A DNA stretch of 64,000 nt from Geothrix limicola. Lineage in GTDB: Bacteria; Acidobacteriota; Holophagae; Holophagales; Holophagaceae. Location: the NCBI RefSeq assembly GCF_030268085.1, contig NZ_BSDE01000001.1:930001-994000 (forward strand), written 5' to 3'. Below are positions 1 through 64,000 of the stretch, one piece after another. Position numbers and translations under genes: made by a program. The first letter of the stretch is position 1, and every line of letters begins with the position of its first letter. Under the pieces are notes generated by a model, which was given only the letters and a program-made list of their open reading frames with translations, was not told the origin of the DNA and ran no database searches.

Positions 1-2
1 TT

Positions 3-1451
3 TCGATCTCCGTGCCCGCCCTGCTCTCGGCCTTCTGCATCTGGATGTTCTGGAGCGTGCTGACGGTGCGCATGAAGGAGGCAGGCTTCCCCTTCACCGC
101 CGCCCAGCTCTTCACCCTCATCAGCATCGCGGGGTTGAGCGGCGCCACGCTGCGCATCCCCAGCGCCTTCCTCGTCGGCCTGGCGGGAGGCCGCAACACC
201 ATCGCCCTCACCACGGCCCTGCTCGTGGCTCCGGCCCTGGGCGCGGGCATCGCCCTGCAGGACAAGGCCACGCCCTTCGCTACCTTCGCGATCCTGGCGG
301 CCCTCAGCGGCGTCGGCGGCGGCAACTTCGCTTCATCCATGGCCAATATCAACGGGTTCTTTCCCAAGCGCTTGGCGGGCCTCGCGCTGGGCCTGAACGC
401 GGGCATCGGCAACCTGGGCGTGAGCATCATGCAGGTGCTCGTGCCAGCGGTCATGGGCGCGTCGATGTTCGGCGCCCTGGCCGGCGCACCCCACCTGAAC
501 GCAGCGGGCCGCCAACTCTGGGTGCAGAACGGCGCCCTCGTCTGGGTGCCTTTCCTTGCCGTGCTGGCGGTGCTGGCCTGGTTCTTCATGGACAACCGCG
601 AAGGCCAGGACTGCGAGCCCACGGGCCTCGCCCTGCTCAAGATCCTCGGCCTGCACCTCATTGGTTTCGCGGCCACGGCCATGGGCGTGATGCTGCTGCT
701 CCGTTTCAAGCTCGGTCTGATGCTCCAGATGGGTGTGCTGGTGCTCACGATCCTCGTCTGCCTGGGCCTCATGAAGCTCCTGCCGGGCAAGATCAAGACG
801 GGCCTGGACGCGCAGTTCGCCATCTTCCCCAAGAAGCACACCTGGATCATGACCGTGCTCTACCTCATGACCTTCGGAAGCTTCATCGGCTTCAGCTCCG
901 CCCTGCCCCTGCTCATCAAGGTGGTCTTCGGCCGCTTCCCGGTGGGCGTGCTGAACCCGCACAGCCCCAACCCCCTGGCCTACGCCTTCCTCGGGCCCCT
1001 GGTGGGTTCCATCGTGCGGCCCATCGGCGGCCTGCTCTCGGACAAGTTCCGCGGCTCGCGCGTCACCCAGTGGGCCACCGTACTGATGATCCTCGGCGCC
1101 CTGGGTGTGGCGCACTTCGTCAAGCTGGCCCAGGCCGCGCCGGATCCGGCGGTCCACTTCATGCCCTTCCTCGTGCTCTTCCTGCTGCTCTTCGTGGCCT
1201 CGGGCCTGGGCAACGGCTCCACCTTCCAGATGGTGCCCTTCATCTTCGAGCCCAAGCTCGCGGGCCCGGTGTTGGGCTGGACATCGGCCGCGGCGGCCTA
1301 CGGCGCCTTCATCATTCCCGCCATCTTCAAGATCCAGGTGGATGCCGGCAAGGTGGAGGTGGCCCTCTATGGTTTCGCCCTCTTCTATGTGCTCTGCCTC
1401 GTCCTGAACTGGTACTACTACGCCCGGAAGAACGCCGAGGTGAAGTGCTAG
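3..1451 (+). CDS. NarK-type nitrate/nitrite MFS transporter (5' end cut by window)
   Basis: Inner-membrane major-facilitator protein of the nitrate/nitrite porter (NNP) family. The visible part is about 480 residues of nearly continuous membrane helices. Family marks seen: an Arg in an LRIP motif in the second helix, a glycine-rich stretch GLNAGIGNLGVS after NGFFPKR, VRPIGGLLSDK later on, and GLGNGSTFQMVP near the C-terminus, which match the Arg positions and glycine-rich nitrate signatures of NarK. There are more helices than the usual 12 around the centre (residues 205-265), suggesting a 14-helix variant. A GTG codon at 12 could start it, but the frame is open to the window edge and the first helix looks incomplete, so the true start is probably upstream. 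It converges on the superoxide dismutase gene with 7 bases between. Substrate direction cannot be read from the sequence. Confidence 0.85.
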   Translation, partial: SISVPALLSAFCIWMFWSVLTVRMKEAGFPFTAAQLFTLISIAGLSGATLRIPSAFLVGLAGGRNTIALTTALLVAPALGAGIALQDKATPFATFAILAALSGVGGGNFASSMANINGFFPKRLAGLALGLNAGIGNLGVSIMQVLVPAVMGASMFGALAGAPHLNAAGRQLWVQNGALVWVPFLAVLAVLAWFFMDNREGQDCEPTGLALLKILGLHLIGFAATAMGVMLLLRFKLGLMLQMGVLVLTILVCLGLMKLLPGKIKTGLDAQFAIFPKKHTWIMTVLYLMTFGSFIGFSSALPLLIKVVFGRFPVGVLNPHSPNPLAYAFLGPLVGSIVRPIGGLLSDKFRGSRVTQWATVLMILGALGVAHFVKLAQAAPDPAVHFMPFLVLFLLLFVASGLGNGSTFQMVPFIFEPKLAGPVLGWTSAAAAYGAFIIPAIFKIQVDAGKVEVALYGFALFYVLCLVLNWYYYARKNAEVKC

Positions 1452-1458
1452 GAAGCGT

Positions 1459-2193
1459 TCAGGCCCTCAGGACGACCTGGGCCTTCAGCGCCCGCTCATA
1501 GCGATGGTTGACCTCATCCCAGTTCACATTCTGGAAGAAGGCCTCGATGTACTTGGCTGCGGCTGCGCCGTAATCCATCTGGTAGGCGTGTTCGTACATG
1601 TCCATCACGAGCAGGGGCAGGCCTGCCGCGAGGGTCTGGCTGTGATCCCCTGCCCAGGATAGGCGCAGCTCGCCGCTGGGCAGGTGAAGGTCGAGGATGG
1701 CCCAGCCGCTGCCACCAGCCAGGCTCATCCCTAGCGCGCGGAAGGACTGCTCCCATGCGCCGAGCGAACCCCAGGTGGCCGCCAGGGCCTTGGAAACCGG
1801 GCCATCGGCCTTGCCATCGCCGCCCAGGTTGCCGAAGTAGGCCTCATGCAAGGTCATGGAGTTGGCGTAGGCCAGCTCTTTGGCGCGTAGACCACCCACC
1901 AGGAATCCCGGCGCGTCTTTCGTGGCCTTGGCCAGTTCGGCGCGTACGGCGTTCAGGTTCTTCACGGCCCCCGCGTAATTGTTGTCGTGGTGGGACACGA
2001 TGAGCTTTTCCGAGAGGCCCTTCAATCGCGCCGGGGCGAACGGGAGGGGTTTCGGCGTCAAGGTGGGAGGCGGCGCTGGTGACGAAGCCTGCGGATCCGG
2101 GAGTTTCAGTTCCCCTCCCCCCAAGGCCAGGGTGGCCGCCGCAGCACCACCGCCCACCAACAATTCCAAGGCCTTCCGACGAGTCACTTCCAT
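1459..2193 (-). CDS. Fe/Mn superoxide dismutase with Tat signal
   Basis: Converts superoxide to hydrogen peroxide and oxygen, probably outside the cytoplasm. 244 residues, longer than the usual ~200 because of an N-terminal twin-arginine signal (EVTRRKALELLVGG) and a Pro-rich linker. The metal ligands are recognisable: His in SHHDNNYAGAV, His in MTLHEAYFGNL, then Asp and His in MDMYEHAYQMDYG, followed by NVNWDEVNHRYE. The ATG at 2193 was chosen because it puts the RR motif at the N-terminus; an upstream in-frame codon at 2259 would add 22 residues of non-signal sequence. The gene is divergent from chrBA and shares its promoter region. Export by Tat fits a cofactor-loaded, folded enzyme. Iron versus manganese is not decided by these motifs. 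Confidence 0.9.
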   Translation of the reverse strand: MEVTRRKALELLVGGGAAAATLALGGGELKLPDPQASSPAPPPTLTPKPLPFAPARLKGLSEKLIVSHHDNNYAGAVKNLNAVRAELAKATKDAPGFLVGGLRAKELAYANSMTLHEAYFGNLGGDGKADGPVSKALAATWGSLGAWEQSFRALGMSLAGGSGWAILDLHLPSGELRLSWAGDHSQTLAAGLPLLVMDMYEHAYQMDYGAAAAKYIEAFFQNVNWDEVNHRYERALKAQVVLRA

Positions 2194-2223
2194 GGGAACC
2201 CCCGAGGTCGAATGGTGAGCCCC

Positions 2224-2252
2224 AAGGTAGGAGCCCGACCCATCTTGTGCAA
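2224..2252 (-). promoter_or_regulatory. Candidate promoter of the superoxide dismutase gene
   Basis: Read on the minus strand, TTGCAC (2247-2252) and TACCTT (2224-2229) are separated by 17 bases, a fair sigma-70-like match 30 bases upstream of the chosen start. The -35 box abuts the palindrome at 2252-2267, so a protein bound there could affect both divergent promoters. Confidence 0.4.
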
Positions 2253-2272
2253 GATACATTTGTATCTATCAT
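2245..2272 (+). promoter_or_regulatory. chrBA promoter with 7-2-7 palindromic operator
   Basis: A perfect inverted repeat, AGATACA-TT-TGTATCT (2252-2267), lies between a -35-like TTGTGC (2245-2250) and a -10-like TATCAT (2267-2272) with a 16-base spacer, 24 bases before the chrB ATG. An operator between the two boxes is the usual geometry for repression. ChrB proteins are known as chromate-responsive regulators of chr operons, so ChrB itself is the natural candidate ligand; this is inference. The palindrome is seen directly, the promoter boxes are only fair matches. Confidence 0.5.
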
Positions 2273-2296
2273 TGATTCATATGCTTTGAGGCGGAC

Positions 2297-3262
2297 ATGG
2301 CCGAGACTCCCGCGCAGTGGCTGCTGTTGATCCACCAGCTCCCACCCCATCCGGCCTATTTCCGCGTGAAGGTCTGGCGCCAGCTCCAGGGCCTGGGATC
2401 CGTCGCCCTCAAGAATTCGGTCTATGCCCTTCCCCTCAGTGAGGGGACCCGCGAAGACTTCCAGTGGATGGTGCAGCAGATCGAGGCGGGGGGCGGTGAA
2501 GCCAGTGTGGTGGAAGCCGCGTTCGTCGATGGCCTTTCAGACGGGGAGCTGAAGGAGCGCTTTCGCGCGGCCCGCGATGAGGACTACGCCGCGCTCCAGG
2601 AGGAACTCCAGGCGATTCGGAAAGCGCTTCCCAGGAAACCCGACGAAGCCCGCAAAGGAGAGGCCGAAGCCCAGCTTGCCAAACTGAGGAAGCGCTTCAC
2701 GGATCTTCAGGCCATCGACTTCTTCGCCGCCGGGGGCGCCGCCGAGGTGCGCACCCAGATCGGCCGGTTGGAGGGGCTTCTTGCTCCGGAATCGGTCGGC
2801 GCCAAAGGCGGTCCCGCCTGGAACATCGCGGAGCTTCAGGGGCGCACCTGGGTCACCCGCAAGGGCGTCCATGTGGACCGTATCGCCTCGGCCTGGCTCA
2901 TCCGCCGCTTCATCGATCCCAAGGCGCGGTTCCGTTTCGTGGATCCCAAGACCGCCCCGATCCGGAAGGACGAGCTTCGCTTCGACATGTTCGAAGGCGA
3001 GTTCACCCACGAGGGCGACTGGTGCAGTTTCGAAACCATCCTCCACCGCCTGGGCTTGGAGGATCCGGCCCTGCGCGTCCTTGGTGAGCTGATCCACGAC
3101 GTCGATCTGAAGGACGCCAGGTTCAGGCGACCCGAAGTGGCCGGCTTTGATCGGGCGATCCTGGGTGTGGCCCTGCTGCACGCCAAGGACGAGGCTCGCC
3201 TGGAGGCCGGATCGGGCTTGCTGGACGCATTCTATGCCGCCTTCCAGAAAGCAGCGTCATGA
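2297..3262 (+). CDS. chrB: ChrB, chromate-resistance regulatory protein
   Basis: 321 residues with the two-part ChrB organisation. The N-terminal domain (about 8-170) begins WLLLIHQLPPHPAYFRVKVW and contains a charged helical stretch. The C-terminal domain (about 185-300) contains TWVTRKGVHVDRIASAWLI, RFIDPKARF and FEGEFTHEGDWCSFETI. In characterised operons ChrB senses chromate and is needed for regulated expression of the ChrA pump. The gene overlaps chrA by 4 bases (ATGA), indicating translational coupling. A perfect palindrome sits just upstream of the start, consistent with autoregulation. Confidence 0.88.
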   Translation: MAETPAQWLLLIHQLPPHPAYFRVKVWRQLQGLGSVALKNSVYALPLSEGTREDFQWMVQQIEAGGGEASVVEAAFVDGLSDGELKERFRAARDEDYAALQEELQAIRKALPRKPDEARKGEAEAQLAKLRKRFTDLQAIDFFAAGGAAEVRTQIGRLEGLLAPESVGAKGGPAWNIAELQGRTWVTRKGVHVDRIASAWLIRRFIDPKARFRFVDPKTAPIRKDELRFDMFEGEFTHEGDWCSFETILHRLGLEDPALRVLGELIHDVDLKDARFRRPEVAGFDRAILGVALLHAKDEARLEAGSGLLDAFYAAFQKAAS

Positions 3263-4404
3263 GCTCGAATCGGGAAGCGGTTCCCCTGGGTACCTTCCTG
3301 GCCTACTTCTTGAGGCTAGGCACCCTCGGTTTCGGGGGTCCCATCGCCCTGGCGGGCGCCATGCACCGCGACCTGGTGGAGCAGCGCGGCTGGATCAGCG
3401 AAGCCGACTACCAGGAGGGGCTGACCCTCGCCCAGGTTTCGCCCGGCCCCTTGGCGGCCCAGCTCGCCATCTACCTGGGCTACGTGCGGGCGGGCATCCT
3501 CGGGGCCAACCTGGTGGGTCTCGTCTTCATCCTGCCTTCCTTCCTGATGGTGCTGCTCCTCGCGGCGCTCTACCTGAGGTTCGGCGGCCTCCACTGGATG
3601 CAGGCCGTGTTCTACGGCGTGGGGGCCGCGGTCATCGGCCTCATCACGCGAAGCGCCTTCAAGCTCGCCAAGGCCACGCAGAAGCGGGATGCCCTGGCCT
3701 GGGGGATCTTCGCGGTCGTGGGCCTGACCACGGCCATCACCGGGCGGGAATGGGTGCTGCTGGTGATCGGCGGCGGGCTGCTGTTCTGGCTCGTGAAGAC
3801 CCGCCCCTGGCGTCATGCCCCGGCCAGCCTTGGCCTGATGCCCCCCTTCTGGATGACAGGATTGCACGGCCCCGCCGCCCTGGGCACCGTGGGCGGGATC
3901 TTCCTTTTCTTCGCCAAGGCCGGGCTCTTCGTCTTCGGCAGCGGGCTCGCCATCGTGCCCTTCCTGCGGGGCACGGTGGTGACGGAATTCCATTGGCTCA
4001 CCGAGCAGCAGTTCCTGGATGCGGTGGCCGTGGCCATGATCACACCGGGCCCCGTCGTCATCACCGTGGCCTTCATCGGCTACCTGGTGGCGGGCCCCTT
4101 GGGTGCGGTCGCGGCGGCGCTCGGCGTGTTTCTGCCGGTCCTCGTGGTGGTGATCCTCGCGGCCCCGCTTTTGCGACGCCACGGCCAGCGGCCCGGCCTC
4201 AAGGCCCTGGTTCAGGGCATCACCGCCGGCGCGGCTGGGGCCATCGCCGGGGCGGTGGTGGTGCTGGGTCGAGGTGCCATCCGCGACCTGCCCACGGCCC
4301 TCATCGCCCTTGGCACCCTCGGCCTCGTTTGGAAGACGAAGATTCCCGAACCCGTGCTGGTGCTTGCGGCAGCGATGTCGGGAAGCTTGCTCTTCCGAGG
4401 CTGA
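3259..4404 (+). CDS. chrA: ChrA chromate efflux transporter
   Basis: Inner-membrane pump of the CHR family that expels chromate driven by the proton gradient. At 381 residues it is the long two-domain form: each half repeats the family motifs. N-terminal half: LGTLGFGGPIALAGAM and LAQVSPGPLAAQLAIYLGY. C-terminal half: FVFGSGLAIVPFLRG and AMITPGPVVITVAFIGYL. About ten hydrophobic segments are visible. The start overlaps the chrB stop by 4 bases. Together with the superoxide dismutase across the promoter region this makes a compact chromate and oxidative-stress locus, since intracellular chromate reduction generates reactive oxygen. Confidence 0.92.
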   Translation: MSSNREAVPLGTFLAYFLRLGTLGFGGPIALAGAMHRDLVEQRGWISEADYQEGLTLAQVSPGPLAAQLAIYLGYVRAGILGANLVGLVFILPSFLMVLLLAALYLRFGGLHWMQAVFYGVGAAVIGLITRSAFKLAKATQKRDALAWGIFAVVGLTTAITGREWVLLVIGGGLLFWLVKTRPWRHAPASLGLMPPFWMTGLHGPAALGTVGGIFLFFAKAGLFVFGSGLAIVPFLRGTVVTEFHWLTEQQFLDAVAVAMITPGPVVITVAFIGYLVAGPLGAVAAALGVFLPVLVVVILAAPLLRRHGQRPGLKALVQGITAGAAGAIAGAVVVLGRGAIRDLPTALIALGTLGLVWKTKIPEPVLVLAAAMSGSLLFRG

Positions 4405-4436
4405 TGGATCGACACAGGCCGCGGCACACACGGACC

Positions 4437-4465
4437 TTGCCTCCGGCCTCCATGGGGATCATACT
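4437..4465 (+). promoter_or_regulatory. Candidate asnA promoter
   Basis: TTGCCT (4437-4442) and CATACT (4460-4465) are separated by 17 bases. They lie about 86 bases upstream of the asnA start chosen here. A small hairpin, ACCCAT-CGAA-ATGGGT (4493-4508), would be in the untranslated leader; no T run follows it and its role is unknown. Confidence 0.35.
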
Positions 4466-4551
4466 TCCGGCCGCGTTGGGGACCCATGAGTCACCCATCG
4501 AAATGGGTCGATGTGCGACTGGGACCCCTTCGAATCGGAGGAGGGATGCCC

Positions 4552-5679
4552 ATGTCGACCAAGACCGCAGACCTGGCGGGCCCCGGGATCAGCACCTACG
4601 AGGAGGTGGCCAAGATCCTCCCCAGGAACTACAAACCCCTGCTGAATCGCATGGACACCCAGCGGGCCGTGTTCGCCATCAAGCGCTACATCGAGGATCA
4701 CCTCTGCGAAGCGTTGAACCTGGACATGGTCCAGGTGCCGCTCATCGTGGACAAGGCCAGCGGGGTGAACGACTATCTGGACCGTGATGGGTCCCGCACT
4801 CCCATCGAATTCCCCTGCGGGCTGGGCCTGGAGAAGCGCATCGAGGCCCAGGTGGTGCAGGCGGCCACCAAGTGGAAGCGGATGGCCCTGGCCGAATTCG
4901 GCTGTAAGGAAGGCGAAGGCATCTGCACGGATATGCGGGCGGTGCGCAAGGACTACTTCCTCGACCACGACCACAGCTGCTACGTCGACCAGTGGGATTG
5001 GGAACAGCGCATCACGCCCGCCGAGCGGAACCTGGACTTCCTGAAAACCACGGTGCGTAAGATCTGGAAGGTGATCCGCGAGGCGGGCCTGCATGCCCAG
5101 GAGATGTTCCCCGCCCTTCAGAAAGGCGGCTACCCGCCCATCCCCGAGGAGATCACCTTCATCCACGCCGAGGACCTGCTGGGCACCTACCCGGACATGC
5201 CCCGGAAGGAGCGGGAGACCGCCATCCTGCAGATCCATCCCGCGGTCTTCATCATCGGCATCGGCTGGACGCTCAAGGACGGCTATCCCCATGAGATGCG
5301 CGCCGCCGACTACGACGACTGGGTCACGGACACCTCGTCCATGACGCGGCGGGACACGCATGGACTGAACGGCGACATCCTCGTGTGGAACCCCGTCACA
5401 CACCGCCGGCACGAGCTGTCCAGCATGGGTATCCGCGTGACCAAGGACACCCTCAAGGTGCAGCTGAAGCTGTCGGGCCAGATGGATTTCCTCAAGCTGC
5501 CCTATCACCAGGCCATCCTCAACGACCAGATCCCCCTCAGCATCGGCGGCGGCATTGGTCAGGCGCGCACCTTCATGTACCTGCTCCGCACCGCACACCT
5601 GGGCGAAGTCACTGTTTCCGTCTGGCCCCAGCAGCTCAAGAAGATCTGCGCCGAGCGCAACATCCTGGTGCTGGAATAG
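4552..5679 (+). CDS. asnA: Aspartate-ammonia ligase (AsnA)
   Basis: Makes asparagine from aspartate, ammonia and ATP (AMP-forming); cytoplasmic. The sequence follows E. coli AsnA closely: YVDQWDWEQRI, VFIIGIGWTLKDG, ADYDDW, GLNGDILVWNPV, ELSSMGIRV and the C-terminal SIGGGIGQAR. The ribosome-binding site GGAGGAGG (4537-4544) decides the start: it is 7 bases before the ATG at 4552, giving 375 residues, whereas the ATG at 4546 is only 1 base away and an ATG at 4486 has no such site. E. coli AsnA is about 330 residues, so this one has a longer N-terminus and insertions. It ends exactly where the convergent slipin gene ends, with no bases between. Confidence 0.93.
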   Translation: MSTKTADLAGPGISTYEEVAKILPRNYKPLLNRMDTQRAVFAIKRYIEDHLCEALNLDMVQVPLIVDKASGVNDYLDRDGSRTPIEFPCGLGLEKRIEAQVVQAATKWKRMALAEFGCKEGEGICTDMRAVRKDYFLDHDHSCYVDQWDWEQRITPAERNLDFLKTTVRKIWKVIREAGLHAQEMFPALQKGGYPPIPEEITFIHAEDLLGTYPDMPRKERETAILQIHPAVFIIGIGWTLKDGYPHEMRAADYDDWVTDTSSMTRRDTHGLNGDILVWNPVTHRRHELSSMGIRVTKDTLKVQLKLSGQMDFLKLPYHQAILNDQIPLSIGGGIGQARTFMYLLRTAHLGEVTVSVWPQQLKKICAERNILVLE

Positions 5680-6447
5680 TCAGGTCAACCGCTTCAGGAG
5701 GGGCCCGAACAGCTCGCTGGGCAGCGGCACGAAGGTGGTGCTGTTGTGTTCGCTGGCGATCTCCACCATGGTCTGGAGAAAGCGCAGCTGCAGTGAAATG
5801 GGCTGCTCGGCCATCATGGCAGCGGCCTGAACCATCTTTTCCGCTGCCTGGAATTCACCCTCGGCGTTGACGACCTTGGCCCGGCGCTCGCGCTCGGCCT
5901 CGGCCTGCTTGGCCATGGCGCGCTTCATGCCGTCTGGCAGCACCACGTCGCGGACCTCCACCGTGCTCACCTTCACGCCCCAGGGCTCGGTCTGGCGGTC
6001 GATGATCTCCTGCAGCTGGAGGTTGATCTTCTCCCGGTGGGCCAGCAGTTCGTCCAGTTCCGACTGGCCGAGCACCTTGCGCAGGGTGGTCTGGGCGATG
6101 AGGGACGAGGCCTTGAGGAAGTTCTCGACCGTCACCACGGCGGCCTGGGGATCCATGACACGGAAGTAGACGACCGCATCCACGGTGGCCGGCACGTTGT
6201 CACGGGTCATGATCTCCTGCTTGGGCACGTCGATGGTCACCACCCGCAGGTCCATCCTCACCATGCGGTCGATGAAGGGGATCAGGAAGATCAGGCCCGG
6301 CCCCTTGGCGCCCCGGAGCTTGCCCCAGCGGAAGATCACGCCCCGCTCGTATTCGCGCAGGATGCGCGCCGCCTGGGGCAGCGTGATCACCGCCAGCAGC
6401 AGAATGAAGAAGAGCCAGGGCCCCACGTGGATTGCGAAGTCGTTCAT
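5680..6447 (-). CDS. Slipin (SPFH/band 7) membrane protein
   Basis: 255-residue stomatin-like protein. It has one N-terminal membrane helix (about 8-27), then the SPFH domain beginning REYERGVIFRWGKL and including KGPGLIFLIPFID, then a charged coiled coil (KQAEAERERRAKVVNAEGEF) and a hydrophobic C-terminus. Such proteins scaffold membrane microdomains and partner with NfeD proteases. The start overlaps the upstream nfeD-like gene by 4 bases, the standard nfeD-slipin operon. The slipin of this pair is typically the substrate or partner of the neighbouring protease. Confidence 0.9.
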   Translation of the reverse strand: MNDFAIHVGPWLFFILLLAVITLPQAARILREYERGVIFRWGKLRGAKGPGLIFLIPFIDRMVRMDLRVVTIDVPKQEIMTRDNVPATVDAVVYFRVMDPQAAVVTVENFLKASSLIAQTTLRKVLGQSELDELLAHREKINLQLQEIIDRQTEPWGVKVSTVEVRDVVLPDGMKRAMAKQAEAERERRAKVVNAEGEFQAAEKMVQAAAMMAEQPISLQLRFLQTMVEIASEHNSTTFVPLPSELFGPLLKRLT

Positions 6448-7799
6448 GATGGCACCTCCTTGGAATGAACCACGGGTTTCACCTTCAACGTCAATCCCTC
6501 CACCGCGAGGATCTCCGCGGCCTGTCCGGCTTCCACGGGCGCATCGCTAACGGCGTTCCAGTACTCGCCCTCCAGGAAGACCCGGCCCTGCCCGCGGTCG
6601 ATGGGTTCGAGGGCCGTGACCACGCGGCCCACCCACGCCCCGGCGCCCGATTGTGCTGGCTGGCGCTGGGCGCGGATGCCCGCACCGACGATGAAGATGA
6701 AGAACAGCGCCGTCACCACCGTCGCCGGAACCACCCAGACCAGCGATAGCCGCAGGTAGGGCTCGCTCCGGTCGAACAGCATGAAGACACCGAGGAAGAA
6801 GGCCACGACGCCGCCGGCCGTCAGGATGCCGTGGGTGGGCGCGAACACATCGATGATGAAGAGCGCGATGGCCACCGCCACCAGGGCGAGCCCGGCGAGG
6901 TTCATGGGCAGGACCGAGCCGAGGTACAGCAGCAGCACGAGCGCGATCACGCCCGCCACACCAGGGAGGATGGCGCCTGGGCTCGTCAGTTCGCCGATGA
7001 CGCCGTACATCACGACGAGCATCAGGATCAGCATGACCTGGGGATGCGCGATGATCTGGAACACCTGCTCGCGCGCTGACATGGGAATGGGCACGCTGGA
7101 AGCCCCGGCCGTCGCCAGCTTCCGGCCGTTGAACTCGCGCCCGTCGATCTGCGTCAGCAGGTCGGGCAGATCCTTGGCGACCACATCGATGACATGCAGT
7201 TCCAGGGCCTTCTCGGCGGTGATCGCGGCGCTGTCGCGCACCGAGGCCTTGGCCCATTCCGTGTTGCGCTGCCGCTTCGCGGCGATGGCCTCGATGTAGC
7301 TGGTGGAGAAGTTCTCCAGCTTCTGCTTCATGGCCTCGTCCTGCTTTTCGCTGCCGGGGCCGATCCCCACGGGGTGGGCGGCGCCGATGCTCGTGCTGGG
7401 CGCCATGGCGGCGAGGTCGGCGGCCATGGTGATGAAGCAGCCCGCGCTGCCCGCCCAGGCGCCCGGGGGCGACACGAAGACGACCGTGGGTACGGGCGAG
7501 CGCAGGAAGGCCTGGGTGATCTCTTTGGTGGAATCCAGCAGGCCGCCCGGCGTGTCCAGCTCGATGACGAGGCACTGGGCACCCTGCCCCGCGGCCTCTT
7601 GAATGGCGCGGTTCAGGTAGCTGGCCGTGGCCGGCCCGATGGTGCCCTGCACCCGCGCCAGGCAGACGCGCGAAGGCACCGAAGACGTCGAAGACATCGT
7701 AGACACCGACATCGTAGGCGCCGGGTCCCCACCCAGCCCCAGCGACGCCAAGGCGAACGCGCACGCGATGCGGCCCATCAGTTCGCGGCATCCCGCCAT
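6444..7799 (-). CDS. NfeD-family membrane serine protease (ClpP class)
   Basis: 451 residues. A signal peptide or N-terminal helix (1-25) is followed by a ClpP-class protease domain (about 44-230). The nucleophile region reads PGAWAGSAGCFITMAAD, with the serine of GSAG in the expected place, followed by STSIGAAHPVGIG. Then come four to five membrane helices (about 250-385) and a C-terminal NfeD OB-fold domain (about 395-451). The full-length form is the active protease type known to cleave stomatin partners. The ATG at 7799 is preceded by GCGAGGTG; an alternative ATG lies seven codons in. It forms an operon with the slipin gene through a 4-base overlap. Confidence 0.9.
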   Translation of the reverse strand: MAGCRELMGRIACAFALASLGLGGDPAPTMSVSTMSSTSSVPSRVCLARVQGTIGPATASYLNRAIQEAAGQGAQCLVIELDTPGGLLDSTKEITQAFLRSPVPTVVFVSPPGAWAGSAGCFITMAADLAAMAPSTSIGAAHPVGIGPGSEKQDEAMKQKLENFSTSYIEAIAAKRQRNTEWAKASVRDSAAITAEKALELHVIDVVAKDLPDLLTQIDGREFNGRKLATAGASSVPIPMSAREQVFQIIAHPQVMLILMLVVMYGVIGELTSPGAILPGVAGVIALVLLLYLGSVLPMNLAGLALVAVAIALFIIDVFAPTHGILTAGGVVAFFLGVFMLFDRSEPYLRLSLVWVVPATVVTALFFIFIVGAGIRAQRQPAQSGAGAWVGRVVTALEPIDRGQGRVFLEGEYWNAVSDAPVEAGQAAEILAVEGLTLKVKPVVHSKEVPS

Positions 7800-7986
7800 G
7801 GGACACCTCGCAGGAGAACCCTAAGCTACGTCCACCGAGCCCGCGGCGCCCATGCCATTTGGATCAATTGTTCGCACCTTTGCCGTTTCACGGGACGCCC
7901 AGGGGGGACATGCGAAAGCCTTCGGAAGGTTCTCTTCTCGAAGCCGAAAGGCGCTATGGTGCCTGCGATGGGAAGGAGGGTTCCCC

Positions 7987-8520
7987 ATGATGAAAGCCCT
8001 TCCGCTCTCCAAGGTCTATCAGCTGCTGGAGCCCGGCCCCGTGGTGTTGCTGACCACGGCCCGAGAGGGGCGGCCCAACGTCATGGCCATGTCCTGGCAC
8101 ATGATGATGGAGTTCGAACCGCCGCTCGTGGGCTGCATCGTCAGCAACGCCAACCACAGTTTCACGGCCCTCAAGAAGACCGGCGAAGCCGTGATCGCCA
8201 TTCCTCCGGCGGAGTTCGCGCCCAAGGTGGTGGAGATCGGCAACTGTTCCGGCCGCGACCTCGACAAGTTCACCACCCTGGGCCTCGCCATGAAGCCCGC
8301 CAAGCTCGTGGCGGCGCCCCTGCTGCCGGACTGCTTCGCCAATCTCGAATGCAGGGTGGCGGATGCGCGGCTGGTCACGCGCTACGGTCTCTTCGTGCTG
8401 GAGGTGATCCAGGCCTGGATCGATCCGGCGCGCAGGGCCTCCAAGACCCTTCACCACCGCGGCTTCGGCACCTTCGCCGTGGATGGCGACCTGATCCATC
8501 TGGCTTCCGGCAAACCCTGA
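7987..8520 (+). CDS. Flavin reductase-like (FMN-binding split barrel) protein
   Basis: 177-residue cytoplasmic protein of the flavin reductase-like family. The FMN-binding barrel is visible from GPVVLLTTAREGRPNVMAMSW through VGCIVSNANHSF and a later LECRVADARLV. The start at 7987 is set by a strong GGAAGGAGGG (7970-7979); the open frame extends 45 codons upstream without a ribosome-binding site. Family members reduce flavins with NAD(P)H or use bound FMN for other reductions; the substrate cannot be told. It stands alone between divergent nfeD and the activase gene. Confidence 0.82.
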   Translation: MMKALPLSKVYQLLEPGPVVLLTTAREGRPNVMAMSWHMMMEFEPPLVGCIVSNANHSFTALKKTGEAVIAIPPAEFAPKVVEIGNCSGRDLDKFTTLGLAMKPAKLVAAPLLPDCFANLECRVADARLVTRYGLFVLEVIQAWIDPARRASKTLHHRGFGTFAVDGDLIHLASGKP

Positions 8521-8628
8521 GGGCTTCCTGCTTGCGGCACCCTGGGAAACGATTAACTTGATGCATAGGTCGTAAAATCCTGCGCGCGCTCCAGCCGCCG
8601 GGCGGGATCTGGAGACGCGGGGCGCAGG

Positions 8629-11600
8629 ATGCCTTCCATCGGACTCGATCTTGGTTCGGTCTACGTGAAAGCCGTCTGTCTCGACGCGGATGGGCAGGTG
8701 CTGTGTTCCCTCTACCGGCACCGCGATGCCGAGGATCTGACGGCCCTCCTGGCCTTCCTCGATGGAATCCCCGATTCGAAGGATGTCCGGTTCCGGTTGG
8801 GGCTTTCGAATGCCGAGGAGCCACGGCCCCTGAAGGGCCGGGCCGGCTGGACCAACGGGCTCATCGCCCTGGCGGCTGGCATCCGGCACCTGCATCCCGA
8901 GGCCCGCAGCATCCTCGAAGTGGGCGGGCAGACGGCCAAGTTCCTGGTGTTGGGCGCGGATGGACGCCTGCTGGATTTCGCCACCAACGAGGCCTGCGCG
9001 GCGGGCACGGGATCCTTCCTCGAACAGCAGGCCCGGCGCCTGGGCCTCTCCGTTCCCGAACTGTCGCGCATGGCCCTGGAGGCGCCGCGCGCGGCCACCA
9101 TCGCGGGACGCTGCTCGGTGTTCGCCAACTCCGACATGATCCACCTGCAGCAGAAGGGAACCCCCCTGCCCGAGATTGCCTACGGCCTTTGCACGGCCAT
9201 CGCCCGCAACTTCATGACCACCCTGCTGAAGGCCCGGGGCCTGGTGCCCCCGGTCCTTCTCGCGGGGGGATGTGCCCACAACGCAGGCATCGGGAGGGCC
9301 TTCAGCGAGGTGCTGGGCCTGGAGCCGGCCACGCCCCTGCAGATCTCCTCCCACCCGGGTCTGGAAGGCGCCATCGGCGCTGCGCGGTGGGCACAGACGA
9401 CGACGCTTCCGGATCTCTCCCTGGATCAGATCGGGGACCTAATCCGCGAGATGCTCGCGGAATCCCGCCCGAACCGGACCACCCTCGCCCCCCTGAGGCC
9501 GCCCACGAGGGGGCCCGCGCCCGAAGAGCCCACCGGCGGATCCACGCTTCCTGCGGAAGGCTACCTGGGCCTGGACGTGGGTTCGGTGAGCACGGATCTC
9601 GTAATTCTGGATGGGGACGGAAACCTCCTGGCCTCGGTCTACCTGCCCACCTGCGGCCGCCCTGTGGACGTGCTTCGGGAGGGCTTGGCGGCGCTCGGAG
9701 CGCGCTTCGCGGGTGCCTTCCGGGTGCTGGGCTGCGGCGCCACCGGAAGCGGACGGCACCTGGCGGCGAAACTGGCGGGGGCCGATGTGGCGAAGAACGA
9801 GATCACTTGCCAGATGCTGGGGGCCCAGCGGTACGCGCAGGACGTCGACACCATCCTGGAGATCGGCGGTCAGGATTCGAAGTTCATCCGACTCCGGAAC
9901 GGCGCCCTCGCGGATTTCGCCATGAACAAGGTCTGCGCGGCCGGCACGGGATCCTTCCTCGAGGAGCAGTCCCTCGCGCTGGGTGTGGAGATCAAGGACG
10001 ACTTCGCGGCACGGGCCTTCGCTGCGGGACCGCCGCCGGACCTGGGTTCCCGCTGCACGGTCTTCATGGAAACCGAGGTGGTGGGCGCGCGCGCCGGCGG
10101 CGTTTCCGTAGGCGAGATCTGCGCGGGGCTGGCCCACGCCATCGTGCGGAACTACCTCGACAAGGTCGTGGGAAACCGGTCCATCGGAGAGCGGGTCATG
10201 TTCCAGGGCGGCGTGGCCTCCAATGGCGCGGTGGTGGCCGCCTTCGAAGAGGCCCTGCAGCGGCCTGTCCAGGTGCATCCCTTCAACCGCATTTCGGGTG
10301 CCATCGGCGCGGCGCTGGCCGCGAGAACCGCCATGGCCCCTGGCGATCGGCCGTCCCGCTTCAAGGGTTTCCAGCAGGCCCAGGCCCCGCGCCTGCGCTC
10401 TTTCAGTTGCCACCACTGCTCCAACCGCTGCGACGTGAACGTGATCGAAAGCGGCGGCGAGCGGGCCTTCTTCGGAGACACCTGCGAGCGCTACACCAGC
10501 GGTGCCACCTCGAACGCCTGCCGGGTGCCGAACCTGAGCGAGGAATACCTGTCCGAGTGTGAGGCCCTGTTCGCGAGCCGGGTCGGCCAGGACCGCCTCA
10601 TCGGCATCCCACGGGCCTCCAGCCTCATGGGGGCCCTGCCCTTCTGGGCCCTCTTCTGGAAGCAGCTGGGTTTCGCGCCCGTGCTGTCGGCCTCTTCCTC
10701 CCAGGACACACTGTCGATGGGCCTGAACCATCTCGCCGTGGGGGTGTGCCTGCCCATCAAGCTGACGGCCGGCCATGTCCACGCCCTGCTGGGGCGTGGG
10801 ATTGAGCCCGTCTTCCTCCCTTCGATGGTGCTGCTCCAGGGCGAAGATCCCTCCCAGGCCTACGCCTGCCCCTACACCATGGCGGCGCCCTACATGCTGG
10901 GGCTTCAAGGCGAGGCCAAGGGGCTGACTCCGGCTATCCATTTCACGGATGAGGCCGCCTTCTCGGCGGGATTCGAACCCTTCCTCGACCGGCTCCAGGT
11001 CTCGAAGGAGGAGGTGGCCCAGGCCTATCGCGCGGCGATCTGGGGCCAGAACGCCCTGGACGACCTCTTCCGCCGCCGCGTCCAGGCCCTCATCCAGGAA
11101 GGTGGCTATCGGCACGTTTTCGGCATCCTGGGCCGACCCTACGCCCTGTTCGACACCTACCTGAACCTGGGACTGTTCGAGCGCCTCCGCCGCATGGACG
11201 TGCTGGCGGTGCCGCTGCCCTTCCTGCCCCTGGAGTCGGTGGCCCCGGAATCGTCGCTGCCCTGGCGCCATCCCACGGACATCCTGCGCACCGCGGCGGC
11301 CCTGGCGAAGGAAGACGCCATCGAGCCCGTCATCCTTTCCAGCTTCGCCTGCGGCCCCGATGCCTTCGCGCTGGGACCCATCACCGCGGCCCTGCGGAAC
11401 CGGCCGCACCTGGTGCTCGAGCTGGACGAGCACCGGGGCGAAGCGGGGCTCATGACGCGGCTGGAGGCCTTCCTCGATCAGCTCGAGGGACATGGTAGGC
11501 GGACGGCCCTCGCGCCGGCAAACCCGCTGCCCTCCACGGCCCTGCTGCCCGCCGCGCCCGCGCACGTGCGCATCCCCTACTTCGCCGATGGCGCCTACGC

Positions 11601-12744
11601 CTTCAGTGGCCTATTCAAGTTGATGGGGCACGAGGCCCGCGTGCTGCCCCCCGCGAACGGCGCCGTGCGCGCCCTGGGTGAGAAGCATTCCCTGGGGAAG
11701 GAGTGCCATGCTTACACGATGATCGCGGGGGATCTGCTCCAGCTGGCCGCCGAAGCTCCCCGGACGAAGACCACCTTCTACTTCCCGGGAACCGCGCTGC
11801 CCTGCCTGCTCCACGAATACGGCGCCGCCATGCAGGCCCTGCTCGGAGAACTGGGCGTGGAAGACATCCGGGTCAGTTCCCCCGATGGCGAGCACCTGGT
11901 CGCGGGGGCGGGCCTGGCGGCCATCGAACGCTTCTACGTGGGCCTGCTGGCCATCGAGATCCTCGGCAAGGCCGTCTGCCAGGTGCGCCCCTACGAACAG
12001 GTGCCCGGAAGCACGGACCAGGTGCATCAGCAGAACCTCGAACGCATGGAGGCCGCCATCGCCGGAGGTGACCTCCTGGAAGCCCTGAAGCGCTCCCTGG
12101 ACCTGCTGGCCCTGGTGCCCCGGACCCAGGAAGGCCCCCGCCCCCTGGTCGGCGTCGCCGGGGACATCTACACGCGGGTGAACCCGGTTGCCAATCAGCG
12201 CCTAGCCCATTGGCTGGAGGCCCAGGGCCTGCAGGTCTGGCCCTCGCCCTTCCAGATCGACCTGCTGGATTTCGGGATCTCGCGTCGCCTGCACCAGAGC
12301 CTTTCCGCCCTGGATCTGCCGGGGATCGTCGTCCATGGCCCCGTGGCGCTCCGGCGGGCCCTGCACCAGTGGCGCGTGAAGCAGGTGGCCGGCCCCAGGG
12401 TTCCAAGGTTCGGCGAGCCCGATTACGAGGACATCAAGCGGCTGGCCACCCCCTACATGCCCAATGAGGCACACGAGCTGCTCTTCCTCAACATCGCCAA
12501 GATCGTTGATTTCGCCGAAGGCGGCGTCGACGGCATCATCAACGCCATCTGCTTCGGGTGCATGGTGGGCAACGCCTCATCCGCCGTGATCGAGCGGATC
12601 CGCAGGAACTACGACGACCTCCCCATCCTCACGGCGGTCTATGCGGGTGGGGAGGATCCTTCGAGGCGCATGGCGCTCGAGGCCTTCGTCAGCCAGGTGA
12701 AGGCCAGGCACCGCAGGGTGGAGCTTGCAGCCATTCCTACATGA
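8629..12744 (+). CDS. Fused 2-hydroxyacyl-CoA dehydratase activase (BadF-type ATPase x2, DUF2229, HgdB-like)
   Basis: 1371-residue cytoplasmic protein. Two actin-fold BadF/HgdC-type ATPase domains lie in tandem, beginning IGLDLGSVYVKAV (residue 4) and LGLDVGSVSTDLVILD (about 313). Each carries the two cysteines that in HgdC hold a [4Fe-4S] cluster at the dimer interface: C123 and C162 in the first, C436 and C476 in the second, with the spacing expected from the family. A Cys-rich segment, SCHHCSNRCDV, follows (about 597), then DUF2229 and a C-terminal dehydratase-subunit-like part ending CFGCMVGNASSAV. The family couples ATP hydrolysis to low-potential electron transfer; the substrate of this fused class is not established. 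No separate dehydratase genes adjoin it. Its stop overlaps the convergent YbaK gene by 8 bases. Confidence 0.88.
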   Translation: MPSIGLDLGSVYVKAVCLDADGQVLCSLYRHRDAEDLTALLAFLDGIPDSKDVRFRLGLSNAEEPRPLKGRAGWTNGLIALAAGIRHLHPEARSILEVGGQTAKFLVLGADGRLLDFATNEACAAGTGSFLEQQARRLGLSVPELSRMALEAPRAATIAGRCSVFANSDMIHLQQKGTPLPEIAYGLCTAIARNFMTTLLKARGLVPPVLLAGGCAHNAGIGRAFSEVLGLEPATPLQISSHPGLEGAIGAARWAQTTTLPDLSLDQIGDLIREMLAESRPNRTTLAPLRPPTRGPAPEEPTGGSTLPAEGYLGLDVGSVSTDLVILDGDGNLLASVYLPTCGRPVDVLREGLAALGARFAGAFRVLGCGATGSGRHLAAKLAGADVAKNEITCQMLGAQRYAQDVDTILEIGGQDSKFIRLRNGALADFAMNKVCAAGTGSFLEEQSLALGVEIKDDFAARAFAAGPPPDLGSRCTVFMETEVVGARAGGVSVGEICAGLAHAIVRNYLDKVVGNRSIGERVMFQGGVASNGAVVAAFEEALQRPVQVHPFNRISGAIGAALAARTAMAPGDRPSRFKGFQQAQAPRLRSFSCHHCSNRCDVNVIESGGERAFFGDTCERYTSGATSNACRVPNLSEEYLSECEALFASRVGQDRLIGIPRASSLMGALPFWALFWKQLGFAPVLSASSSQDTLSMGLNHLAVGVCLPIKLTAGHVHALLGRGIEPVFLPSMVLLQGEDPSQAYACPYTMAAPYMLGLQGEAKGLTPAIHFTDEAAFSAGFEPFLDRLQVSKEEVAQAYRAAIWGQNALDDLFRRRVQALIQEGGYRHVFGILGRPYALFDTYLNLGLFERLRRMDVLAVPLPFLPLESVAPESSLPWRHPTDILRTAAALAKEDAIEPVILSSFACGPDAFALGPITAALRNRPHLVLELDEHRGEAGLMTRLEAFLDQLEGHGRRTALAPANPLPSTALLPAAPAHVRIPYFADGAYAFSGLFKLMGHEARVLPPANGAVRALGEKHSLGKECHAYTMIAGDLLQLAAEAPRTKTTFYFPGTALPCLLHEYGAAMQALLGELGVEDIRVSSPDGEHLVAGAGLAAIERFYVGLLAIEILGKAVCQVRPYEQVPGSTDQVHQQNLERMEAAIAGGDLLEALKRSLDLLALVPRTQEGPRPLVGVAGDIYTRVNPVANQRLAHWLEAQGLQVWPSPFQIDLLDFGISRRLHQSLSALDLPGIVVHGPVALRRALHQWRVKQVAGPRVPRFGEPDYEDIKRLATPYMPNEAHELLFLNIAKIVDFAEGGVDGIINAICFGCMVGNASSAVIERIRRNYDDLPILTAVYAGGEDPSRRMALEAFVSQVKARHRRVELAAIPT

Positions 12745-13192
12745 CCGCGGTACGGGGGTGCACCAACCGGTCGAAATCCTTGTAGGCCATTCGCACGACT
12801 TCGGCGTGGGTGCCGGCATTGAAGACGATCTCCTCGTCCTCGGCCAGCGCCGGATCCACCAGGACCTCCATGTTGAAGAGGTTGCCGAAGGGCGGCATGG
12901 CGCCCACTTCGCAGTCGGGGAAGTCGAACCGGAATTCCCCTTCGTGGGCGATTTCCACGTGTTGAGCGCCGACGGACTTCTCCAGCCGCGAGACGCTGAC
13001 GTGCTTGGTGGCCGGCAGGACGGCCATGGCGAGGCGGCCATCCAGATCCACGATCACGGTCTTGGCCATGTCCTGGCCCCGGACGTGGGCGGTCTCGGCC
13101 ACCTCCATGGCGGTGTAGGCCTGGCGATGGGGGATGGTGATGTACTTCACCCCGTTCGCGTCCAGGAACTCTTTCAAGCGAGGGGCAAGCAT
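12737..13192 (-). CDS. YbaK/EbsC-family aminoacyl-tRNA deacylase-like protein
   Basis: 151-residue single-domain protein of the YbaK/ProX superfamily (PHRQAYTAMEVAET, GQDMAKTVIVDLDGRLAMAVLP, then AMPPFGNLFNMEVLVD). Relatives hydrolyse mischarged aminoacyl-tRNA in trans. The conserved Lys in MAKTVI is present. The ATG at 13192 is set by AAGGAGGT (13196-13203), close to a perfect ribosome-binding site; the open frame runs further upstream only because the strand lacks stops. Which tRNA or amino acid it edits cannot be read. Confidence 0.85.
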   Translation of the reverse strand: MLAPRLKEFLDANGVKYITIPHRQAYTAMEVAETAHVRGQDMAKTVIVDLDGRLAMAVLPATKHVSVSRLEKSVGAQHVEIAHEGEFRFDFPDCEVGAMPPFGNLFNMEVLVDPALAEDEEIVFNAGTHAEVVRMAYKDFDRLVHPRTAVM

Positions 13193-13238
13193 GGGACCTC
13201 CTTTTTGAAACAGGCAAGGACAATATCGGTCCCGAACG

Positions 13239-13268
13239 GGGCCTGAGCCATCGGGAATGGCTCGGCCC
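13239..13268 (-). terminator. Hairpin downstream of the chemoreceptor gene
   Basis: GGGCC and GAGCCAT pair with ATGGCTC and GGCCC across a 5-base loop, with one bulged base, 16 bases beyond the chemoreceptor stop on the minus strand. The stem is strong but has no U run, so it may be a weak or Rho-assisted terminator, or simply protect the mRNA end. Confidence 0.45.
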
Positions 13269-13284
13269 AGTCTTTTGCCGGAGG

Positions 13285-15162
13285 TCAGATCTTGTAGCTG
13301 GACACCGCGTGGGCGAGGTTCTCGGATACGTTGGCGAGCTCGGTGGCAGTTTTGGCCATTTCGGCCACCGAAGCGGCCAGTTCGATGCTCGCGGCCGAAC
13401 TCCGCTCGGTGTCGAGGTTGGTCGCCTGCACGTGTCGCTCCACTTCGACGCGCATGCCGATCTGTTCGACCACGGCGCCGTGCAGCCGCTCCACCTCGAC
13501 GGCGAGGGCATTGATGTGCTCCCGGATCTTCGTGAGCGCATCCACGCTGCCCGTGACGGTTTCCTCGCCCCGGCTGACGGCCGCGTCCACCTCTTCGATG
13601 AAGCGCTTGATGTCCAGGGTGGACTGGGCGCTCTGCTCGGCGAGCTTGCGGACTTCCTCGGCCACCACGGCGAACCCCTTGCCCTGGGCGCCGGCCTTGG
13701 CCGCCTCGATGGCCGCGTTCAAAGACAGCAGGTTGGTCTGGCGGGCGATGCCCTGGATGACCCCCACCGCCGCGCCCATGCGCACGGTGGCCTCGCGGAT
13801 GGCCGTCATGGCGCCGGCCGTAGCCTCCCCGGACTGGGAGCCGGTCTGCGCCGCGTGCACCGCAAGCCCCGTGCGGCTGCGGGAGGCCTCGATCCATTCC
13901 TGCATCCGGGCGATGAGGCTGGACAGGTTGTCCATGGCCTCGGCGATGCTGGACATGCCGTTGCGCTGGCGTTCCGAGACCATGGCGATCTCGCCGCTGG
14001 TGGTCCGCATCTCCTCCGCGGTGGCGCTCATTTCCGTGGACCCGCTGGCCACGCGGTCCGATTCCAGCGAAAGCCCCCGGAAGATCTCCCGGAAGCGCGC
14101 GGAGCTGGCGTTGAAGGCCTGGCCCAGTTCACCCATCTCGTCGTCGCCGAGGTTCTGGAGCTGCAGCGTCAGGTCGTTGCGTCGGATGCCGTCGAGCAGG
14201 CTCTGCAGCGGGTGGATGAGCACGCGGCGCAGCATGAGGATGGCCCCGTAGAGCAGCGAGCCGCCGAGCACCACGGCGATCAGGATCGCCAGGAGCAGGG
14301 AGCGGTTCAGCTCGGAGAACAGTTCGGACCGGCTCGCCTCGACCACCAGGTAGTAGTTGATGCCGGGCACGCGCTGGGTAGAGACGATCCAGGCATCCCC
14401 CTCGCTTTCGGTGTTGAAGAGATACTGATCCGAGGCCTGGACGGAAGGCCACGCCTCCTGGAATCCGGGCGTCTTCAGGACCGAGGCCTTGTTGATCAGG
14501 GTCTTGTCCTCGTGGACGCGGATGATGCCCTTGGCGTCGCAAAGGAAGGTTCGCCCGAGCTTCCCGATGCGCTGCCCCACGACCCGCTGGACGAGGTCGC
14601 CCAGGCTCAACTGCGTGGACACCACGCCCAGGAAGGCGCCCTTGTCATCGATGCGGCGGTTGATGAAGGCCACCTCGTGGAACTCGGGATGATCGGTGTA
14701 GACGTTGACCTCGAAGGGCAGGTTGGATTGGCCGTAGGCCTCGAACCAAGTGTCGGCGGGCCCGAGCTTGCGGGGCTTGTAGACGCCGTTCTCCACCGCG
14801 TAGTAGTTGCCCGAGCGCTTGGAGACGAGGCTGGCGCCCGAGGTGTGGAATTTCTTGCTGATGCCGTTCAGGATTTCGATGATCTTGGGCAGATCCTTTT
14901 CCGATTCGCCGCCATTCAACCAGGCCTTCAGGAAGGGATCCGAGGCGGGCAGTTCCAGCTGGGAGGCCGGCTGCAGCAGCCCCCGCTCGATCTCGGCATA
15001 GATGGCGTTGGAGGACTTGGGGATCTCGATCTTCATGAGCCGGTCCGACAGGTTCCCCCGGATGATCAGGGCCGTGACCGCCATGAGGACGACGATCGTG
15101 ACGGCGAAGATCACCCCGAACCAAAGCGCGATTCTGGTCAGGATGCTGGCTCTGCGGCTCAT
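13285..15162 (-). CDS. Methyl-accepting chemotaxis protein with periplasmic Cache domain
   Basis: About 625 residues. Membrane helix 1 (about 10-32) is followed by a large periplasmic Cache-type sensor domain, membrane helix 2 (about 287-306), HAMP, and the cytoplasmic signalling domain with the conserved hairpin tip IARQTNLLSLNAAIEAAKAG and GKGFAVVAEEVRKLAEQSA (about 472-507). It signals to CheA/CheW. The start at 15162 (MSRRASILTRIALW) places helix 1 at the usual distance; ATGs at 15234 and 15354 would add tails with no ribosome-binding site. The ligand is unknown. It follows the propeller sensor gene on the same strand after 122 bases. Confidence 0.88.
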   Translation of the reverse strand: MSRRASILTRIALWFGVIFAVTIVVLMAVTALIIRGNLSDRLMKIEIPKSSNAIYAEIERGLLQPASQLELPASDPFLKAWLNGGESEKDLPKIIEILNGISKKFHTSGASLVSKRSGNYYAVENGVYKPRKLGPADTWFEAYGQSNLPFEVNVYTDHPEFHEVAFINRRIDDKGAFLGVVSTQLSLGDLVQRVVGQRIGKLGRTFLCDAKGIIRVHEDKTLINKASVLKTPGFQEAWPSVQASDQYLFNTESEGDAWIVSTQRVPGINYYLVVEASRSELFSELNRSLLLAILIAVVLGGSLLYGAILMLRRVLIHPLQSLLDGIRRNDLTLQLQNLGDDEMGELGQAFNASSARFREIFRGLSLESDRVASGSTEMSATAEEMRTTSGEIAMVSERQRNGMSSIAEAMDNLSSLIARMQEWIEASRSRTGLAVHAAQTGSQSGEATAGAMTAIREATVRMGAAVGVIQGIARQTNLLSLNAAIEAAKAGAQGKGFAVVAEEVRKLAEQSAQSTLDIKRFIEEVDAAVSRGEETVTGSVDALTKIREHINALAVEVERLHGAVVEQIGMRVEVERHVQATNLDTERSSAASIELAASVAEMAKTATELANVSENLAHAVSSYKI

Positions 15163-15284
15163 GGGATCCCCGGGAGAGGCACCCGCTCTGGGGTCGGGAC
15201 GGCGCGTGTGCGAAGAGGAGGTGTACCCGTTCATCGACGCACCATGGCGCAGGATAAATTCCGTCCTTCGAGAAGGTTCGCCCC

Positions 15285-17846
15285 TTAGGGTTTCGAATCC
15301 GCGGCCTTGTTTGCCTGGCGCGCGGCGCGGCCCGGATAGAGCGTGCCGATGCAATCCGGACAGATGCCATGGGAAAAGCCGACTTCCGAATGCTCGCTGA
15401 TGTAGTGCTCCAGCTGGTTCCAGTAGCCCTTGTCATCCCGGATTTTCTTGCACGAGGCGCAGATGGGCAGCAGGCCCGACAACTGCTTCACGCGGCCCAG
15501 CGCATCGGTGAGTTCGGCGTTGCGCCCGGACAGTTCCTCCGTGCGCTCGGCGACCAGATGCTCCAGGGCCGCCTTGCTTTCGGCCAGGCTGGCCACCCTC
15601 AGGCGGATGATGAGGAGGACCAGGCCCAAGGCGCCGAGTCCCCAGAGAGTAAGGGCCCACCAGGTGCGCCACCAGGGGGGCAGAACCTTGAAGTTGAGGC
15701 CGACCACATGGCCGAACTCCCCGCCGGGCAGGGCCGCGCGCGCCTCGAATCGGTAGGTGCCGCCGGGAAGGGCCGGATACCGCGTGAGCGGGGCATCCAG
15801 ATCCCGCCAGCCCTCTTCCAGACCCGCGAGGCGCACCTGGATCCTCATCTGCCCTTCGTTGCGGTAGCTCGGCACCGCCACCCGGAAGGCGAGACTGGAT
15901 TCCCGCGGCCCCACGGGCGCGAAGGTTTCGAGAGGTGCCTCCAGCCGCTGGTCCCCCTTCATGACGTGCAGGATGTAGGGCATGGGGGCGCTGGCGTGGG
16001 TTTCATTCGAGCGAGGCTCGTAGCGCACGAGTCCCGCGGAAGTCCCGACCCAGATGTGCTGTTTCTCGATGAGCAGGGCCAGCAGATCGCAGTCCTCGCT
16101 GACCATCCCATCCTGGCGTCCCACGTGGAGGTTCGTGTCGATGCAGTCGAAACCCTGGTCCGTGGTGGCCCAGGTGCGGCCCTGGGAGTCGACGTCCACC
16201 GCGTAGATTACGTTGGAACGCAGCCCCTGCCCCGCGCTGCGATGATCCAGCACCTTCACCTGGGATCCCTCCAGGCGGATCCGATGGAGCCCGAGGGGCT
16301 CGCGGGAGTGGATCCAGGCGCTGCCATCCGGCAGGAAGGCCAGGCCGTGCAGACCGAAGGCGGGCAGCCCTTCCTTTTCCGTGTACAGGCGCCAGGTGCC
16401 CGACGTGTCGCGCACGTGAAGTCCCGCCGAGGTGGCGGCCCACATGCGCCCCGAACCGTCCTGCCGGATCTGGAATGCGCAGAGGTATCCAGGCTGCTTT
16501 GGAGAGGTTCCCACTTCCTGCACGAGACGGCGCTGACCGGCATCCCAGCGGAGGATGCCCTGGCTGGCGTGGCCGATCCGGATCTGCCCTGCCTGATCGG
16601 CCATGACGGTGTTCAGGCCGACACCCCTTTCACCCAGGGGGGCGACTCGGGCCCGCTCGCTGCCCGGTTCGAGCCACAGGGCGGGGCCGAGGGTGCCCAC
16701 CATCCACAGCACGCCGGACCGGTCGAGGGCCAGGCTCTTGACGCGATGCCCTTCGGTCCCCGGGATGCGCTTGGGGCCCGCAGGCCCCATCCGCATCACC
16801 CCGTCATCCGTGCCCACCAGGAGCTCCCCGTGGGCATCCCGCAGCATGGCCCAGACGATTTCGCCCGAAGGGCCGGTGGTCAGCGGGTGGTACCAGAGCC
16901 GTTCGTCGCCCAGCAGGCGGGCCAGCGTGGCACCCAGGATCCAGAACCCGCCTTCCCGGTCCCGGAAGACGTTCCGCACCCAGCGCATGGGCAGGCCCGC
17001 CGTGGCGTCCAGCAGGACGGCCTGACTTCCGTTGAGGTGCACGGCGCCCTTCCGGGTGGGAAGCCACAGGGTTCCATCCTGATCCCGCAGGAAAACGCCG
17101 TAAGGCGTGACGGCCGCATTCAGCAATCGGGAATGGTCCTTGAAAGCGGCGGCCCCGGGTTCCTTCATGACGAGGGTCCGCCCCGTGTAGACCCACAGGC
17201 GGCCCACCGCATCCTCCCCGATCAGCCCCGCGCCTTCCTTGGGAAGGCCCTGAGTCGCAGTCCAGGATTCGGTGCCGCCATCGGCGTGGAAGCTGAACAG
17301 GCCGCGGTCCGTCCCCACATGCATGGTGCCCGCGTCGCCGCGGCTGACGGTGAGCACCTCGCCTGGGAACGCGTAGGGATGAAGCCTGAATTCCCGGTCC
17401 CCTGTCTGCACGAAGAGACCCTTCCCCGTGGCCACCCAGACATGGCCGGAGGGGTCCATGGCCATGCCGCGGATTCCGGGGAAGGCGTTGAGTTCCTGGA
17501 AGGAGATGGCTTCAATGTGCCCCTGGCGGAGCCTGGCGAGCCCCTGGGCGGTGGAGATCCACAATCCGCCACCTGGGATGGCCAGCAGCTGGTCGACGGA
17601 TTCCGAAGGCAGCCCCTCGTTCCGCGTCCAACGGCTGCACTGCCCGCTTTCGTAGCGGAGCAGGCCGTTCTGCGTGCCCAGCCAGATGAACCCGTCTGAA
17701 TCCTGGGCCATGCACATGATGCCGCCGTTGGGCAGGCCCTGGTCCGGGCCCAGCACCACGAAAGGACGGTGCCAGTCTTCGCCAGCTCTGGCCGTCCCAA
17801 CCAGAAGGGCGGCCAAGGCCAGCACGACGATTCGCCAAGCCTTCAC
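15285..17846 (-). CDS. Two-component-regulator-propeller sensor ending in a four-Cys motif
   Basis: 853 residues. The signal peptide ends near residue 21. About a dozen propeller strands of the Reg_prop type follow (for example GFIWLGTQNGLLRYE, GGLWISTAQGLARLR, GHVWVATGKGLFVQ). Next are a Y_Y_Y domain before the membrane, one transmembrane helix (about 719-745) and a short coiled coil. The C-terminal segment has ICASCKKIRDDKGYWNQLE (about 799) and GICPDCIGTLYP (about 830), probably a metal-binding pair of CxxC motifs. The histidine kinase, GGDEF or HTH output usual for such sensors is missing. The GTG at 17846 is preceded by CAGGAGTC. How it signals is unknown; a separate partner must be assumed. 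Confidence 0.8.
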   Translation of the reverse strand: MKAWRIVVLALAALLVGTARAGEDWHRPFVVLGPDQGLPNGGIMCMAQDSDGFIWLGTQNGLLRYESGQCSRWTRNEGLPSESVDQLLAIPGGGLWISTAQGLARLRQGHIEAISFQELNAFPGIRGMAMDPSGHVWVATGKGLFVQTGDREFRLHPYAFPGEVLTVSRGDAGTMHVGTDRGLFSFHADGGTESWTATQGLPKEGAGLIGEDAVGRLWVYTGRTLVMKEPGAAAFKDHSRLLNAAVTPYGVFLRDQDGTLWLPTRKGAVHLNGSQAVLLDATAGLPMRWVRNVFRDREGGFWILGATLARLLGDERLWYHPLTTGPSGEIVWAMLRDAHGELLVGTDDGVMRMGPAGPKRIPGTEGHRVKSLALDRSGVLWMVGTLGPALWLEPGSERARVAPLGERGVGLNTVMADQAGQIRIGHASQGILRWDAGQRRLVQEVGTSPKQPGYLCAFQIRQDGSGRMWAATSAGLHVRDTSGTWRLYTEKEGLPAFGLHGLAFLPDGSAWIHSREPLGLHRIRLEGSQVKVLDHRSAGQGLRSNVIYAVDVDSQGRTWATTDQGFDCIDTNLHVGRQDGMVSEDCDLLALLIEKQHIWVGTSAGLVRYEPRSNETHASAPMPYILHVMKGDQRLEAPLETFAPVGPRESSLAFRVAVPSYRNEGQMRIQVRLAGLEEGWRDLDAPLTRYPALPGGTYRFEARAALPGGEFGHVVGLNFKVLPPWWRTWWALTLWGLGALGLVLLIIRLRVASLAESKAALEHLVAERTEELSGRNAELTDALGRVKQLSGLLPICASCKKIRDDKGYWNQLEHYISEHSEVGFSHGICPDCIGTLYPGRAARQANKAADSKP

Positions 17847-17920
17847 ATCGACTCCTGCAAGCCAGACTCATCGGCCAAAGCCCGCGGAAGCTGATTCCCA
17901 GGCGATTCCGGGGCCGCCTT

Positions 17921-19030
17921 TCAGTTGCGTCCCAGGACCCGGTGGTACAGGGCCTCGTACTGATCGACGATGGGGCCTTCCGCGAAGGTGCCCAGGGCCC
18001 GGTCCCGGGCGGCCTGGCCCATGGAGAGCCGCAGCTTCTCATCGCGGACCAGTCTCAACACGTCCTCGGCCATGGCGTCCACGTCGCCCAGGGCTTCCAG
18101 ATATCCGTCCACGCCATGGCGGATCACCTCCGGCAGCCCGCCGACCCGGCTGGCGATGACGGGGACCCGGTGTCCCATGGCCTCCAGGGCCGCCAGGCCG
18201 AAGCTTTCCGTGGCGCTGGGCAGCAAAAAGATATCCGAACACGCGAGCACGGTGCCGATGTCCAGCTGCTTGCCGGTGAAGCGCACCTCCGACGCGAAGC
18301 CACGCTCCCGGCAGAAGGTCTCGGCCTCCACCCGGTCGGGGCCGTCGCCCACCATCACCAGGCGCACGGGGACTTCCTTCCGCACCAGTTCGAAGGTCTT
18401 GAGCACGTCCATGACGCGCTTCACGGGCCGGAAATTCGAGATGTGAGTCAGCACGAAGGCGGACTTGGGAGCCAGCCAGGACCGGCATTCGGGGCGCTCC
18501 AAGCCCGGCGGTTCGACGAAGTTTCCGATGACGTCGATGGGACGGTTCACGCCGAAGGTGCGGATGGTTTCCTGGCGCAGGTACTCGGACACCGCCGTCA
18601 CGCCGTCGCTTTCGCGGATGGCCATCTTCACCATGGGCAGGTAGCTGGGATCGCTGCCCACCACCGTGATGTCCGTGCCGTGGAGGGTGGTCACCACCTT
18701 GAGGCTGGGCACGGCCATGCGCGCCAGCAGCGCCGCCATGGCATGGGGGATGGCGTAGTGGGCGTGGATGATGTCGAGGCTATATTTCTCGGCCACGTCG
18801 GCCATCTTGGAGCCCAGGGCGATGGAATAGGGTGCGTCCTCGAAGAGCGGATAGGGACTGGCCCGCACTTCGTGGAAATTGATGCGGTCCTCGAAACCCA
18901 CCAGGCGCGGTGGCAGGCTCGGACTGAGGATGTGGACCTCGTGGCCGCGGCCGGCCAGGGCCTTGCCGACTTCCGTCGCCACGACGCCCGAACCACCGAA
19001 GGTGCTGTAACAGGAGATGCCAATGCGCAT
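17921..19030 (-). CDS. bshA: N-acetylglucosaminyl-malate synthase (bacillithiol synthesis)
   Basis: GT4 glycosyltransferase of 369 residues, matching BshA along its length: GISCYSTFGGSGVVATEVG, DIIHAHYAIPHA, VTTLHGTDITVVGSDPSY, THISNFRPVKRV, LVMVGDGPDR and ATESFGLAALEAMGH with its catalytic Glu. BshA transfers GlcNAc from UDP-GlcNAc to L-malate, the first step to the low-molecular-weight thiol bacillithiol. The start at 19030 has GGAGAGGG eight bases upstream; a TTG at 19048 in frame overlaps that site and is unlikely. bshB and bshC are not in the window. The family call is firm because the THISNFRPVKRV and HGTDITVVGSDPS stretches are BshA-specific among GT4 enzymes. Confidence 0.88.
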   Translation of the reverse strand: MRIGISCYSTFGGSGVVATEVGKALAGRGHEVHILSPSLPPRLVGFEDRINFHEVRASPYPLFEDAPYSIALGSKMADVAEKYSLDIIHAHYAIPHAMAALLARMAVPSLKVVTTLHGTDITVVGSDPSYLPMVKMAIRESDGVTAVSEYLRQETIRTFGVNRPIDVIGNFVEPPGLERPECRSWLAPKSAFVLTHISNFRPVKRVMDVLKTFELVRKEVPVRLVMVGDGPDRVEAETFCRERGFASEVRFTGKQLDIGTVLACSDIFLLPSATESFGLAALEAMGHRVPVIASRVGGLPEVIRHGVDGYLEALGDVDAMAEDVLRLVRDEKLRLSMGQAARDRALGTFAEGPIVDQYEALYHRVLGRN

Positions 19031-19080
19031 GGATGGAGCCCTCTCCAAGCTATGATGATCGGGTACCCAGGATCGTGCCC

Positions 19081-19338
19081 ATGCCCCTTCTCTTCGCCAT
19101 CGCCTACTATGCCCTGGATGCGATCATCTACCTGCTTCTGGCGGTAGCGATCCTGTCCTGGTTCCCCATCGATCCGCGGAACCGGTGGATCCGGCTGCTC
19201 CATGCCATCACGGATCCGATCCTCCACCCCATCCGGGCCATCGTGCCGCCCATCGGCGGATTCAGTTTCGACATCCTCATCGCCGTGCTGCTGCTCGGCG
19301 TCATCCAGCGGGTCTTTCTCAGGGCCCTCGTTTCCTGA
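19081..19338 (+). CDS. YggT-family membrane protein
   Basis: 85-residue protein with two hydrophobic segments (about 1-25 and 60-82) separated by the conserved loop WFPIDPRNRWIRLLHAITDP and PIRAIVPPIGGFSFDI. It lies directly before divIVA, the arrangement known from the cell-division clusters of many bacteria, where YggT/YlmG proteins are linked to cell-shape or division functions. The ATG at 19081 is preceded by AGGAT; a GTG two codons earlier is possible. Divergent from bshA with 50 bases between. Confidence 0.8.
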   Translation: MPLLFAIAYYALDAIIYLLLAVAILSWFPIDPRNRWIRLLHAITDPILHPIRAIVPPIGGFSFDILIAVLLLGVIQRVFLRALVS

Positions 19339-19373
19339 GCCCCTTCGTTTTCTGAGCCAGTGAGGCGCTTCCC

Positions 19374-19910
19374 ATGAAATACACGCCGCTCGACATCCAG
19401 CGTCGGGAATTTGAAAAGGCCTTCCGGGGCATCGAGGAATCCGAGGTCCGCACCTTCCTCCACGAGATCGCGGGGGAGTGGGAAGAGCTTCTGGCCGAGA
19501 ACCAGAAGCTGAAGGAGGAGATCCTCGACAGCCGCGAGCGCCTCCGCCAGTACCAGGACCAGGACCGCATCTTCCGCGAAACCCTGCTCCAGGCCCAGCG
19601 CACCCGCGAGGACGTGCTGGACGGCGCCAACCGCGAGAAGGAGCTGATCCTGCGCGAGGCCCAGTTCAAGGCCGAGGAGATCATCCGCGAGGCACAGCAG
19701 CACGTGGTCGAGATGGAAGTGCAGCTGCGCAACCTCAAGATGGAGCGTCTCAAGTTCCTGCGCGAAGTGGAATCGCTCATGGACCGGACCCGCCGCCACC
19801 TGCAGGAAGAGGCCCCGGACGTCTACGTGGCCCAGCCGCCGACCCTCAATCTGGAAGGACTGGACCTCAGCTCCCTCGAAGATCCCACCCAGCCGCCCCG
19901 CCACCTGTAA
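19374..19910 (+). CDS. DivIVA-domain protein
   Basis: 178 residues. The N-terminal DivIVA motif [18 protein letters not shown] (3-20) is followed by DEVRTFL-like EVRTFLHEI, then a long coiled coil (about 35-150) and a short Pro-rich tail. DivIVA proteins bind curved membrane at poles and septa and recruit division or cell-wall proteins. It follows yggT after 35 bases and is probably cotranscribed with it. Confidence 0.87.
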
Positions 19911-19938
19911 TCCAATAGCCGTTCGCATCGGAGCGTCC

Positions 19939-21111
19939 ATGACCCAGGCCGTCATCCTCAAGTCCCTTCGCAGTCCCATCGGAAAGTTCCAGGGCGCCCT
20001 CGCGCCCCTGGCCGCGCCGGATCTGGCGGCCCAGGTGATCAAGGCCCTGCTGGCCGCCGTGCCGGGCGCCGAGCCCACCGAAGCCATTTTCGGCAACGTC
20101 GTCAGCGCCGGTGTCGGCCAGGCCCCGGCCCGTCAGGCGGCCCTGCGCGGCGGCCTGCCATCCAGCATCTCGGCTCTCACCATCAACAAGGTCTGCGGCA
20201 GCGGCCTGAAGGCCATCCAACTCGCGGCCAATGCGGTGCGCCTGGCGGACCACCAGGTCGTGCTGGCGGGCGGCATGGAGTCCATGTCCAACGCGCCCTA
20301 CCTCATGCCCAAGCTGCGGGCCGGCGCGCGCATGGGCCACACCGAAGCCAAGGACGCCATGATCCTCGACGGCCTCTGGTGTGCCATGACCGATCAGCAC
20401 ATGGGCCACACCGGCGAGCTGGTGGCCGATAAGTACGGCGTTGGCCGCGAAGCCCAGGACGCCTGGGCCGCCGAAAGCCACCGCAAGGCCGTGGCCGCCA
20501 CGCAGTCCGGCGCCTTCAAGGCCGAGATCGTGCCCATCGCCGTGCCCGGCAAGAAGGGTGATCTCATCGTCAGCGAGGACGAAGGCCCCCGCGCCGACTC
20601 CACGCCCGAATCGCTGGCGAAGCTGCGCCCGGCCTTCAAGAAGGACGGCACTGTCACCGCCGGGAACGCGCCCAGCGTGAATGATGGCGCGGCCGCCGTC
20701 CTGGTGAGCACCGAGTCCTACGCCAAGGCCCACGGGCTGCCCGTCCAGGCCCGCATCCTCGGCACCACCACCGCCGGCCTCGATCCCGAGTGGGTGCTCA
20801 TGGCGCCCGTGGAGGCCATCCGCAAGCTCCTGACCCAGGTGGGCTGGGCGGTGAGCGACGTGGACCTCTGGGAGATCAACGAGGCCTTCGCTGTACAGAT
20901 CGTGGCCACCATGAACGAGCTGAAGATCGCCGCGGACCGCATCAATGTGCATGGCGGCGCCGTGGCGCTGGGCCACCCCATCGGGGCCTCGGGCGCCCGC
21001 GTGATGGCGACCTTGATCCATGCGTTGGAACGCCACGGCAAGCAGCGCGGCGTCGCGGCCCTCTGCCTGGGCGGCGGCAACGCCATCGCCATGGCTGTGG
21101 AACGGGTGTAG
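19939..21111 (+). CDS. Acetyl-CoA C-acetyltransferase (thiolase)
   Basis: 390-residue class II thiolase. The acyl-accepting Cys is in [14 protein letters not shown] (C86). The later catalytic set is present: [24 protein letters not shown] with its His, and the second Cys in [11 protein letters not shown]. The substrate is most probably acetyl-CoA/acetoacetyl-CoA, but chain-length preference cannot be read. The C-terminal glycine motif reads CLGGGNAI, slightly unlike the more common CxGGGQG. It sits behind divIVA by 28 bases and ends before a strong hairpin terminator. Confidence 0.88.
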
Positions 21112-21133
21112 TCCGGCGTTTCGTCGCCTAACC

Positions 21134-21163
21134 AGAAGAGGCCCGGCATGCCGGGCCTCTTCT
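21134..21163. terminator. Bidirectional terminator, perfect 30-base palindrome
   Basis: AGAAGAGGCCCGGCA pairs perfectly with TGCCGGGCCTCTTCT, between the thiolase stop and the convergent FadL-family stop. TT follows on the plus strand. Being fully symmetric it can act on both transcripts. Confidence 0.85.
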
Positions 21164-21179
21164 TTGCGTGAACCGCGAT

Positions 21180-22709
21180 CTAGAACGTGTAGCGCAGCTG
21201 GGCGCCCAGGATGTTGATGTCGGCCTTGATGGTGCCGTTCAGGTTGCCGCGGGTGAGGTTGTCGTTGGCGAGCAGAGCGTTCAAGTTGGTGCCCGTCCCC
21301 GAGTTGAGTTCGACCTTGCCATCGCTGATGAAGAGGTGGCTGTAGCCCACGTCGATGGCCACCTTCTTCGAGAAGGCGTAGCTCATGCCCAACGATACCC
21401 ACTTGCGGTCGTTGTCGGGAATGCGGGGGGTGCGGTGGGCATCATCCACGGCGCTCTTGTCGAAGGCGAGGCCCCCGCGGAGCGTCCACTCCTGGTTGAG
21501 CTTCCAGGTGCCACCCACGGAGACGAAGGTGGTGTCGTTCCAGCTTTCATCCGTGATGGAATCCGCCAGCCCCGTATCGAACTTCACGCGCAGTTCCTTG
21601 AAGCGGGACCAGGTGGTGCGGGCCAGCTCGCCCTGCAGGGAGAAGGTGGGCGTGGCCTTCCAGTCGAAGCCCAGCGAAGCCGTGGCGGGCAGCGCGAGGT
21701 CCGCCTGACCCTTGCCATTGCGAAGGCCGGCCGCATTCAGGGCGGCCAGATCCGTAGCGGGAATGGACGTGGGAATCTGGAAGGTGGCATCGCCCTTGAG
21801 GGTCATGGTCATGGCCGCCTGGTACGCGAGACCGAGACGGAAGTCCTGCGAAGGTTCGTAGGTAAAGCCGGCCTTCCAGCCGTAGCCCCATCCGTCGCCC
21901 TTCAGACCTGCCTGGCCGTCCCAGGCGCCGGGAATGGCATAGCCGGGCGTGCCGAAGGTGGCATTGGGGGCGCCCATGGCCACGTTGGCCACGGGGCTGT
22001 TCTGACCAGGTCCGGGGGAGGCGGTGGAGAGGCCGGCCGCCGCGAGGCCCGTGCCGACCTTCACGGCGAGCGCCGTGCCGTAGTCCACGCCGTTGGTGAG
22101 TTCGGCGTTGGCCTTGCGCGCGATGAACGCGACGCCGAAGGAGAACTCCTTGCTCACGCGGTAGGCCAGGCTCGGGGCGATATCGATGGTCTTCAGATCG
22201 GACTTCAGGGCGTGGTAGCGGCCGATCCAGTTGGAGTCGTATTCGGTGGTTAGGCCGAAGGGCACGTTCAGCGACAGGCCCAGCTTGAGGTCGTTGCTGA
22301 CGCTGTACATGATGTTGAACTCAGGCAGCACGGCCGAAATGGCGGCGTTGCCATGATTGGCGGGGCCCGAAATGGTGTTCAGGTTCGTGCCCGTCACCGG
22401 GGCGCTGAAGAATCCCAGGGCCGGAAGCACGGAGGTGCGCGAGGCCGAACCGTTCTCGAACTTGGCGCTCAGCCCCACGTAGGTGCCGCCCAGGGAGAAC
22501 TGGGTGTCCTGGTACTGGGTCATCACCGCCGGATTGAAGAACAGGGCGCTGATGTCGTTGCCGCCGGCGCTGATGCCCGCGAAGGCGTTGCCCTGCGCGC
22601 TCGGGCTCTGCTCGCGCAGCTGGAAGCCGCTGGCCTGGGCCTGGGGAGCAAAGGCACCGGCAGCGATCAGAGTCAGGGCGGTGAGGGTGAGGCGTGAACG
22701 ATGACTCAT
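21180..22709 (-). CDS. FadL/TodX-family outer-membrane transport protein
   Basis: 509 residues with a signal peptide (1-26, ending APQAQA). The FadL N-terminal signature follows: SGFQLREQSPSAQGNAFAG and DISALFFNPAVM, with the NPA motif. The rest alternates as in a beta-barrel and ends in the outer-membrane C-terminal pattern LGAQLRYTF. FadL channels take up long-chain fatty acids or other hydrophobic compounds. The ATG at 22709 is preceded by AGGAG at a 10-base distance. It lies 146 bases downstream of trpA on the same strand and probably has its own promoter. Substrate not determinable. Confidence 0.87.
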   Translation of the reverse strand: MSHRSRLTLTALTLIAAGAFAPQAQASGFQLREQSPSAQGNAFAGISAGGNDISALFFNPAVMTQYQDTQFSLGGTYVGLSAKFENGSASRTSVLPALGFFSAPVTGTNLNTISGPANHGNAAISAVLPEFNIMYSVSNDLKLGLSLNVPFGLTTEYDSNWIGRYHALKSDLKTIDIAPSLAYRVSKEFSFGVAFIARKANAELTNGVDYGTALAVKVGTGLAAAGLSTASPGPGQNSPVANVAMGAPNATFGTPGYAIPGAWDGQAGLKGDGWGYGWKAGFTYEPSQDFRLGLAYQAAMTMTLKGDATFQIPTSIPATDLAALNAAGLRNGKGQADLALPATASLGFDWKATPTFSLQGELARTTWSRFKELRVKFDTGLADSITDESWNDTTFVSVGGTWKLNQEWTLRGGLAFDKSAVDDAHRTPRIPDNDRKWVSLGMSYAFSKKVAIDVGYSHLFISDGKVELNSGTGTNLNALLANDNLTRGNLNGTIKADINILGAQLRYTF

Positions 22710-22786
22710 AGGAACAGTGCTCCTGACCCGGTTTCCCCCGGGGAGAGTGGCTGTTTCCAGCCGGACGCATGGGATGAAGATGGACC

Positions 22787-22814
22787 ACGATACCAAATCG
22801 ATGCCGTCCTGCAA
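22787..22814 (-). promoter_or_regulatory. Candidate promoter of the FadL-family gene
   Basis: Minus-strand TTGCAG (22809-22814) and TATCGT (22787-22792), 16 bases apart, in the gap between trpA and the porin gene. Moderate match only. Confidence 0.33.
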
Positions 22815-22825
22815 CCACTCCCCGA

Positions 22826-22845
22826 AGCCTACCGTAAGGAAGGCT
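22826..22845 (-). terminator. Weak hairpin after the trp operon
   Basis: AGCCT-ACC pairs with GGA-AGGCT around a GTAA loop with one mismatch, 10 bases after the trpA stop. No T run. It may be a weak end to the trp transcript; low confidence. Confidence 0.3.
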
Positions 22846-22855
22846 GATTCACGAT

Positions 22856-23629
22856 CTAGACATCAGCAAGCAGACGTGGAGCCAACACCTCGTGCAGCGC
22901 GCGGCCTTCGGCCAATTCCTGCACCAGGGCCGAACCGATCACTGGCGTGGCGCCTTGGGCACGGATGGCGTTCAGGCTCCGGGCATCGGAGAGTCCGAAG
23001 CCGACGGCCAGCGGACGATCCCCCAGCGTCCGCAGTCCCTGGATTCGCGCGGCGACGGGCCCGAGATCCGTGCCCTGCCCTGCGCCCTGTCCTACGCCTG
23101 TGACGCCCAAACGCGCCACCACGTAGGCGAAGCGCTGGGCGAAAGGCGCAGCGGGGCCGGGATCCGGGCGCTCCGAAAGGATCTGACGGGCCCGGTCCAG
23201 GGTGGTGGTGGGCGCCAGCAGCGGCACCATCGGATAGCCCGCAGCACGCAGTTCCGCTTCGAAGGAAGCCTCCTCACCGAAGGGGAGATCCACCACCAGC
23301 AGCGCCTTCACGGGCGTGGGCGCGAGCAGGGCCTTGAGCTTCTCCGCCCCGATCTGAAGCAGCGGATTCAGGTAGGTGAAGAGGATGATGTCGGGGCTGT
23401 CCTGCAGTCCCGACAAGGCTTCCAGCACGCGCAGGGGCGTGGCGCCGCGGGCGATGGCCCGGTGCGCCGCGGCCTGGAGCACGGGACCATCCGCGATGGG
23501 ATCCGAGTGTGGAAGGCCCAGTTCGATGGCGTCGAGACCGAGGGCCTTCGCCTCGGAGAGCAGCCCCGGCAGCGCGTCCAGAGAGGGATCGCCGGCCATG
23601 ATGAAAGGAAGCAGGGGGTTCAGGCTCAT
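22856..23629 (-). CDS. trpA: Tryptophan synthase alpha subunit
   Basis: 257 residues, TIM barrel. It cleaves indole-glycerol phosphate to indole, which passes to TrpB. Catalytic residues are in the expected context: Glu in IELGLPHSDPIADGP with the following Asp, and VVDLPFGEE. Glycine motifs GVTGVGQGAG and VGFGLSD match the phosphate site. The start is one base after the trpB stop (TGAGATG). Last gene of the trp operon. Confidence 0.93.
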   Translation of the reverse strand: MSLNPLLPFIMAGDPSLDALPGLLSEAKALGLDAIELGLPHSDPIADGPVLQAAAHRAIARGATPLRVLEALSGLQDSPDIILFTYLNPLLQIGAEKLKALLAPTPVKALLVVDLPFGEEASFEAELRAAGYPMVPLLAPTTTLDRARQILSERPDPGPAAPFAQRFAYVVARLGVTGVGQGAGQGTDLGPVAARIQGLRTLGDRPLAVGFGLSDARSLNAIRAQGATPVIGSALVQELAEGRALHEVLAPRLLADV

Positions 23630-23630
23630 C

Positions 23631-24811
<1,181 letters not shown>

Positions 24812-24815
<4 letters not shown>

Positions 24816-25432
24816 GGGAACTCCAGTGCGTGGGCGGTGCGGATGAAGGCCGAAACCTTCGCGGGGTCCTTGCAGCCCGCCGAGGCTTCGAGGCGACTGG
24901 CAGCGTCAACGCCTTGGAATTGAGCGCGTGACGAGCCGGGAAGTGAGGCGAGGCGTTCACTCAGATTCGAAGCCTCGAGCCCACCGGCCAACAGAAAGGG
25001 CCCCGGCGGCGGATGGACCATGGCGTGGCCTTGCCCCGATCCCCCCGCCAGGCCCGTGGCCTTGGCGCTGGGCTCCCAGAGGTAGAGATCCGCGGGAATC
25101 ACGGCCTGGTCGGGCTCGTCGGACCAGGGCAGCAGGACGAACAGGCCCGCCTCGCGCAGCAGCTGCGCGCCGCGTTCCCGCTCCGACAGCGGCAGGTGGG
25201 GCTGCACGCGGCGGAAACCGTGGCGGCGGGCCGCTTCCAGGATGGCTTCGCCGCGCTCCGCCACCTGCACGAGCACGGCGCGATCCAGGTAGGGCGAGGC
25301 CACCGACAAGTCGGCGCAGTGCCGGGGACTCGGCGGATGCGACACGAAACCCAGCAGATCGGCGCCCTCCGCCGCCGCATGGGCGACGTCCTCCGCGCGG
25401 ACCAGGCCGCAGACCTTGGCGAGGGCCTTCAC
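24812..25432 (-). CDS. trpF: Phosphoribosylanthranilate isomerase
   Basis: 206-residue TIM barrel. AKVCGLVRAEDV holds the general-base Cys, LLGFVSHPPSPR the substrate loop, and GVDAASRLEASAGCKDP the catalytic Asp and phosphate region. It converts PRA to CdRP in tryptophan synthesis. Stand-alone, not fused to TrpC. Overlaps trpC and trpB by 4 bases on either side. The loop after GVD is a little diverged from the usual DVSSGVE but the spacing holds. Confidence 0.9.
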
Positions 25433-26265
25433 GAAACCTCCGTTCGCAGGCCCGTGAGGATGCGGCCGAGGAAGTCGCGGGGATCGGGGCTGCGCATCAG
25501 CGCCTCACCGATGAGCACGGAATCGAAGCCCGCGCGCAGGGCCGCCCGCGCGTCCTCGGGCGTGGCCAGTCCCGATTCGCGGATGAGCACCGCCTCCGGA
25601 AAGGCCTTCCGCAGAGGCGCCGCCGTGGGTTCGCCGAGGGTGAAGGTCGAGAGGTCGCGGGCGTTGATGCCGACGAGGCGCGCCTCGGCTGCCTGGGCGA
25701 AACCCACCTCCGTGAGGTCATGCAGTTCGACCAGAGGCTCCAGGCCACGGGCGCGTGCCGCCTCGGCGAAGGCCGCCGTGTGGCCCTTCAGCACCCGCGC
25801 GATGAGCAGCACGGCTTCGGCGCCCGCGGATTCCGCTTCAGCGAGCTGGGCTTCGGAGATCACGAAACCTTTGTAGAGCCTCGGCGCACCCAGTTCCGCC
25901 GCGGTCCGAAGGTGCTCGGAGGAGCCCTTGAAATAGGCCGGCTCCGCCAGGATGGAGAAGACCGAAGCGCCACCTTCGAGGTAGGCCCGTAGCTGGGCCA
26001 GCAGCGGCGTGCCCATGGCGAAGGGACCGAGGGAGGGCGAGGCCTGCTTGTACTCGGCGATCACGGCGCCGCCCCTGGCCGCCGCATCACGGCGCAGGGC
26101 CGCTTCGAAGGGGCCGGGCGGATTCAGGCGCGGGCGCCGGGGCGCGGGAGTCGCGGGCAGCTTCGACACGCGGGCCAGTTCGGAAACGAGCACCCGCTGC
26201 AGGTGGGAGGTAGAGGGCAGTCCAGTCGTGTGGACGAGGGAGGCCGGCTCGGGAAGGCGGATCAT
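25429..26265 (-). CDS. trpC: Indole-3-glycerol phosphate synthase
   Basis: 278 residues. The family motifs are VIAEYKQASPSLGPF, YLEGGASVFSILAEPAYFKG, LYKGFVISEAQLAEA (catalytic Lys), INARDLSTF, IRESGLATPEDA and VLIGEALMRSPDP. It closes the indole ring from CdRP. Start by ATGA overlap with trpD. Slightly longer than the usual ~260 at the N-terminus. Confidence 0.93.
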   Translation of the reverse strand: MIRLPEPASLVHTTGLPSTSHLQRVLVSELARVSKLPATPAPRRPRLNPPGPFEAALRRDAAARGGAVIAEYKQASPSLGPFAMGTPLLAQLRAYLEGGASVFSILAEPAYFKGSSEHLRTAAELGAPRLYKGFVISEAQLAEAESAGAEAVLLIARVLKGHTAAFAEAARARGLEPLVELHDLTEVGFAQAAEARLVGINARDLSTFTLGEPTAAPLRKAFPEAVLIRESGLATPEDARAALRAGFDSVLIGEALMRSPDPRDFLGRILTGLRTEVS

Positions 26266-27299
26266 GCGGGCACCTGGGGAGGCAGGGTGAAAGGCAGGCT
26301 GAAACCCCGGTCGAGCCGCAGGCGGGCTTCCCGCAGGGTGTCGCCCAGGCCCTCGAGGCCGAGGTTCCGGTGAAGGTGGAGGCCCAGGGAGACCTGCAGC
26401 GCCACGGCCTCGGCCACGGGGGGCCGGAAATCCGCGTGGGAGACGCCGCCGAAGAGGCCCCGCGCCACGGCCAACGCCTCGGCCCGGTCGCTGACGCGCA
26501 GGGCATGACGCGGGGGCGGCGCGATGCCCAGCTCGCGGGGCACCAGCACCTGGGGCGGCGCCACCTGGCCGTCCACCACGGCGCGCACGGTGGTGGGACC
26601 TTCGATGGAGGCCTCGTCGAGGCCCTTCCCTTCCGCGTCCTTGCCGTGGATGACGAAGGCGCGACGCAGGCTGGGACGCCGCGCCAGGGCGCCCGCCATG
26701 GGGGCCAGCAGGTCTTCGCGGGCCACGCCCAGCAGCTGCAGGGGCGGCTTGCCGGGGTTCAGCAGGGGGCCCAGCAGATTGAAGATCGTGGGGATGCCCA
26801 GGCGCTTGCGGATCTCGCGCAGGCGGCCCAGCAGCGGGTGGTAGGCCGGCGCGAACAGGAAGGCGAAGGATCGCGTCTTCAGATCCTCGGCCAGATCGGC
26901 GCTGGGGCGCGCCAGATCGTAGCCCAGGGCCTCCAGCAGGTCCGCGCTGCCGCAGACGCCCGTGGCGGCGCGATTGCCGTGCTTCACGACGGGCACGCCG
27001 AAGTGGGGCAACAGCAGGGCCGCCAGGGTGCTGAGGTTGGCGGTGGAGGAACCGTCTCCCCCCGTGCCGCAGGTATCAAGCGCATCTGAGGGCACGGAGG
27101 GAAAGGGCACGGCCACGTCCGACAGGGCGTCGGCGAAGGCCGCCAGCTCGTGGGCCTCGGGCACGCGCTGGGCCAGCAGGGCCAGGCAGGCGCCCACCAG
27201 CAGGGCGTCCGTATCCTGGTCGATGAACATGCGCATGAGTTCGGAGGCCGTTTCCGCCGGCAGGGGACGGATGGGGTTGTGGGTGGTCAGCAGGGTCAT
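26262..27299 (-). CDS. trpD: Anthranilate phosphoribosyltransferase
   Basis: 345 residues. The PRPP-binding motif DTCGTGGDGSSTANLST is followed by VVKHGNRAATGVCGSADLLEALG and IFNLLGPLLNPG. It joins anthranilate to PRPP. The ATG at 27299 overlaps the trpG stop by 4 bases, which fixes the start against a longer open frame upstream. Not fused with TrpG, unlike enteric TrpGD. Confidence 0.94.
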   Translation of the reverse strand: MTLLTTHNPIRPLPAETASELMRMFIDQDTDALLVGACLALLAQRVPEAHELAAFADALSDVAVPFPSVPSDALDTCGTGGDGSSTANLSTLAALLLPHFGVPVVKHGNRAATGVCGSADLLEALGYDLARPSADLAEDLKTRSFAFLFAPAYHPLLGRLREIRKRLGIPTIFNLLGPLLNPGKPPLQLLGVAREDLLAPMAGALARRPSLRRAFVIHGKDAEGKGLDEASIEGPTTVRAVVDGQVAPPQVLVPRELGIAPPPRHALRVSDRAEALAVARGLFGGVSHADFRPPVAEAVALQVSLGLHLHRNLGLEGLGDTLREARLRLDRGFSLPFTLPPQVPA

Positions 27300-27895
27300 C
27301 GGGATCTTTCCTGGGCGAGTCGGAGGAAGTTGGCGAGCATGGCTGGGCCATCGGGCGTGAGGATGCTTTCGGGGTGGAACTGGACGCCCCAGCGCGGAAG
27401 GTGGCGATGTTCCATCGCCATGATTTCGCCGCCGGGGCTGCGGCCCGTGACGCGCCAGCAATCCGGAAGAGAGGCCGGATCGGCGATGAGGCTGTGATAT
27501 CGGCCCACGGGCAGCCCCGCGGGCAGGCCCGTGAAGAGGCCGGTGCCGTCGTGTTCCAGCGAAGTGGCTTCGCCGTGCAGGGGTTCGAGGGCGCGGGTCA
27601 CGCGGCCGCCCGTGGCGGCGGCCAGGGCCTGATGACCGAGGCAGACGCCGAGCAGCGGCACGGCCCAGTCCGAACCCGCCAGGGCCATGTGGGCGGGGCT
27701 TTCCGTGGGGTGGCCGGGGCCCGGCGAGAGCACCACGGCGTCGGGATGGAGCGCCTTCGCATCGGCCAAGGTGATCGCATCGTGACGGACCACGCGCACC
27801 TCGGCGCCGAGGGTCTCGAAGGCCTGCACCAGGTTGTAGGTGAAGGAATCCAGCGCGTCGATCAGAAGAACCTTCATGGGGGCCACTGGGATCAT
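27296..27895 (-). CDS. trpG: Anthranilate synthase glutamine amidotransferase subunit
   Basis: 199-residue class I amidotransferase: LLIDALDSFTYNLVQ, VLSPGPGHPTE, the nucleophile Cys in GVCLGHQALA, and the His-Glu pair in GVQFHPESILT. It supplies ammonia to TrpE. The ATG at 27895 overlaps the trpE stop by 4 bases; an ATG six codons later is the alternative. Such subunits may also serve aminodeoxychorismate synthase; no pabA/pabB gene is seen here. Confidence 0.93.
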   Translation of the reverse strand: MIPVAPMKVLLIDALDSFTYNLVQAFETLGAEVRVVRHDAITLADAKALHPDAVVLSPGPGHPTESPAHMALAGSDWAVPLLGVCLGHQALAAATGGRVTRALEPLHGEATSLEHDGTGLFTGLPAGLPVGRYHSLIADPASLPDCWRVTGRSPGGEIMAMEHRHLPRWGVQFHPESILTPDGPAMLANFLRLAQERSR

Positions 27896-29277
27896 CGGGA
27901 GGCTCCGGGCAACTGGACGCCCAGGGCCTGAGCGATGGCGCCGAGCTTGTGCAGGGTTTCAAAATATTCCGCTTCGGGTTTCGAGGCGCGCACCACGCCG
28001 GCCCCCGCCTGGATGTAAGCCGACCCGCCGGTGTAGACCGCCGTGCGCAGGATCAGCGCCGTGTCGAGCACGCCGTCGGCGCCCAGCCTCAGCAGCACGC
28101 CGCCGTAGGGGCCGCGCACCTCGCCTTCGAGTTCGGCGATGCGCTGGCAGGCGCGGAGCTTGGGCGCGCCGCTGACGGTGCCCGCGGGGAAGGCCGCGGC
28201 CAGCACGTCCAGCGCGTCCACGCCAGGTTTCAGCTTCGCCTTCACCGTGGTCGTCAGGTGCAGCACGTGGCTGGTGCGCTGCAGGGCCAGCGGCAGTTCC
28301 ACCCGGACGCCGCCGGGCACGGCGACGCGGCCCAGGTCGTTGCGGGCGAGGTCCACCAGCATCTGGTGCTCGGCCAGTTCCTTGGGATCGCGCTTCAGGG
28401 CTTCGAAGCGCTCGGCGTCCTCTTCGGCATTGGCGCCCCGGGGCACGGTGCCCGCGATGGGCAGGGTTTCGGCCTCATCGCCCTGGACGCGCACGAGCAT
28501 TTCCGGCGAGGCGCCCACCAATGCGAAATCACCCCATTCGAGCAGGAAGCCATAGGGACTCGGGTTGAGGCGGCGCAGGCGCCGGTAGGCCTCCATGGGC
28601 CGGGGCGGATCCTCGATGCGGAAGCGCTGGCTGGGCACCAGCTGGTAGATGTCGCCGTCGAGGATCAGCTCCTGGGCCGCGGCCACGGCACCCTCGTAGG
28701 CTTCGCGGGCCATGAGCGGGCGGGCCTTGGGCTCGAAATGGCCGGGGCCCGGATCCTTCGCCCCTTCCAGCAGCAGGGCCTTCAGGGCCGCCAGCCGTGC
28801 AAAGCCCGCCGCCGGATCCGCATCCAGGGTCTGCAACTCCGCCACCTGGTGCAGGTGGTCGAAGACGAGGGCCGTGTCGAAGCGGCGCACCCAGAGGCCG
28901 GGCAGACCGAGGCTGTTCCGCGCGGGCAGGGCCAGGCTGGGTTCCTGCGCCCCCATGGCCTCGAAGCCCAGGTACCCGGCGCAGCCCACGCCCACGGGCA
29001 GGCCCTCACGTAAGGCCGGCAGGACAGCCTCCGGATCATGGATCGTGTCGGCGGGCGTCTCGCCCCCCAGCTCGCGCAGGGCCTCCACCCAGCCCCTGGC
29101 GGGGGCCTCCATGCGGCATTCGGCAGGGCCTTCGAGCAGAACGAAGCTGTGGCGGCCCACCCGCTCGCCCTGGTCGCAGGATTCGAGCAGCAGGCTGGCG
29201 CCCGCGGGCCGCAGCGCGAGGTAGGTCGCGAGGGGCGTCAGCAGGTCCGCGGGGAGGGGATGTCGGATCAGGTGCAT
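27892..29277 (-). CDS. trpE: Anthranilate synthase component I
   Basis: 461 residues. The N-terminal LLESCDQGERVGRHSF matches the tryptophan feedback-binding motif LLES. The chorismate-binding C-terminal domain has DGDIYQLVPSQRF, PYGFLLEWG, PIAGTVPRG, LVDLARNDLGRVA and FPAGTVSGAPKLRA. It makes anthranilate from chorismate with TrpG. The start at 29277 was chosen because homologues begin near there; an in-frame ATG at 29355 would run through the attenuator region. First structural gene of the operon, controlled by the leader just upstream. Confidence 0.93.
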   Translation of the reverse strand: MHLIRHPLPADLLTPLATYLALRPAGASLLLESCDQGERVGRHSFVLLEGPAECRMEAPARGWVEALRELGGETPADTIHDPEAVLPALREGLPVGVGCAGYLGFEAMGAQEPSLALPARNSLGLPGLWVRRFDTALVFDHLHQVAELQTLDADPAAGFARLAALKALLLEGAKDPGPGHFEPKARPLMAREAYEGAVAAAQELILDGDIYQLVPSQRFRIEDPPRPMEAYRRLRRLNPSPYGFLLEWGDFALVGASPEMLVRVQGDEAETLPIAGTVPRGANAEEDAERFEALKRDPKELAEHQMLVDLARNDLGRVAVPGGVRVELPLALQRTSHVLHLTTTVKAKLKPGVDALDVLAAAFPAGTVSGAPKLRACQRIAELEGEVRGPYGGVLLRLGADGVLDTALILRTAVYTGGSAYIQAGAGVVRASKPEAEYFETLHKLGAIAQALGVQLPGASR

Positions 29278-29360
29278 GGGGAAGACCTTGGAGAAAACCA
29301 GATGGGGTGTGGGGGTTCGGGGGTGTGCGCGAAGCGCGGAAGCACCGGCGGGCATGAACG

Positions 29361-29386
29361 AAAAAGCCCGACCAGAAGGTCGGGCT
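29361..29386 (-). terminator. trp attenuator (terminator hairpin with U run)
   Basis: On the minus strand GAGCCCGACC-TTCT-GGTCGGGC is followed directly by TTTTT: stem arms 29378-29386 and 29365-29373, T run 29361-29365. It stands between the trp leader ORF and trpE, where an intrinsic terminator would block the operon. Its 5' arm region (29382-29390) can instead pair over nine bases with 29435-29443, inside the leader ORF just after the Trp codons, forming an antiterminator. Confidence 0.9.
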
Positions 29387-29412
29387 CGGAGGGTCCGGAA
29401 TGGCGTCGGCCG

Positions 29413-29505
29413 TCAGGCCTCGCACAGGGAGCCGTCCGAGCCCATACGCCACCACCAAGCCTCGCAAGAGAGGCCCTGGCAGGGGATCGGGAAGGACAGC
29501 AGCAT
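29413..29505 (-). CDS. trpL: trp operon leader peptide (30 aa, three tandem Trp codons)
   Basis: Thirty codons from ATG at 29505 to TGA at 29413. The peptide begins MLLSFPIPCQ and has AWWWRMGSDG in its middle. Three consecutive TGG codons occupy 29449-29457. When charged tRNA-Trp is scarce the ribosome should stall here, leaving 29435-29443 free to pair with 29382-29390 and preventing the terminator at 29361-29386. This is the classic ribosome-mediated attenuation layout. There is no clear ribosome-binding site, and the nearest promoter would start the RNA almost at the ATG, so leaderless translation is possible. Confidence 0.85.
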   Translation of the reverse strand: MLLSFPIPCQGLSCEAWWWRMGSDGSLCEA

Positions 29506-29512
29506 GGAAGCG

Positions 29513-29542
29513 ATGAAACCCGATTCCCGTGCCTTCTGTCAA
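29513..29542 (-). promoter_or_regulatory. trp operon promoter
   Basis: Minus-strand consensus -35 TTGACA (29537-29542) with a -10-like TTTCAT (29513-29518), 18 bases apart; shifting the -10 one base (GTTTCA) gives 17. Only seven bases separate the -10 from the leader ATG. No obvious TrpR-type operator is seen. Confidence 0.55.
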
Positions 29543-29595
29543 GTCCTGGCGGGCCTCCTTCCGGCAAGTGTGGTTTGATGGGGGATTGCTTGCGG

Positions 29596-30531
29596 ATGGA
29601 CATGGATTCTTCAGAACGGCCCTCCACCATTCACACCGAGGAAGCCCTGGCACCCCGGGCGCCCTGGCACTTCCTGCGGGCCTCCCTGCCCGGCGGCTTC
29701 ACCCGCTGGGGCTGGGGCCTCATGGGCGGGTGGATGCTCGTGCTGCTGGGGCCCGCCCTCGGCTGGGCCGGCCACCTGCGCCGGGCCGCCGGGTGGAGCG
29801 CCCTGCCCAGCCACTGGGGCGAGAGCCTGACCACCCGCGACATCTGGGAGCTCTGGGAGAACGGTGGCCTGCAGCACCGCCTCACCAATTCGCCCACCGT
29901 GCACCTGCTGGGTCTGGGCATGGTCATCGTCCTCTGGTGCGGGTGGCGGATGCAGGCCGAAAGCGCCGAACTGAAGGCCCGCCTGGGCCCGTGGCTGCTA
30001 GGCGCGCTGGACACGGTCCTCATCGGCTTCCTGCCCCTGGGCGCCCTGACCTGGGCCATCGCCTCGATCCTCGGACAGCTCGGCGGATCTGGCCTGGATT
30101 TCCTCGGCTGGATCGCCTTCTTCGGCCGGCCCCTCGCCTGGATGGCGCTGGTGGCGGCCCTCAACCTGCAGTGGTGGTTCTGCCGCATGGGCCGGGCCGC
30201 GGGACTGAGCCGAGGCTACCTCGCGCACCTGGGTGATTCGTTCTTGCGCCTATGGCTGCACCCCATCCAGTGGGGCCTGGTGTCCGTGGGTGGCGCCGCG
30301 CTGCGGTCCCTGCTGCCCTTCCTCGTCCTGCTGCTGGCCTGGCGGATGGGTGGCGGCACCACCTTCCGCGTCTGGCTCTTTCTCGGGCTCCAGCTCCTGG
30401 TCACGGGCCTCAACGGCTGGCTGATGGGCTGGCTGCTGAGGACGACAGCCCGTTTCTGGAATCACGATGTCGCCGTGCGGGAAGCCCGCGTGGCCTTGAA
30501 GGAATCCGTCCGTGAAGCACAGATCAGCTAG
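29596..30531 (+). CDS. Multi-pass membrane protein of unknown function
   Basis: About 311 residues with roughly six hydrophobic segments (around residues 37-57, 98-116, 138-160, 170-188, 218-245 and 250-270 by eye). The N-terminus is polar; the C-terminus is short and charged (HDVAVREARVALKESVREAQ). I do not recognise a family. The start is uncertain: ATGs at 29578, 29596 and 29602 are in frame, and GGGGGAT (29580-29586) suits the second. It is divergent from the trp operon, and its end overlaps the next gene by 20 bases, so it is cotranscribed with the 5'-nucleotidase genes. Confidence 0.7.
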   Translation: MDMDSSERPSTIHTEEALAPRAPWHFLRASLPGGFTRWGWGLMGGWMLVLLGPALGWAGHLRRAAGWSALPSHWGESLTTRDIWELWENGGLQHRLTNSPTVHLLGLGMVIVLWCGWRMQAESAELKARLGPWLLGALDTVLIGFLPLGALTWAIASILGQLGGSGLDFLGWIAFFGRPLAWMALVAALNLQWWFCRMGRAAGLSRGYLAHLGDSFLRLWLHPIQWGLVSVGGAALRSLLPFLVLLLAWRMGGGTTFRVWLFLGLQLLVTGLNGWLMGWLLRTTARFWNHDVAVREARVALKESVREAQIS

Positions 30532-31309
30532 CGCCCTTCTCTTCTCCCTGCTGTCGCTGTCCCTGACGGCGCAGGTCGCGGCGACGAAGGCCGAGGTCAT
30601 CCCGGTCAACGCCACCATTCCCGAAGATCCTGCCATCCAGAAGGTCATCGCGCCCCTCGCCGCCGAGATCAAGGCCAGCTTCGACCTGCCCCTGGTGCAG
30701 GCGCCCCAGGGCGTGTTCCGGGGCCGCAAGGGCGAGGAGAACCTGCTGGGCTACTGGGTGAGCGACGTCATGCGCAAGGCGGCCCAGAACGTCATCGGCG
30801 CACCCGTGCGCTTCGCCATCACCAATGCGGGCGGACTGCGCTCGAACCTGCGGCCGGGCCAGCTCAAGGTGGCCGATATCTTCGAACTGATGCCCTTCGA
30901 GAACGAACTGGTGGTCGTCGAACTCACGGGCGCCGAAGTCATCGAGGTGGTGAAGGAAGGCATCGTCCGCCGCGGTGGCGAGCCCTGCTCCGGCGTGAAG
31001 GCCGTGGTGGGCGGCACCCCCGAGGCCGGGACCTACACCCTCACCTGGGAGGACGGCAGCCCCATCGATCCGAAAGCCCTCGTGAAGGTCGCCACCTCGG
31101 ACTACCTCTACGGCGGCGGGGACTCCATCCCGACGTTGAAGAAGGGGCGCAAGCCCTTCACGACGGGCGTGACGCTGCGCCAGATGCTGCTGGACGAATG
31201 CGGCGCCCTGGCCAAGGCCAAGCAGGACCTGCTGCCTCCGGCCCTCGGCCGCTACACCATCCCCGAGCCGATCCAGGCGGCCATCCGCGACAAGAAATTC
31301 AAGCTGTAG
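30512..31309 (+). CDS. Stand-alone 5'-nucleotidase C-terminal (substrate-binding) domain, Sec-exported
   Basis: 265 residues. A Sec signal peptide (1-24) precedes a complete 5'-nucleotidase C-terminal domain: NLLGYWVSDVMRKAA, VRFAITNAGGLRSNLRPG, DIFELMPFENELVVVELTG and VATSDYLYGGGD. In UshA-type enzymes this domain binds the nucleoside and follows the metallophosphoesterase domain in one chain. Here the catalytic domain is a separate gene directly downstream. The GTG start at 30512 is preceded by AAGGA. The mature protein is presumably periplasmic. Confidence 0.85.
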   Translation: MKHRSASALLFSLLSLSLTAQVAATKAEVIPVNATIPEDPAIQKVIAPLAAEIKASFDLPLVQAPQGVFRGRKGEENLLGYWVSDVMRKAAQNVIGAPVRFAITNAGGLRSNLRPGQLKVADIFELMPFENELVVVELTGAEVIEVVKEGIVRRGGEPCSGVKAVVGGTPEAGTYTLTWEDGSPIDPKALVKVATSDYLYGGGDSIPTLKKGRKPFTTGVTLRQMLLDECGALAKAKQDLLPPALGRYTIPEPIQAAIRDKKFKL

Positions 31310-31318
31310 GTGCTGACC

Positions 31319-32269
31319 ATGGATCGCCGCGATTTCCTCGCCTCCCTCAGCGCCACCGCCCTCGCCAGCGCCGTCACCAGCCAGATCCCCCTGAGGGCCG
31401 GCGCCGAACAGGCCCCTTCTGCCTCGGGCCGCATCACCCTCCTGCACACCAACGACACCCATTCCCGCATCGAGCCCTTCGGCCCCGGCAACGGCAACCT
31501 CAGCGGCCTGGGCGGCATGGCCCGCCGCGCCACCCTCGTCCGCCAACTGCGCCAGCAGCTCGGCGCCGTGCTGCTGCTGGATGCCGGCGACACCTTCCAG
31601 GGCACGCCCTACTTCAACCGTTACAAGGGCCGCCTCGACTACCAGCTCATGCGCATGGTGGGCTACGACGCGGGCACCCTGGGCAATCACGATTTCGACA
31701 ACGGCGTGGGCATGCTGGTCGAAGCCATGGAATCCATGGAACAGCTCCAGCACGCCAATCCGCCATTCGTCTTCCTCAATTGCAATTTCGACTGCAAAGG
31801 CGCCCCCGCCCTCGGCAAGCGGCTGCGCCCCTACCTGGTGCGCGAGTTCCCGGGCCTGCGCGTGGGCCTCACGGGCGTGGGCGTGGCCTTCGCGGGCCTG
31901 GTGGCCCCGAAGAACCACGAGGGCATCACCTGGAAGGATCCCTACGAATCCCTGAAGCCCGTCGTGAAGCACCTGCGCGAGGTGGAGAAGGTCGACCTGG
32001 TGGTGGTGCTCTCACACCTGGGCTACGACCTGCACGGCACGGCCCCGGACGACCTGCAGATGCCCGGCCAGGTGGCGGGCATCGACGCCATCATCGGCGG
32101 GCACAGCCACACCTTCCTGGACAAGCCCACCAAGGTGCCTCAGGCCCAGGGCGAAACCCTCATCTTCCAGGTGGGCTTCGGGGGCGTGAATCTGGGTCGC
32201 ATGGACTTCGCCATGACCCAGGGGAAGGTCCGCGCGGCCTCAGGATCGGCCCTGCCCGTCGGGAGTTGA
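31319..32269 (+). CDS. Stand-alone 5'-nucleotidase metallophosphoesterase domain, Tat-exported
   Basis: 316 residues. A twin-arginine signal (MDRRDFLASLSATALASAV) precedes the catalytic domain of the 5'-nucleotidase/UshA family. All metal-site motifs are visible: HTNDTHSRIEPFG, LLDAGDTFQGTPYF, AGTLGNHDFDNGV, VVLSHLGYD and IIGGHSHTFLDKP. No C-terminal domain follows. The ATG at 31319 fits the Tat motif; a GTG at 31310 immediately after the previous stop is the alternative. With the gene before it this rebuilds a full nucleotidase from two proteins in reversed order. Confidence 0.87.
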   Translation: MDRRDFLASLSATALASAVTSQIPLRAGAEQAPSASGRITLLHTNDTHSRIEPFGPGNGNLSGLGGMARRATLVRQLRQQLGAVLLLDAGDTFQGTPYFNRYKGRLDYQLMRMVGYDAGTLGNHDFDNGVGMLVEAMESMEQLQHANPPFVFLNCNFDCKGAPALGKRLRPYLVREFPGLRVGLTGVGVAFAGLVAPKNHEGITWKDPYESLKPVVKHLREVEKVDLVVVLSHLGYDLHGTAPDDLQMPGQVAGIDAIIGGHSHTFLDKPTKVPQAQGETLIFQVGFGGVNLGRMDFAMTQGKVRAASGSALPVGS

Positions 32270-32416
32270 TTGCTGTCGTGACCGAAGTCCCAAACCGCCG
32301 GTTCCGTGGGGAATGCCGCTTGATGCGAGCCTTCCCCCATGGGAGTCTGCCTTGTTACCCGTTCTTCGGATTCGCCTGCCGCCAGTCGCCCGACCCAGGC
32401 GGAGCCTGACACCTAA

Positions 32417-34651
<2,235 letters not shown>

Positions 34652-34671
34652 TCGATTGATCCAGCCATCAG

Positions 34672-34697
34672 AAACGGCCCGCATCCGCGGGCCGTTT
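34672..34697 (+). terminator. Terminator after icd
   Basis: AAACGGCCCGC and GCGGGCCGTTT form an 11-base perfect stem around an ATCC loop, 20 bases past the icd stop; the stem's own A/T ends provide a short U run. Confidence 0.85.
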
Positions 34698-34804
34698 GCT
34701 TGCCATCGCAAAACCGGTCGAACAGGACCCAGCCTGGCCAACGGTTTTGAACCGCCAAGGTCCTTGTCATGATGATCGGATCGTCTCTTGATAGGTGAAC
34801 CACC

Positions 34805-35863
34805 ATGGTACATGCGCTGCTTCTCGTCGGTCTGGTTCTGTGCGCGAACCTGCCGGCCGAGGCGCCTTCCCGACCCTCCCAGGTTGCAGAAGCCACCGTC
34901 GAACCTGCTTTCATTGGGGAGACCGTGGAGGCCCTCGGAACCGCCTTGCGTCGTGAATACTTCGATCCGGTTGTGGCCTCCAGGGTTTCCGGAGGGTTGC
35001 AAAGGCGTCTAGCCGAAGGCCGCTATCAGCGGGTTTCGACACTCGAGTCACTGGCAAAAACGCTGACAGATGATCTCTATGCGATGACGAACGACAAGCA
35101 CCTTCAGGTGTCCATCGCTCCGGTGACTCCGCCTGGCGCAGTCGAAGCTACTGCAGCGGCCAATACACCGCGTGAAGTCACGGCGCGGCGAGCAAACTTC
35201 GGCATCCAGCGCATTGAAATCCTGCCGGGCAATGTGGGATACCTCCACCTCACAGCCTTCTATCGCCCGAACGAAGCCCGCGAAGCCATCGCTTCGGCGA
35301 TGGCCATCCTGCGCCACACGGATGCGCTCATCCTCGATCTCCGTGACAACGGTGGAGGATCCTCGGGAACCCTCGCCTTGATGGCGAGCTATTTCTGCGA
35401 AGCCCAGGGCCTTCCCCTTTTCGACGTGGTTCCTAGGCCACCCGGAAAGGTGACCACGTTTACGACTGAAGCCACCGCTCTCCAAGATCGAAATGAACGG
35501 CGACCCACCTATGTGTTGGTTTCCGGAAACACATGGTCGGCGGGTGAGGGACTCGCCTTCCTCCTCCAGGAGCGCCATCGGGCCGAGGTGATTGGCGAGG
35601 TGACTCAAGGGGCCGGGAATCAAGCACAAACGCATCGCCTCAACTCCCGATTCGACGTGACCATCCCGAACGGAAGCGTTCGAACGGCCATTCGAAATCA
35701 AAGCTGGGAAGGCAAGGGCGTGCTGCCAGACATTCCTGCGACCAGCTCCGATTCGTTACGCATCGCCCATACCCGTGCGCTCCAGAGGCTGTTGAAGAGC
35801 GCACACAGCGGGACTTGGCGCGATGCCCTCGAAAGCCACCTGCGCCTGCTCGAAGGCCGATGA
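34805..35863 (+). CDS. S41-family (C-terminal processing type) serine peptidase, secreted
   Basis: 352 residues. The signal peptide ends near residue 20. An N-terminal helical domain of the IRBP/tail-specific-protease type (FIGETVEALGTALRREYFDP) follows, then the peptidase core. ALILDLRDNGGGSSGT is the oxyanion strand, SGNTWSAGEGLAFLL carries the nucleophile serine, and EGKGVLPDI is near the C-terminal end of the core. There is no PDZ domain between the N-terminal part and the core. Codon usage contains more A/T-ending codons than the neighbours, hinting at a different origin. The start is preceded by AGGTGA. Substrate unknown. Confidence 0.85.
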   Translation: MVHALLLVGLVLCANLPAEAPSRPSQVAEATVEPAFIGETVEALGTALRREYFDPVVASRVSGGLQRRLAEGRYQRVSTLESLAKTLTDDLYAMTNDKHLQVSIAPVTPPGAVEATAAANTPREVTARRANFGIQRIEILPGNVGYLHLTAFYRPNEAREAIASAMAILRHTDALILDLRDNGGGSSGTLALMASYFCEAQGLPLFDVVPRPPGKVTTFTTEATALQDRNERRPTYVLVSGNTWSAGEGLAFLLQERHRAEVIGEVTQGAGNQAQTHRLNSRFDVTIPNGSVRTAIRNQSWEGKGVLPDIPATSSDSLRIAHTRALQRLLKSAHSGTWRDALESHLRLLEGR

Positions 35864-35928
35864 GATGAGGGTGTCTGGCGAATGAGGGGCGAGTTGATTC
35901 CAGCGGCACCCCCACCCATGCTGGTTCC

Positions 35929-36537
35929 ATGCGCCGATTGAAGGAAGTTGCCACCCACCGCTTCCGCGAGAAGGCTTCGGTCTTTCTCACGGAATTGCAT
36001 CCCGCCCGGGATGCGGCCGAACGGGCGGCGGTGTTGGCGCTGCTTCGCAAGCGCGACTTCGACGCCACCCACCACTGCAGCGCCTGGCGGGAGGGTGTGC
36101 CGGTCTCGGCCTTCGGCGCCGATGATGACGGCGAGCCTTCGGGCACCGCCGGAAGGCCCATGCTGGCGGTGCTGGAAGGCGCGGAAGCCACGGATCTCAT
36201 CGCCGTCTGCATCCGGTGGTACGGGGGCACGAGGCTCGGCACCGGGGGCCTCGTGCGTGCCTACACGGAGGGCGTGCAAGGAGCCCTGGCCGAAGCCGAT
36301 GCCCGCGGGGCCTGGGAGGAGGTCCGCATTCTCCGTATCGGCGAGGTGCAGGTACCCAGCGCCCAGGCCCACCTGCCCTTCGCTCTGCTGGGGGCCTTCC
36401 CCGAAGCGTCGGTGCTCGAACAGACCTTCGACGAGGATTCGGCCCGGCTGCGCTTCGAGTGTCCTCCGGACCTGGTGCCGGCCCTCGATCACGCCTGGCG
36501 GGAACGCAGCCGGGGCGGCCTGATTCGTTGGGAATGA
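35929..36537 (+). CDS. YigZ/IMPACT-family protein
   Basis: 202 residues. The N-terminal IMPACT domain has ATHHCSAWREG, GADDDGEPSGTAGRPMLAVL and CIRWYGGTRLGTGGLVRAY, and a ferredoxin-like C-terminal domain follows. Bacterial members are linked to translation-related functions but no reaction is established. It stands alone between the S41 peptidase gene and the LytS/LytTR operon. Confidence 0.88.
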   Translation: MRRLKEVATHRFREKASVFLTELHPARDAAERAAVLALLRKRDFDATHHCSAWREGVPVSAFGADDDGEPSGTAGRPMLAVLEGAEATDLIAVCIRWYGGTRLGTGGLVRAYTEGVQGALAEADARGAWEEVRILRIGEVQVPSAQAHLPFALLGAFPEASVLEQTFDEDSARLRFECPPDLVPALDHAWRERSRGGLIRWE

Positions 36538-36626
36538 TGGTTCGCCGGTCCTGACCCGTCATTCGCCGATCCCTGCCCGGAATCGGATCCCGAAGCCCGT
36601 AACTTGGTCATGCGGGAGGAAACACC

Positions 36627-36740
36627 ATGGCCTACGCGGGATGGTTCATCGACGGCCCCTGGTGGTGGCTGGCGCTGTGGCTGCCCTCGCTGGCCCTCAT
36701 CTTCCCCTTCGGATCAGGCAGAAAGGAACACCGCTCATGA
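36627..36740 (+). CDS. Small membrane protein, first gene of the LytS/LytTR operon
   Basis: 37 codons from ATG at 36627 to TGA at 36738. The peptide opens MAYAGWFIDGPWWWLALWLP and continues hydrophobic for one membrane helix before a charged C-terminus. GGGAGGA (36614-36620) gives a good ribosome-binding site, and its TGA overlaps the next ATG (ATGA), so it is translated and coupled to the operon. Function unknown; single-helix partners of membrane sensors are common. Confidence 0.65.
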   Translation: MAYAGWFIDGPWWWLALWLPSLALIFPFGSGRKEHRS

Positions 36741-37162
36741 ACCCCCAGGAACGCCCTCCCCTTTTCTCCACCAGGCTGGTGTTCGGACTGACGGTCGTCG
36801 CGGTCGGGCTCATCCTCATGGCCGACACCCTGCACTGGTACGACGCCTGGCACCTGCTCACCTGGTGGCCCCTCGTGCTGGCGGCCTTCGGTCTCGCCCG
36901 CCTCGCCCAGGACGGCATCCTCAGCCTGGGCGGCCACATCTGGCTGGGTTTCGCCACGGCGGCCTTCATCCAGCAGTTCGGCCCCTGGGGCCTGCTGGAG
37001 CGCTGGTGGCCGGCCTTCATCATCTGGGGCGGCGTCATCGTCACCCTGCGGGCCATCTTCCCCCAGCCCAAGCGCAGCCGCAGATCAAAGCGGGGACGCC
37101 CATCGCCAAACACCACCGTTTCCGGTGATCCTGAAGTCGATCCCACGCAGGTGAAACCATGA
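36737..37162 (+). CDS. LiaF-like N-terminal transmembrane-domain protein
   Basis: 141 residues with about three to four membrane helices in pairs: FGLTVVAVGLILMADTLHWY, LLTWWPLVLAAFGLARLAQ, then GHIWLGFATAAFIQQFGPWG and WWPAFIIWGGVIVTL. This is the LiaI/LiaF-type transmembrane unit without the soluble C-terminal domain, and it resembles the N-terminal half of the next protein. The tail is basic (KRSRRSKRGR). The start at 36737 is preceded by GAAAGGAA. Its stop overlaps the next gene by 4 bases. Confidence 0.75.
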   Translation: MNPQERPPLFSTRLVFGLTVVAVGLILMADTLHWYDAWHLLTWWPLVLAAFGLARLAQDGILSLGGHIWLGFATAAFIQQFGPWGLLERWWPAFIIWGGVIVTLRAIFPQPKRSRRSKRGRPSPNTTVSGDPEVDPTQVKP

Positions 37163-37869
37163 ACCCCCTCGACGACACCAAGACGCCCAGCTCTTTCAGC
37201 CCCAAGCTGGTGCTCGGCATCGCCATCATCGCCGCGGGCCTGGTGCTCACCCTCGACAACCTGAACCTCATCGAGGCCCACACCATCTTCAAGCTCTGGC
37301 CCCTCGTCCTCGTGGCCATGGGCGTCGCCAAGATCCGCCAGGACGGCAGTGGCGGCGGGATGGGCGGCTGGTTCCTCGTGGCGGGCGGCGCCTTCCTCCT
37401 GCTCGTCACCTTCGCGCATGGCCATCTCTCCGATGCGCTGGGACCCATGCTGGTGGTGGGTCTGGGCATCCTCATCGTCACCAAGGCCCTCAAGCAGCAT
37501 CGCGGCGTTCCCCCCGAACTCGCCCACTCGGAAAATTTCCTCCAAGGCACGGCCATCTTCGGCGCCTTCAAGCGGCGCATGCTGACCCAGACCTTCAAGG
37601 GCGGCGAGCTGACGGCCATCTTCGGCGGCTACGAGGTGGATCTCCGCCAGGCGGCCGTGGAGAACGGCATGGCCCGCATCGATGTCTTTGTCCTCTTCGG
37701 TGGCGGCGAGATCCGCGTGCCCGACGGCTGGGAAATCGTCAACCGCGCCACCGCCATGTTCGGCGCCCTGAATGACAGCACTCACCACGGCCCCGGCTCG
37801 ACCGAAGGACGGCCCAGGCTCGTGGTTACCGGCCTCATCCTCTTCGGCGGCACGGAAGTGAAGTCCTGA
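37159..37869 (+). CDS. LiaF-family protein (transmembrane unit plus LiaF C-terminal domain)
   Basis: 236 residues. Four membrane helices come first (about 16-34, 45-60, 70-88 and 93-110), then a soluble beta-rich domain (about 130-236) with GTAIFGAFKRRML, GGELTAIFGGYEVDLRQA and VFVLFGGGEIRVPDGWEI, the LiaF/DUF2154-type C-terminal domain. In Firmicutes LiaF restrains a cell-envelope-stress sensor kinase. Here a LytS-type kinase and LytTR regulator follow in the same operon, so an envelope-sensing role is a reasonable inference. Confidence 0.8.
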   Translation: MNPLDDTKTPSSFSPKLVLGIAIIAAGLVLTLDNLNLIEAHTIFKLWPLVLVAMGVAKIRQDGSGGGMGGWFLVAGGAFLLLVTFAHGHLSDALGPMLVVGLGILIVTKALKQHRGVPPELAHSENFLQGTAIFGAFKRRMLTQTFKGGELTAIFGGYEVDLRQAAVENGMARIDVFVLFGGGEIRVPDGWEIVNRATAMFGALNDSTHHGPGSTEGRPRLVVTGLILFGGTEVKS

Positions 37870-38933
37870 TGCACCCGCTGCTCACCAGCCGGGCCCGACT
37901 GGGGGCCTACCTTCTGGGGTGGGCTCCCATCGCCGCGCTGCTCACGGGCATCGCCCGCAGCCAGGACTGGAGCTGGGCCGAGGCGGCGGCCCTGGCCCTG
38001 CCGCTCTGCTTCTTCGCTGCCCTGCTCTTCCTTTCCACCTGGTTTCTCTGCCGCGCCCTTCCCCTGGGCCGCACCCTCGAAGGCCTCGGCGCCCATGGCG
38101 CGGCCTGGGGCATGGCTGCGGTGCTGATGGGCGGCCTCTGGTCCGGCCTCGCCTGGCTGCTCTCCCGCCTGCTGGCCTGGATCCCCGGCCTGGGCGCCCT
38201 GCCCCAGCGCGTGGGCACGGCCCTGCCCGTGCTCACGGGCCTCGGCGTGCTGCTCTACCTGGCCTCGGTGGCGCTGAGCTATCTGATGCTCGCGCAGGAG
38301 CGCGCCATCGAGGCGGAGCGCAAGGGCGCGGAGCTGCAGTTGCTGGCCCAGGAATCCGAGCTGAAGGCCCTGCGCGCCCAGTTGAATCCGCACTTCCTCT
38401 TCAACAGCCTGAACTCGCTGTCCGCCCTCACGGCGGTGGATCCGGCCCGCGCCCGGGAAATGTGCGTCCTGCTGTCCGATTTCCTCCGTCGCAGCCTGGG
38501 CCTGGGCGAGCGCCGCCTGGTGGCGCTCCGCGAGGAGCTGGACCTGGCCAAGGCCTACCTGGCCATCGAGCAGATCCGCTTCGGCGCCCGCCTACAGCTG
38601 GCCTGGGCCGTGGATCCTGCGGCCGAACCGGCCTTGCTCCCCACCCTGCTCCTGCAGCCACTGGTGGAAAACGCCATCAAGCACGGCATCGCGGCCCTGC
38701 CCGAAGGCGGCACCCTGAGCCTGAGCGCCGAGGTGCAGGAAGGCCACGTGATCGTGAAGGTGGAGAATCCGATGGATGCGGACGTTCCAGCTCCCAAGGG
38801 GCTCGGCATCGGCCTCCGCCAGGTCCGCCAGCGCCTCCTCGGCCGATTCGGCAACCGGGCCCGCTTCGAGGCCGGCGCGCTGGACGGCATCCATCGCATC
38901 ACCCTGGTGTTCCCTCTGGAGACCGAACCATGA
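37869..38933 (+). CDS. LytS/YehU-type sensor histidine kinase
   Basis: 354 residues. Four membrane helices (1-140) and a short linker helix lead to the His_kinase domain with LNPHFLFNSLNSLSALTAVD, whose His is the phosphorylation site. The ATPase domain carries LLQPLVENAIKHGIAALPEG and GLGIGLRQVRQRLLGRFG. No extracellular sensor domain, so the membrane part or the LiaF-like partner must sense. It starts within the stop of the LiaF-like gene and overlaps the regulator gene by 4 bases. Confidence 0.9.
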   Translation: MHPLLTSRARLGAYLLGWAPIAALLTGIARSQDWSWAEAAALALPLCFFAALLFLSTWFLCRALPLGRTLEGLGAHGAAWGMAAVLMGGLWSGLAWLLSRLLAWIPGLGALPQRVGTALPVLTGLGVLLYLASVALSYLMLAQERAIEAERKGAELQLLAQESELKALRAQLNPHFLFNSLNSLSALTAVDPARAREMCVLLSDFLRRSLGLGERRLVALREELDLAKAYLAIEQIRFGARLQLAWAVDPAAEPALLPTLLLQPLVENAIKHGIAALPEGGTLSLSAEVQEGHVIVKVENPMDADVPAPKGLGIGLRQVRQRLLGRFGNRARFEAGALDGIHRITLVFPLETEP

Positions 38934-39685
38934 AAGCCCTGATCATCGACGATGAGGATCTCGCCCGCGCCGTCGTGCGCGAGCACCTGTCCGCCCACCC
39001 GGACGTGGAGGTGGCCGCGGAATGCGCCAACGGCTTCGAGGCCCTCAAGGCCGCGGCCCAGCATCAGCCCGACCTCATCTTCCTCGACATCCAGATGCCC
39101 AAGCTGGACGGCTTCGAAGTGCTCGAACTGCTCGAGGCCGAGGGCAAGCGCCCGGCCGTGGTGTTCGTCACCGCCTACGACCAGCACGCCATGCGGGCCT
39201 TCGAGGCCCATGCAGTCGACTACCTACTGAAGCCCTTTTCGAAGGAGCGGTTTGACGCCGCCCTCGCCAAGGCGCGGGCCCTGCAGACCGCCGCGCCGGC
39301 CACGCCAACCCCGGCGGCTACGGAGCTCGCCGCGGCCGCCCGCCAGGGCAAGCCCCTGGAGCGCATCGTCGTGAAGGACGGCCCCAAGGTCACGGTGGTC
39401 CACCTCGACCGGCTGGATTGGGTGCAGGCCCAGGATGACTACGTCCTGCTGCGGACCGAGGGCAAGAACCTGCTCAAGCAGCAGACCCTGGCCAGCCTGG
39501 AATCGCAGCTCGATCCGAGCTGTTTCATCCGCATCCACCGCAGTTACATTCTGAACCTCGACCGCCTTGTGCGCGTCGAACAGGACACCAAGGAACACCG
39601 TGACGCCATCCTGCGGGACGGCACCCGCCTGCCCGTCAGCCGGGCGGGCTTCCAGCGGCTGCGGGAACTCTGGGAAGGCGCCTGA
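38930..39685 (+). CDS. LytTR-family response regulator
   Basis: 251 residues. The receiver domain (1-120) has DDED, the phosphorylated Asp in FLDIQMPKLDGFEVLE (D53), and DYLLKPFSKERF. An Ala/Pro linker leads to a LytTR DNA-binding domain (about 148-250): RIVVKDGPKVTVVHLDRLDW, IRIHRSYILNLDRL and LPVSRAGFQRLRE. It is the partner of the kinase just upstream, to which it is coupled by an ATGA overlap. Targets unknown. Confidence 0.92.
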   Translation: MKALIIDDEDLARAVVREHLSAHPDVEVAAECANGFEALKAAAQHQPDLIFLDIQMPKLDGFEVLELLEAEGKRPAVVFVTAYDQHAMRAFEAHAVDYLLKPFSKERFDAALAKARALQTAAPATPTPAATELAAAARQGKPLERIVVKDGPKVTVVHLDRLDWVQAQDDYVLLRTEGKNLLKQQTLASLESQLDPSCFIRIHRSYILNLDRLVRVEQDTKEHRDAILRDGTRLPVSRAGFQRLRELWEGA

Positions 39686-39702
39686 GCTTCAGGCCTGGAC
39701 CT

Positions 39703-39912
39703 TCAAATCGGGGCGTGCAGGCGGCAGGGATGGCAATCGCAGTGGCCGCACCGACCGCTACACGGGAGGGACGGCGGGAGGTCCAGCGGTTCTTCTTCGT
39801 CCAGGTGCTCCAGGCGCTTGATCGCCGGGATGACCCTGGTGGTGCGCACCACGCCGCCTTCCCCCTCGGATTTCGACACGGGCTCGGCTTTGCGGGTGAC
39901 GGACTTTGCCAT
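39703..39912 (-). CDS. Small Cys-rich hypothetical protein
   Basis: 69 residues, basic and disordered-looking at the N-terminus, then acidic LDEEEPLDLPPS, ending in LPCSGRCGHCDCHPCRLHAP: five cysteines and two histidines in about 20 residues, a likely metal-binding tail. Its ATG follows directly on the TAG of the SCP2-repeat gene (TAGATG), so translation is probably coupled. It has no recognised family. Being real is supported by the position and the Cys-clustered composition; it could still be chance. Confidence 0.5.
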   Translation of the reverse strand: MAKSVTRKAEPVSKSEGEGGVVRTTRVIPAIKRLEHLDEEEPLDLPPSLPCSGRCGHCDCHPCRLHAPI

Positions 39913-41127
39913 CTAGACCTCGGGGCGCCGGAAACTCTTCGCCACCTTCTGCATGAGCAGAGGGTCGCCTTCGATCTGGATCTTGCCGGTCATGAAGGCC
40001 TCCTGGGCGTTCAGCGTTCCGGTGCTCATGCCGACGAAGTCGTCAGCTTTCGCTTTCAGGAGCGTATCACAGGGTTTCAGCAAACGCGGGAAGACCAGGC
40101 AGGCGCCGTTTCGAATTAACACTGTGTAACCCATATCGTCGATCTGATAGCCCACGACCGCTTCGAGGTCCCCCGCCTTCTCCGCGTTGAACCGCTCGGG
40201 CATGGATTCCAGCAGGCCCTGGGCCGGGTTCACATCCGCATCGAAATGCGCCGTGTAGGCCGCCACCTTGCTCATGTCGCCCTTCACCGTGATGGCGCCG
40301 CCCAGCAGGGCCGCCACGAGGTTGAGCTTGCCGGCGTTGAGGGCCGCGAAATCCGCGTCGGAAATGCCCAGCGCCGCTCCGCCTTCCACTTCACCGGGCC
40401 GCACCGACAGGCCTTCCGGGCTGAAGTCCAGCCGGTAGGGCACACCGTCCACCTTCACTTCCAGGGTGCCGCTGGCGCCGCCCTTGTAGCGCTTGCGCAG
40501 CGTGGCCAGGGCCTTGCCCCCCGGGGTATCGGGAAAGCTGATCTCGGGCTCGGCGGCCCAGGTCTTCCAAGCCTTGCGCAGCAGCGCCATGTCGCCGCCG
40601 AAGCGGATCTGGCCGCCCAGCAGGGCCGGGCCGGGATCCGAAATGCCACAAACGAGCCCGCGCACCGCCGCTTCATCTCCGGCCACTTCGGCGCCCTCGC
40701 CCCAGCTCTCGCCGCCCACGGTCACCTTGAGCCCCGCACCCGCCAGCGCCAGGCGCGCAGGCACGAGCTCTTTCAGCGGCTTCACGGGACCGCCCTGCTT
40801 CTGGGGCTTCTTGAAGAACTTGGGGAATTTCTGAAGCAGGCCCAGGTCGCCGGTGCCCTTGAGCTTGCCGGTCATGAAGGCCTGCATGGGATCGAGCTTG
40901 CCTTCGTTCAGCGCGATCCAATCCTCGCTGCCGATCACCACCACCGAGGTGGCATCGGGCTTGCCCTCGCGTTTGAGCGAAAAGGCGCCGTTCTCGATGA
41001 GGCAGGTGTAGTCGCCGCCGCCCTCGCCGGTCACCTGGTAGTAGACGGAGACCGTGAGCCCCTGCGCCTTTTCCGGCAGGAAGAGTTCGGGCATGAGCGA
41101 AAAAATGCCGTCCACCGTCAAAGCCAT
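39913..41127 (-). CDS. Protein with four tandem SCP2-like domains
   Basis: 404 residues read as repeats of one sterol-carrier-protein-2-like unit. First copy, about 1-100: IFSLMPELFLPEKAQGL ending AFMTGKLKGTGDLGLLQKF. Second, about 115-200, ending LLGGQIRFGGDMALLRKAW. Third, about 210-300, ending LLGGAITVKGDMSKVAAY. Fourth, about 305-404: LLESMPERFNAEKAGDLEAV ending AFMTGKIQIEGDPLLMQKV. The first and last resemble each other most. SCP2 domains bind lipids or other hydrophobic ligands. The start at 41127 is preceded by GAGGTGA. It stands downstream of the Sel1 lipoprotein gene after 105 bases. Confidence 0.78.
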   Translation of the reverse strand: MALTVDGIFSLMPELFLPEKAQGLTVSVYYQVTGEGGGDYTCLIENGAFSLKREGKPDATSVVVIGSEDWIALNEGKLDPMQAFMTGKLKGTGDLGLLQKFPKFFKKPQKQGGPVKPLKELVPARLALAGAGLKVTVGGESWGEGAEVAGDEAAVRGLVCGISDPGPALLGGQIRFGGDMALLRKAWKTWAAEPEISFPDTPGGKALATLRKRYKGGASGTLEVKVDGVPYRLDFSPEGLSVRPGEVEGGAALGISDADFAALNAGKLNLVAALLGGAITVKGDMSKVAAYTAHFDADVNPAQGLLESMPERFNAEKAGDLEAVVGYQIDDMGYTVLIRNGACLVFPRLLKPCDTLLKAKADDFVGMSTGTLNAQEAFMTGKIQIEGDPLLMQKVAKSFRRPEV

Positions 41128-41232
41128 GGGTTCACCTCGGAATGTTGGATCGAGCATGGCCCGGGCTCCGGGGCCGACGCAACGGTTACCAGAGGTCAGG
41201 CGCCTCGATGGGGAAATCCCTAGGGTGTCGAT

Positions 41233-42342
41233 CTACTCCAAAGCCTGGAACAGCATCTTCAGAACGTCTGGAGCTTCTGGCTGCCCGGCCTGAGCCGCCC
41301 GTTCCAGCCAGGCTCGGGACGCCACCCTATCCCCGGTGACGGCTTGCCCGTGGAAGAGCAGAACACCCACGCGAAGCATGGCCTTGGGGCTCCCCTTTTC
41401 TGCGGCCTTCAGGTACCAGGTGTAGGCTTCCCGCTCGGCCTCCTCGCCCATGCCGCTGAGCCGTTCGGCCACCGCCAGCAGATCGTCGACCTGCCCCGAT
41501 TCGGCGGTCTTTCGTAGGCCCGTCAGCGCGCGCTGGAATTCAGGATCGTTGAATTCGCGGCGCACCTCCTCCTTGTAGCTCTCCAGGGTCCGCTCGGTCG
41601 GCGGCGGCTCGTGATGCACAGCGGGCAGCACCTTGAGAATGCCGCCGGATTCCAGATCCAGGGCCACGGCATGCCCGCTCTGTGATTCCACCCAGAGGGC
41701 CTGTTCGGTGAGGCCGATCCAAGCGGGCGCGACCGCGTCCTCCCAGGCCCGCCAAGTCCGCAGGCCCGGGAACCCCCGCTCTTTCCTGGCCCAGGCCAGA
41801 TGCCCCGGCGCCCACAAAACGCGCACGGTTTTCCTGCCCGCGTCGAGATCCTGGCCCTCCCGGGTTTTCGCGAAAGGTTGCCACTCCGAAGGAAGAACGA
41901 CGTCCCCCACGGGGTGAACCAGGGTTTGGCCAATGGCCGCCAGCGCCCAACTGAACCCATCCACCTGGCCGCGCGCGAAGGCACCGCTGGTCACCGCGTT
42001 GGCGGGATAGCGCAGGAGCCCAGTGGCCGCGTCGATTTCGGGAACCGGCGCGAAGGCCTCGATCTGCACGCCTTCCGGGACCGCGCCTCGCCAGCGGGGA
42101 GGTCGCACAGGAACATCCAACACGGGGCGGAAAGGCCGCATTCCGGCCTTCAAAGCCAGGTGGACCATGGCGGCGCCATCCTTGAATCCCGATTCATATT
42201 CGGCGCGCTCATGGACCGGCATCGATTCGGTGCGCTCCGTCATGGCCGCGTTCAAGCGAAGGGGCCAGGTATCGGCCGGACGCCTGGCGCAGCCGACGGC
42301 CAGCACCAGCATCCAGACAAAGGCATATTTCCAACCAATCAC
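41233..42342 (-). CDS. Lipoprotein with C-terminal Sel1-like repeats
   Basis: About 369 residues. The lipoprotein signal ends in the lipobox LAVGC, so it should be anchored in the membrane. A central region (about 80-260) has no recognised family. The C-terminus has two to three Sel1/TPR-like repeats: EREAYTWYLKAAEKGSPKAMLRVGVL and SRAWLERAAQAGQPEA. The GTG at 42342 is preceded by GAGGTC; a GTG four codons earlier is possible. It lies after the terminator of the M56 gene. Confidence 0.7.
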   Translation of the reverse strand: MIGWKYAFVWMLVLAVGCARRPADTWPLRLNAAMTERTESMPVHERAEYESGFKDGAAMVHLALKAGMRPFRPVLDVPVRPPRWRGAVPEGVQIEAFAPVPEIDAATGLLRYPANAVTSGAFARGQVDGFSWALAAIGQTLVHPVGDVVLPSEWQPFAKTREGQDLDAGRKTVRVLWAPGHLAWARKERGFPGLRTWRAWEDAVAPAWIGLTEQALWVESQSGHAVALDLESGGILKVLPAVHHEPPPTERTLESYKEEVRREFNDPEFQRALTGLRKTAESGQVDDLLAVAERLSGMGEEAEREAYTWYLKAAEKGSPKAMLRVGVLLFHGQAVTGDRVASRAWLERAAQAGQPEAPDVLKMLFQALE

Positions 42343-42416
42343 GGATGACCTCACGACTCTTGGAACGGCATCGCCCTGCGGGTTCGGCGGTGCCTGCGCT
42401 TCAGCCTCACATACAA

Positions 42417-42445
42417 CTGCAGGCGGTGGTTTTCACCGCCTGCAG
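42417..42445 (-). terminator. Terminator after the M56-TonB gene
   Basis: A perfect 12-base stem, CTGCAGGCGGTG with CACCGCCTGCAG, around a 5-base loop, 14 bases downstream of the gene's stop on the minus strand and followed by TTGTATG. Confidence 0.82.
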
Positions 42446-42459
42446 TCGCGTACATCGAC

Positions 42460-43776
42460 CTACCTCAGGCGGAACGGCATGGTGAGCTTGAAACGGGCGG
42501 CGACGGCCTTGCCCTTGACCTTCGCTGGTTGGAATTCCCAGGACTTGGCGTAGTTCAGCGCGCAGGCCCGCAGTTCCTCGGGGCCCGACTCGGCCTTGGC
42601 ATCAGTCACCTTGCCTTCGGTATCGATGGTGAGGACCACCACCACCGTGCCCTGGATGCGCTGGGCCTTGGCGTCGGGCGGATAGGCGGGCGGCTCGGGC
42701 TGATGCTTGACATGGATTTTGGAGAAGGCCATCTCCACGGGCTCTCCGGCAGCCGCCGAGGCCTTGGGCCCCGCCGTCGCGGACAGAGTGGCCACACCCA
42801 GGGCCGCCATCAGCAGCAGCGCGGGCAGGATGGCCGCCAGAGGGGCGGAGGAATCATGGGAGACGTGGGGACGTAGCAGACGTTGAATGCGGAGCATGAG
42901 TCGACCTCCACTGGCCGCGGGGGCCAGATCGGGAAGGAATGGCGGTGGGATTCGGAGTTCCTCCAGCCCGGCGAGGGCGGAGGCATAGAGGATCGGATCG
43001 CCGCAGGCCTGCACCGCCGCGTCATCGCAGCAATGCTCGCGCTCCTGGCGGATGCGCCTGGAGAGCCACCAGACGGCGGGATGGTAGAACAGCAAGGCTT
43101 CCGCCAGGGTCTGAACGACATTGGCGAGGAAATCACTGCGGCGGATGTGGGCCAGTTCGTGGGCCAACAGGGCTTCGAGCCCCTCGGGAGAAAGCGCCAT
43201 CAGCGCCGCGGCCGGAACGAGCACCACGGGCTTCAGCCATCCCAGCACCACGAGGGAATCCACCTGGTCGGAAAGCCCCAGGCGGATGGGAACCTGGATC
43301 CCCATGCGCCGTTGGAGCGCTTCGAACTTGACCAGCCACTCGGCCGGCGGAGGTTCGAGGGTGCCGAGGCCCGGCCCGTACAGCCAAGCCAGGGCGCGGC
43401 CCATCTGGATCATCCGGAAGGTGAATCCGGAGATCCAGCCGACAAACAGCCAGGGGATCCAGGGGCCGAGCCAGGCCTGAACCTGGGGAATCCACCGGAC
43501 GTCGCCGGAGCCTTCGGACACGGCACTGATCGTGAAAGCCCCGGCAGTGGAGAGCGGATCGTTGCCTCCGAGGACCCAGGCCAAGGTCACCCCGAAAACG
43601 AGGATCAGCAGGACCAGCGTGCCAAAGGCGATCGTGTAGCGGAGTTCCGCCGAGCGGTGCCGCGCCACGCGGAGGGCCATCGCCGCCAGCAGGGCCACCA
43701 ACGCGCCCTGCCAGAGGCTGTGGACCAAAGTCCAGCCGATGGCGTGGAGCAAGGGGATGGAAACCAGGCCGTTCAT
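42460..43776 (-). CDS. M56-family membrane peptidase (BlaR1/MecR1-like) with C-terminal TonB domain
   Basis: 438 residues. Several N-terminal membrane helices hold the M56 metallopeptidase with its zinc motif HELAHIRRSD (HELAH at 206-210) and the later EREHCCDDAAV. A further membrane helix (about 318-338) leads to a C-terminal TonB-type domain (about 350-438) with AYPPDAKAQRIQGTVVVVLTID and AKSWEFQPAKVKG. BlaR1/MecR1 carry a penicillin-binding sensor instead; this protein has none, so its signal is not a beta-lactam bound in the usual way. It should cleave or inactivate the BlaI-type repressor encoded just upstream, whose gene it overlaps by 4 bases. Confidence 0.87.
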   Translation of the reverse strand: MNGLVSIPLLHAIGWTLVHSLWQGALVALLAAMALRVARHRSAELRYTIAFGTLVLLILVFGVTLAWVLGGNDPLSTAGAFTISAVSEGSGDVRWIPQVQAWLGPWIPWLFVGWISGFTFRMIQMGRALAWLYGPGLGTLEPPPAEWLVKFEALQRRMGIQVPIRLGLSDQVDSLVVLGWLKPVVLVPAAALMALSPEGLEALLAHELAHIRRSDFLANVVQTLAEALLFYHPAVWWLSRRIRQEREHCCDDAAVQACGDPILYASALAGLEELRIPPPFLPDLAPAASGGRLMLRIQRLLRPHVSHDSSAPLAAILPALLLMAALGVATLSATAGPKASAAAGEPVEMAFSKIHVKHQPEPPAYPPDAKAQRIQGTVVVVLTIDTEGKVTDAKAESGPEELRACALNYAKSWEFQPAKVKGKAVAARFKLTMPFRLR

Positions 43777-44159
43777 CGGGCCCTCCCCTTGGCTTCGTTC
43801 AGCATTCTGCGGATGTCCTCCAGTTCCTCGGCCGAGGCGGGCTCGGTTTCGAGGGCCTGGAGGACGAGGTCCCGGCGGTTGCCCGCGAAGGCCTTGTACA
43901 GAAGCTCCTTCAGCAGGCACTGCTGGGTGGTGGCTTCCCCCTGGAGCGGCCGGTAGGTGTGGGAACGCGCGCGTTCGTCCCTCGCCACCAGACCCTTCTC
44001 CACCATGATCTGCATGAGCTTCAACACGGTGGTGTAGCCCGTATCCCGGTCCTTCGACAGTTCGGTGTGCACGTCCCGCACGGTCGAGGGTCCCCGCGAC
44101 CACAGGACCCGCAGGATGGCGAGCTCGCCATCGGAGGGGCGGATGGGCGTGGCGGACAT
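43773..44159 (-). CDS. BlaI/MecI/CopY-family transcriptional repressor
   Basis: 128 residues. The winged-helix N-terminal domain (about 5-80) includes SDGELAILRVLWSRGPSTVRDV, GYTTVLKLMQIMVEKGLV and ARSHTYRPLQGE. A C-terminal dimerisation part follows. It is the repressor partner of the M56 peptidase. The ATG is preceded by GGAGG. Two mirror-image operators overlap its promoter, so autorepression is very likely. Confidence 0.92.
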   Translation of the reverse strand: MSATPIRPSDGELAILRVLWSRGPSTVRDVHTELSKDRDTGYTTVLKLMQIMVEKGLVARDERARSHTYRPLQGEATTQQCLLKELLYKAFAGNRRDLVLQALETEPASAEELEDIRRMLNEAKGRAR

Positions 44160-44183
44160 GGGGCCTCCAGAGGATCTGGAAAG

Positions 44184-44225
44184 AACATACGAACCAGTTC
44201 GTAATTTGTCAACGAACTGGTTCGT
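44184..44225 (-). promoter_or_regulatory. blaI promoter with two mirror-image operators
   Basis: Minus-strand promoter TTGACA (44207-44212) and TATGTT (44184-44189), spaced 17. One operator, TACGAACCAGTTCGTA (44188-44203), is a perfect 7-2-7 palindrome in the spacer and -10. The other, ACGAACTGGTTCGT (44212-44225), touches the -35. Their 14-base cores are exact reverse complements of each other and are centred 23 bases apart, about two helical turns. The sequence differs from the TACA/TGTA operator known for staphylococcal BlaI. Confidence 0.88.
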
Positions 44226-44253
44226 ACTTTTTCAGACCATCTTGGGCGCCGGG

Positions 44254-45162
44254 TCAGCCCTTGGGCGCAGGCTCAATCGCGGTGCTTCGCTGCGCCTCCC
44301 GGGGAACCGGTTCGGGCTGGGGGGCCTCCTGCTTCTGAGCCCAGATGCCATTGGCAACGGGGGTCCCCACCCCCTTCTTGGAGGGATCCCAGCTGCGGGT
44401 GACCTTGATGCTGAACGGAGTGGCCTGGCAGGACATCCAGCCGGGATCGTCGACGATGACGTACACGGCCCGCGGTTTGTCGCTGAAATTGGTGTAGCTC
44501 ACCTCGGGGTTTCCCGTGGGGATGAGGTTCTGGAGCATGCCCTTCTCAATCTGTCCCCACCTGTTGAGCATGACCAGGCGGAACCAGCCTTCGTTGGGAT
44601 GGTGGAGGCGGATATGGATCTTTTCCCCCGGAGGTACGCCGAATCCATAGGCCTTCCATCCGGCTGGCATTTCCGAAACGCCGGTGAACTCGTCGATGGT
44701 GTCGCTGACGGGATGGACCGCGACAGAGCCCCGTCGGGCCATGGCTTGGACCTCCTCCAGGAGGTCGCGTCTGCGCCAGGCTTGTTGGGTGGGGACGTCC
44801 AGGAAACGTTCCAGGGGTCGCGGGGTGACGATGGTTTTCGGGGCCGGCTGGATTGGAATCGGCCTGGTCTCCTGCCTTGGGCTCCCTGGGCGTTCCGGAG
44901 GCGTGCGATCCAGGTTTCGACGATCGATCGCCGGGTGATCGGCTGAGGGCCGCTCGACGACCGGACGATCCACACCCCGGCGCTCCATCGTCGGGCGCTC
45001 GACGGCGGGTCTTTCGACGGTTGGACGTTCCACGGCGGGACGTTCGGTCGTCGGGCGTTCCGCAGCTTGTGCGGATGGGGCGACTCCCCAGAAGAGGACG
45101 GAAAGTCCCAGCCCACATCGTTTCAGCCCCATGGGGCGGAGGAATCTTGATGGAAGGAACAT
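44254..45162 (-). CDS. Secreted protein with 12 degenerate pentapeptide repeats
   Basis: 302 residues. The signal peptide (1-33, ending APSAQA) is followed by about 12 five-residue units of the form [ED]RPxV (residues 35-94), for example ERPAV ERPTV ERPAV ERPTM, diverging toward the end. Then comes a Pro-rich linker, and a folded-looking domain (about 115-265) with HPVSDTIDEF, AYGFGVPPGEKIHIRLHHP and WFRLVMLNRWGQIEKG. The C-terminus is Pro/Glu-rich. No family is recognised. The start is set by AAGGAGAT. It lies immediately upstream of the BlaI operators on the same strand. Confidence 0.75.
   Translation of the reverse strand: MFLPSRFLRPMGLKRCGLGLSVLFWGVAPSAQAAERPTTERPAVERPTVERPAVERPTMERRGVDRPVVERPSADHPAIDRRNLDRTPPERPGSPRQETRPIPIQPAPKTIVTPRPLERFLDVPTQQAWRRRDLLEEVQAMARRGSVAVHPVSDTIDEFTGVSEMPAGWKAYGFGVPPGEKIHIRLHHPNEGWFRLVMLNRWGQIEKGMLQNLIPTGNPEVSYTNFSDKPRAVYVIVDDPGWMSCQATPFSIKVTRSWDPSKKGVGTPVANGIWAQKQEAPQPEPVPREAQRSTAIEPAPKG
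44881..45060 (-). repeat. Tandem 15-base coding repeats ([ED]RPxV)
   Basis: Twelve units of 15 bases encode the pentapeptide array. The units nearest the signal peptide are the most alike at DNA level, for example GAACGTCCAACC-like and GAACGTCCCGCC-like runs; the last five have diverged. Suggests repeat expansion by slippage. Confidence 0.7.
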
Positions 45163-45780
45163 GCGATCTCCTTATTGGATGAAAGGCGCGCTGGGATACA
45201 ACGGCCAGGGTGGGATGTCTGAAAAAATCTGACAACGGGATTGATTGGTTCGGCGCCAGCGAGGCTTAGAGCCGACGCCCGTGGAACCACACCGATCTTG
45301 CGCAGTCCCGCCAGCGCGCACCTTGTGAACCTTCGAGATGGATCCCCGGAGAAGCCGAAGGGGCAGCCTTGGATGAAGGGGCCTGAAACCGGGAATCAAC
45401 ACGATCCGAGCCAGGAAGGTGTTTTTCTTGAAAGAAGATGGTTGATGATTCGTCCGCCGGATTGGGAGGCGGCTTTATGGAAACCAAACCCGGAATCACC
45501 AGGCCCTCGTCGTCGCCACCTTGATCCGCAGCGTCAACTACACGGGAGGAAGGGCCTTTTCGCGAGCCCGGCGTCATGGTGGTCATCCGATGTTTCATGA
45601 AGTAGCCCCGCCCTCAAGTTGGATGAACCTCTGCGTCACCCTACGAAGGGAAACCTGGGCATGCCGGTGTTCAAGAGCCATCCGCCGAAAGTCGTGATTT
45701 TCACGTTCCGGACTTAAGTCCGGATGGCCTTAGTTGCACGAAAAAGGTCCGTTGGGCGAGTCCGGAAGCGGGCTTGGGGT
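45163..45780. other. Intergenic region with an 18-base palindrome, no gene recognised
   Basis: About 620 bases between two divergent genes, the longest gap in the window and visibly lower in GC. Open frames here match no family and lack ribosome-binding sites. The main structure is TCCGGACTT-AAGTCCGGA (45707-45724), a perfect 18-base palindrome 56 bases upstream of the LuxR gene start: either an operator or the foot of a short hairpin without a T run. Confidence 0.5.
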
Positions 45781-46773
45781 ATGATCTGCCCCATGCATCC
45801 GGCGACGTTCCTGACCTTTTTTCTCGCACTGGCCACGGGGTTCTTGTCCCTGGCCTGGATATCCCGACGCTCGCATCACCATTATTCGCCCGTGACGGAA
45901 TCCCTCATTTCACCCCTGCTGTATTACAACCTTTGGATTCTCGTCTGGCTGGTGCTTCAGTTCGTGGAGACCCTGCTGCTGAGCAGCCTGCCGCCCCTGC
46001 TGGGCCGGATCCTGGTTGCCGGGATCATCTGGACCTCCATGCTGGCGGCCATCCTTTGGGGCTCGTCCTACTTGTCCTTCACGCTCCGCGCGATCCACGC
46101 CGCCCATCCCCTGGATCAACTTCGCCGGATCCAGAAAGGCGTTCTGATCATGGTGGGCGTCACTGCGCTGGCCAGCGCCGCGCTGCTGCTATCGGGGCTG
46201 GACGCCTGGATCCGCCTCCTCAGTCGGGGACTGGCATCCCTGATCTTCCCTGCAGTGGCCGTCTTCAGCCTCCGGCTTCTGCTCAGCGCCCATCAACGGG
46301 AAGACACGGATTCCTGGCGGAACCTGAAGCTCCTGGGCGCAGCCTATTCCCTCATCTTCCTCACCCTGACGGCGCTCGTGTGGTGGAACCGGTTCTCCCC
46401 GACGATCCCACGCACGATCTACATTCCCCTGACCGTCGGGCTCGAGATCCTCTACAACCTCGTCACCGTCCTGTGGATCCACCTCTTCGACCGAAAACTC
46501 CCGGCCCAGGACGCCGCCGATCCGGCCGCCCTGCCCTCCCGGCCCGCGCCGCAGGCCACACTGAATGGGTTCGGCATCTCCAAGCGTGAATCCGAAGTCA
46601 TCCAGCTCATTTGCCAGGGGCGCACCAATCAGGAAATCGCCGACGCGCTCTTCATCTCCCTGAAGACCGTGAAGGACCACAACTACCGCATCTTCCAGAA
46701 GACCGGGGTGCGCAACCGCGTGGAGCTCGTCCAGCTGGCCCAGGAGCTCCTGAAATCCGAGCAGGCGGGCTAG
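45781..46773 (+). CDS. Membrane-anchored LuxR-type transcription regulator
   Basis: About 330 residues. Seven hydrophobic segments fill residues 1-240. A linker follows, then a C-terminal LuxR helix-turn-helix (about 268-328): ISKRESEVIQLICQGRTNQE, IADALFISLKTVKDHNYRIF and VRNRVELVQLAQE. No receiver domain, so the membrane part is the likely sensor. The ATG at 45781 follows a GGGGT; the open frame upstream begins in the palindromic region. Target genes unknown; the perfect palindrome upstream is a candidate site. Confidence 0.8.
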   Translation: MICPMHPATFLTFFLALATGFLSLAWISRRSHHHYSPVTESLISPLLYYNLWILVWLVLQFVETLLLSSLPPLLGRILVAGIIWTSMLAAILWGSSYLSFTLRAIHAAHPLDQLRRIQKGVLIMVGVTALASAALLLSGLDAWIRLLSRGLASLIFPAVAVFSLRLLLSAHQREDTDSWRNLKLLGAAYSLIFLTLTALVWWNRFSPTIPRTIYIPLTVGLEILYNLVTVLWIHLFDRKLPAQDAADPAALPSRPAPQATLNGFGISKRESEVIQLICQGRTNQEIADALFISLKTVKDHNYRIFQKTGVRNRVELVQLAQELLKSEQAG

Positions 46774-46832
46774 CCTCGGGCGCCCATCAAGATTCCTATC
46801 GCCAGCCGGGCCTCAGTGGCCACAATCGTCCC

Positions 46833-48329
46833 ATGCGCATCGCGGCCATTGATGTCGGATCGAACTCCATCCACATGGTGGTAGTGGAAGCTGATCCCAT
46901 GGGCGGGCAGCACGTGCTGGCCCGCGAAAAGGCCATGGTGCGCCTGGCCCGGGGCGAGGCGAACTCCGGGGAGATCGGTCCCGAGGCCTTCCGGGCTGGT
47001 CTCGATGCGCTCGCCCAGATGGCGAAGACCATCCGCGACTTCGGGTGTGAAACCCTGATGGCCTGCGGCACCGCCGCCCTGCGGGACGCGAACAACGCCC
47101 AGGCCTTCGTGATGGAGGCCGAAACCCTGGGCATCCCCATCCAGGTGATCTCCGGTGAGGAGGAGGCCCGCCTCATCCATCAGGCCGTCTCCCATGCCAT
47201 CCCCTTCCCCACCGAGCCCGTGACCCTCATCGACATCGGAGGCGGCAGCACGGAGTTGACCTGGGTGCAGGGAGGCCGCGTAGCCGCCAGCATCTCCCTG
47301 CCCTGGGGCCTCCAAAGGCTCGCGGACGCGGCCCAGACAGCCAATCCGCCATCGGCCCACGACCTCAAGCGCCTGCGGAAGATGATCCGCCGCATCCTGA
47401 AGAAGGCCCGAAAGGACCTGCCCACCGAACTCCCCGAACCCTCGCTGATCCTCGGCACCTCGGGCACCCTGGAGGACCTTGCCAAGGGCGCGGCGGCGGG
47501 CCAGGCCTTCAGTGCCGAGCAGCTGCGGGACTTCGCCCTGAAGCTCTGGCGCGCGGACGCGCAGCAGCGCGTGGACCGCTTCGGGGTCGACCCGAAACGC
47601 GCCGAGGTGCTGCACGTGGGCGCCATCTGGGCGCTGTCCCTCATGGAATGGCTGGGAACGCCGCCCCTGCGCCACCTGCCCGTGGGCCTGCGGGAGGGCA
47701 TGATCTGGGAGGCCCTCAAGCATGGCGGCGCCGCCATTCCGCCGCTGGCGGACCGGCGCAAGGCCTCGGTCGAACAGCTGGCGGCCCGCCTGGATCCCGA
47801 CCCCGGCCACAGCCGCCATGTGGCCCGCTTGGCGGATGAATTGTTCGTCTCACTCCAGCCCCACTTCGAGCTCGGCGACACCGAACGCGAGTGGCTGGCC
47901 TTCGCCGCGCGCCTCCATGACATCGGCTTTTCCATCTCCGAAAAGGGGCATCACAAGCACGGGGAATATCTGATCCGCAACGCCGCCCTGCCCGGCTTCT
48001 GGCCCGAGGAGGTCGATCTGCTGGCCCAGGTGGTGCGTTTCCACCGCGGCAAGCCGCCGCACCACGCCAAGCACGAGGCCTTCCGCGCCCTGGCCCCCTG
48101 GCACCGGCAGGTGGTGCGCAAGCTGGCGGCCATCCTCCGCGGGGCCGACGCCCTGGACCGGCGTCGGCGCCAGGCCGTTCGGCACCTGGCGGTGGAGGCC
48201 GACGAGGAGCGGCTTCACCTCGTGCTGGACGCCACCGGAGACGCGGATCCAGAGATGCAGGCCTTCCTTGAGAAAGGCTCGCTTCTGGGAACGCTGCTGG
48301 ACCGGCGTGTGGAAGTCACCGTAGGCTGA
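46833..48329 (+). CDS. Ppx/GppA-family phosphatase with C-terminal HD domain
   Basis: 498 residues. The actin-like N-terminal half (1-300) has AAIDVGSNSIHMVVVEAD, CGTAALRDANN, VISGEEEARLIHQAV, TLIDIGGGSTELTWV and ILGTSGTLEDLAKG. The C-terminal half has an HD-type site: HSRHVARLADELF, FAARLHDIGFSI, KGHHKHGEYLI and VVRFHRGKPP. The family degrades polyphosphate and/or converts pppGpp to ppGpp; the two activities cannot be separated from sequence. It follows the LuxR gene by 59 bases. Confidence 0.9.
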   Translation: MRIAAIDVGSNSIHMVVVEADPMGGQHVLAREKAMVRLARGEANSGEIGPEAFRAGLDALAQMAKTIRDFGCETLMACGTAALRDANNAQAFVMEAETLGIPIQVISGEEEARLIHQAVSHAIPFPTEPVTLIDIGGGSTELTWVQGGRVAASISLPWGLQRLADAAQTANPPSAHDLKRLRKMIRRILKKARKDLPTELPEPSLILGTSGTLEDLAKGAAAGQAFSAEQLRDFALKLWRADAQQRVDRFGVDPKRAEVLHVGAIWALSLMEWLGTPPLRHLPVGLREGMIWEALKHGGAAIPPLADRRKASVEQLAARLDPDPGHSRHVARLADELFVSLQPHFELGDTEREWLAFAARLHDIGFSISEKGHHKHGEYLIRNAALPGFWPEEVDLLAQVVRFHRGKPPHHAKHEAFRALAPWHRQVVRKLAAILRGADALDRRRRQAVRHLAVEADEERLHLVLDATGDADPEMQAFLEKGSLLGTLLDRRVEVTVG

Positions 48330-48336
48330 ACCCTTC

Positions 48337-49539
48337 ATGACTCTGGACGAACTCATCAACGACTGGAACGGCCTTCCCCCGAGGGACGCCCGGATTCCCC
48401 TTCTCAACGACGAAACCCTGCGGGATGGCCTGCAGAGCCCCTCGGTCCGCGATCCCGACATCGCCGCCAAACGCGACCTCACGCACCGGCTGGCCCGCCT
48501 GGGCGTGGATGCCGTGGACCTGGGCATGCCCGGCGCGGGCCCCAAGGCCCTGGCCGCCGTGCGGGCCCTCATGGTGGAGATCCGCGACCACCGCCTGCCC
48601 ATCTCCCCCAACGTGGCCGTGCGCACCCTGGAGGCCGACCTGGCCCAGGTGGCCGAGATCCAACAGCGGGCCGGCATGCCCCTGGAAGCCGGTGCCTTCC
48701 TGGGTTCCAGCCCCATCCGCATGGATGTGGAAGGCTGGGACCTGGGCTTCCTGGTGGCCACCGCACGCAAGGCCATCTCCTTCTGCCGCCGCCAGGAAGT
48801 GCCCGTCATGATGGTGACCGAGGACAGCACCCGCGCCCGCCCGGACGTGCTCAAGGCCATCTACAGCGCGGCCCTGGATGAGGGCGCCCAGTCCGTCTGC
48901 CTCTCCGACACCTGCGGCCATGCCACGCCCGACGGCACGCGGCGGCTCGTGAGGTTCATCAAGGAAGAGGTGGTGAAGGACCGCTCCGTGCGCATCGACT
49001 GGCATGGCCACAACGATCGCGGCCTGGGCGTGGCCAATGCCATCGCGGCCTTCGAGGCCGGCGCGGACCGCCTGCACGGCAGCATCCTGGGCATCGGCGA
49101 GCGCTGCGGCAACGTGGCCATGGACCAGCTCATGATCAACCTGCACCTCATGGGCTTCCCCAAGGGCGACCTGTCCGATCTGCCCGCCCTGGCGGACCGC
49201 GTGGCCGAACTCTGTGACGTGGAAATCCCCGCCAACTATCCGGTGCTTGGGCGCGATGCGTTCCGCACCGGCACGGGCGTCCATGCTGCCGCCATCGTGA
49301 AGGCCCTGCACCGCGGCGACGTGGAACTGGCCGATGCGGTCTACTCCGGCGTGCCTGCGGCCCTGGTGGGACGCCGCCAGGAGATCGAGATCGGCCCCAT
49401 GGCGGGTCACAGCAACGTCGTCTACTGGCTCGAGATGAACGGCTACGATCCCAGCCCCGACCGCGTGGACCGCATCCTCCAGTTCGCCAAGAACAGCCCC
49501 AGGATCCTCAGCGAAGCCGAGATCCGGGCCGTGGTGTAA
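48337..49539 (+). CDS. DRE-TIM metallolyase, 2-isopropylmalate/homocitrate synthase-like
   Basis: 400-residue enzyme condensing an acyl-CoA with a 2-oxo acid, by family. LLNDETLRDGLQSPSV holds the metal-binding Asp and catalytic Arg, and IDWHGHNDRGLGVANAIAAF and GSILGIGERCGNVAMDQL the metal-binding His pair and glycine motif. It lacks the C-terminal leucine-binding regulatory domain of LeuA (about 120 residues), so feedback by leucine is not expected. Candidates are isopropylmalate synthase of the short type, homocitrate synthase or a Re-citrate synthase; sequence reading does not decide. It follows the Ppx gene by 7 bases. Confidence 0.8.
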   Translation: MTLDELINDWNGLPPRDARIPLLNDETLRDGLQSPSVRDPDIAAKRDLTHRLARLGVDAVDLGMPGAGPKALAAVRALMVEIRDHRLPISPNVAVRTLEADLAQVAEIQQRAGMPLEAGAFLGSSPIRMDVEGWDLGFLVATARKAISFCRRQEVPVMMVTEDSTRARPDVLKAIYSAALDEGAQSVCLSDTCGHATPDGTRRLVRFIKEEVVKDRSVRIDWHGHNDRGLGVANAIAAFEAGADRLHGSILGIGERCGNVAMDQLMINLHLMGFPKGDLSDLPALADRVAELCDVEIPANYPVLGRDAFRTGTGVHAAAIVKALHRGDVELADAVYSGVPAALVGRRQEIEIGPMAGHSNVVYWLEMNGYDPSPDRVDRILQFAKNSPRILSEAEIRAVV

Positions 49540-49578
49540 CCCGGGGATTCCAGAAGCATCCAATCGAAGGGGAAAAGC

Positions 49579-50346
49579 ATGAAGCGCCTTGTTCTATCAA
49601 CACCCCTGGTGGTCCTCCTCGGTTGCGGAGGCGGCGGCAGCGGTTCATCCGTTTCCTTCACCTCCAATCCGAATCCCCCGGTCCAGTCCCTGAATCTCGA
49701 AGGCCCCTGGACGGGCAACCTCCAGTCCTACTCGGGCGGTTCCGTGACCGCCACGGCCCTCGTGCTCGCCTCGGGAGAAATGCGCTACGTCGCCTCGAAC
49801 GGCATCCAGGCCGTGGGCAACCTCTCGGTCTCCGGCACCACCTTCACGGGGTCCGGAACCATGTACGCGCCGACGGGATCCGTGTTCCTGGGGGGCGGGA
49901 CGACGGCCTCCTTCGTCCTGTCAGGCACCGGCACGAGTGGCACCACGATGACGGGGACGTACAGCAGCCTCGTCGACAACGGCACGATGAGTTTCACCTA
50001 CAACACCCAGGCCCTCTACAGCACGCCGGTGGTCATGAGCAATGTGGCCGGGTCCTACCTTTCCGTGAGCACCAGCTCGGGCTACAGCACCACAGGGACC
50101 CTGACGGCCGCGGGCGCCTTCTCGGGCAGTGACGGACATGGCACCTTCACCGGCACCCTCTCGGCGGTGGATGCCACGAAGAACGCCTTCCGCGTGACCA
50201 TCAACTACCTCCCCACGGGGCAGATCGCCCAGGCCTATTCCGGCCTCGGGTTCTTCAATTTCGGCGTGACGCCGCCCCATCTCGTCATCCAGGCCACCGG
50301 CACCACGGGTCAGTTCGCGGCGGAGTTCGCCCGCACGGGCCCCTGA
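49579..50346 (+). CDS. Lipoprotein of unknown function
   Basis: 255 residues. The lipobox VVLLGC gives Cys16 as the lipidated residue, then a Gly/Ser-rich linker. The rest is a Gly/Thr/Ser-rich beta-strand pattern with repeats of the type TFTGSGTM, TMTGTYSSL and TFTGTLSAV, as in beta-sandwich or barrel surface proteins. No catalytic motif. The start has AAGGGGA. Function unknown. Confidence 0.75.
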   Translation: MKRLVLSTPLVVLLGCGGGGSGSSVSFTSNPNPPVQSLNLEGPWTGNLQSYSGGSVTATALVLASGEMRYVASNGIQAVGNLSVSGTTFTGSGTMYAPTGSVFLGGGTTASFVLSGTGTSGTTMTGTYSSLVDNGTMSFTYNTQALYSTPVVMSNVAGSYLSVSTSSGYSTTGTLTAAGAFSGSDGHGTFTGTLSAVDATKNAFRVTINYLPTGQIAQAYSGLGFFNFGVTPPHLVIQATGTTGQFAAEFARTGP

Positions 50347-50364
50347 ACCCGGCCGGCTTCCGAT

Positions 50365-51051
50365 TCACCGGAGCGAGCTGATGTCTCCGGAACTCAGCCG
50401 GCGGATGCCTTCGGCCGTCGTGACCTTGAGGCGGCCATCCGGTTCCCAGCCCAGGCATACACCCTGGCCATCCTCCCAGCGAAGGCCCATTCCCGTTTCT
50501 GGCCATCGGAAAGGCGGTTGAATTTCCAGCGCCAAATCATTCCACGATTTGGCGATATGAAGCGCCAGATCAGTTGATTGGGGAACCGCCAGTCCCAGCT
50601 CCTTCAGGCTGGCCGGAGGGATGGCGCGACCCGGAAGGTCCGGCGCTTCCGTGAGGTTCACGCCCAGGCCCAGCAGGAGCCGGCCGCCGATCTGCTCGCC
50701 GATGATGCCGCCCACCTTCACGAGGAGGCCCTCCTTCCAGGCCACCAGGTCATTGGGCCACTTCAGGCCGAGCACGCCACCCCCGGGATCCATCGCGCAC
50801 GCCGCGGCGCACATGGCCCGCTGAAGCAGCAATCCCGGCGCCACCCCCGAAGGGGAAGGCAGGGCCACAGACATCCACAGGCCGGCCCCGGCGGCGCTTT
50901 CCCAGCGGTTGCCCTGGCGACCTCGACCCTCGGTCTGCCGATCAGCCAGCACGATGCAAAAGCCCAGGTGGGCCTGGCGCCGCAGGAAGGCCTGGGTGGA
51001 ATCCACCGTGGCCAGCCGGATCAGGGGGAGGTCCATTCGTTCTTGGTGCAT
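50365..51051 (-). CDS. birA: Biotin--[acetyl-CoA-carboxylase] ligase
   Basis: 228 residues, the short form without the N-terminal DNA-binding domain, so it attaches biotin but should not repress the bio genes. Motifs: STQAFLRR, the biotinyl-AMP loop TEGRGRQGNRWES, LKWPNDLVAWKEG with the catalytic Lys, and GGIIGEQIGGRLLLGLGVNL. Start uncertain: ATG at 51051 and another at 51036, neither with a good ribosome-binding site. It is downstream of coaX on the same strand, separated by a palindromic repeat. Confidence 0.88.
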   Translation of the reverse strand: MHQERMDLPLIRLATVDSTQAFLRRQAHLGFCIVLADRQTEGRGRQGNRWESAAGAGLWMSVALPSPSGVAPGLLLQRAMCAAACAMDPGGGVLGLKWPNDLVAWKEGLLVKVGGIIGEQIGGRLLLGLGVNLTEAPDLPGRAIPPASLKELGLAVPQSTDLALHIAKSWNDLALEIQPPFRWPETGMGLRWEDGQGVCLGWEPDGRLKVTTAEGIRRLSSGDISSLR

Positions 51052-51060
51052 TTACAGATC

Positions 51061-51179
51061 CACCACGGAGACACGGAGCGCACCGAGGCAATCATGGAGA
51101 GGAGCACGGAGCCGAGACCAGCCCTTCTCCACGCCTTCTCCGTGTTCTTCCCTCCGTGACCTCCGTGTCTCCGTGGTGA
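51061..51179. repeat. Palindromic intergenic repeat (CACGGAG type)
   Basis: Two 18-base arms are exact reverse complements: CACCACGGAGACACGGAG (51061-51078) and CTCCGTGTCTCCGTGGTG (51162-51179), with 83 bases between that contain more copies of CACGGAG and CTCCGTG. GATC flanks both ends. Between birA and coaX. This motif is known as a widespread intergenic repeat in several bacterial groups; its copies elsewhere in this genome cannot be seen here. Confidence 0.75.
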
Positions 51180-51199
51180 TCATGAAAGGTCGCCAGGGC

Positions 51200-51994
51200 T
51201 TATTTCCGCCCGCCCTGGTTGCGGAACCAGAGGGTGCGCAGGCCATCCAGGGTCAGATCCGGCGCGATGTGTTTGATGTGCTTGGTGTGGGGCGCGATGA
51301 CCCGCCCCAGGCCGCCCGTGGCGGCCACCTTGGCCTCGGGGCACTCCTCCAGCAGCCGGTCCAGGATGCCGTCCACCATGCCCACGTAGCCGTAGAAGAT
51401 GCCGGACTGCATGGCCTGCACGGTGTTGCGCCCCACCAGCCGCTCGGGTTCGGCAATCTCCACCCTGGGCAGACGGCTGGCCCGCTGGAACAGGGCTTCG
51501 GCGCTGATCTTGAGTCCGGGGCAGATCAGGCCGCCCAGGTACTCCTTCTTGGCGTTGATGACGTCGAAGGTGGTGGCGGTGCCGAAATCCACGACGATGA
51601 GCGGCGCACCGTACTTTTCGATGCCCGCCACGGCGTTCACTAGGCGGTCAGCGCCGAGCTCGGCCGGGTTGTCTATGAGCACCTTCACGCCGGTCTTCAC
51701 ACCCGGTTCGACGTAGAAGGCATCCACTCCGAAGAAGGTCTTGGCCAGGCTCATGAGCACGGGATGCAGGGGCGGCACCACGCAGGAGATGGCCACGTGC
51801 TTGATCTGGCCGGCCTCGATGCCCTGGTGGCGCATGAGGGCCAGGGCGGAAACACCGTATTCGTCCACGGTGCGCTCCCGGCTGGTGGCCAGGCGCCAGG
51901 AACAGACCAGCGGGGCATCCGGCCCCTGGGACAGGTCGTAGATCCCCAGCACCACGTTGGTATTGCCCACGTCGATGGCCAGCAGAAGACTCAT
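51200..51994 (-). CDS. coaX: Type III pantothenate kinase
   Basis: 264 residues, actin-like fold. LLAIDVGNTNVVLGIYDL is the phosphate loop, GADRLVNAVAGIEKYG and VVDFGTATTFDVINAK the catalytic and substrate segments, and ATGGLGRVIAPHTKHI the C-terminal glycine motif. First step of coenzyme A synthesis. The start at 51994 is preceded by TTGGAG; a codon at 52006 is an alternative. coaX next to birA is a common arrangement. Confidence 0.93.
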   Translation of the reverse strand: MSLLLAIDVGNTNVVLGIYDLSQGPDAPLVCSWRLATSRERTVDEYGVSALALMRHQGIEAGQIKHVAISCVVPPLHPVLMSLAKTFFGVDAFYVEPGVKTGVKVLIDNPAELGADRLVNAVAGIEKYGAPLIVVDFGTATTFDVINAKKEYLGGLICPGLKISAEALFQRASRLPRVEIAEPERLVGRNTVQAMQSGIFYGYVGMVDGILDRLLEECPEAKVAATGGLGRVIAPHTKHIKHIAPDLTLDGLRTLWFRNQGGRK

Positions 51995-52104
51995 GCGTTG
52001 CTCCAAGCCATCCAGGATCGCCTGGAGCGGTCTGCGCCGCCAGTCCCCTTGTGATGCGATTCCAGGCCGCCCTGGGTAGCCTGGAGGTTCTGTCTGGAGA
52101 CCCC

Positions 52105-53475
52105 ATGCCTCGCACGATGATCGAGCCCTTCCGCATCAAGTCCGTCGAACCCATCCGCATGACCAGCGCCCATGAGCGCATGGAGATGCTGGAAGCCGCC
52201 AAGCTGAACGTGTTCAAGCTGCGGGCCGAAGATGTGCTGCTCGACTGGCTCACGGATTCGGGCACGGGGGCCATGAGCTCCGCCCAGTGGGGCGCCATCA
52301 TGATCGGCGACGAAAGCTACGCGGGCGCCAAGAGCTTCTTCCGCCTGGAAGCCGTGCTCAAGGACATCACGGGCATGGCCCACTTCATCCCCACCCACCA
52401 GGGCCGGGCCGCCGAGAAGGTGCTGTTCACGGCCGTCTGCAAGAAGGGCGACTACGTCCCCAACAACTGCCACTTCGACACCACCCGCGCCAACCTCGAA
52501 TTCAACGGCGTCGAGGCCGCGGACCTCGTGATTCCCGAGGGCCTGCAGCCCAGCCTCATCCATCCCTTCAAGGGCAACATCGACCTGGAGCGTGTGGAAG
52601 AGGTGCTGAAGAAGGAGGGTCACCGCATCCCCTTCGGCATGATCACGGTGACGAACAACACGGGCGGCGGGCAGCCGGTCTCCATGGCCAACATCCGCGC
52701 CTACGCCGCGCTGCTCAAGAAGTACGGCAAGCCCTTCATCATGGATGTCTGCCGCTTCGCGGAGAACGCCATGTTCATCAAGCTCCGCGAAGACGGCTAC
52801 CAGAACACGTCCATCAAGGCCATCTGCCAGGAGATGTTCAGCTACGCCGACGGATGCACCATGAGCGCCAAGAAGGACGGCATGGTCAACATCGGCGGCT
52901 TCATCATGCTGCGTAACGACGAGTGGCTCGACCCCGTCCGCAACATGCTCATCCTCACTGAGGGCTTCCCCACATACGGAGGCCTGGCCGGGCGCGATCT
53001 GGACGCCCTGGCCGTGGGCCTGCAGGAAGGCATGGAGGAGGATTACCTCCGCTACCGCCTGCGCACGGCCGAATACCTGGGCGAAAAGCTCGAGGCCGCG
53101 GGCGTCGGCTTCGTGAAGCCCACGGGCGGCCACGCCGTCTACATCGACGCCAAGACCGTGCTGCCGAACATGCCCGTGGAGCAGTATCCCGCCTGGGCCC
53201 TCTGCAACGCCCTCTACCTGGAAGGCGGCATCCGCGGCGTGGAGATCGGCTCGGTCATGTTCGGCAAGCGCATGGACGACGGCACCGAGACCTACCACAG
53301 CATGGAACTGGTGCGCCTGGCCTTCCCCCGCCGCATGTACACCCAGAGTCACTTCGACTTCGCCGCCGAAGTCATCGCCGAAGTGAAGGCCAAGGCCAAG
53401 AGCATCCGCGGCGTGAAGATCGTCAAGCAGAGCAAGTATCTGCGCCACTTCACCGCCGAGATGGCCTGGGTCTAG
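52105..53475 (+). CDS. tnaA: Tryptophanase (tryptophan indole-lyase)
   Basis: 456-residue PLP enzyme that splits tryptophan into indole, pyruvate and ammonia. The family is shared with tyrosine phenol-lyase: EPFRIKSVEP, LLTDSGTGAMSS, PTHQGRAAEKV, the PLP Lys in CTMSAKKDGMVNIGGF and GGHAVYIDA. Three positions favour tryptophanase: Asp in HFDTTRAN where tyrosine phenol-lyase has Thr, Ile in RGVEIGSVMFGK where it has the carboxylate-binding Arg, and His in LRHFTAEM where it has Phe. The start at 52105 has GGAG (52096-52099). No tnaC-like leader was found. Confidence 0.88.
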   Translation: MPRTMIEPFRIKSVEPIRMTSAHERMEMLEAAKLNVFKLRAEDVLLDWLTDSGTGAMSSAQWGAIMIGDESYAGAKSFFRLEAVLKDITGMAHFIPTHQGRAAEKVLFTAVCKKGDYVPNNCHFDTTRANLEFNGVEAADLVIPEGLQPSLIHPFKGNIDLERVEEVLKKEGHRIPFGMITVTNNTGGGQPVSMANIRAYAALLKKYGKPFIMDVCRFAENAMFIKLREDGYQNTSIKAICQEMFSYADGCTMSAKKDGMVNIGGFIMLRNDEWLDPVRNMLILTEGFPTYGGLAGRDLDALAVGLQEGMEEDYLRYRLRTAEYLGEKLEAAGVGFVKPTGGHAVYIDAKTVLPNMPVEQYPAWALCNALYLEGGIRGVEIGSVMFGKRMDDGTETYHSMELVRLAFPRRMYTQSHFDFAAEVIAEVKAKAKSIRGVKIVKQSKYLRHFTAEMAWV

Positions 53476-53513
53476 GCTCCCCGTTCAAGCCCGCTGAAAC
53501 CGTTGCGCCCCCT

Positions 53514-55253
53514 TCAGGAAGGCTGTCCGCCCTGAGGGGGGCGCTTGCGGATGAGCAGCAGTTCACCGCCGCCCGTCTGCACCCGCAGCAGCACCTCGAA
53601 CCTCGACCGGGCCTCGGGATCTATGCCCCAGGCATCCCGGTTCCATTCCCGGTCCGTGGACACCAGCCGGTCCTCGGGACCCAACGCGGCTTCGAGCTCC
53701 GCATAGGAGCGCAGTTCGGGCATGAGCTGGTCCGTGTAGACCATGGCTCCGCTGCGGATGGTCTGCCAGAAGAAGACCCGACGACCCTGGATCTGCGGGG
53801 ACACGGCCGCCGTCCAGCGCCGGTATTCCTTCGCGTCATCCAGCAGCCTGAAGCCCCAAGCGCCCATCACGAGGTAGAGCGCGCCCAGTGTGAGCGCGGC
53901 CTCGCGGATCAGGGGACGCAAAGCCCGCTGCCGCACGTGCCAGGTGACAAGGCAAGCGCCTGCGATGGAGATGAGGGCCCCGACCCGCAGGGGCCCCAGG
54001 AAAGGCTGGATCTGCGTGTGCAGCTTCGGCCCGCCTGCCCGTGTGAAGGCGAGCGCCGCGAGGGCTCCGGCGAGAATCCACAGCGCTCCGCCGAGGATCC
54101 AGCCCATCCAGGGCTTCTGAAGGCGCGGATGCTTCGACTGATCCCGATCGAGAAGGAGATCCGTGGTCAGCAGGGCCAGGAAGGGGTACGACATGAGGAG
54201 GTACTTCCCCTGCTTGCTCTGGGACCAGGAGAGGAAGAGGAAGGGCACGGCGAAGGCCAGAATCTGGAAGCGCTGAAGCGAGCTGAGCGAGGCGCGGGAC
54301 CGGTAGAGGTGCAGGCCGAGGGCCGGCAGGAAGAGCACCCAGGGCCAGAAATCGCCGAGGATGTACTCGCAGTAGCGCCACCAGGGCTGAATGTGATCCC
54401 AGGCGTGGGTGGCCCGCGAGAAGTTCTGCACGATGACCAGCTCATGGAAATAGACGGGCCCGCCGACAATCCGGGCCATCAGGTACCAGGGCAGCACCAC
54501 CAGGGCGAGGATGCCGAGGCCAGCCCAGGGTCGCATCTGCGGCAGGCTCTTCCAATCCCGCTGCCAGGTGAGGAAGGCCGCCACCACCAGCCCTGAAAGC
54601 ACCAGGCCCAGCGGGCCCTTGGCCAGGGTCGCGAGCCCGAGCGCCACATAGGCGCCCAGCAGCCAGCGCCGGGCCTCGGTCGTGTCCACTGGATCCAGCC
54701 GGCCCGTGGCCAGCAGGTAGCCGCCCACCCAGGAGAGCCAGCTCCAGGCCAGCAGCGCCGCGAAGAGCATGTCGATCTGGATGGTCTGGGCCTGCCAGAT
54801 CCAAATGGGCGTGGTGAACAGGATCATGCAGGGCAGATCCATCGTGTCCGCCTGCTGGAAGCGCCGGGCCCAGCTCCGAAAGCCGATTCCGAACAGCGCG
54901 GCCGCCGCCACCGAGGGGATGCGGAGCGCCCAGGCCGCGATGCCGTGAGTGAAGCCCCGCCCGCCCGTCAGCCAATCTCCAGCGACGGCGCTGAGTTTCA
55001 TCAGCCAGTAGAACAGGATGGGTTTTTCGTTGTACGGCTGGCCGTTCAGGTAGGGCAGAACCCAGCTTCCCCGCTGGCGCATCTCCTTGACGCACTGGGC
55101 GAAATCCGGCTCATCCGGGGCCCAGAGGCCGCGGGCGGGAACCAGGACGACAAGCAGCAGCGCGAACAGGAGTGGGACTCTGTATTCCTTGACCCAGGCC
55201 AGGACCTTATCTGCAACCGTTCGACTGGACATGGGCCGAGCGCCATCGCTCAC
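53514..55253 (-). CDS. ArnT/PMT-like membrane glycosyltransferase (GT83/GT39 type)
   Basis: 579 residues, about a dozen membrane helices. The catalytic loop is GLWAPDEPDFAQCVKEM, with the two acidic residues of the DE motif, followed by GSWVLPYLNGQPYNEKPILFYW, the pattern of ArnT and related transferases that move sugars from polyprenyl phosphate. The C-terminal part is soluble. The GTG at 55253 is set by AGGAGG (55258-55263); an ATG seven codons later and long upstream frames are less likely. Acceptor unknown, possibly lipid A or protein. Confidence 0.82.
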   Translation of the reverse strand: MSDGARPMSSRTVADKVLAWVKEYRVPLLFALLLVVLVPARGLWAPDEPDFAQCVKEMRQRGSWVLPYLNGQPYNEKPILFYWLMKLSAVAGDWLTGGRGFTHGIAAWALRIPSVAAAALFGIGFRSWARRFQQADTMDLPCMILFTTPIWIWQAQTIQIDMLFAALLAWSWLSWVGGYLLATGRLDPVDTTEARRWLLGAYVALGLATLAKGPLGLVLSGLVVAAFLTWQRDWKSLPQMRPWAGLGILALVVLPWYLMARIVGGPVYFHELVIVQNFSRATHAWDHIQPWWRYCEYILGDFWPWVLFLPALGLHLYRSRASLSSLQRFQILAFAVPFLFLSWSQSKQGKYLLMSYPFLALLTTDLLLDRDQSKHPRLQKPWMGWILGGALWILAGALAALAFTRAGGPKLHTQIQPFLGPLRVGALISIAGACLVTWHVRQRALRPLIREAALTLGALYLVMGAWGFRLLDDAKEYRRWTAAVSPQIQGRRVFFWQTIRSGAMVYTDQLMPELRSYAELEAALGPEDRLVSTDREWNRDAWGIDPEARSRFEVLLRVQTGGGELLLIRKRPPQGGQPS

Positions 55254-55499
55254 CGGACCTCCTCGCATGGAACCAAGAAGCGACGAAACCGCGGTGGGCG
55301 GCTGCTTCCTCCAGCATTTCAGGGTGTCGGCAACCTCCATCCGCGGCAAGGAGAAACCGTGGCCTGACCCGATCCGGCCTAGGCCCCGGCGCGGATTCCC
55401 GCAAGGGGTCCGACCATACCCGGGGTCAGGCGAGATCCGGCATTGGCGCGCCACCCCGGATCCGAACTAGGATGGGCCATACACCCCTCAGGAGTTCCC

Positions 55500-56903
55500 A
55501 TGTCCACCAATCCCGTGGCTTCGATCTTCGACCGCCAGCAGGCCGTGCGCGGGCGGGTGGCGGCCACCACGGCCGATCAGCGCAAGGCGAAGCTGCGGGC
55601 CCTCCTGAAGGCTCTCATGGCCCACCGGAGCGAAGCCCAGGCGGCCCTGGCGGCGGACTTCCGCAAGGCCCCCGAAGAAGTCGACCTGACGGAACTCTAC
55701 CCCGTCATCTCCGAAATCAAGGACGCCCTGCGCCACCTGCCCCGCTGGATGAAGCCCTGGAAGGTGCCCACACCCATCGGCTTCTTCGGCAGCGCCAGCG
55801 CCATCCTCTACGAGCCCCGCGGCGTCGTGCTCATCATCAGCCCCTGGAACTACCCCATCTACCTCACGCTGGGGCCGCTGGTCTCGGCCCTCGCCGCGGG
55901 AAACTGCGCCGTCATCAAGCCCTCGGAATTCACGCCCCACACCACGGCTTTCCTGCGCAAGCTGCTGGCGGGTCTCTTCCCCGAAGACGAAGTCGCCCTG
56001 GTCGAAGGGGATGCGGATGCCGCCAAGGCCCTGCTGGCCCTGCCCTTCGATCACATCTTCTTCACGGGCAGCCCCGCGGTGGGCAAGGTCGTCATGAAGG
56101 CCGCGGCCGAACACCTGGCCTCGGTCACGCTGGAACTGGGCGGCAAGTCGCCCGTGCTGGTGGACGCGGACGCGAACCTGAAGGAGGCCGCCCGCAAGAT
56201 CGCCTGGGGCAAGTGCCTGAATGGCGGCCAGACCTGCGTGGCGCCGGACTACGTGCTGGTCCACGAGAAGGTTCACGACGCGCTCGTGGCCGAGCTGAAG
56301 CAGGTCCTCCTCGCGTTCTACGGCCCTGATGCGGCGACCCGGAAGGCCAGCCCCGACCTCGCCCGCCTCATCCACGACCGCCACTTCGAGCGCCTCAGGG
56401 CCCTGCTGGAGGGCTCCGGTGCCACCGTGGCCTTCGGCGGCGAGATGGACGCCGCAACCCGCTACCTCAGCCCCACCCTGCTCACCGACGTCGATCCGGC
56501 CTCTGCCGTCATGCAGGAGGAGATCTTCGGCCCCCTGCTGCCCATCCTGAAGGTGCCCGACATGGACGCCGCCGTGGCCTTCGTGAACGCGCGGCCCAAA
56601 CCCCTGGCCCTCTACGTGTTCAGCGAGGACAGCCAGCGGACGAAGGCCATCCTGGCCCGCACCAGCGCCGGCGGGGGCTGCATCAACGACACCGTGCTGC
56701 ACTTCGCGCACACGGGCCTGCCCACGGGCGGCGTGAACACCTCCGGCTTCGGCAAGGCCCACGGCGTCCACGGCTTCCAGGCCTTCTCCAACGCCCGCGG
56801 TATCCTGCGCCAGCGCACGCGCTTCTCCGCCATCCAGCTCATGTACCCGCCCTACACGGGCTTCGTGAGGCGGATGATCGACCTGACGTTGAAGTATTTC
56901 TAG
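55500..56903 (+). CDS. Aldehyde dehydrogenase (class 3, fatty/coniferyl-aldehyde type)
   Basis: 467 residues. NAD(P)-dependent oxidation of an aldehyde to an acid. Motifs: IISPWNYPIYLTLGPL, LAAGNCAVIKPSE, FFTGSPAVGKVV, the general base in TLELGGKSPVLVD, and the nucleophile Cys in NGGQTCVAPDYVLV. The short C-terminus ends MIDLTLKYF, hydrophobic as in membrane-associated fatty-aldehyde enzymes. The start has AGGAG. The substrate is not determined. Its stop shares CTAG with the convergent SDR gene. Confidence 0.88.
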   Translation: MSTNPVASIFDRQQAVRGRVAATTADQRKAKLRALLKALMAHRSEAQAALAADFRKAPEEVDLTELYPVISEIKDALRHLPRWMKPWKVPTPIGFFGSASAILYEPRGVVLIISPWNYPIYLTLGPLVSALAAGNCAVIKPSEFTPHTTAFLRKLLAGLFPEDEVALVEGDADAAKALLALPFDHIFFTGSPAVGKVVMKAAAEHLASVTLELGGKSPVLVDADANLKEAARKIAWGKCLNGGQTCVAPDYVLVHEKVHDALVAELKQVLLAFYGPDAATRKASPDLARLIHDRHFERLRALLEGSGATVAFGGEMDAATRYLSPTLLTDVDPASAVMQEEIFGPLLPILKVPDMDAAVAFVNARPKPLALYVFSEDSQRTKAILARTSAGGGCINDTVLHFAHTGLPTGGVNTSGFGKAHGVHGFQAFSNARGILRQRTRFSAIQLMYPPYTGFVRRMIDLTLKYF

Positions 56904-57709
56904 TGGCGCCCCACGAACTCGTCCATGCTGCGGTTCACGCCGAAAAAGCCCAGCACCGCGTCGAAGATCAGGGGCGGGAAGATGCGCACCACGGGCACGG
57001 TCAGCACGAAGCGGGGCATGATCAGGCGGGCGCGGTTGCCTTCGATGGCGCCCATGATGCGGCGGACGACGTAGTCGGGCTTGAGGATGGGCAGCAGCCA
57101 GGCGAAGCGGGTCTTCACGCCCTCGAACATGCCAGTGTCGATGTAGAAGGGACACACTACCGTGGTGCGCACGGGACTGCCGAGGCGCTTCAGCTCCATG
57201 CGCAGGGATTCGTCGAAGCCCACGGCCGCGGACTTTGATGAACAGTAGTCCACCAGACGAGACGTGCCCGCCAGCCCCGCCGCCGAGGCCACGGTGACGA
57301 TGTGACCCTTCCCCGCCTTGAGCATGCCCGGCAGGAAGGCCCGCACGGTCCAGAAGAGTGCGAGCGTGTTCACCTGGAAGGTGCGCTCGATGGCCTCGTC
57401 GCTGCATTCCAGCAGGGTCTTGCCCGAGACGATGCCCGCGTTGTTGATGAGGATGTCCACCTCGCCCTTGGTGTTCCGCACTTCGGCGCAGGTGGCCTGG
57501 AGGGCTTCGCGACTGGAGAGATCCACCACGAAGCCCTCGGCATCGCCGCCCAGGGCCTGGATCTCGTCGCAGACCGCGCCCAGGCCCTTGGCATCGCGAT
57601 CCATCAGGGTCAGGCGCGCCTTCTTGCGAGCGGCGTCCAGGGCCATGAGCCGGCCCAGGCCACTGGCCGCACCGGTGATGAGGACGTGAGCGCCGCGGAA
57701 ATCAGTCAT
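56900..57709 (-). CDS. Short-chain dehydrogenase/reductase
   Basis: 269 residues. Rossmann motif TGAASGLGRLMA, NNAGIVSGKTL, the catalytic Ser near VTVASAAGLA, and YCSSKSAAVGF with the Tyr-Lys pair. The C-terminus is hydrophobic and resembles that of membrane-associated retinol-dehydrogenase-type SDRs. The start is preceded by GAGG. It converges with the aldehyde dehydrogenase gene and overlaps it by 4 bases. Substrate unknown; a lipid or aldehyde/alcohol is plausible given the neighbour. Confidence 0.85.
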   Translation of the reverse strand: MTDFRGAHVLITGAASGLGRLMALDAARKKARLTLMDRDAKGLGAVCDEIQALGGDAEGFVVDLSSREALQATCAEVRNTKGEVDILINNAGIVSGKTLLECSDEAIERTFQVNTLALFWTVRAFLPGMLKAGKGHIVTVASAAGLAGTSRLVDYCSSKSAAVGFDESLRMELKRLGSPVRTTVVCPFYIDTGMFEGVKTRFAWLLPILKPDYVVRRIMGAIEGNRARLIMPRFVLTVPVVRIFPPLIFDAVLGFFGVNRSMDEFVGRH

Positions 57710-57752
57710 GGATGCCTCAGGGATTTCCTGATGCTAGCACCGCGGGCCGTCC

Positions 57753-59729
57753 TCAGCGCTGGGCCTCCTCCAGGGCGCCCTGGGCGGCTTCCCAGTCGCT
57801 CATGGCATAGGCCAGGTCGGCTTCCAGGGCCTTCTGCTCGTCCAGCTTGGTGCTGAAGGCCTGCCAGTCCGCGGGGTCCATGGTGGCCATGTCCTTCTGC
57901 AGGATCGCCAGCTTCGCTTCGAGGTCCGAGACCTTGGCCTCGGCCTCGGCCACCTGCTTTTCGAAGCGCTTGATGGCGCGCTGCTTGTCCTTGTCGACGG
58001 CGGCGGGCTTGGCGGGGGGACTCGGCGGCTTGGCGGCCGAGGCGGGCTTCGCCTGCGGTGAAGCGACCTTCTTGGGCAGGGGTTCGGGTTCCTTGCTGCC
58101 GGCTTCGTCTTCCGCGCCCAGATCCAGATCCACCCAGGCCTGGTGATCCTCGTAGCCGCCTTCGCGGAACTCCGCCCGGCCCTCATGGACGCGCAGCAGC
58201 GAATCCGCCACGCGGCCCAGCAGGTAGCGGTCGTGGGTCACGACGATGGCCGCGCCGGTGAAGCTCAGGATGGTGTCCTCCATGGCTTCCATGCTGGGAA
58301 TGTCCATGTGGTTGGTGGGTTCGTCCAGCAGCAGCAGGTTGACGCCCTGGCGGATGAGCGTGGCGATGCTGAGCCGCGCGCGCTCGCCGCCGGAAAGCGC
58401 GGTGACGGGCTTGTCCACCTCGTCGCCGCGAAACTGGAACTTGGCCAGGAAGCCCAGCACGTCCTGCTTCATGGCCTGGGGATTCACGCCGTGGATCTGC
58501 TGGAACACGGTGTTGCGCGGGTCCAGGTTGCGGTGGTGCTGATCGAAGTAGCCCAGCTTCACCTGGCTGCCCAGACGCGCCTGTCCCGTGATGAAGGGGA
58601 TCTCTTCGGAGATGGCCTTCAGCAGGGTGGACTTGCCCGTGCCGTTGAGGCCCACGATGCCCATCTTCTGGCCGCGCTTGATCTGCAGCTGCTCCAGGGG
58701 CGCGTAGAGCGCCTTGCCGTCCCAGCCCACGCTGGCGTTCTCCAGCACCAGGGCCACGTCGCCGCTGCGCTGGGTCTCGGGAAAGCTGAACTTCACCTTC
58801 CGCCGGTCGCGCAGGGGCTTCTGGATGCGGTCCAACTTGGCGAGGTGGGTGCGGCGGCCGCGGGCCTGCTTGGTGTTCTGCCCCGCGATGTTGCGGCGGA
58901 TGTATTCTTCCTGGTTCTTGATGTAGGCCTGCTGCTGCTCGTAGTGCCGTTCCAGCAGCTCCAGCTCCTGTTCCTTCTTCTCCATGAACTCGGAGTAGTT
59001 GCCGTCGTAGACCCGCGAGCGGCCCAGTTCCAGCTCCAGGATCTCGGTGGCGATCTTGTCCAGGAAGTAGCGGTCGTGGCTGATGACGGCCACCGTGGCA
59101 TCCGTGTCCTGGATGAACGATTCCAGCCAGCGCAGGCTGGGCAGGTCCAGGTGGTTGGTGGGCTCGTCCAGCAGCAGCAGGTCCTGGCCCTGGAGGATGG
59201 CCTTGGCCAGCATGACGCGGCTCTTCTGGCCGCCTGAGAGCGTTTCCACGGGACGTTCGAAATCCGCCGAGGTGAAGCCCAGCGACTGCAGGATGCTTTC
59301 GGCGCGCGCGCGGATGCTGAAACCATCGAGATGCTCGAAGGCCTCCGTGACCTTCTGGTAGCGGTCCATCACCTCGTCGAGGTCATCGCCCGCCTCGCCC
59401 ATGCGGTGTTCCAGCTCGCGCATCTCATGCTGCAGGCGTTCCACGTCGCCGAAGGCCGCCAGCGCTTCTTCCAGCACGCTGCCTTCGGTTTCGGGCACCA
59501 GGTCCTGGGCATAGTGGCCCATGCGGATGCCGCGCTCCTTGGTGGGCCGCACCACCGTGCCGCTGTCCGCCTCCAGCTGGCCCAGCAGCAGCTTGAAGAC
59601 CGTGCTCTTGCCCGCGCCGTTGCGGCCGATAACGCCCCAGCACTCGCCTTCCTGAATGGCCCAGGTGACATCCTTCAGCACCTCTTGGGGGCCGAAGCGG
59701 AGATCCACGTGGTTCAGGGATGCGAGCAT
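57753..59729 (-). CDS. ABC-F ATPase
   Basis: 658 residues, soluble, two ATP-binding cassettes and no membrane helices. First Walker A GRNGAGKSTVFK, ABC signature LSGGQKSRVMLAKAI, Walker B LLLLDEPTNHLDLPS. Linker rich in charged helices (about 240-300). Second Walker A GLNGTGKSTLLK, LSGGERARLSIAT and LLLLDEPTNHMDIPS. A long C-terminal coiled coil (about 560-650) follows an Ala/Pro/Lys linker. ABC-F proteins act on ribosomes during translation; the subgroup cannot be set by eye. Confidence 0.9.
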   Translation of the reverse strand: MLASLNHVDLRFGPQEVLKDVTWAIQEGECWGVIGRNGAGKSTVFKLLLGQLEADSGTVVRPTKERGIRMGHYAQDLVPETEGSVLEEALAAFGDVERLQHEMRELEHRMGEAGDDLDEVMDRYQKVTEAFEHLDGFSIRARAESILQSLGFTSADFERPVETLSGGQKSRVMLAKAILQGQDLLLLDEPTNHLDLPSLRWLESFIQDTDATVAVISHDRYFLDKIATEILELELGRSRVYDGNYSEFMEKKEQELELLERHYEQQQAYIKNQEEYIRRNIAGQNTKQARGRRTHLAKLDRIQKPLRDRRKVKFSFPETQRSGDVALVLENASVGWDGKALYAPLEQLQIKRGQKMGIVGLNGTGKSTLLKAISEEIPFITGQARLGSQVKLGYFDQHHRNLDPRNTVFQQIHGVNPQAMKQDVLGFLAKFQFRGDEVDKPVTALSGGERARLSIATLIRQGVNLLLLDEPTNHMDIPSMEAMEDTILSFTGAAIVVTHDRYLLGRVADSLLRVHEGRAEFREGGYEDHQAWVDLDLGAEDEAGSKEPEPLPKKVASPQAKPASAAKPPSPPAKPAAVDKDKQRAIKRFEKQVAEAEAKVSDLEAKLAILQKDMATMDPADWQAFSTKLDEQKALEADLAYAMSDWEAAQGALEEAQR

Positions 59730-59757
59730 GGCCGGAGACCTTCTGCAGCTTTAAGCA

Positions 59758-59783
59758 AGAAGGCCACCTTGCGGTGGCCTTCT
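59758..59783 (-). terminator. Terminator after tRNA-Ala
   Basis: AGAAGGCCACC pairs perfectly with GGTGGCCTTCT around a 4-base loop, three bases beyond the encoded CCA of the tRNA on the minus strand. Confidence 0.8.
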
Positions 59784-59786
59784 GTT

Positions 59787-59862
<76 letters not shown>

Positions 59863-59876
59863 ATTGGGGAAGACCC

Positions 59877-59905
59877 AGTATCACACTTCTTCCGGGCTTC
59901 TGCAA
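59877..59905 (-). promoter_or_regulatory. tRNA-Ala promoter
   Basis: Minus-strand TTGCAG (59900-59905) and GATACT (59877-59882), 17 bases apart, with a TG just before the -10. It is 14 bases upstream of the tRNA 5' end and 8 bases downstream of the preceding CDS. Confidence 0.7.
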
Positions 59906-59912
59906 GCACTGA

Positions 59913-61898
59913 TCACGGGGCGGTCACTCGGAGTTTCTGCCCCACCTTGACCCGGTCCTTCTTCATCCGGTTCCAGGCCTTGAGATCCTTGGGATCCACG
60001 CCGTATTTGCGGGCGATGGCGGCCAGGGTGTCCCCCTTGCGGACCACGTGGATGCTCGGCGCAGGGGCGCCAGCGGCGGGTTTGGTCTTCTTGGGGCCGG
60101 CGCCGGGCAGACGAACCTCGTCGCCCGGATGCAAGGCTTTCTTGGCCTCGGGATTGAGGCGCATCAACTCGCCGAGCCCCACGTGATGCGCACGGGCGAG
60201 CTTGGCCAGCGTGTCGCCGGGCTTGGCACGGATGATCGAGGATTCGGGCGAAGACTCGGGCGTCACCGCCGGTTCGGGCTCCACCTTGGGCGCGGAAACC
60301 GCGCTCGGCGGCGCCGCTGGAGGCACCGCTTGCGGAACCGGCGCCGTTGCGGCCGGAGCCGGTTCGGCGGCCTTCTCCGTCGCCGGTGGAAGCGCTCGCG
60401 GCGTCTCCGGCTTGGAGGGAGCTTCCACGGGCGTTTCCGAATCCCGCGGCGTGGCGGGAAGCGGCGCCAGGGGCTGATCCGCGAGGGCCTTCACGCGTTC
60501 CGATCCAGGGGTCCGGTCGCGGTCGTCCGCCGCCGCGGAGACCGTGGGCGGCACCAGCACGCGCTTGCCGGGCCGGAACTGTTTCGCGGTCATGTCGTTG
60601 GCGTCCAGCAGGTCTTCGGGCGTGACCTTGAAGCGCTTGGCCACCTTGGCGAGGGTGTCGCCCTTGCGCACGGTGTAGGTCTTGAAGTCCAGGCGCTTGC
60701 CGGCGGGCATGCGGGCCAGCTGGCGCAGGCAGTCCACCGCCTTGCCGGGCGGCACACGCAGCTGGTAGGTGCCCGGTGGCGTGGAGCCGCGCAGCAGCTC
60801 GGGGTTCAGGATCTTCAGCGTGGCGAGGTCCGTGCCCGCGCAGCGGGCCAGGATGGTGAGGCTGGTCATGCTGGAGACGGTCACCGTTTCGTAGGCGTAC
60901 GGCACGAGCGGCGCGATGTGCAGGCCGTAGCGCTCCGGGTTCCGGCCGACGAGGATGGCGGCGCAGAGTTCGGGCACGTAGTTTTTCGTCTCGGTGCGCA
61001 GCCAGCGCGAGCGCGCGAGATCCCAGAAATTGCGGGTGCCCAGGTTCTGGATGGCCCGCTCCAGCGTGAGTGGCCCCGCGTTGTAGCTGGAGGCGGCGAG
61101 GTACCAGTCGCCGGTCATCTCGTAGAGGCGCTTGAGGAAGCGCGCCGAGGCCCGCGTGGCCTTCACGGGATCGCGTCTTTCCTCGACCCAGGCATTGCTG
61201 TTGAGCCCGTAGATGCGCCCGGTTGAGCGGATGAACTGCCACATGCCGACCGCCTTCGCGCGGCTCTTGGCCTCGTTCCGGAAGCCCGATTCGATGAGGG
61301 CCAGGTAGGCCAGATCCGCAGGCACGCCCTCTTCGGCGAAGACCTGCCGGACCATGGGCATGTACATGGAAGCCCGTCCCAGCGCGTTCTCCATGAATCC
61401 GCGCTTGGTCGTGCTGAAGAGGCTCACCCAGGTGAGCACCTTGTCGTTCAGGTCGATGGGGTAGTCGTAGGTGGCGCCCTGCTCGGCTGAACGGACCAGT
61501 TCGAGCTCAGCGCGAAGCTCGCTCCCGCTGATGGAAACGACCTCCTCGGCGGCCTTGAGGCCGGGCTCAGCCTCGGGTTCTTCCTCCGGCGCGAGCTGAT
61601 CCTGCGCCTCCTTCAGCCGCTGCAGGAGACCCTGGACCTCGCGCTGCTTGAGCAGCTCGGGCGACCAGTCGGCGGTGAGGACGTCGGCCTCATCGCATCT
61701 CGCTTCGGCTTCACTTTCATCTTCGTTTTCCAGGGCCTTTTCCGCGGCTTCCACCAACGCCCTGAGCTGCTGAATGCGGACGGGGTCCGATTCAGCAGCT
61801 CGGGCTGGTACCGTGGTCACATAGGCCTGGGGTGCAGGTGCCGGCACTTGAGCCGACGCTGTCCCCCAGAGAAGGGCGGCCAGGACCTGGACTGGCAT
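59913..61898 (-). CDS. MltD-like lytic transglycosylase with LysM repeats
   Basis: 661 residues. The signal peptide (1-16, MPVQVLAALLWGTASA) is followed by a helical, acidic region, then the SLT transglycosylase domain (about 160-310) with the catalytic Glu in LALIESGFRNEAKSRAKAVG, MWQFIRSTGRIYGL and ASSYNAGPLTLERAI. Three clear LysM repeats follow: TYTVRKGDTLAKVAKRF, IIRAKPGDTLAKLARAH and IHVVRKGDTLAAIARKY. A degenerate one lies before them and a Pro/Ala linker lies between. It cleaves peptidoglycan glycan strands. The start is 4 bases after the gcvH stop, so cotranscription with the gcv genes is likely though unrelated in function. Confidence 0.88.
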   Translation of the reverse strand: MPVQVLAALLWGTASAQVPAPAPQAYVTTVPARAAESDPVRIQQLRALVEAAEKALENEDESEAEARCDEADVLTADWSPELLKQREVQGLLQRLKEAQDQLAPEEEPEAEPGLKAAEEVVSISGSELRAELELVRSAEQGATYDYPIDLNDKVLTWVSLFSTTKRGFMENALGRASMYMPMVRQVFAEEGVPADLAYLALIESGFRNEAKSRAKAVGMWQFIRSTGRIYGLNSNAWVEERRDPVKATRASARFLKRLYEMTGDWYLAASSYNAGPLTLERAIQNLGTRNFWDLARSRWLRTETKNYVPELCAAILVGRNPERYGLHIAPLVPYAYETVTVSSMTSLTILARCAGTDLATLKILNPELLRGSTPPGTYQLRVPPGKAVDCLRQLARMPAGKRLDFKTYTVRKGDTLAKVAKRFKVTPEDLLDANDMTAKQFRPGKRVLVPPTVSAAADDRDRTPGSERVKALADQPLAPLPATPRDSETPVEAPSKPETPRALPPATEKAAEPAPAATAPVPQAVPPAAPPSAVSAPKVEPEPAVTPESSPESSIIRAKPGDTLAKLARAHHVGLGELMRLNPEAKKALHPGDEVRLPGAGPKKTKPAAGAPAPSIHVVRKGDTLAAIARKYGVDPKDLKAWNRMKKDRVKVGQKLRVTAP

Positions 61899-61902
61899 GG
61901 TC

Positions 61903-62286
61903 CTAGTGGCTTTCCGCGCCGACCAGGGCCTCATAGGCCTTGGCATCCAGGAGACCGGACAGGTCACCGGCGAGCTTGACCTTCACCATCCAGCCCTTGC
62001 CGTAGGGATCCTCGTTCACGGCCTCCGGATGGTCGGCCAGGACCGCGTTCACTTCCACGATTTCGCCGGCGGCGGGCATGTTCAGCTCGGACACGGTCTT
62101 CACGGATTCCACTGTGCCGAACTCCTCGCCCTCGGCGAAGGTGGCGCCGGCCTCCGGCAGGTCCACGAAGACCACGTCGCCCAGCGCGTCCTGCGCGTAG
62201 TGGGTGATGCCCACCAGGGCCGTGCCGTCGCCCGCGGGCTTCAGCCATTCGTGATCCTTGGTGTACTTGAGATCGGCAGGGAACAT
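61903..62286 (-). CDS. gcvH: Glycine cleavage system H protein
   Basis: 127 residues. KYTKDHEWLKPAGDG at the start, the lipoylation motif VESVKTVSELNMPAAGEI, and GKGWMVKVKLAG near the end. It shuttles the aminomethyl group from the P to the T protein. The ATG at 62286 has GGAGG (one of the best sites in the window). gcvT is upstream; gcvP is not in the window. Confidence 0.94.
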   Translation of the reverse strand: MFPADLKYTKDHEWLKPAGDGTALVGITHYAQDALGDVVFVDLPEAGATFAEGEEFGTVESVKTVSELNMPAAGEIVEVNAVLADHPEAVNEDPYGKGWMVKVKLAGDLSGLLDAKAYEALVGAESH

Positions 62287-62323
62287 GGTTCCTCCAGGTT
62301 GGGTGGGTCGGTCAGGAAAAGGG

Positions 62324-63439
62324 TTACTTGGCGCGCTTGTAGAAGGGCGTGGGGATGATCTCGGCATTCACGGCACGGCCGCGGATCTCGATCTGGATGG
62401 TTCCACCGACCTTCGCCAGTTCCGTCGGAACGTAGGCCAGGCCCAGGTTGAAGCCGCAGGTCGGGGACGGGGCGGCGCTGGTGACGAAACCGATCTGCTT
62501 CCCGTCCTGCACCACGGGCATGTGGTCGCGGGCGATGTCACGCTTCTCGAGCGTCTTGAAGCCGACGAGCTTGCGCGGCGCGGGGGCGGCCTTGGCGGCC
62601 ACCAGGGCCTCGCGGCCGATGAAGTCGCCGTGATCGAGCTTCACGATCCAGCCGAGGCCGGCTTCCAGCGCGTGGATGCTGTCGTCGATCTCGTGGCCGT
62701 AGAGGGCCATCTTGCATTCCAGACGCAGGGTGTTGCGGCAGCCCAGGCCCGCGGGAATCAGGCCCTTGGGCGTGCCGGCCGCCAGCACGGCGTTCCACAG
62801 CTTTTCCGTATCGCCGGCGGCGCAGTAAAGCTCGAAGCCATCCTCGCCCGTGTAGCCCGTGCGGCTGATGATGCACTTGATGCCCGCGACCTCGCCGTGG
62901 GTGAAGTAGTAGTAGCCGATGGGATCCAGCGGGGTCGCCGTCAGGGGCTGCAGGATGCTCACGGCCAGTGGGCCCTGGAGGGCGATCTGGCCCGTCACCG
63001 GGCTTTCGTTCACCACGGTGCAGTCATAGCCCGCGGCGTGCTGCTGCACCCAGGCGAAATCCTTGTCGATGTTCCCGGCGTTCACCACCAGGAGGAATTC
63101 CTGCTCGCCTTCGCGGTAGACCAGGAGGTCGTCCACGAAGGTGCCGTTCTCGTAGAGGAAGGCGGTGTAGTGGACCTGGCCGATGACGAGCTTGGAGACG
63201 GCGTTCGGCGTCAGGTGCTCCACGAGGGCCAGGGCCCCAGGGCCCTTCACGCGGATTTCGCCCATGTGGCTCACGTCGAAGAGCCCGGCCTTGGTGCGAA
63301 CGGCCTCGTGCTCGGCGATGATCCCGGCCGGATACTGCACGGGCATGTCCCAGCCGCCAAAGTCCACCATCTTGGCGTTGAGGGCCCGATGGGCCGCGTT
63401 GAGCGGGGTTTTCATCAGTTCTGATGCGGCGGTCGACAT
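62324..63439 (-). CDS. gcvT: Glycine cleavage system T protein (aminomethyltransferase)
   Basis: 371 residues. MVDFGGWDMPVQYPAGIIAE, LFDVSHMGEIRVKGP, RTGYTGEDGFELYC, GLGCRNTLRLECKMALYGHE and the C-terminal TPFYKRAK all match GcvT. It transfers the one-carbon unit to tetrahydrofolate. The ATG at 63439 is preceded by GGAGC; an ATG eight codons later (MKTPLNAAHR) is the alternative. gcvH follows after 37 bases. No glycine riboswitch fits the 25-base gap upstream. Confidence 0.93.
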   Translation of the reverse strand: MSTAASELMKTPLNAAHRALNAKMVDFGGWDMPVQYPAGIIAEHEAVRTKAGLFDVSHMGEIRVKGPGALALVEHLTPNAVSKLVIGQVHYTAFLYENGTFVDDLLVYREGEQEFLLVVNAGNIDKDFAWVQQHAAGYDCTVVNESPVTGQIALQGPLAVSILQPLTATPLDPIGYYYFTHGEVAGIKCIISRTGYTGEDGFELYCAAGDTEKLWNAVLAAGTPKGLIPAGLGCRNTLRLECKMALYGHEIDDSIHALEAGLGWIVKLDHGDFIGREALVAAKAAPAPRKLVGFKTLEKRDIARDHMPVVQDGKQIGFVTSAAPSPTCGFNLGLAYVPTELAKVGGTIQIEIRGRAVNAEIIPTPFYKRAK

Positions 63440-63464
63440 GGATGCTCCGGCGTGAAACACCAGT

Positions 63465-64000
63465 CTATCTCCGCAGGCTCCAAGGCAGAAGACCTCGTAA
63501 TCCCCAGCCCAGGATCCAGCGGCCATCAGCCTCCTGCCTTGTGACCAGGTGCACAGCCAGGGGCAGCACCGCCACACCGGCCTCCGCGGCCCGGTCCAGT
63601 TCGGCGGCGTAGGAAGGATCGATCTCCCGTGCGGCATCGAAGCGATCCACATCCGTCCGGTGGACGAAAAAGGCGATGGCGGCACGGTGGCCTTCCCGCA
63701 CCATGGCCTGGAGTTCGCGCAGGTGCTTGGTGCCGCGCTCGGTGACCGCATCGGGAAACAGGGCCCAATCGCCATCCTTCAGGGTGGCGTTCTTCACTTC
63801 GATGAACACCTGGCGGCCTTCTCCATCCAAGGCCAGCACGTCGATGCGGCTGTTCTCCGCGCCATACCTCACTTCGGTCCGAACCCCGTGCAGGCCGGCC
63901 AGGCCCGGCAGCGCGTCGCGGCGCGCCGCCTCAGCCACGACGCGGTTCGGCATGCCCGTCTCCACGCCCACCCATCCGCCCGGTCGCTCCACCGCCAGCC
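63465..64000 (-). CDS. sfsA: SfsA-family protein (5' part outside window)
   Basis: The visible 178 residues match the C-terminal two thirds of SfsA (about 230-240 residues): GVETGMPNRVVAEAAR, YGAENSRIDVLALDG, FIEVKNATLKDG, FPDAVTERGTKHLREL and AREIDPSYAAELDRA. The EVK and NSRID motifs form a nuclease-like active site; the physiological role of SfsA is unsettled. The N-terminal OB-like part lies beyond the window. It is 25 bases upstream of gcvT on the same strand. Confidence 0.88.
   Translation of the reverse strand, partial: LAVERPGGWVGVETGMPNRVVAEAARRDALPGLAGLHGVRTEVRYGAENSRIDVLALDGEGRQVFIEVKNATLKDGDWALFPDAVTERGTKHLRELQAMVREGHRAAIAFFVHRTDVDRFDAAREIDPSYAAELDRAAEAGVAVLPLAVHLVTRQEADGRWILGWGLRGLLPWSLRR

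Follow-up and report, generated by a model that had tools for sequence, protein, structure and literature searches.

The window analysed here, a 64,000-nt stretch of DNA, carries on its minus strand a trp operon in the order trpE-G-D-C-F-B-A (profile matches), preceded by a promoter, a short leader ORF and an intrinsic terminator. In the genome collection, the 36 closest relatives of the window's organism fall in one genus with it, and its TrpE protein also matches records named Geothrix paludis, G. campi and G. rubra as well as Holophagaceae MAGs. The DNA is thus from Geothrix, a soil and sediment bacterium of the Holophagaceae (phylum Acidobacteriota), or from a very close relative; an acidobacterial host had been conditionally supposed in an earlier note on this DNA. 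TrpR gave no match in the genome searched, and nothing resembling a leader for another amino acid was seen 5' of hisG, ilvB or leuA in this genome. The trp leader comprises the following features.

29537-29542, minus strand: trp promoter -35 hexamer TTGACA, without variation among the 42 Geothrix-group genomes whose leader was readable
29513-29518, minus strand: -10 hexamer TTTCAT, 18-bp spacer, ending 7 nt 5' of the leader AUG
29505 (ATG) to 29415-29413 (TGA), minus strand: trpL, leader ORF of 30 codons encoding MLLSFPIPCQGLSCEAWWWRMGSDGSLCEA, predicted to be leaderless, without Shine-Dalgarno sequence (SD)
29494-29500, minus strand: region 1, GCUGUCC, pairing with GGACGGC (29437-29431)
29449-29457, minus strand: sensor, tandem Trp codons TGG TGG TGG, with 2-3 TGG in each relative
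29431-29443, minus strand: region 2, GGGCUCGGACGGC (DNA GGGCTCGGACGGC), common to the 1:2 and 2:3 helices
29408-29419, minus strand: stop-codon hairpin GGCC-UGAC-GGCC, its loop containing the stop codon (29415-29413), 98.8 % of cells paired
29382-29390, minus strand: region 3, UCCGAGCCC (DNA TCCGAGCCC), 3' strand of the antiterminator, overlapping the terminator arm
29361-29386, minus strand: intrinsic terminator 3:4, AGCCCGACC-UUCU-GGUCGGGCU followed by U5, 100 % of cells paired in 40 sequences
27892-29277, minus strand: trpE, predicted first regulated gene (NCBIfam TIGR00564, E=1.9e-117, under the model's curated cut-off but the best match)

When the sequence was re-read, all coordinates given by the earlier note at the trp leader proved correct. 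Direct reading bore out its 30-codon minus-strand ORF with TGG TGG TGG (29449-29457) ahead of trpE, and likewise its terminator hairpin with T5 (29361-29386) before trpE, which starts at 29277; at the DNA level this hairpin reads AGCCCGACC-TTCT-GGTCGGGCT (29386-29365) with T5 at 29365-29361, minus strand. The 9-base complement it described was also present, GGGCTCGGA (29443-29435) being the exact reverse complement of TCCGAGCCC (29390-29382).

The flanks of the leader contain further features. A gene divergent from trp in Geothrix (29602-30531, plus strand) encodes a predicted membrane protein with the N-terminus MDMDSSERPSTIHTEE; it had no NCBIfam match at E<=1e-5, and its start region is conserved genus-wide. 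Between the terminator and trpE (29280-29355) lies an insert of about 80 bp (CCGGTGCTTCCGCGCTTCGCG...), found 3' of the terminator in L001, L004, L007, L026, L027 and L030 and missing from other Geothrix. Its core has a single further copy in the genome, with one mismatch, and mobility or membership of a repeat family was therefore rejected. In most Geothrix, TGGTGGTGG recurs about 130-150 bp upstream; this second copy was not accepted as a leader, because its opposite strand codes for the TTIH stretch in the divergent gene.

Conservation of the leader ORF and its RNA pairings

The ORF, Trp cluster, complement and terminator occur together in 42/42 Geothrix-group genomes with a readable leader. 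The earlier note had staked its reading on the WWW ORF and the 9-base pairing being conserved in close relatives, and the ORF with its Trp cluster and the complement are kept throughout this set. This conservation was the decisive evidence on which we accepted the observation as real. Forty Geothrix-group sequences were aligned from the AUG to the terminator; the two outside the alignment, L147 and L151, differ from these in promoter detail only.

Start, stop and frame of the leader ORF are kept throughout the Geothrix group, and its length is 30 codons across the alignment apart from one sequence of 31, which carries a 3-nt insertion, the sole indel in the ORF. No Geothrix-group sequence has fewer than two in-frame Trp codons in its sensor (WWW, YWW, WRW, WYW, WFW or SWW), the variants among the 40 being AWWW (20), AYWW (5), AWRW (4), GSWW (4), AWYW (3) and others (4). 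In some relatives Arg, Tyr, Phe or Ser takes the place of one of the three sensor Trp residues, yet where CGG, TAC, TTC, TAT or AGC breaks the nucleotide run the sensor still has 2-3 Trp codons. The distance from the stop codon to the terminator arm was 29-31 nt in all 40 sequences. Codon-position entropy was 0.54, 0.67 and 0.46 for positions 1, 2 and 3, the third being not more variable, and by this measure the rest of the peptide, beyond the Trp cluster, bore no sign of protein-type purifying selection. Judged by its sequence, this is what an ORF constrained by RNA pairing and by its Trp codons should look like.

The same entropy values, and the absence of protein-type selection from most of the peptide, would also suit an untranslated ORF whose conserved GU-rich run is kept for pairing only, with the terminator constitutively lowering operon expression; TTGGTGGTGG does belong to the 1:2 fold. 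We give this reading hardly any credence, however, given the universal start, stop and frame, the restriction of ORF indels to a single one of 3 nt, the persistence of 2-3 Trp codons despite an interrupted run, and the recurrence of Trp clusters in other families with unrelated RNA sequence.

Constraint on pairing was evident in both helices that share region 2. Dinucleotide-preserving shuffles of the spacer yielded an exact 9-nt match to the terminator arm with its flank in 0.4 % of cases (p=0.004). Across the 40 sequences, the 2:3 helix was paired in 351/360 cells (97.5 %) and the outer 1:2 helix, GCUGUCC/GGACGGC, in 273/280 (97.5 %); for each helix 0/1000 shuffles were as good, and sliding the partner by 1-3 columns lowered pairing to 2-59 %. 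Pair 71/123 of the 2:3 helix moves from C-G through U-G to U-A, the region-3 A having been gained about five times on the trpE tree (L008; L012/14/15; L019; L023; L029), always opposite a region-2 U. The compensating U change alters an amino acid (TCG Ser to TTG Leu), indicating that RNA pairing outweighs peptide sequence. In the 1:2 helix, U-A became A-U in L011/L018 and G-C became U-A in L007. The terminator and the stop-codon hairpin are nearly invariant; their pairing is thus conserved and offers no independent covariation support. Covarying stems and conserved clusters of Trp codons, signs for which the earlier note had proposed a search in relatives, were both found in the Geothrix group.

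Promoter spacing and the predicted leaderless start

The -10 consensus across the 42 Geothrix-group genomes was TTTnAT, with a -35/-10 spacer of 17-18. The gap from the -10 to the leader AUG was 7 nt in 41/42 and 6 nt in L147, and no SD precedes the AUG in any of the 42. Transcription usually starts about 6-8 nt 3' of the -10. Since the spacing observed here matches that distance, the trp mRNA is predicted to begin at the leader AUG or within two bases of it, and the leader ORF is almost certainly leaderless.

The related genera L064-L066 have a different -10 (TGAGAT) and again a gap of 7, on which the -10 scorer agreed for L064 and L066, choosing another site in L065. Gaps in outlying genera were 9 (L152) and 6 (L153). 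In two more distant Holophagaceae genera (L161, L067/L163), by contrast, about 20 nt separate the -10 from the start codon and an SD is present (GGAG, AGGAG), and four f5 genera likewise have a gap of about 20-27 with GAGG/GGAGG; families f3, f6, f9, f13, f35, f37 and f59 show a gap of 6-10 at the likely start, without SD. The short-gap class lacking an SD and the long-gap class with one are nearly exclusive (L080, L123, L124, L165, L168 and L042 fit neither clearly), which supports the leaderless reading. Leaderless genes were predicted to make up 9.7-19.4 % of genes in all three Acidobacteria examined (PMC3160421), and the Sinorhizobium meliloti trpL transcript starts at its own AUG (PMC7298713).

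Nearly all Geothrix carry, upstream of the trp promoter and at a varying distance from it, a conserved element CATCAAACCAC, which reads GTGGTTTGATG on the plus strand and occupies window positions 29575-29590 (both strands). The core of this element, GGTTTGAT, is similar to the trp -10 region, GGTTTCAT, and may serve the divergent membrane-protein gene as its -10.

Proposed mechanism and alternative sensors

A cluster of Trp codons, an antiterminator that covaries, a 1:2 helix that competes with it, a terminator and the trp operon behind them support the ribosome-mediated trp attenuator of E. coli type claimed by the earlier note, and we conclude with high confidence that ribosome-mediated transcription attenuation controls the trpEGDCFBA operon at this locus. 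From this anatomy and the evolutionary constraint on it we infer translation of the ORF, ribosome stalling and a response to Trp. Transcription would begin at the AUG that opens the 30-codon ORF, or no more than two bases from it, as the -10 spacing suggests. With ample Trp-tRNA, the ribosome would pass the Trp codons, region 2 would be masked or re-paired with region 1, and the 3:4 terminator would halt transcription ahead of trpE. With charged Trp-tRNA scarce, the ribosome would stall on the Trp codons and open the 1:2 helix, freeing region 2 for region 3; once formed, the 2:3 helix would block the terminator and let the operon be transcribed, a step whose pairings are backed by covariation. 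If the ORF went untranslated, the 1:2 helix would favour termination.

The two alternative leader folds, whose comparison the earlier note had proposed, were modelled in 40 sequences by constrained equilibrium folding with assumed ribosome footprints, and in this model the terminator and the 2:3 helix exchange with ribosome position. Median P(terminator) was 0.98 in the free RNA, 0.22 with a ribosome on the first Trp codon and 0.99 with a ribosome at the stop, and median P(2:3) rose from 0.02 free to 0.79 with a ribosome on the first Trp codon. For L001 alone, P(terminator) was 0.99 free, 0.11 stalled on Trp and 1.00 at the stop. The model shows no switch in L007, L032, L035 and L037. Before region 4 emerges, 2:3 forms in every modelled ribosome state, and the real outcome would therefore depend on kinetics. 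The E. coli trp leader under the same protocol did not switch (0.97 in all states), although its attenuator is proven; the folding is thus supportive, not decisive.

A terminator between promoter and trpE is to be expected of any attenuator class, including one in which a protein (TRAP-like or other) or an RNA aptamer or T-box, and not the ribosome, reads tryptophan or tRNA-Trp. Such a sensor appears extremely unlikely. No Rfam family, T-box included, reached threshold, with matches up to E=1 falling far under gathering scores and no T-box among the matches at E<=1 in the window. Although neighbouring codons vary, the Trp codons stay clustered and in frame, which an aptamer would not need, and leaders of unrelated families are again Trp-rich ORFs. 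The sub-threshold matches listed for the window (rnk leader, anti-hemB, Yfr1 and SorY) were rejected, all resting on the G+C-rich terminator hairpin.

The leader might instead serve mainly as a trans-acting small RNA or peptide, with attenuation secondary, as with rnTrpL/peTrpL of S. meliloti (PMC7298713); a leaderless, terminator-ended RNA of about 145 nt would arise constitutively when Trp is plentiful. A covarying antiterminator is needed only for cis attenuation, however, and the peptide bears no sign of purifying selection beyond its Trp cluster. We consider a chiefly trans-acting leader very unlikely and retain ribosome-mediated attenuation in cis.

Leaders in other Acidobacteriota and in known systems

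Upstream regions of trpE (PF04715 or TrpE matches) were scanned at 109 genus-level acidobacterial loci, with the Geothrix set left out, for a uORF with at least two Trp in six codons together with a terminator, the reverse strand serving as control. A terminator lay upstream of trpE in 38/109 loci, and a Trp-cluster uORF with terminator was found in 29/109 on the forward strand versus 1/109 on the reverse. Three terminators among the 29 overlap the ORF and L078 is doubtful, leaving about 25 loci with good geometry in about 15 families (f1, f3, f5, f6, f8, f9, f13, f28, f35, f37, f50, f52, f59, f64 and probably f2, as labelled in the genome collection used); in L049 the scan picked another ORF than its WWW ORF. 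Equilibrium folding did not separate the ribosome states in most other families, and because it fails there and in E. coli, a duplex test against shuffled spacers was used: antiterminator complementarity reached p<0.05 in 15 of the 26 loci tested, with about 1.3 expected. The scan detected no Trp-cluster leader in family f10 (ten genera) and many others, indicating that the trait is patchy.

WW(W) motifs 5' of trpE in f15, f23, f29, f43, f45, f61 and others were rejected as leaders, lying without a terminator inside a conserved ...LVAQA..QF.WWTG... tail, which we take to be the C-terminus of an upstream AroE-like protein. In L099-L112 and L117-L130, which represent several acidobacterial families, trpE sits directly 3' of the gene ending in this tail, with neither terminator nor leader.

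Many leaders have Tyr beside Trp, e.g. RYYYWWYM and SRYYWWWC, and Tyr clusters were found by the scan on 13 forward versus 0 reverse strands. Leader peptides of L091, L123, L131, L038 and L079 have Tyr/Phe codons adjoining the Trp cluster. Such codons may reflect sensing of several aromatic amino acids.

Like the E. coli trp attenuator (trpL; RF00513), the Geothrix leader combines a short ORF bearing tandem Trp codons, mutually exclusive 1:2, 2:3 and 3:4 helices and a terminator before trpE. It differs in being predicted leaderless where the E. coli leader is SD-led. Its region 2 falls within the ORF, about 20 nt ahead of the stop codon, and not after it; the stop codon sits in the loop of a conserved hairpin; and no TrpR was found in the genome. 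The RF00513 Trp_leader model (gathering threshold 41 bits) had no match in the Geothrix genome, and scored 34.5 bits (E=0.0003) on L045, a leader of the same device class from another family. The S. meliloti trpLE(G) leader (peTrpL/rnTrpL) shares the leaderless ORF, here predicted, with consecutive Trp codons, and that species has trp attenuation without transcriptional repression (PMC7298713); its peptide is of 14 aa before a single trpE(G), compared with 30 aa and a full operon in Geothrix, and the two are likened by layout, not homology. Trp-dependent leader-peptide attenuation in another phylum, in the actinobacteria Corynebacterium glutamicum and Streptomyces venezuelae, is cited in PMC4833913 and is likened here by description.

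A 2010 survey knew of no leader-peptide system beyond Proteobacteria and Actinobacteria and added one in Firmicutes; predicted acidobacterial attenuators were, by its account, almost without assigned function (PMC2965389). No paper linking trp leader peptides or attenuation to Acidobacteria or Geothrix was found among the non-subscription full texts searched. The extension of the mechanism's known range that the earlier note foresaw for an acidobacterial host holds for the Geothrix group and many acidobacterial families. That note did not include the predicted leaderless start, the 1:2 helix, the conserved hairpin that has the stop codon in its loop, or the spread across the phylum. What is new is this phylum-level range and the frequent, predicted leaderless form of a known mechanism, not the mechanism itself. 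Opinion is evenly balanced on a broader proposal, that Acidobacteriota as a phylum have long used ribosome-mediated trp attenuation, built mostly on leaderless ORFs (-10 to AUG 6-10 nt, no SD) and switched between leaderless and SD-led forms (-10 to start about 20-22 nt, GGAG/GGAGG) even within one family. If true, such switching would offer a natural experiment on how attenuation depends on the way ribosomes are loaded, the leaderless form being directly comparable in this respect with the SD-led forms of relatives. In sum, comparative evidence for the textbook trp mechanism is strong in many families of Acidobacteriota, and these results provide a testable account of Trp regulation for genomes in which TrpR is not found, such as that of Geothrix here.
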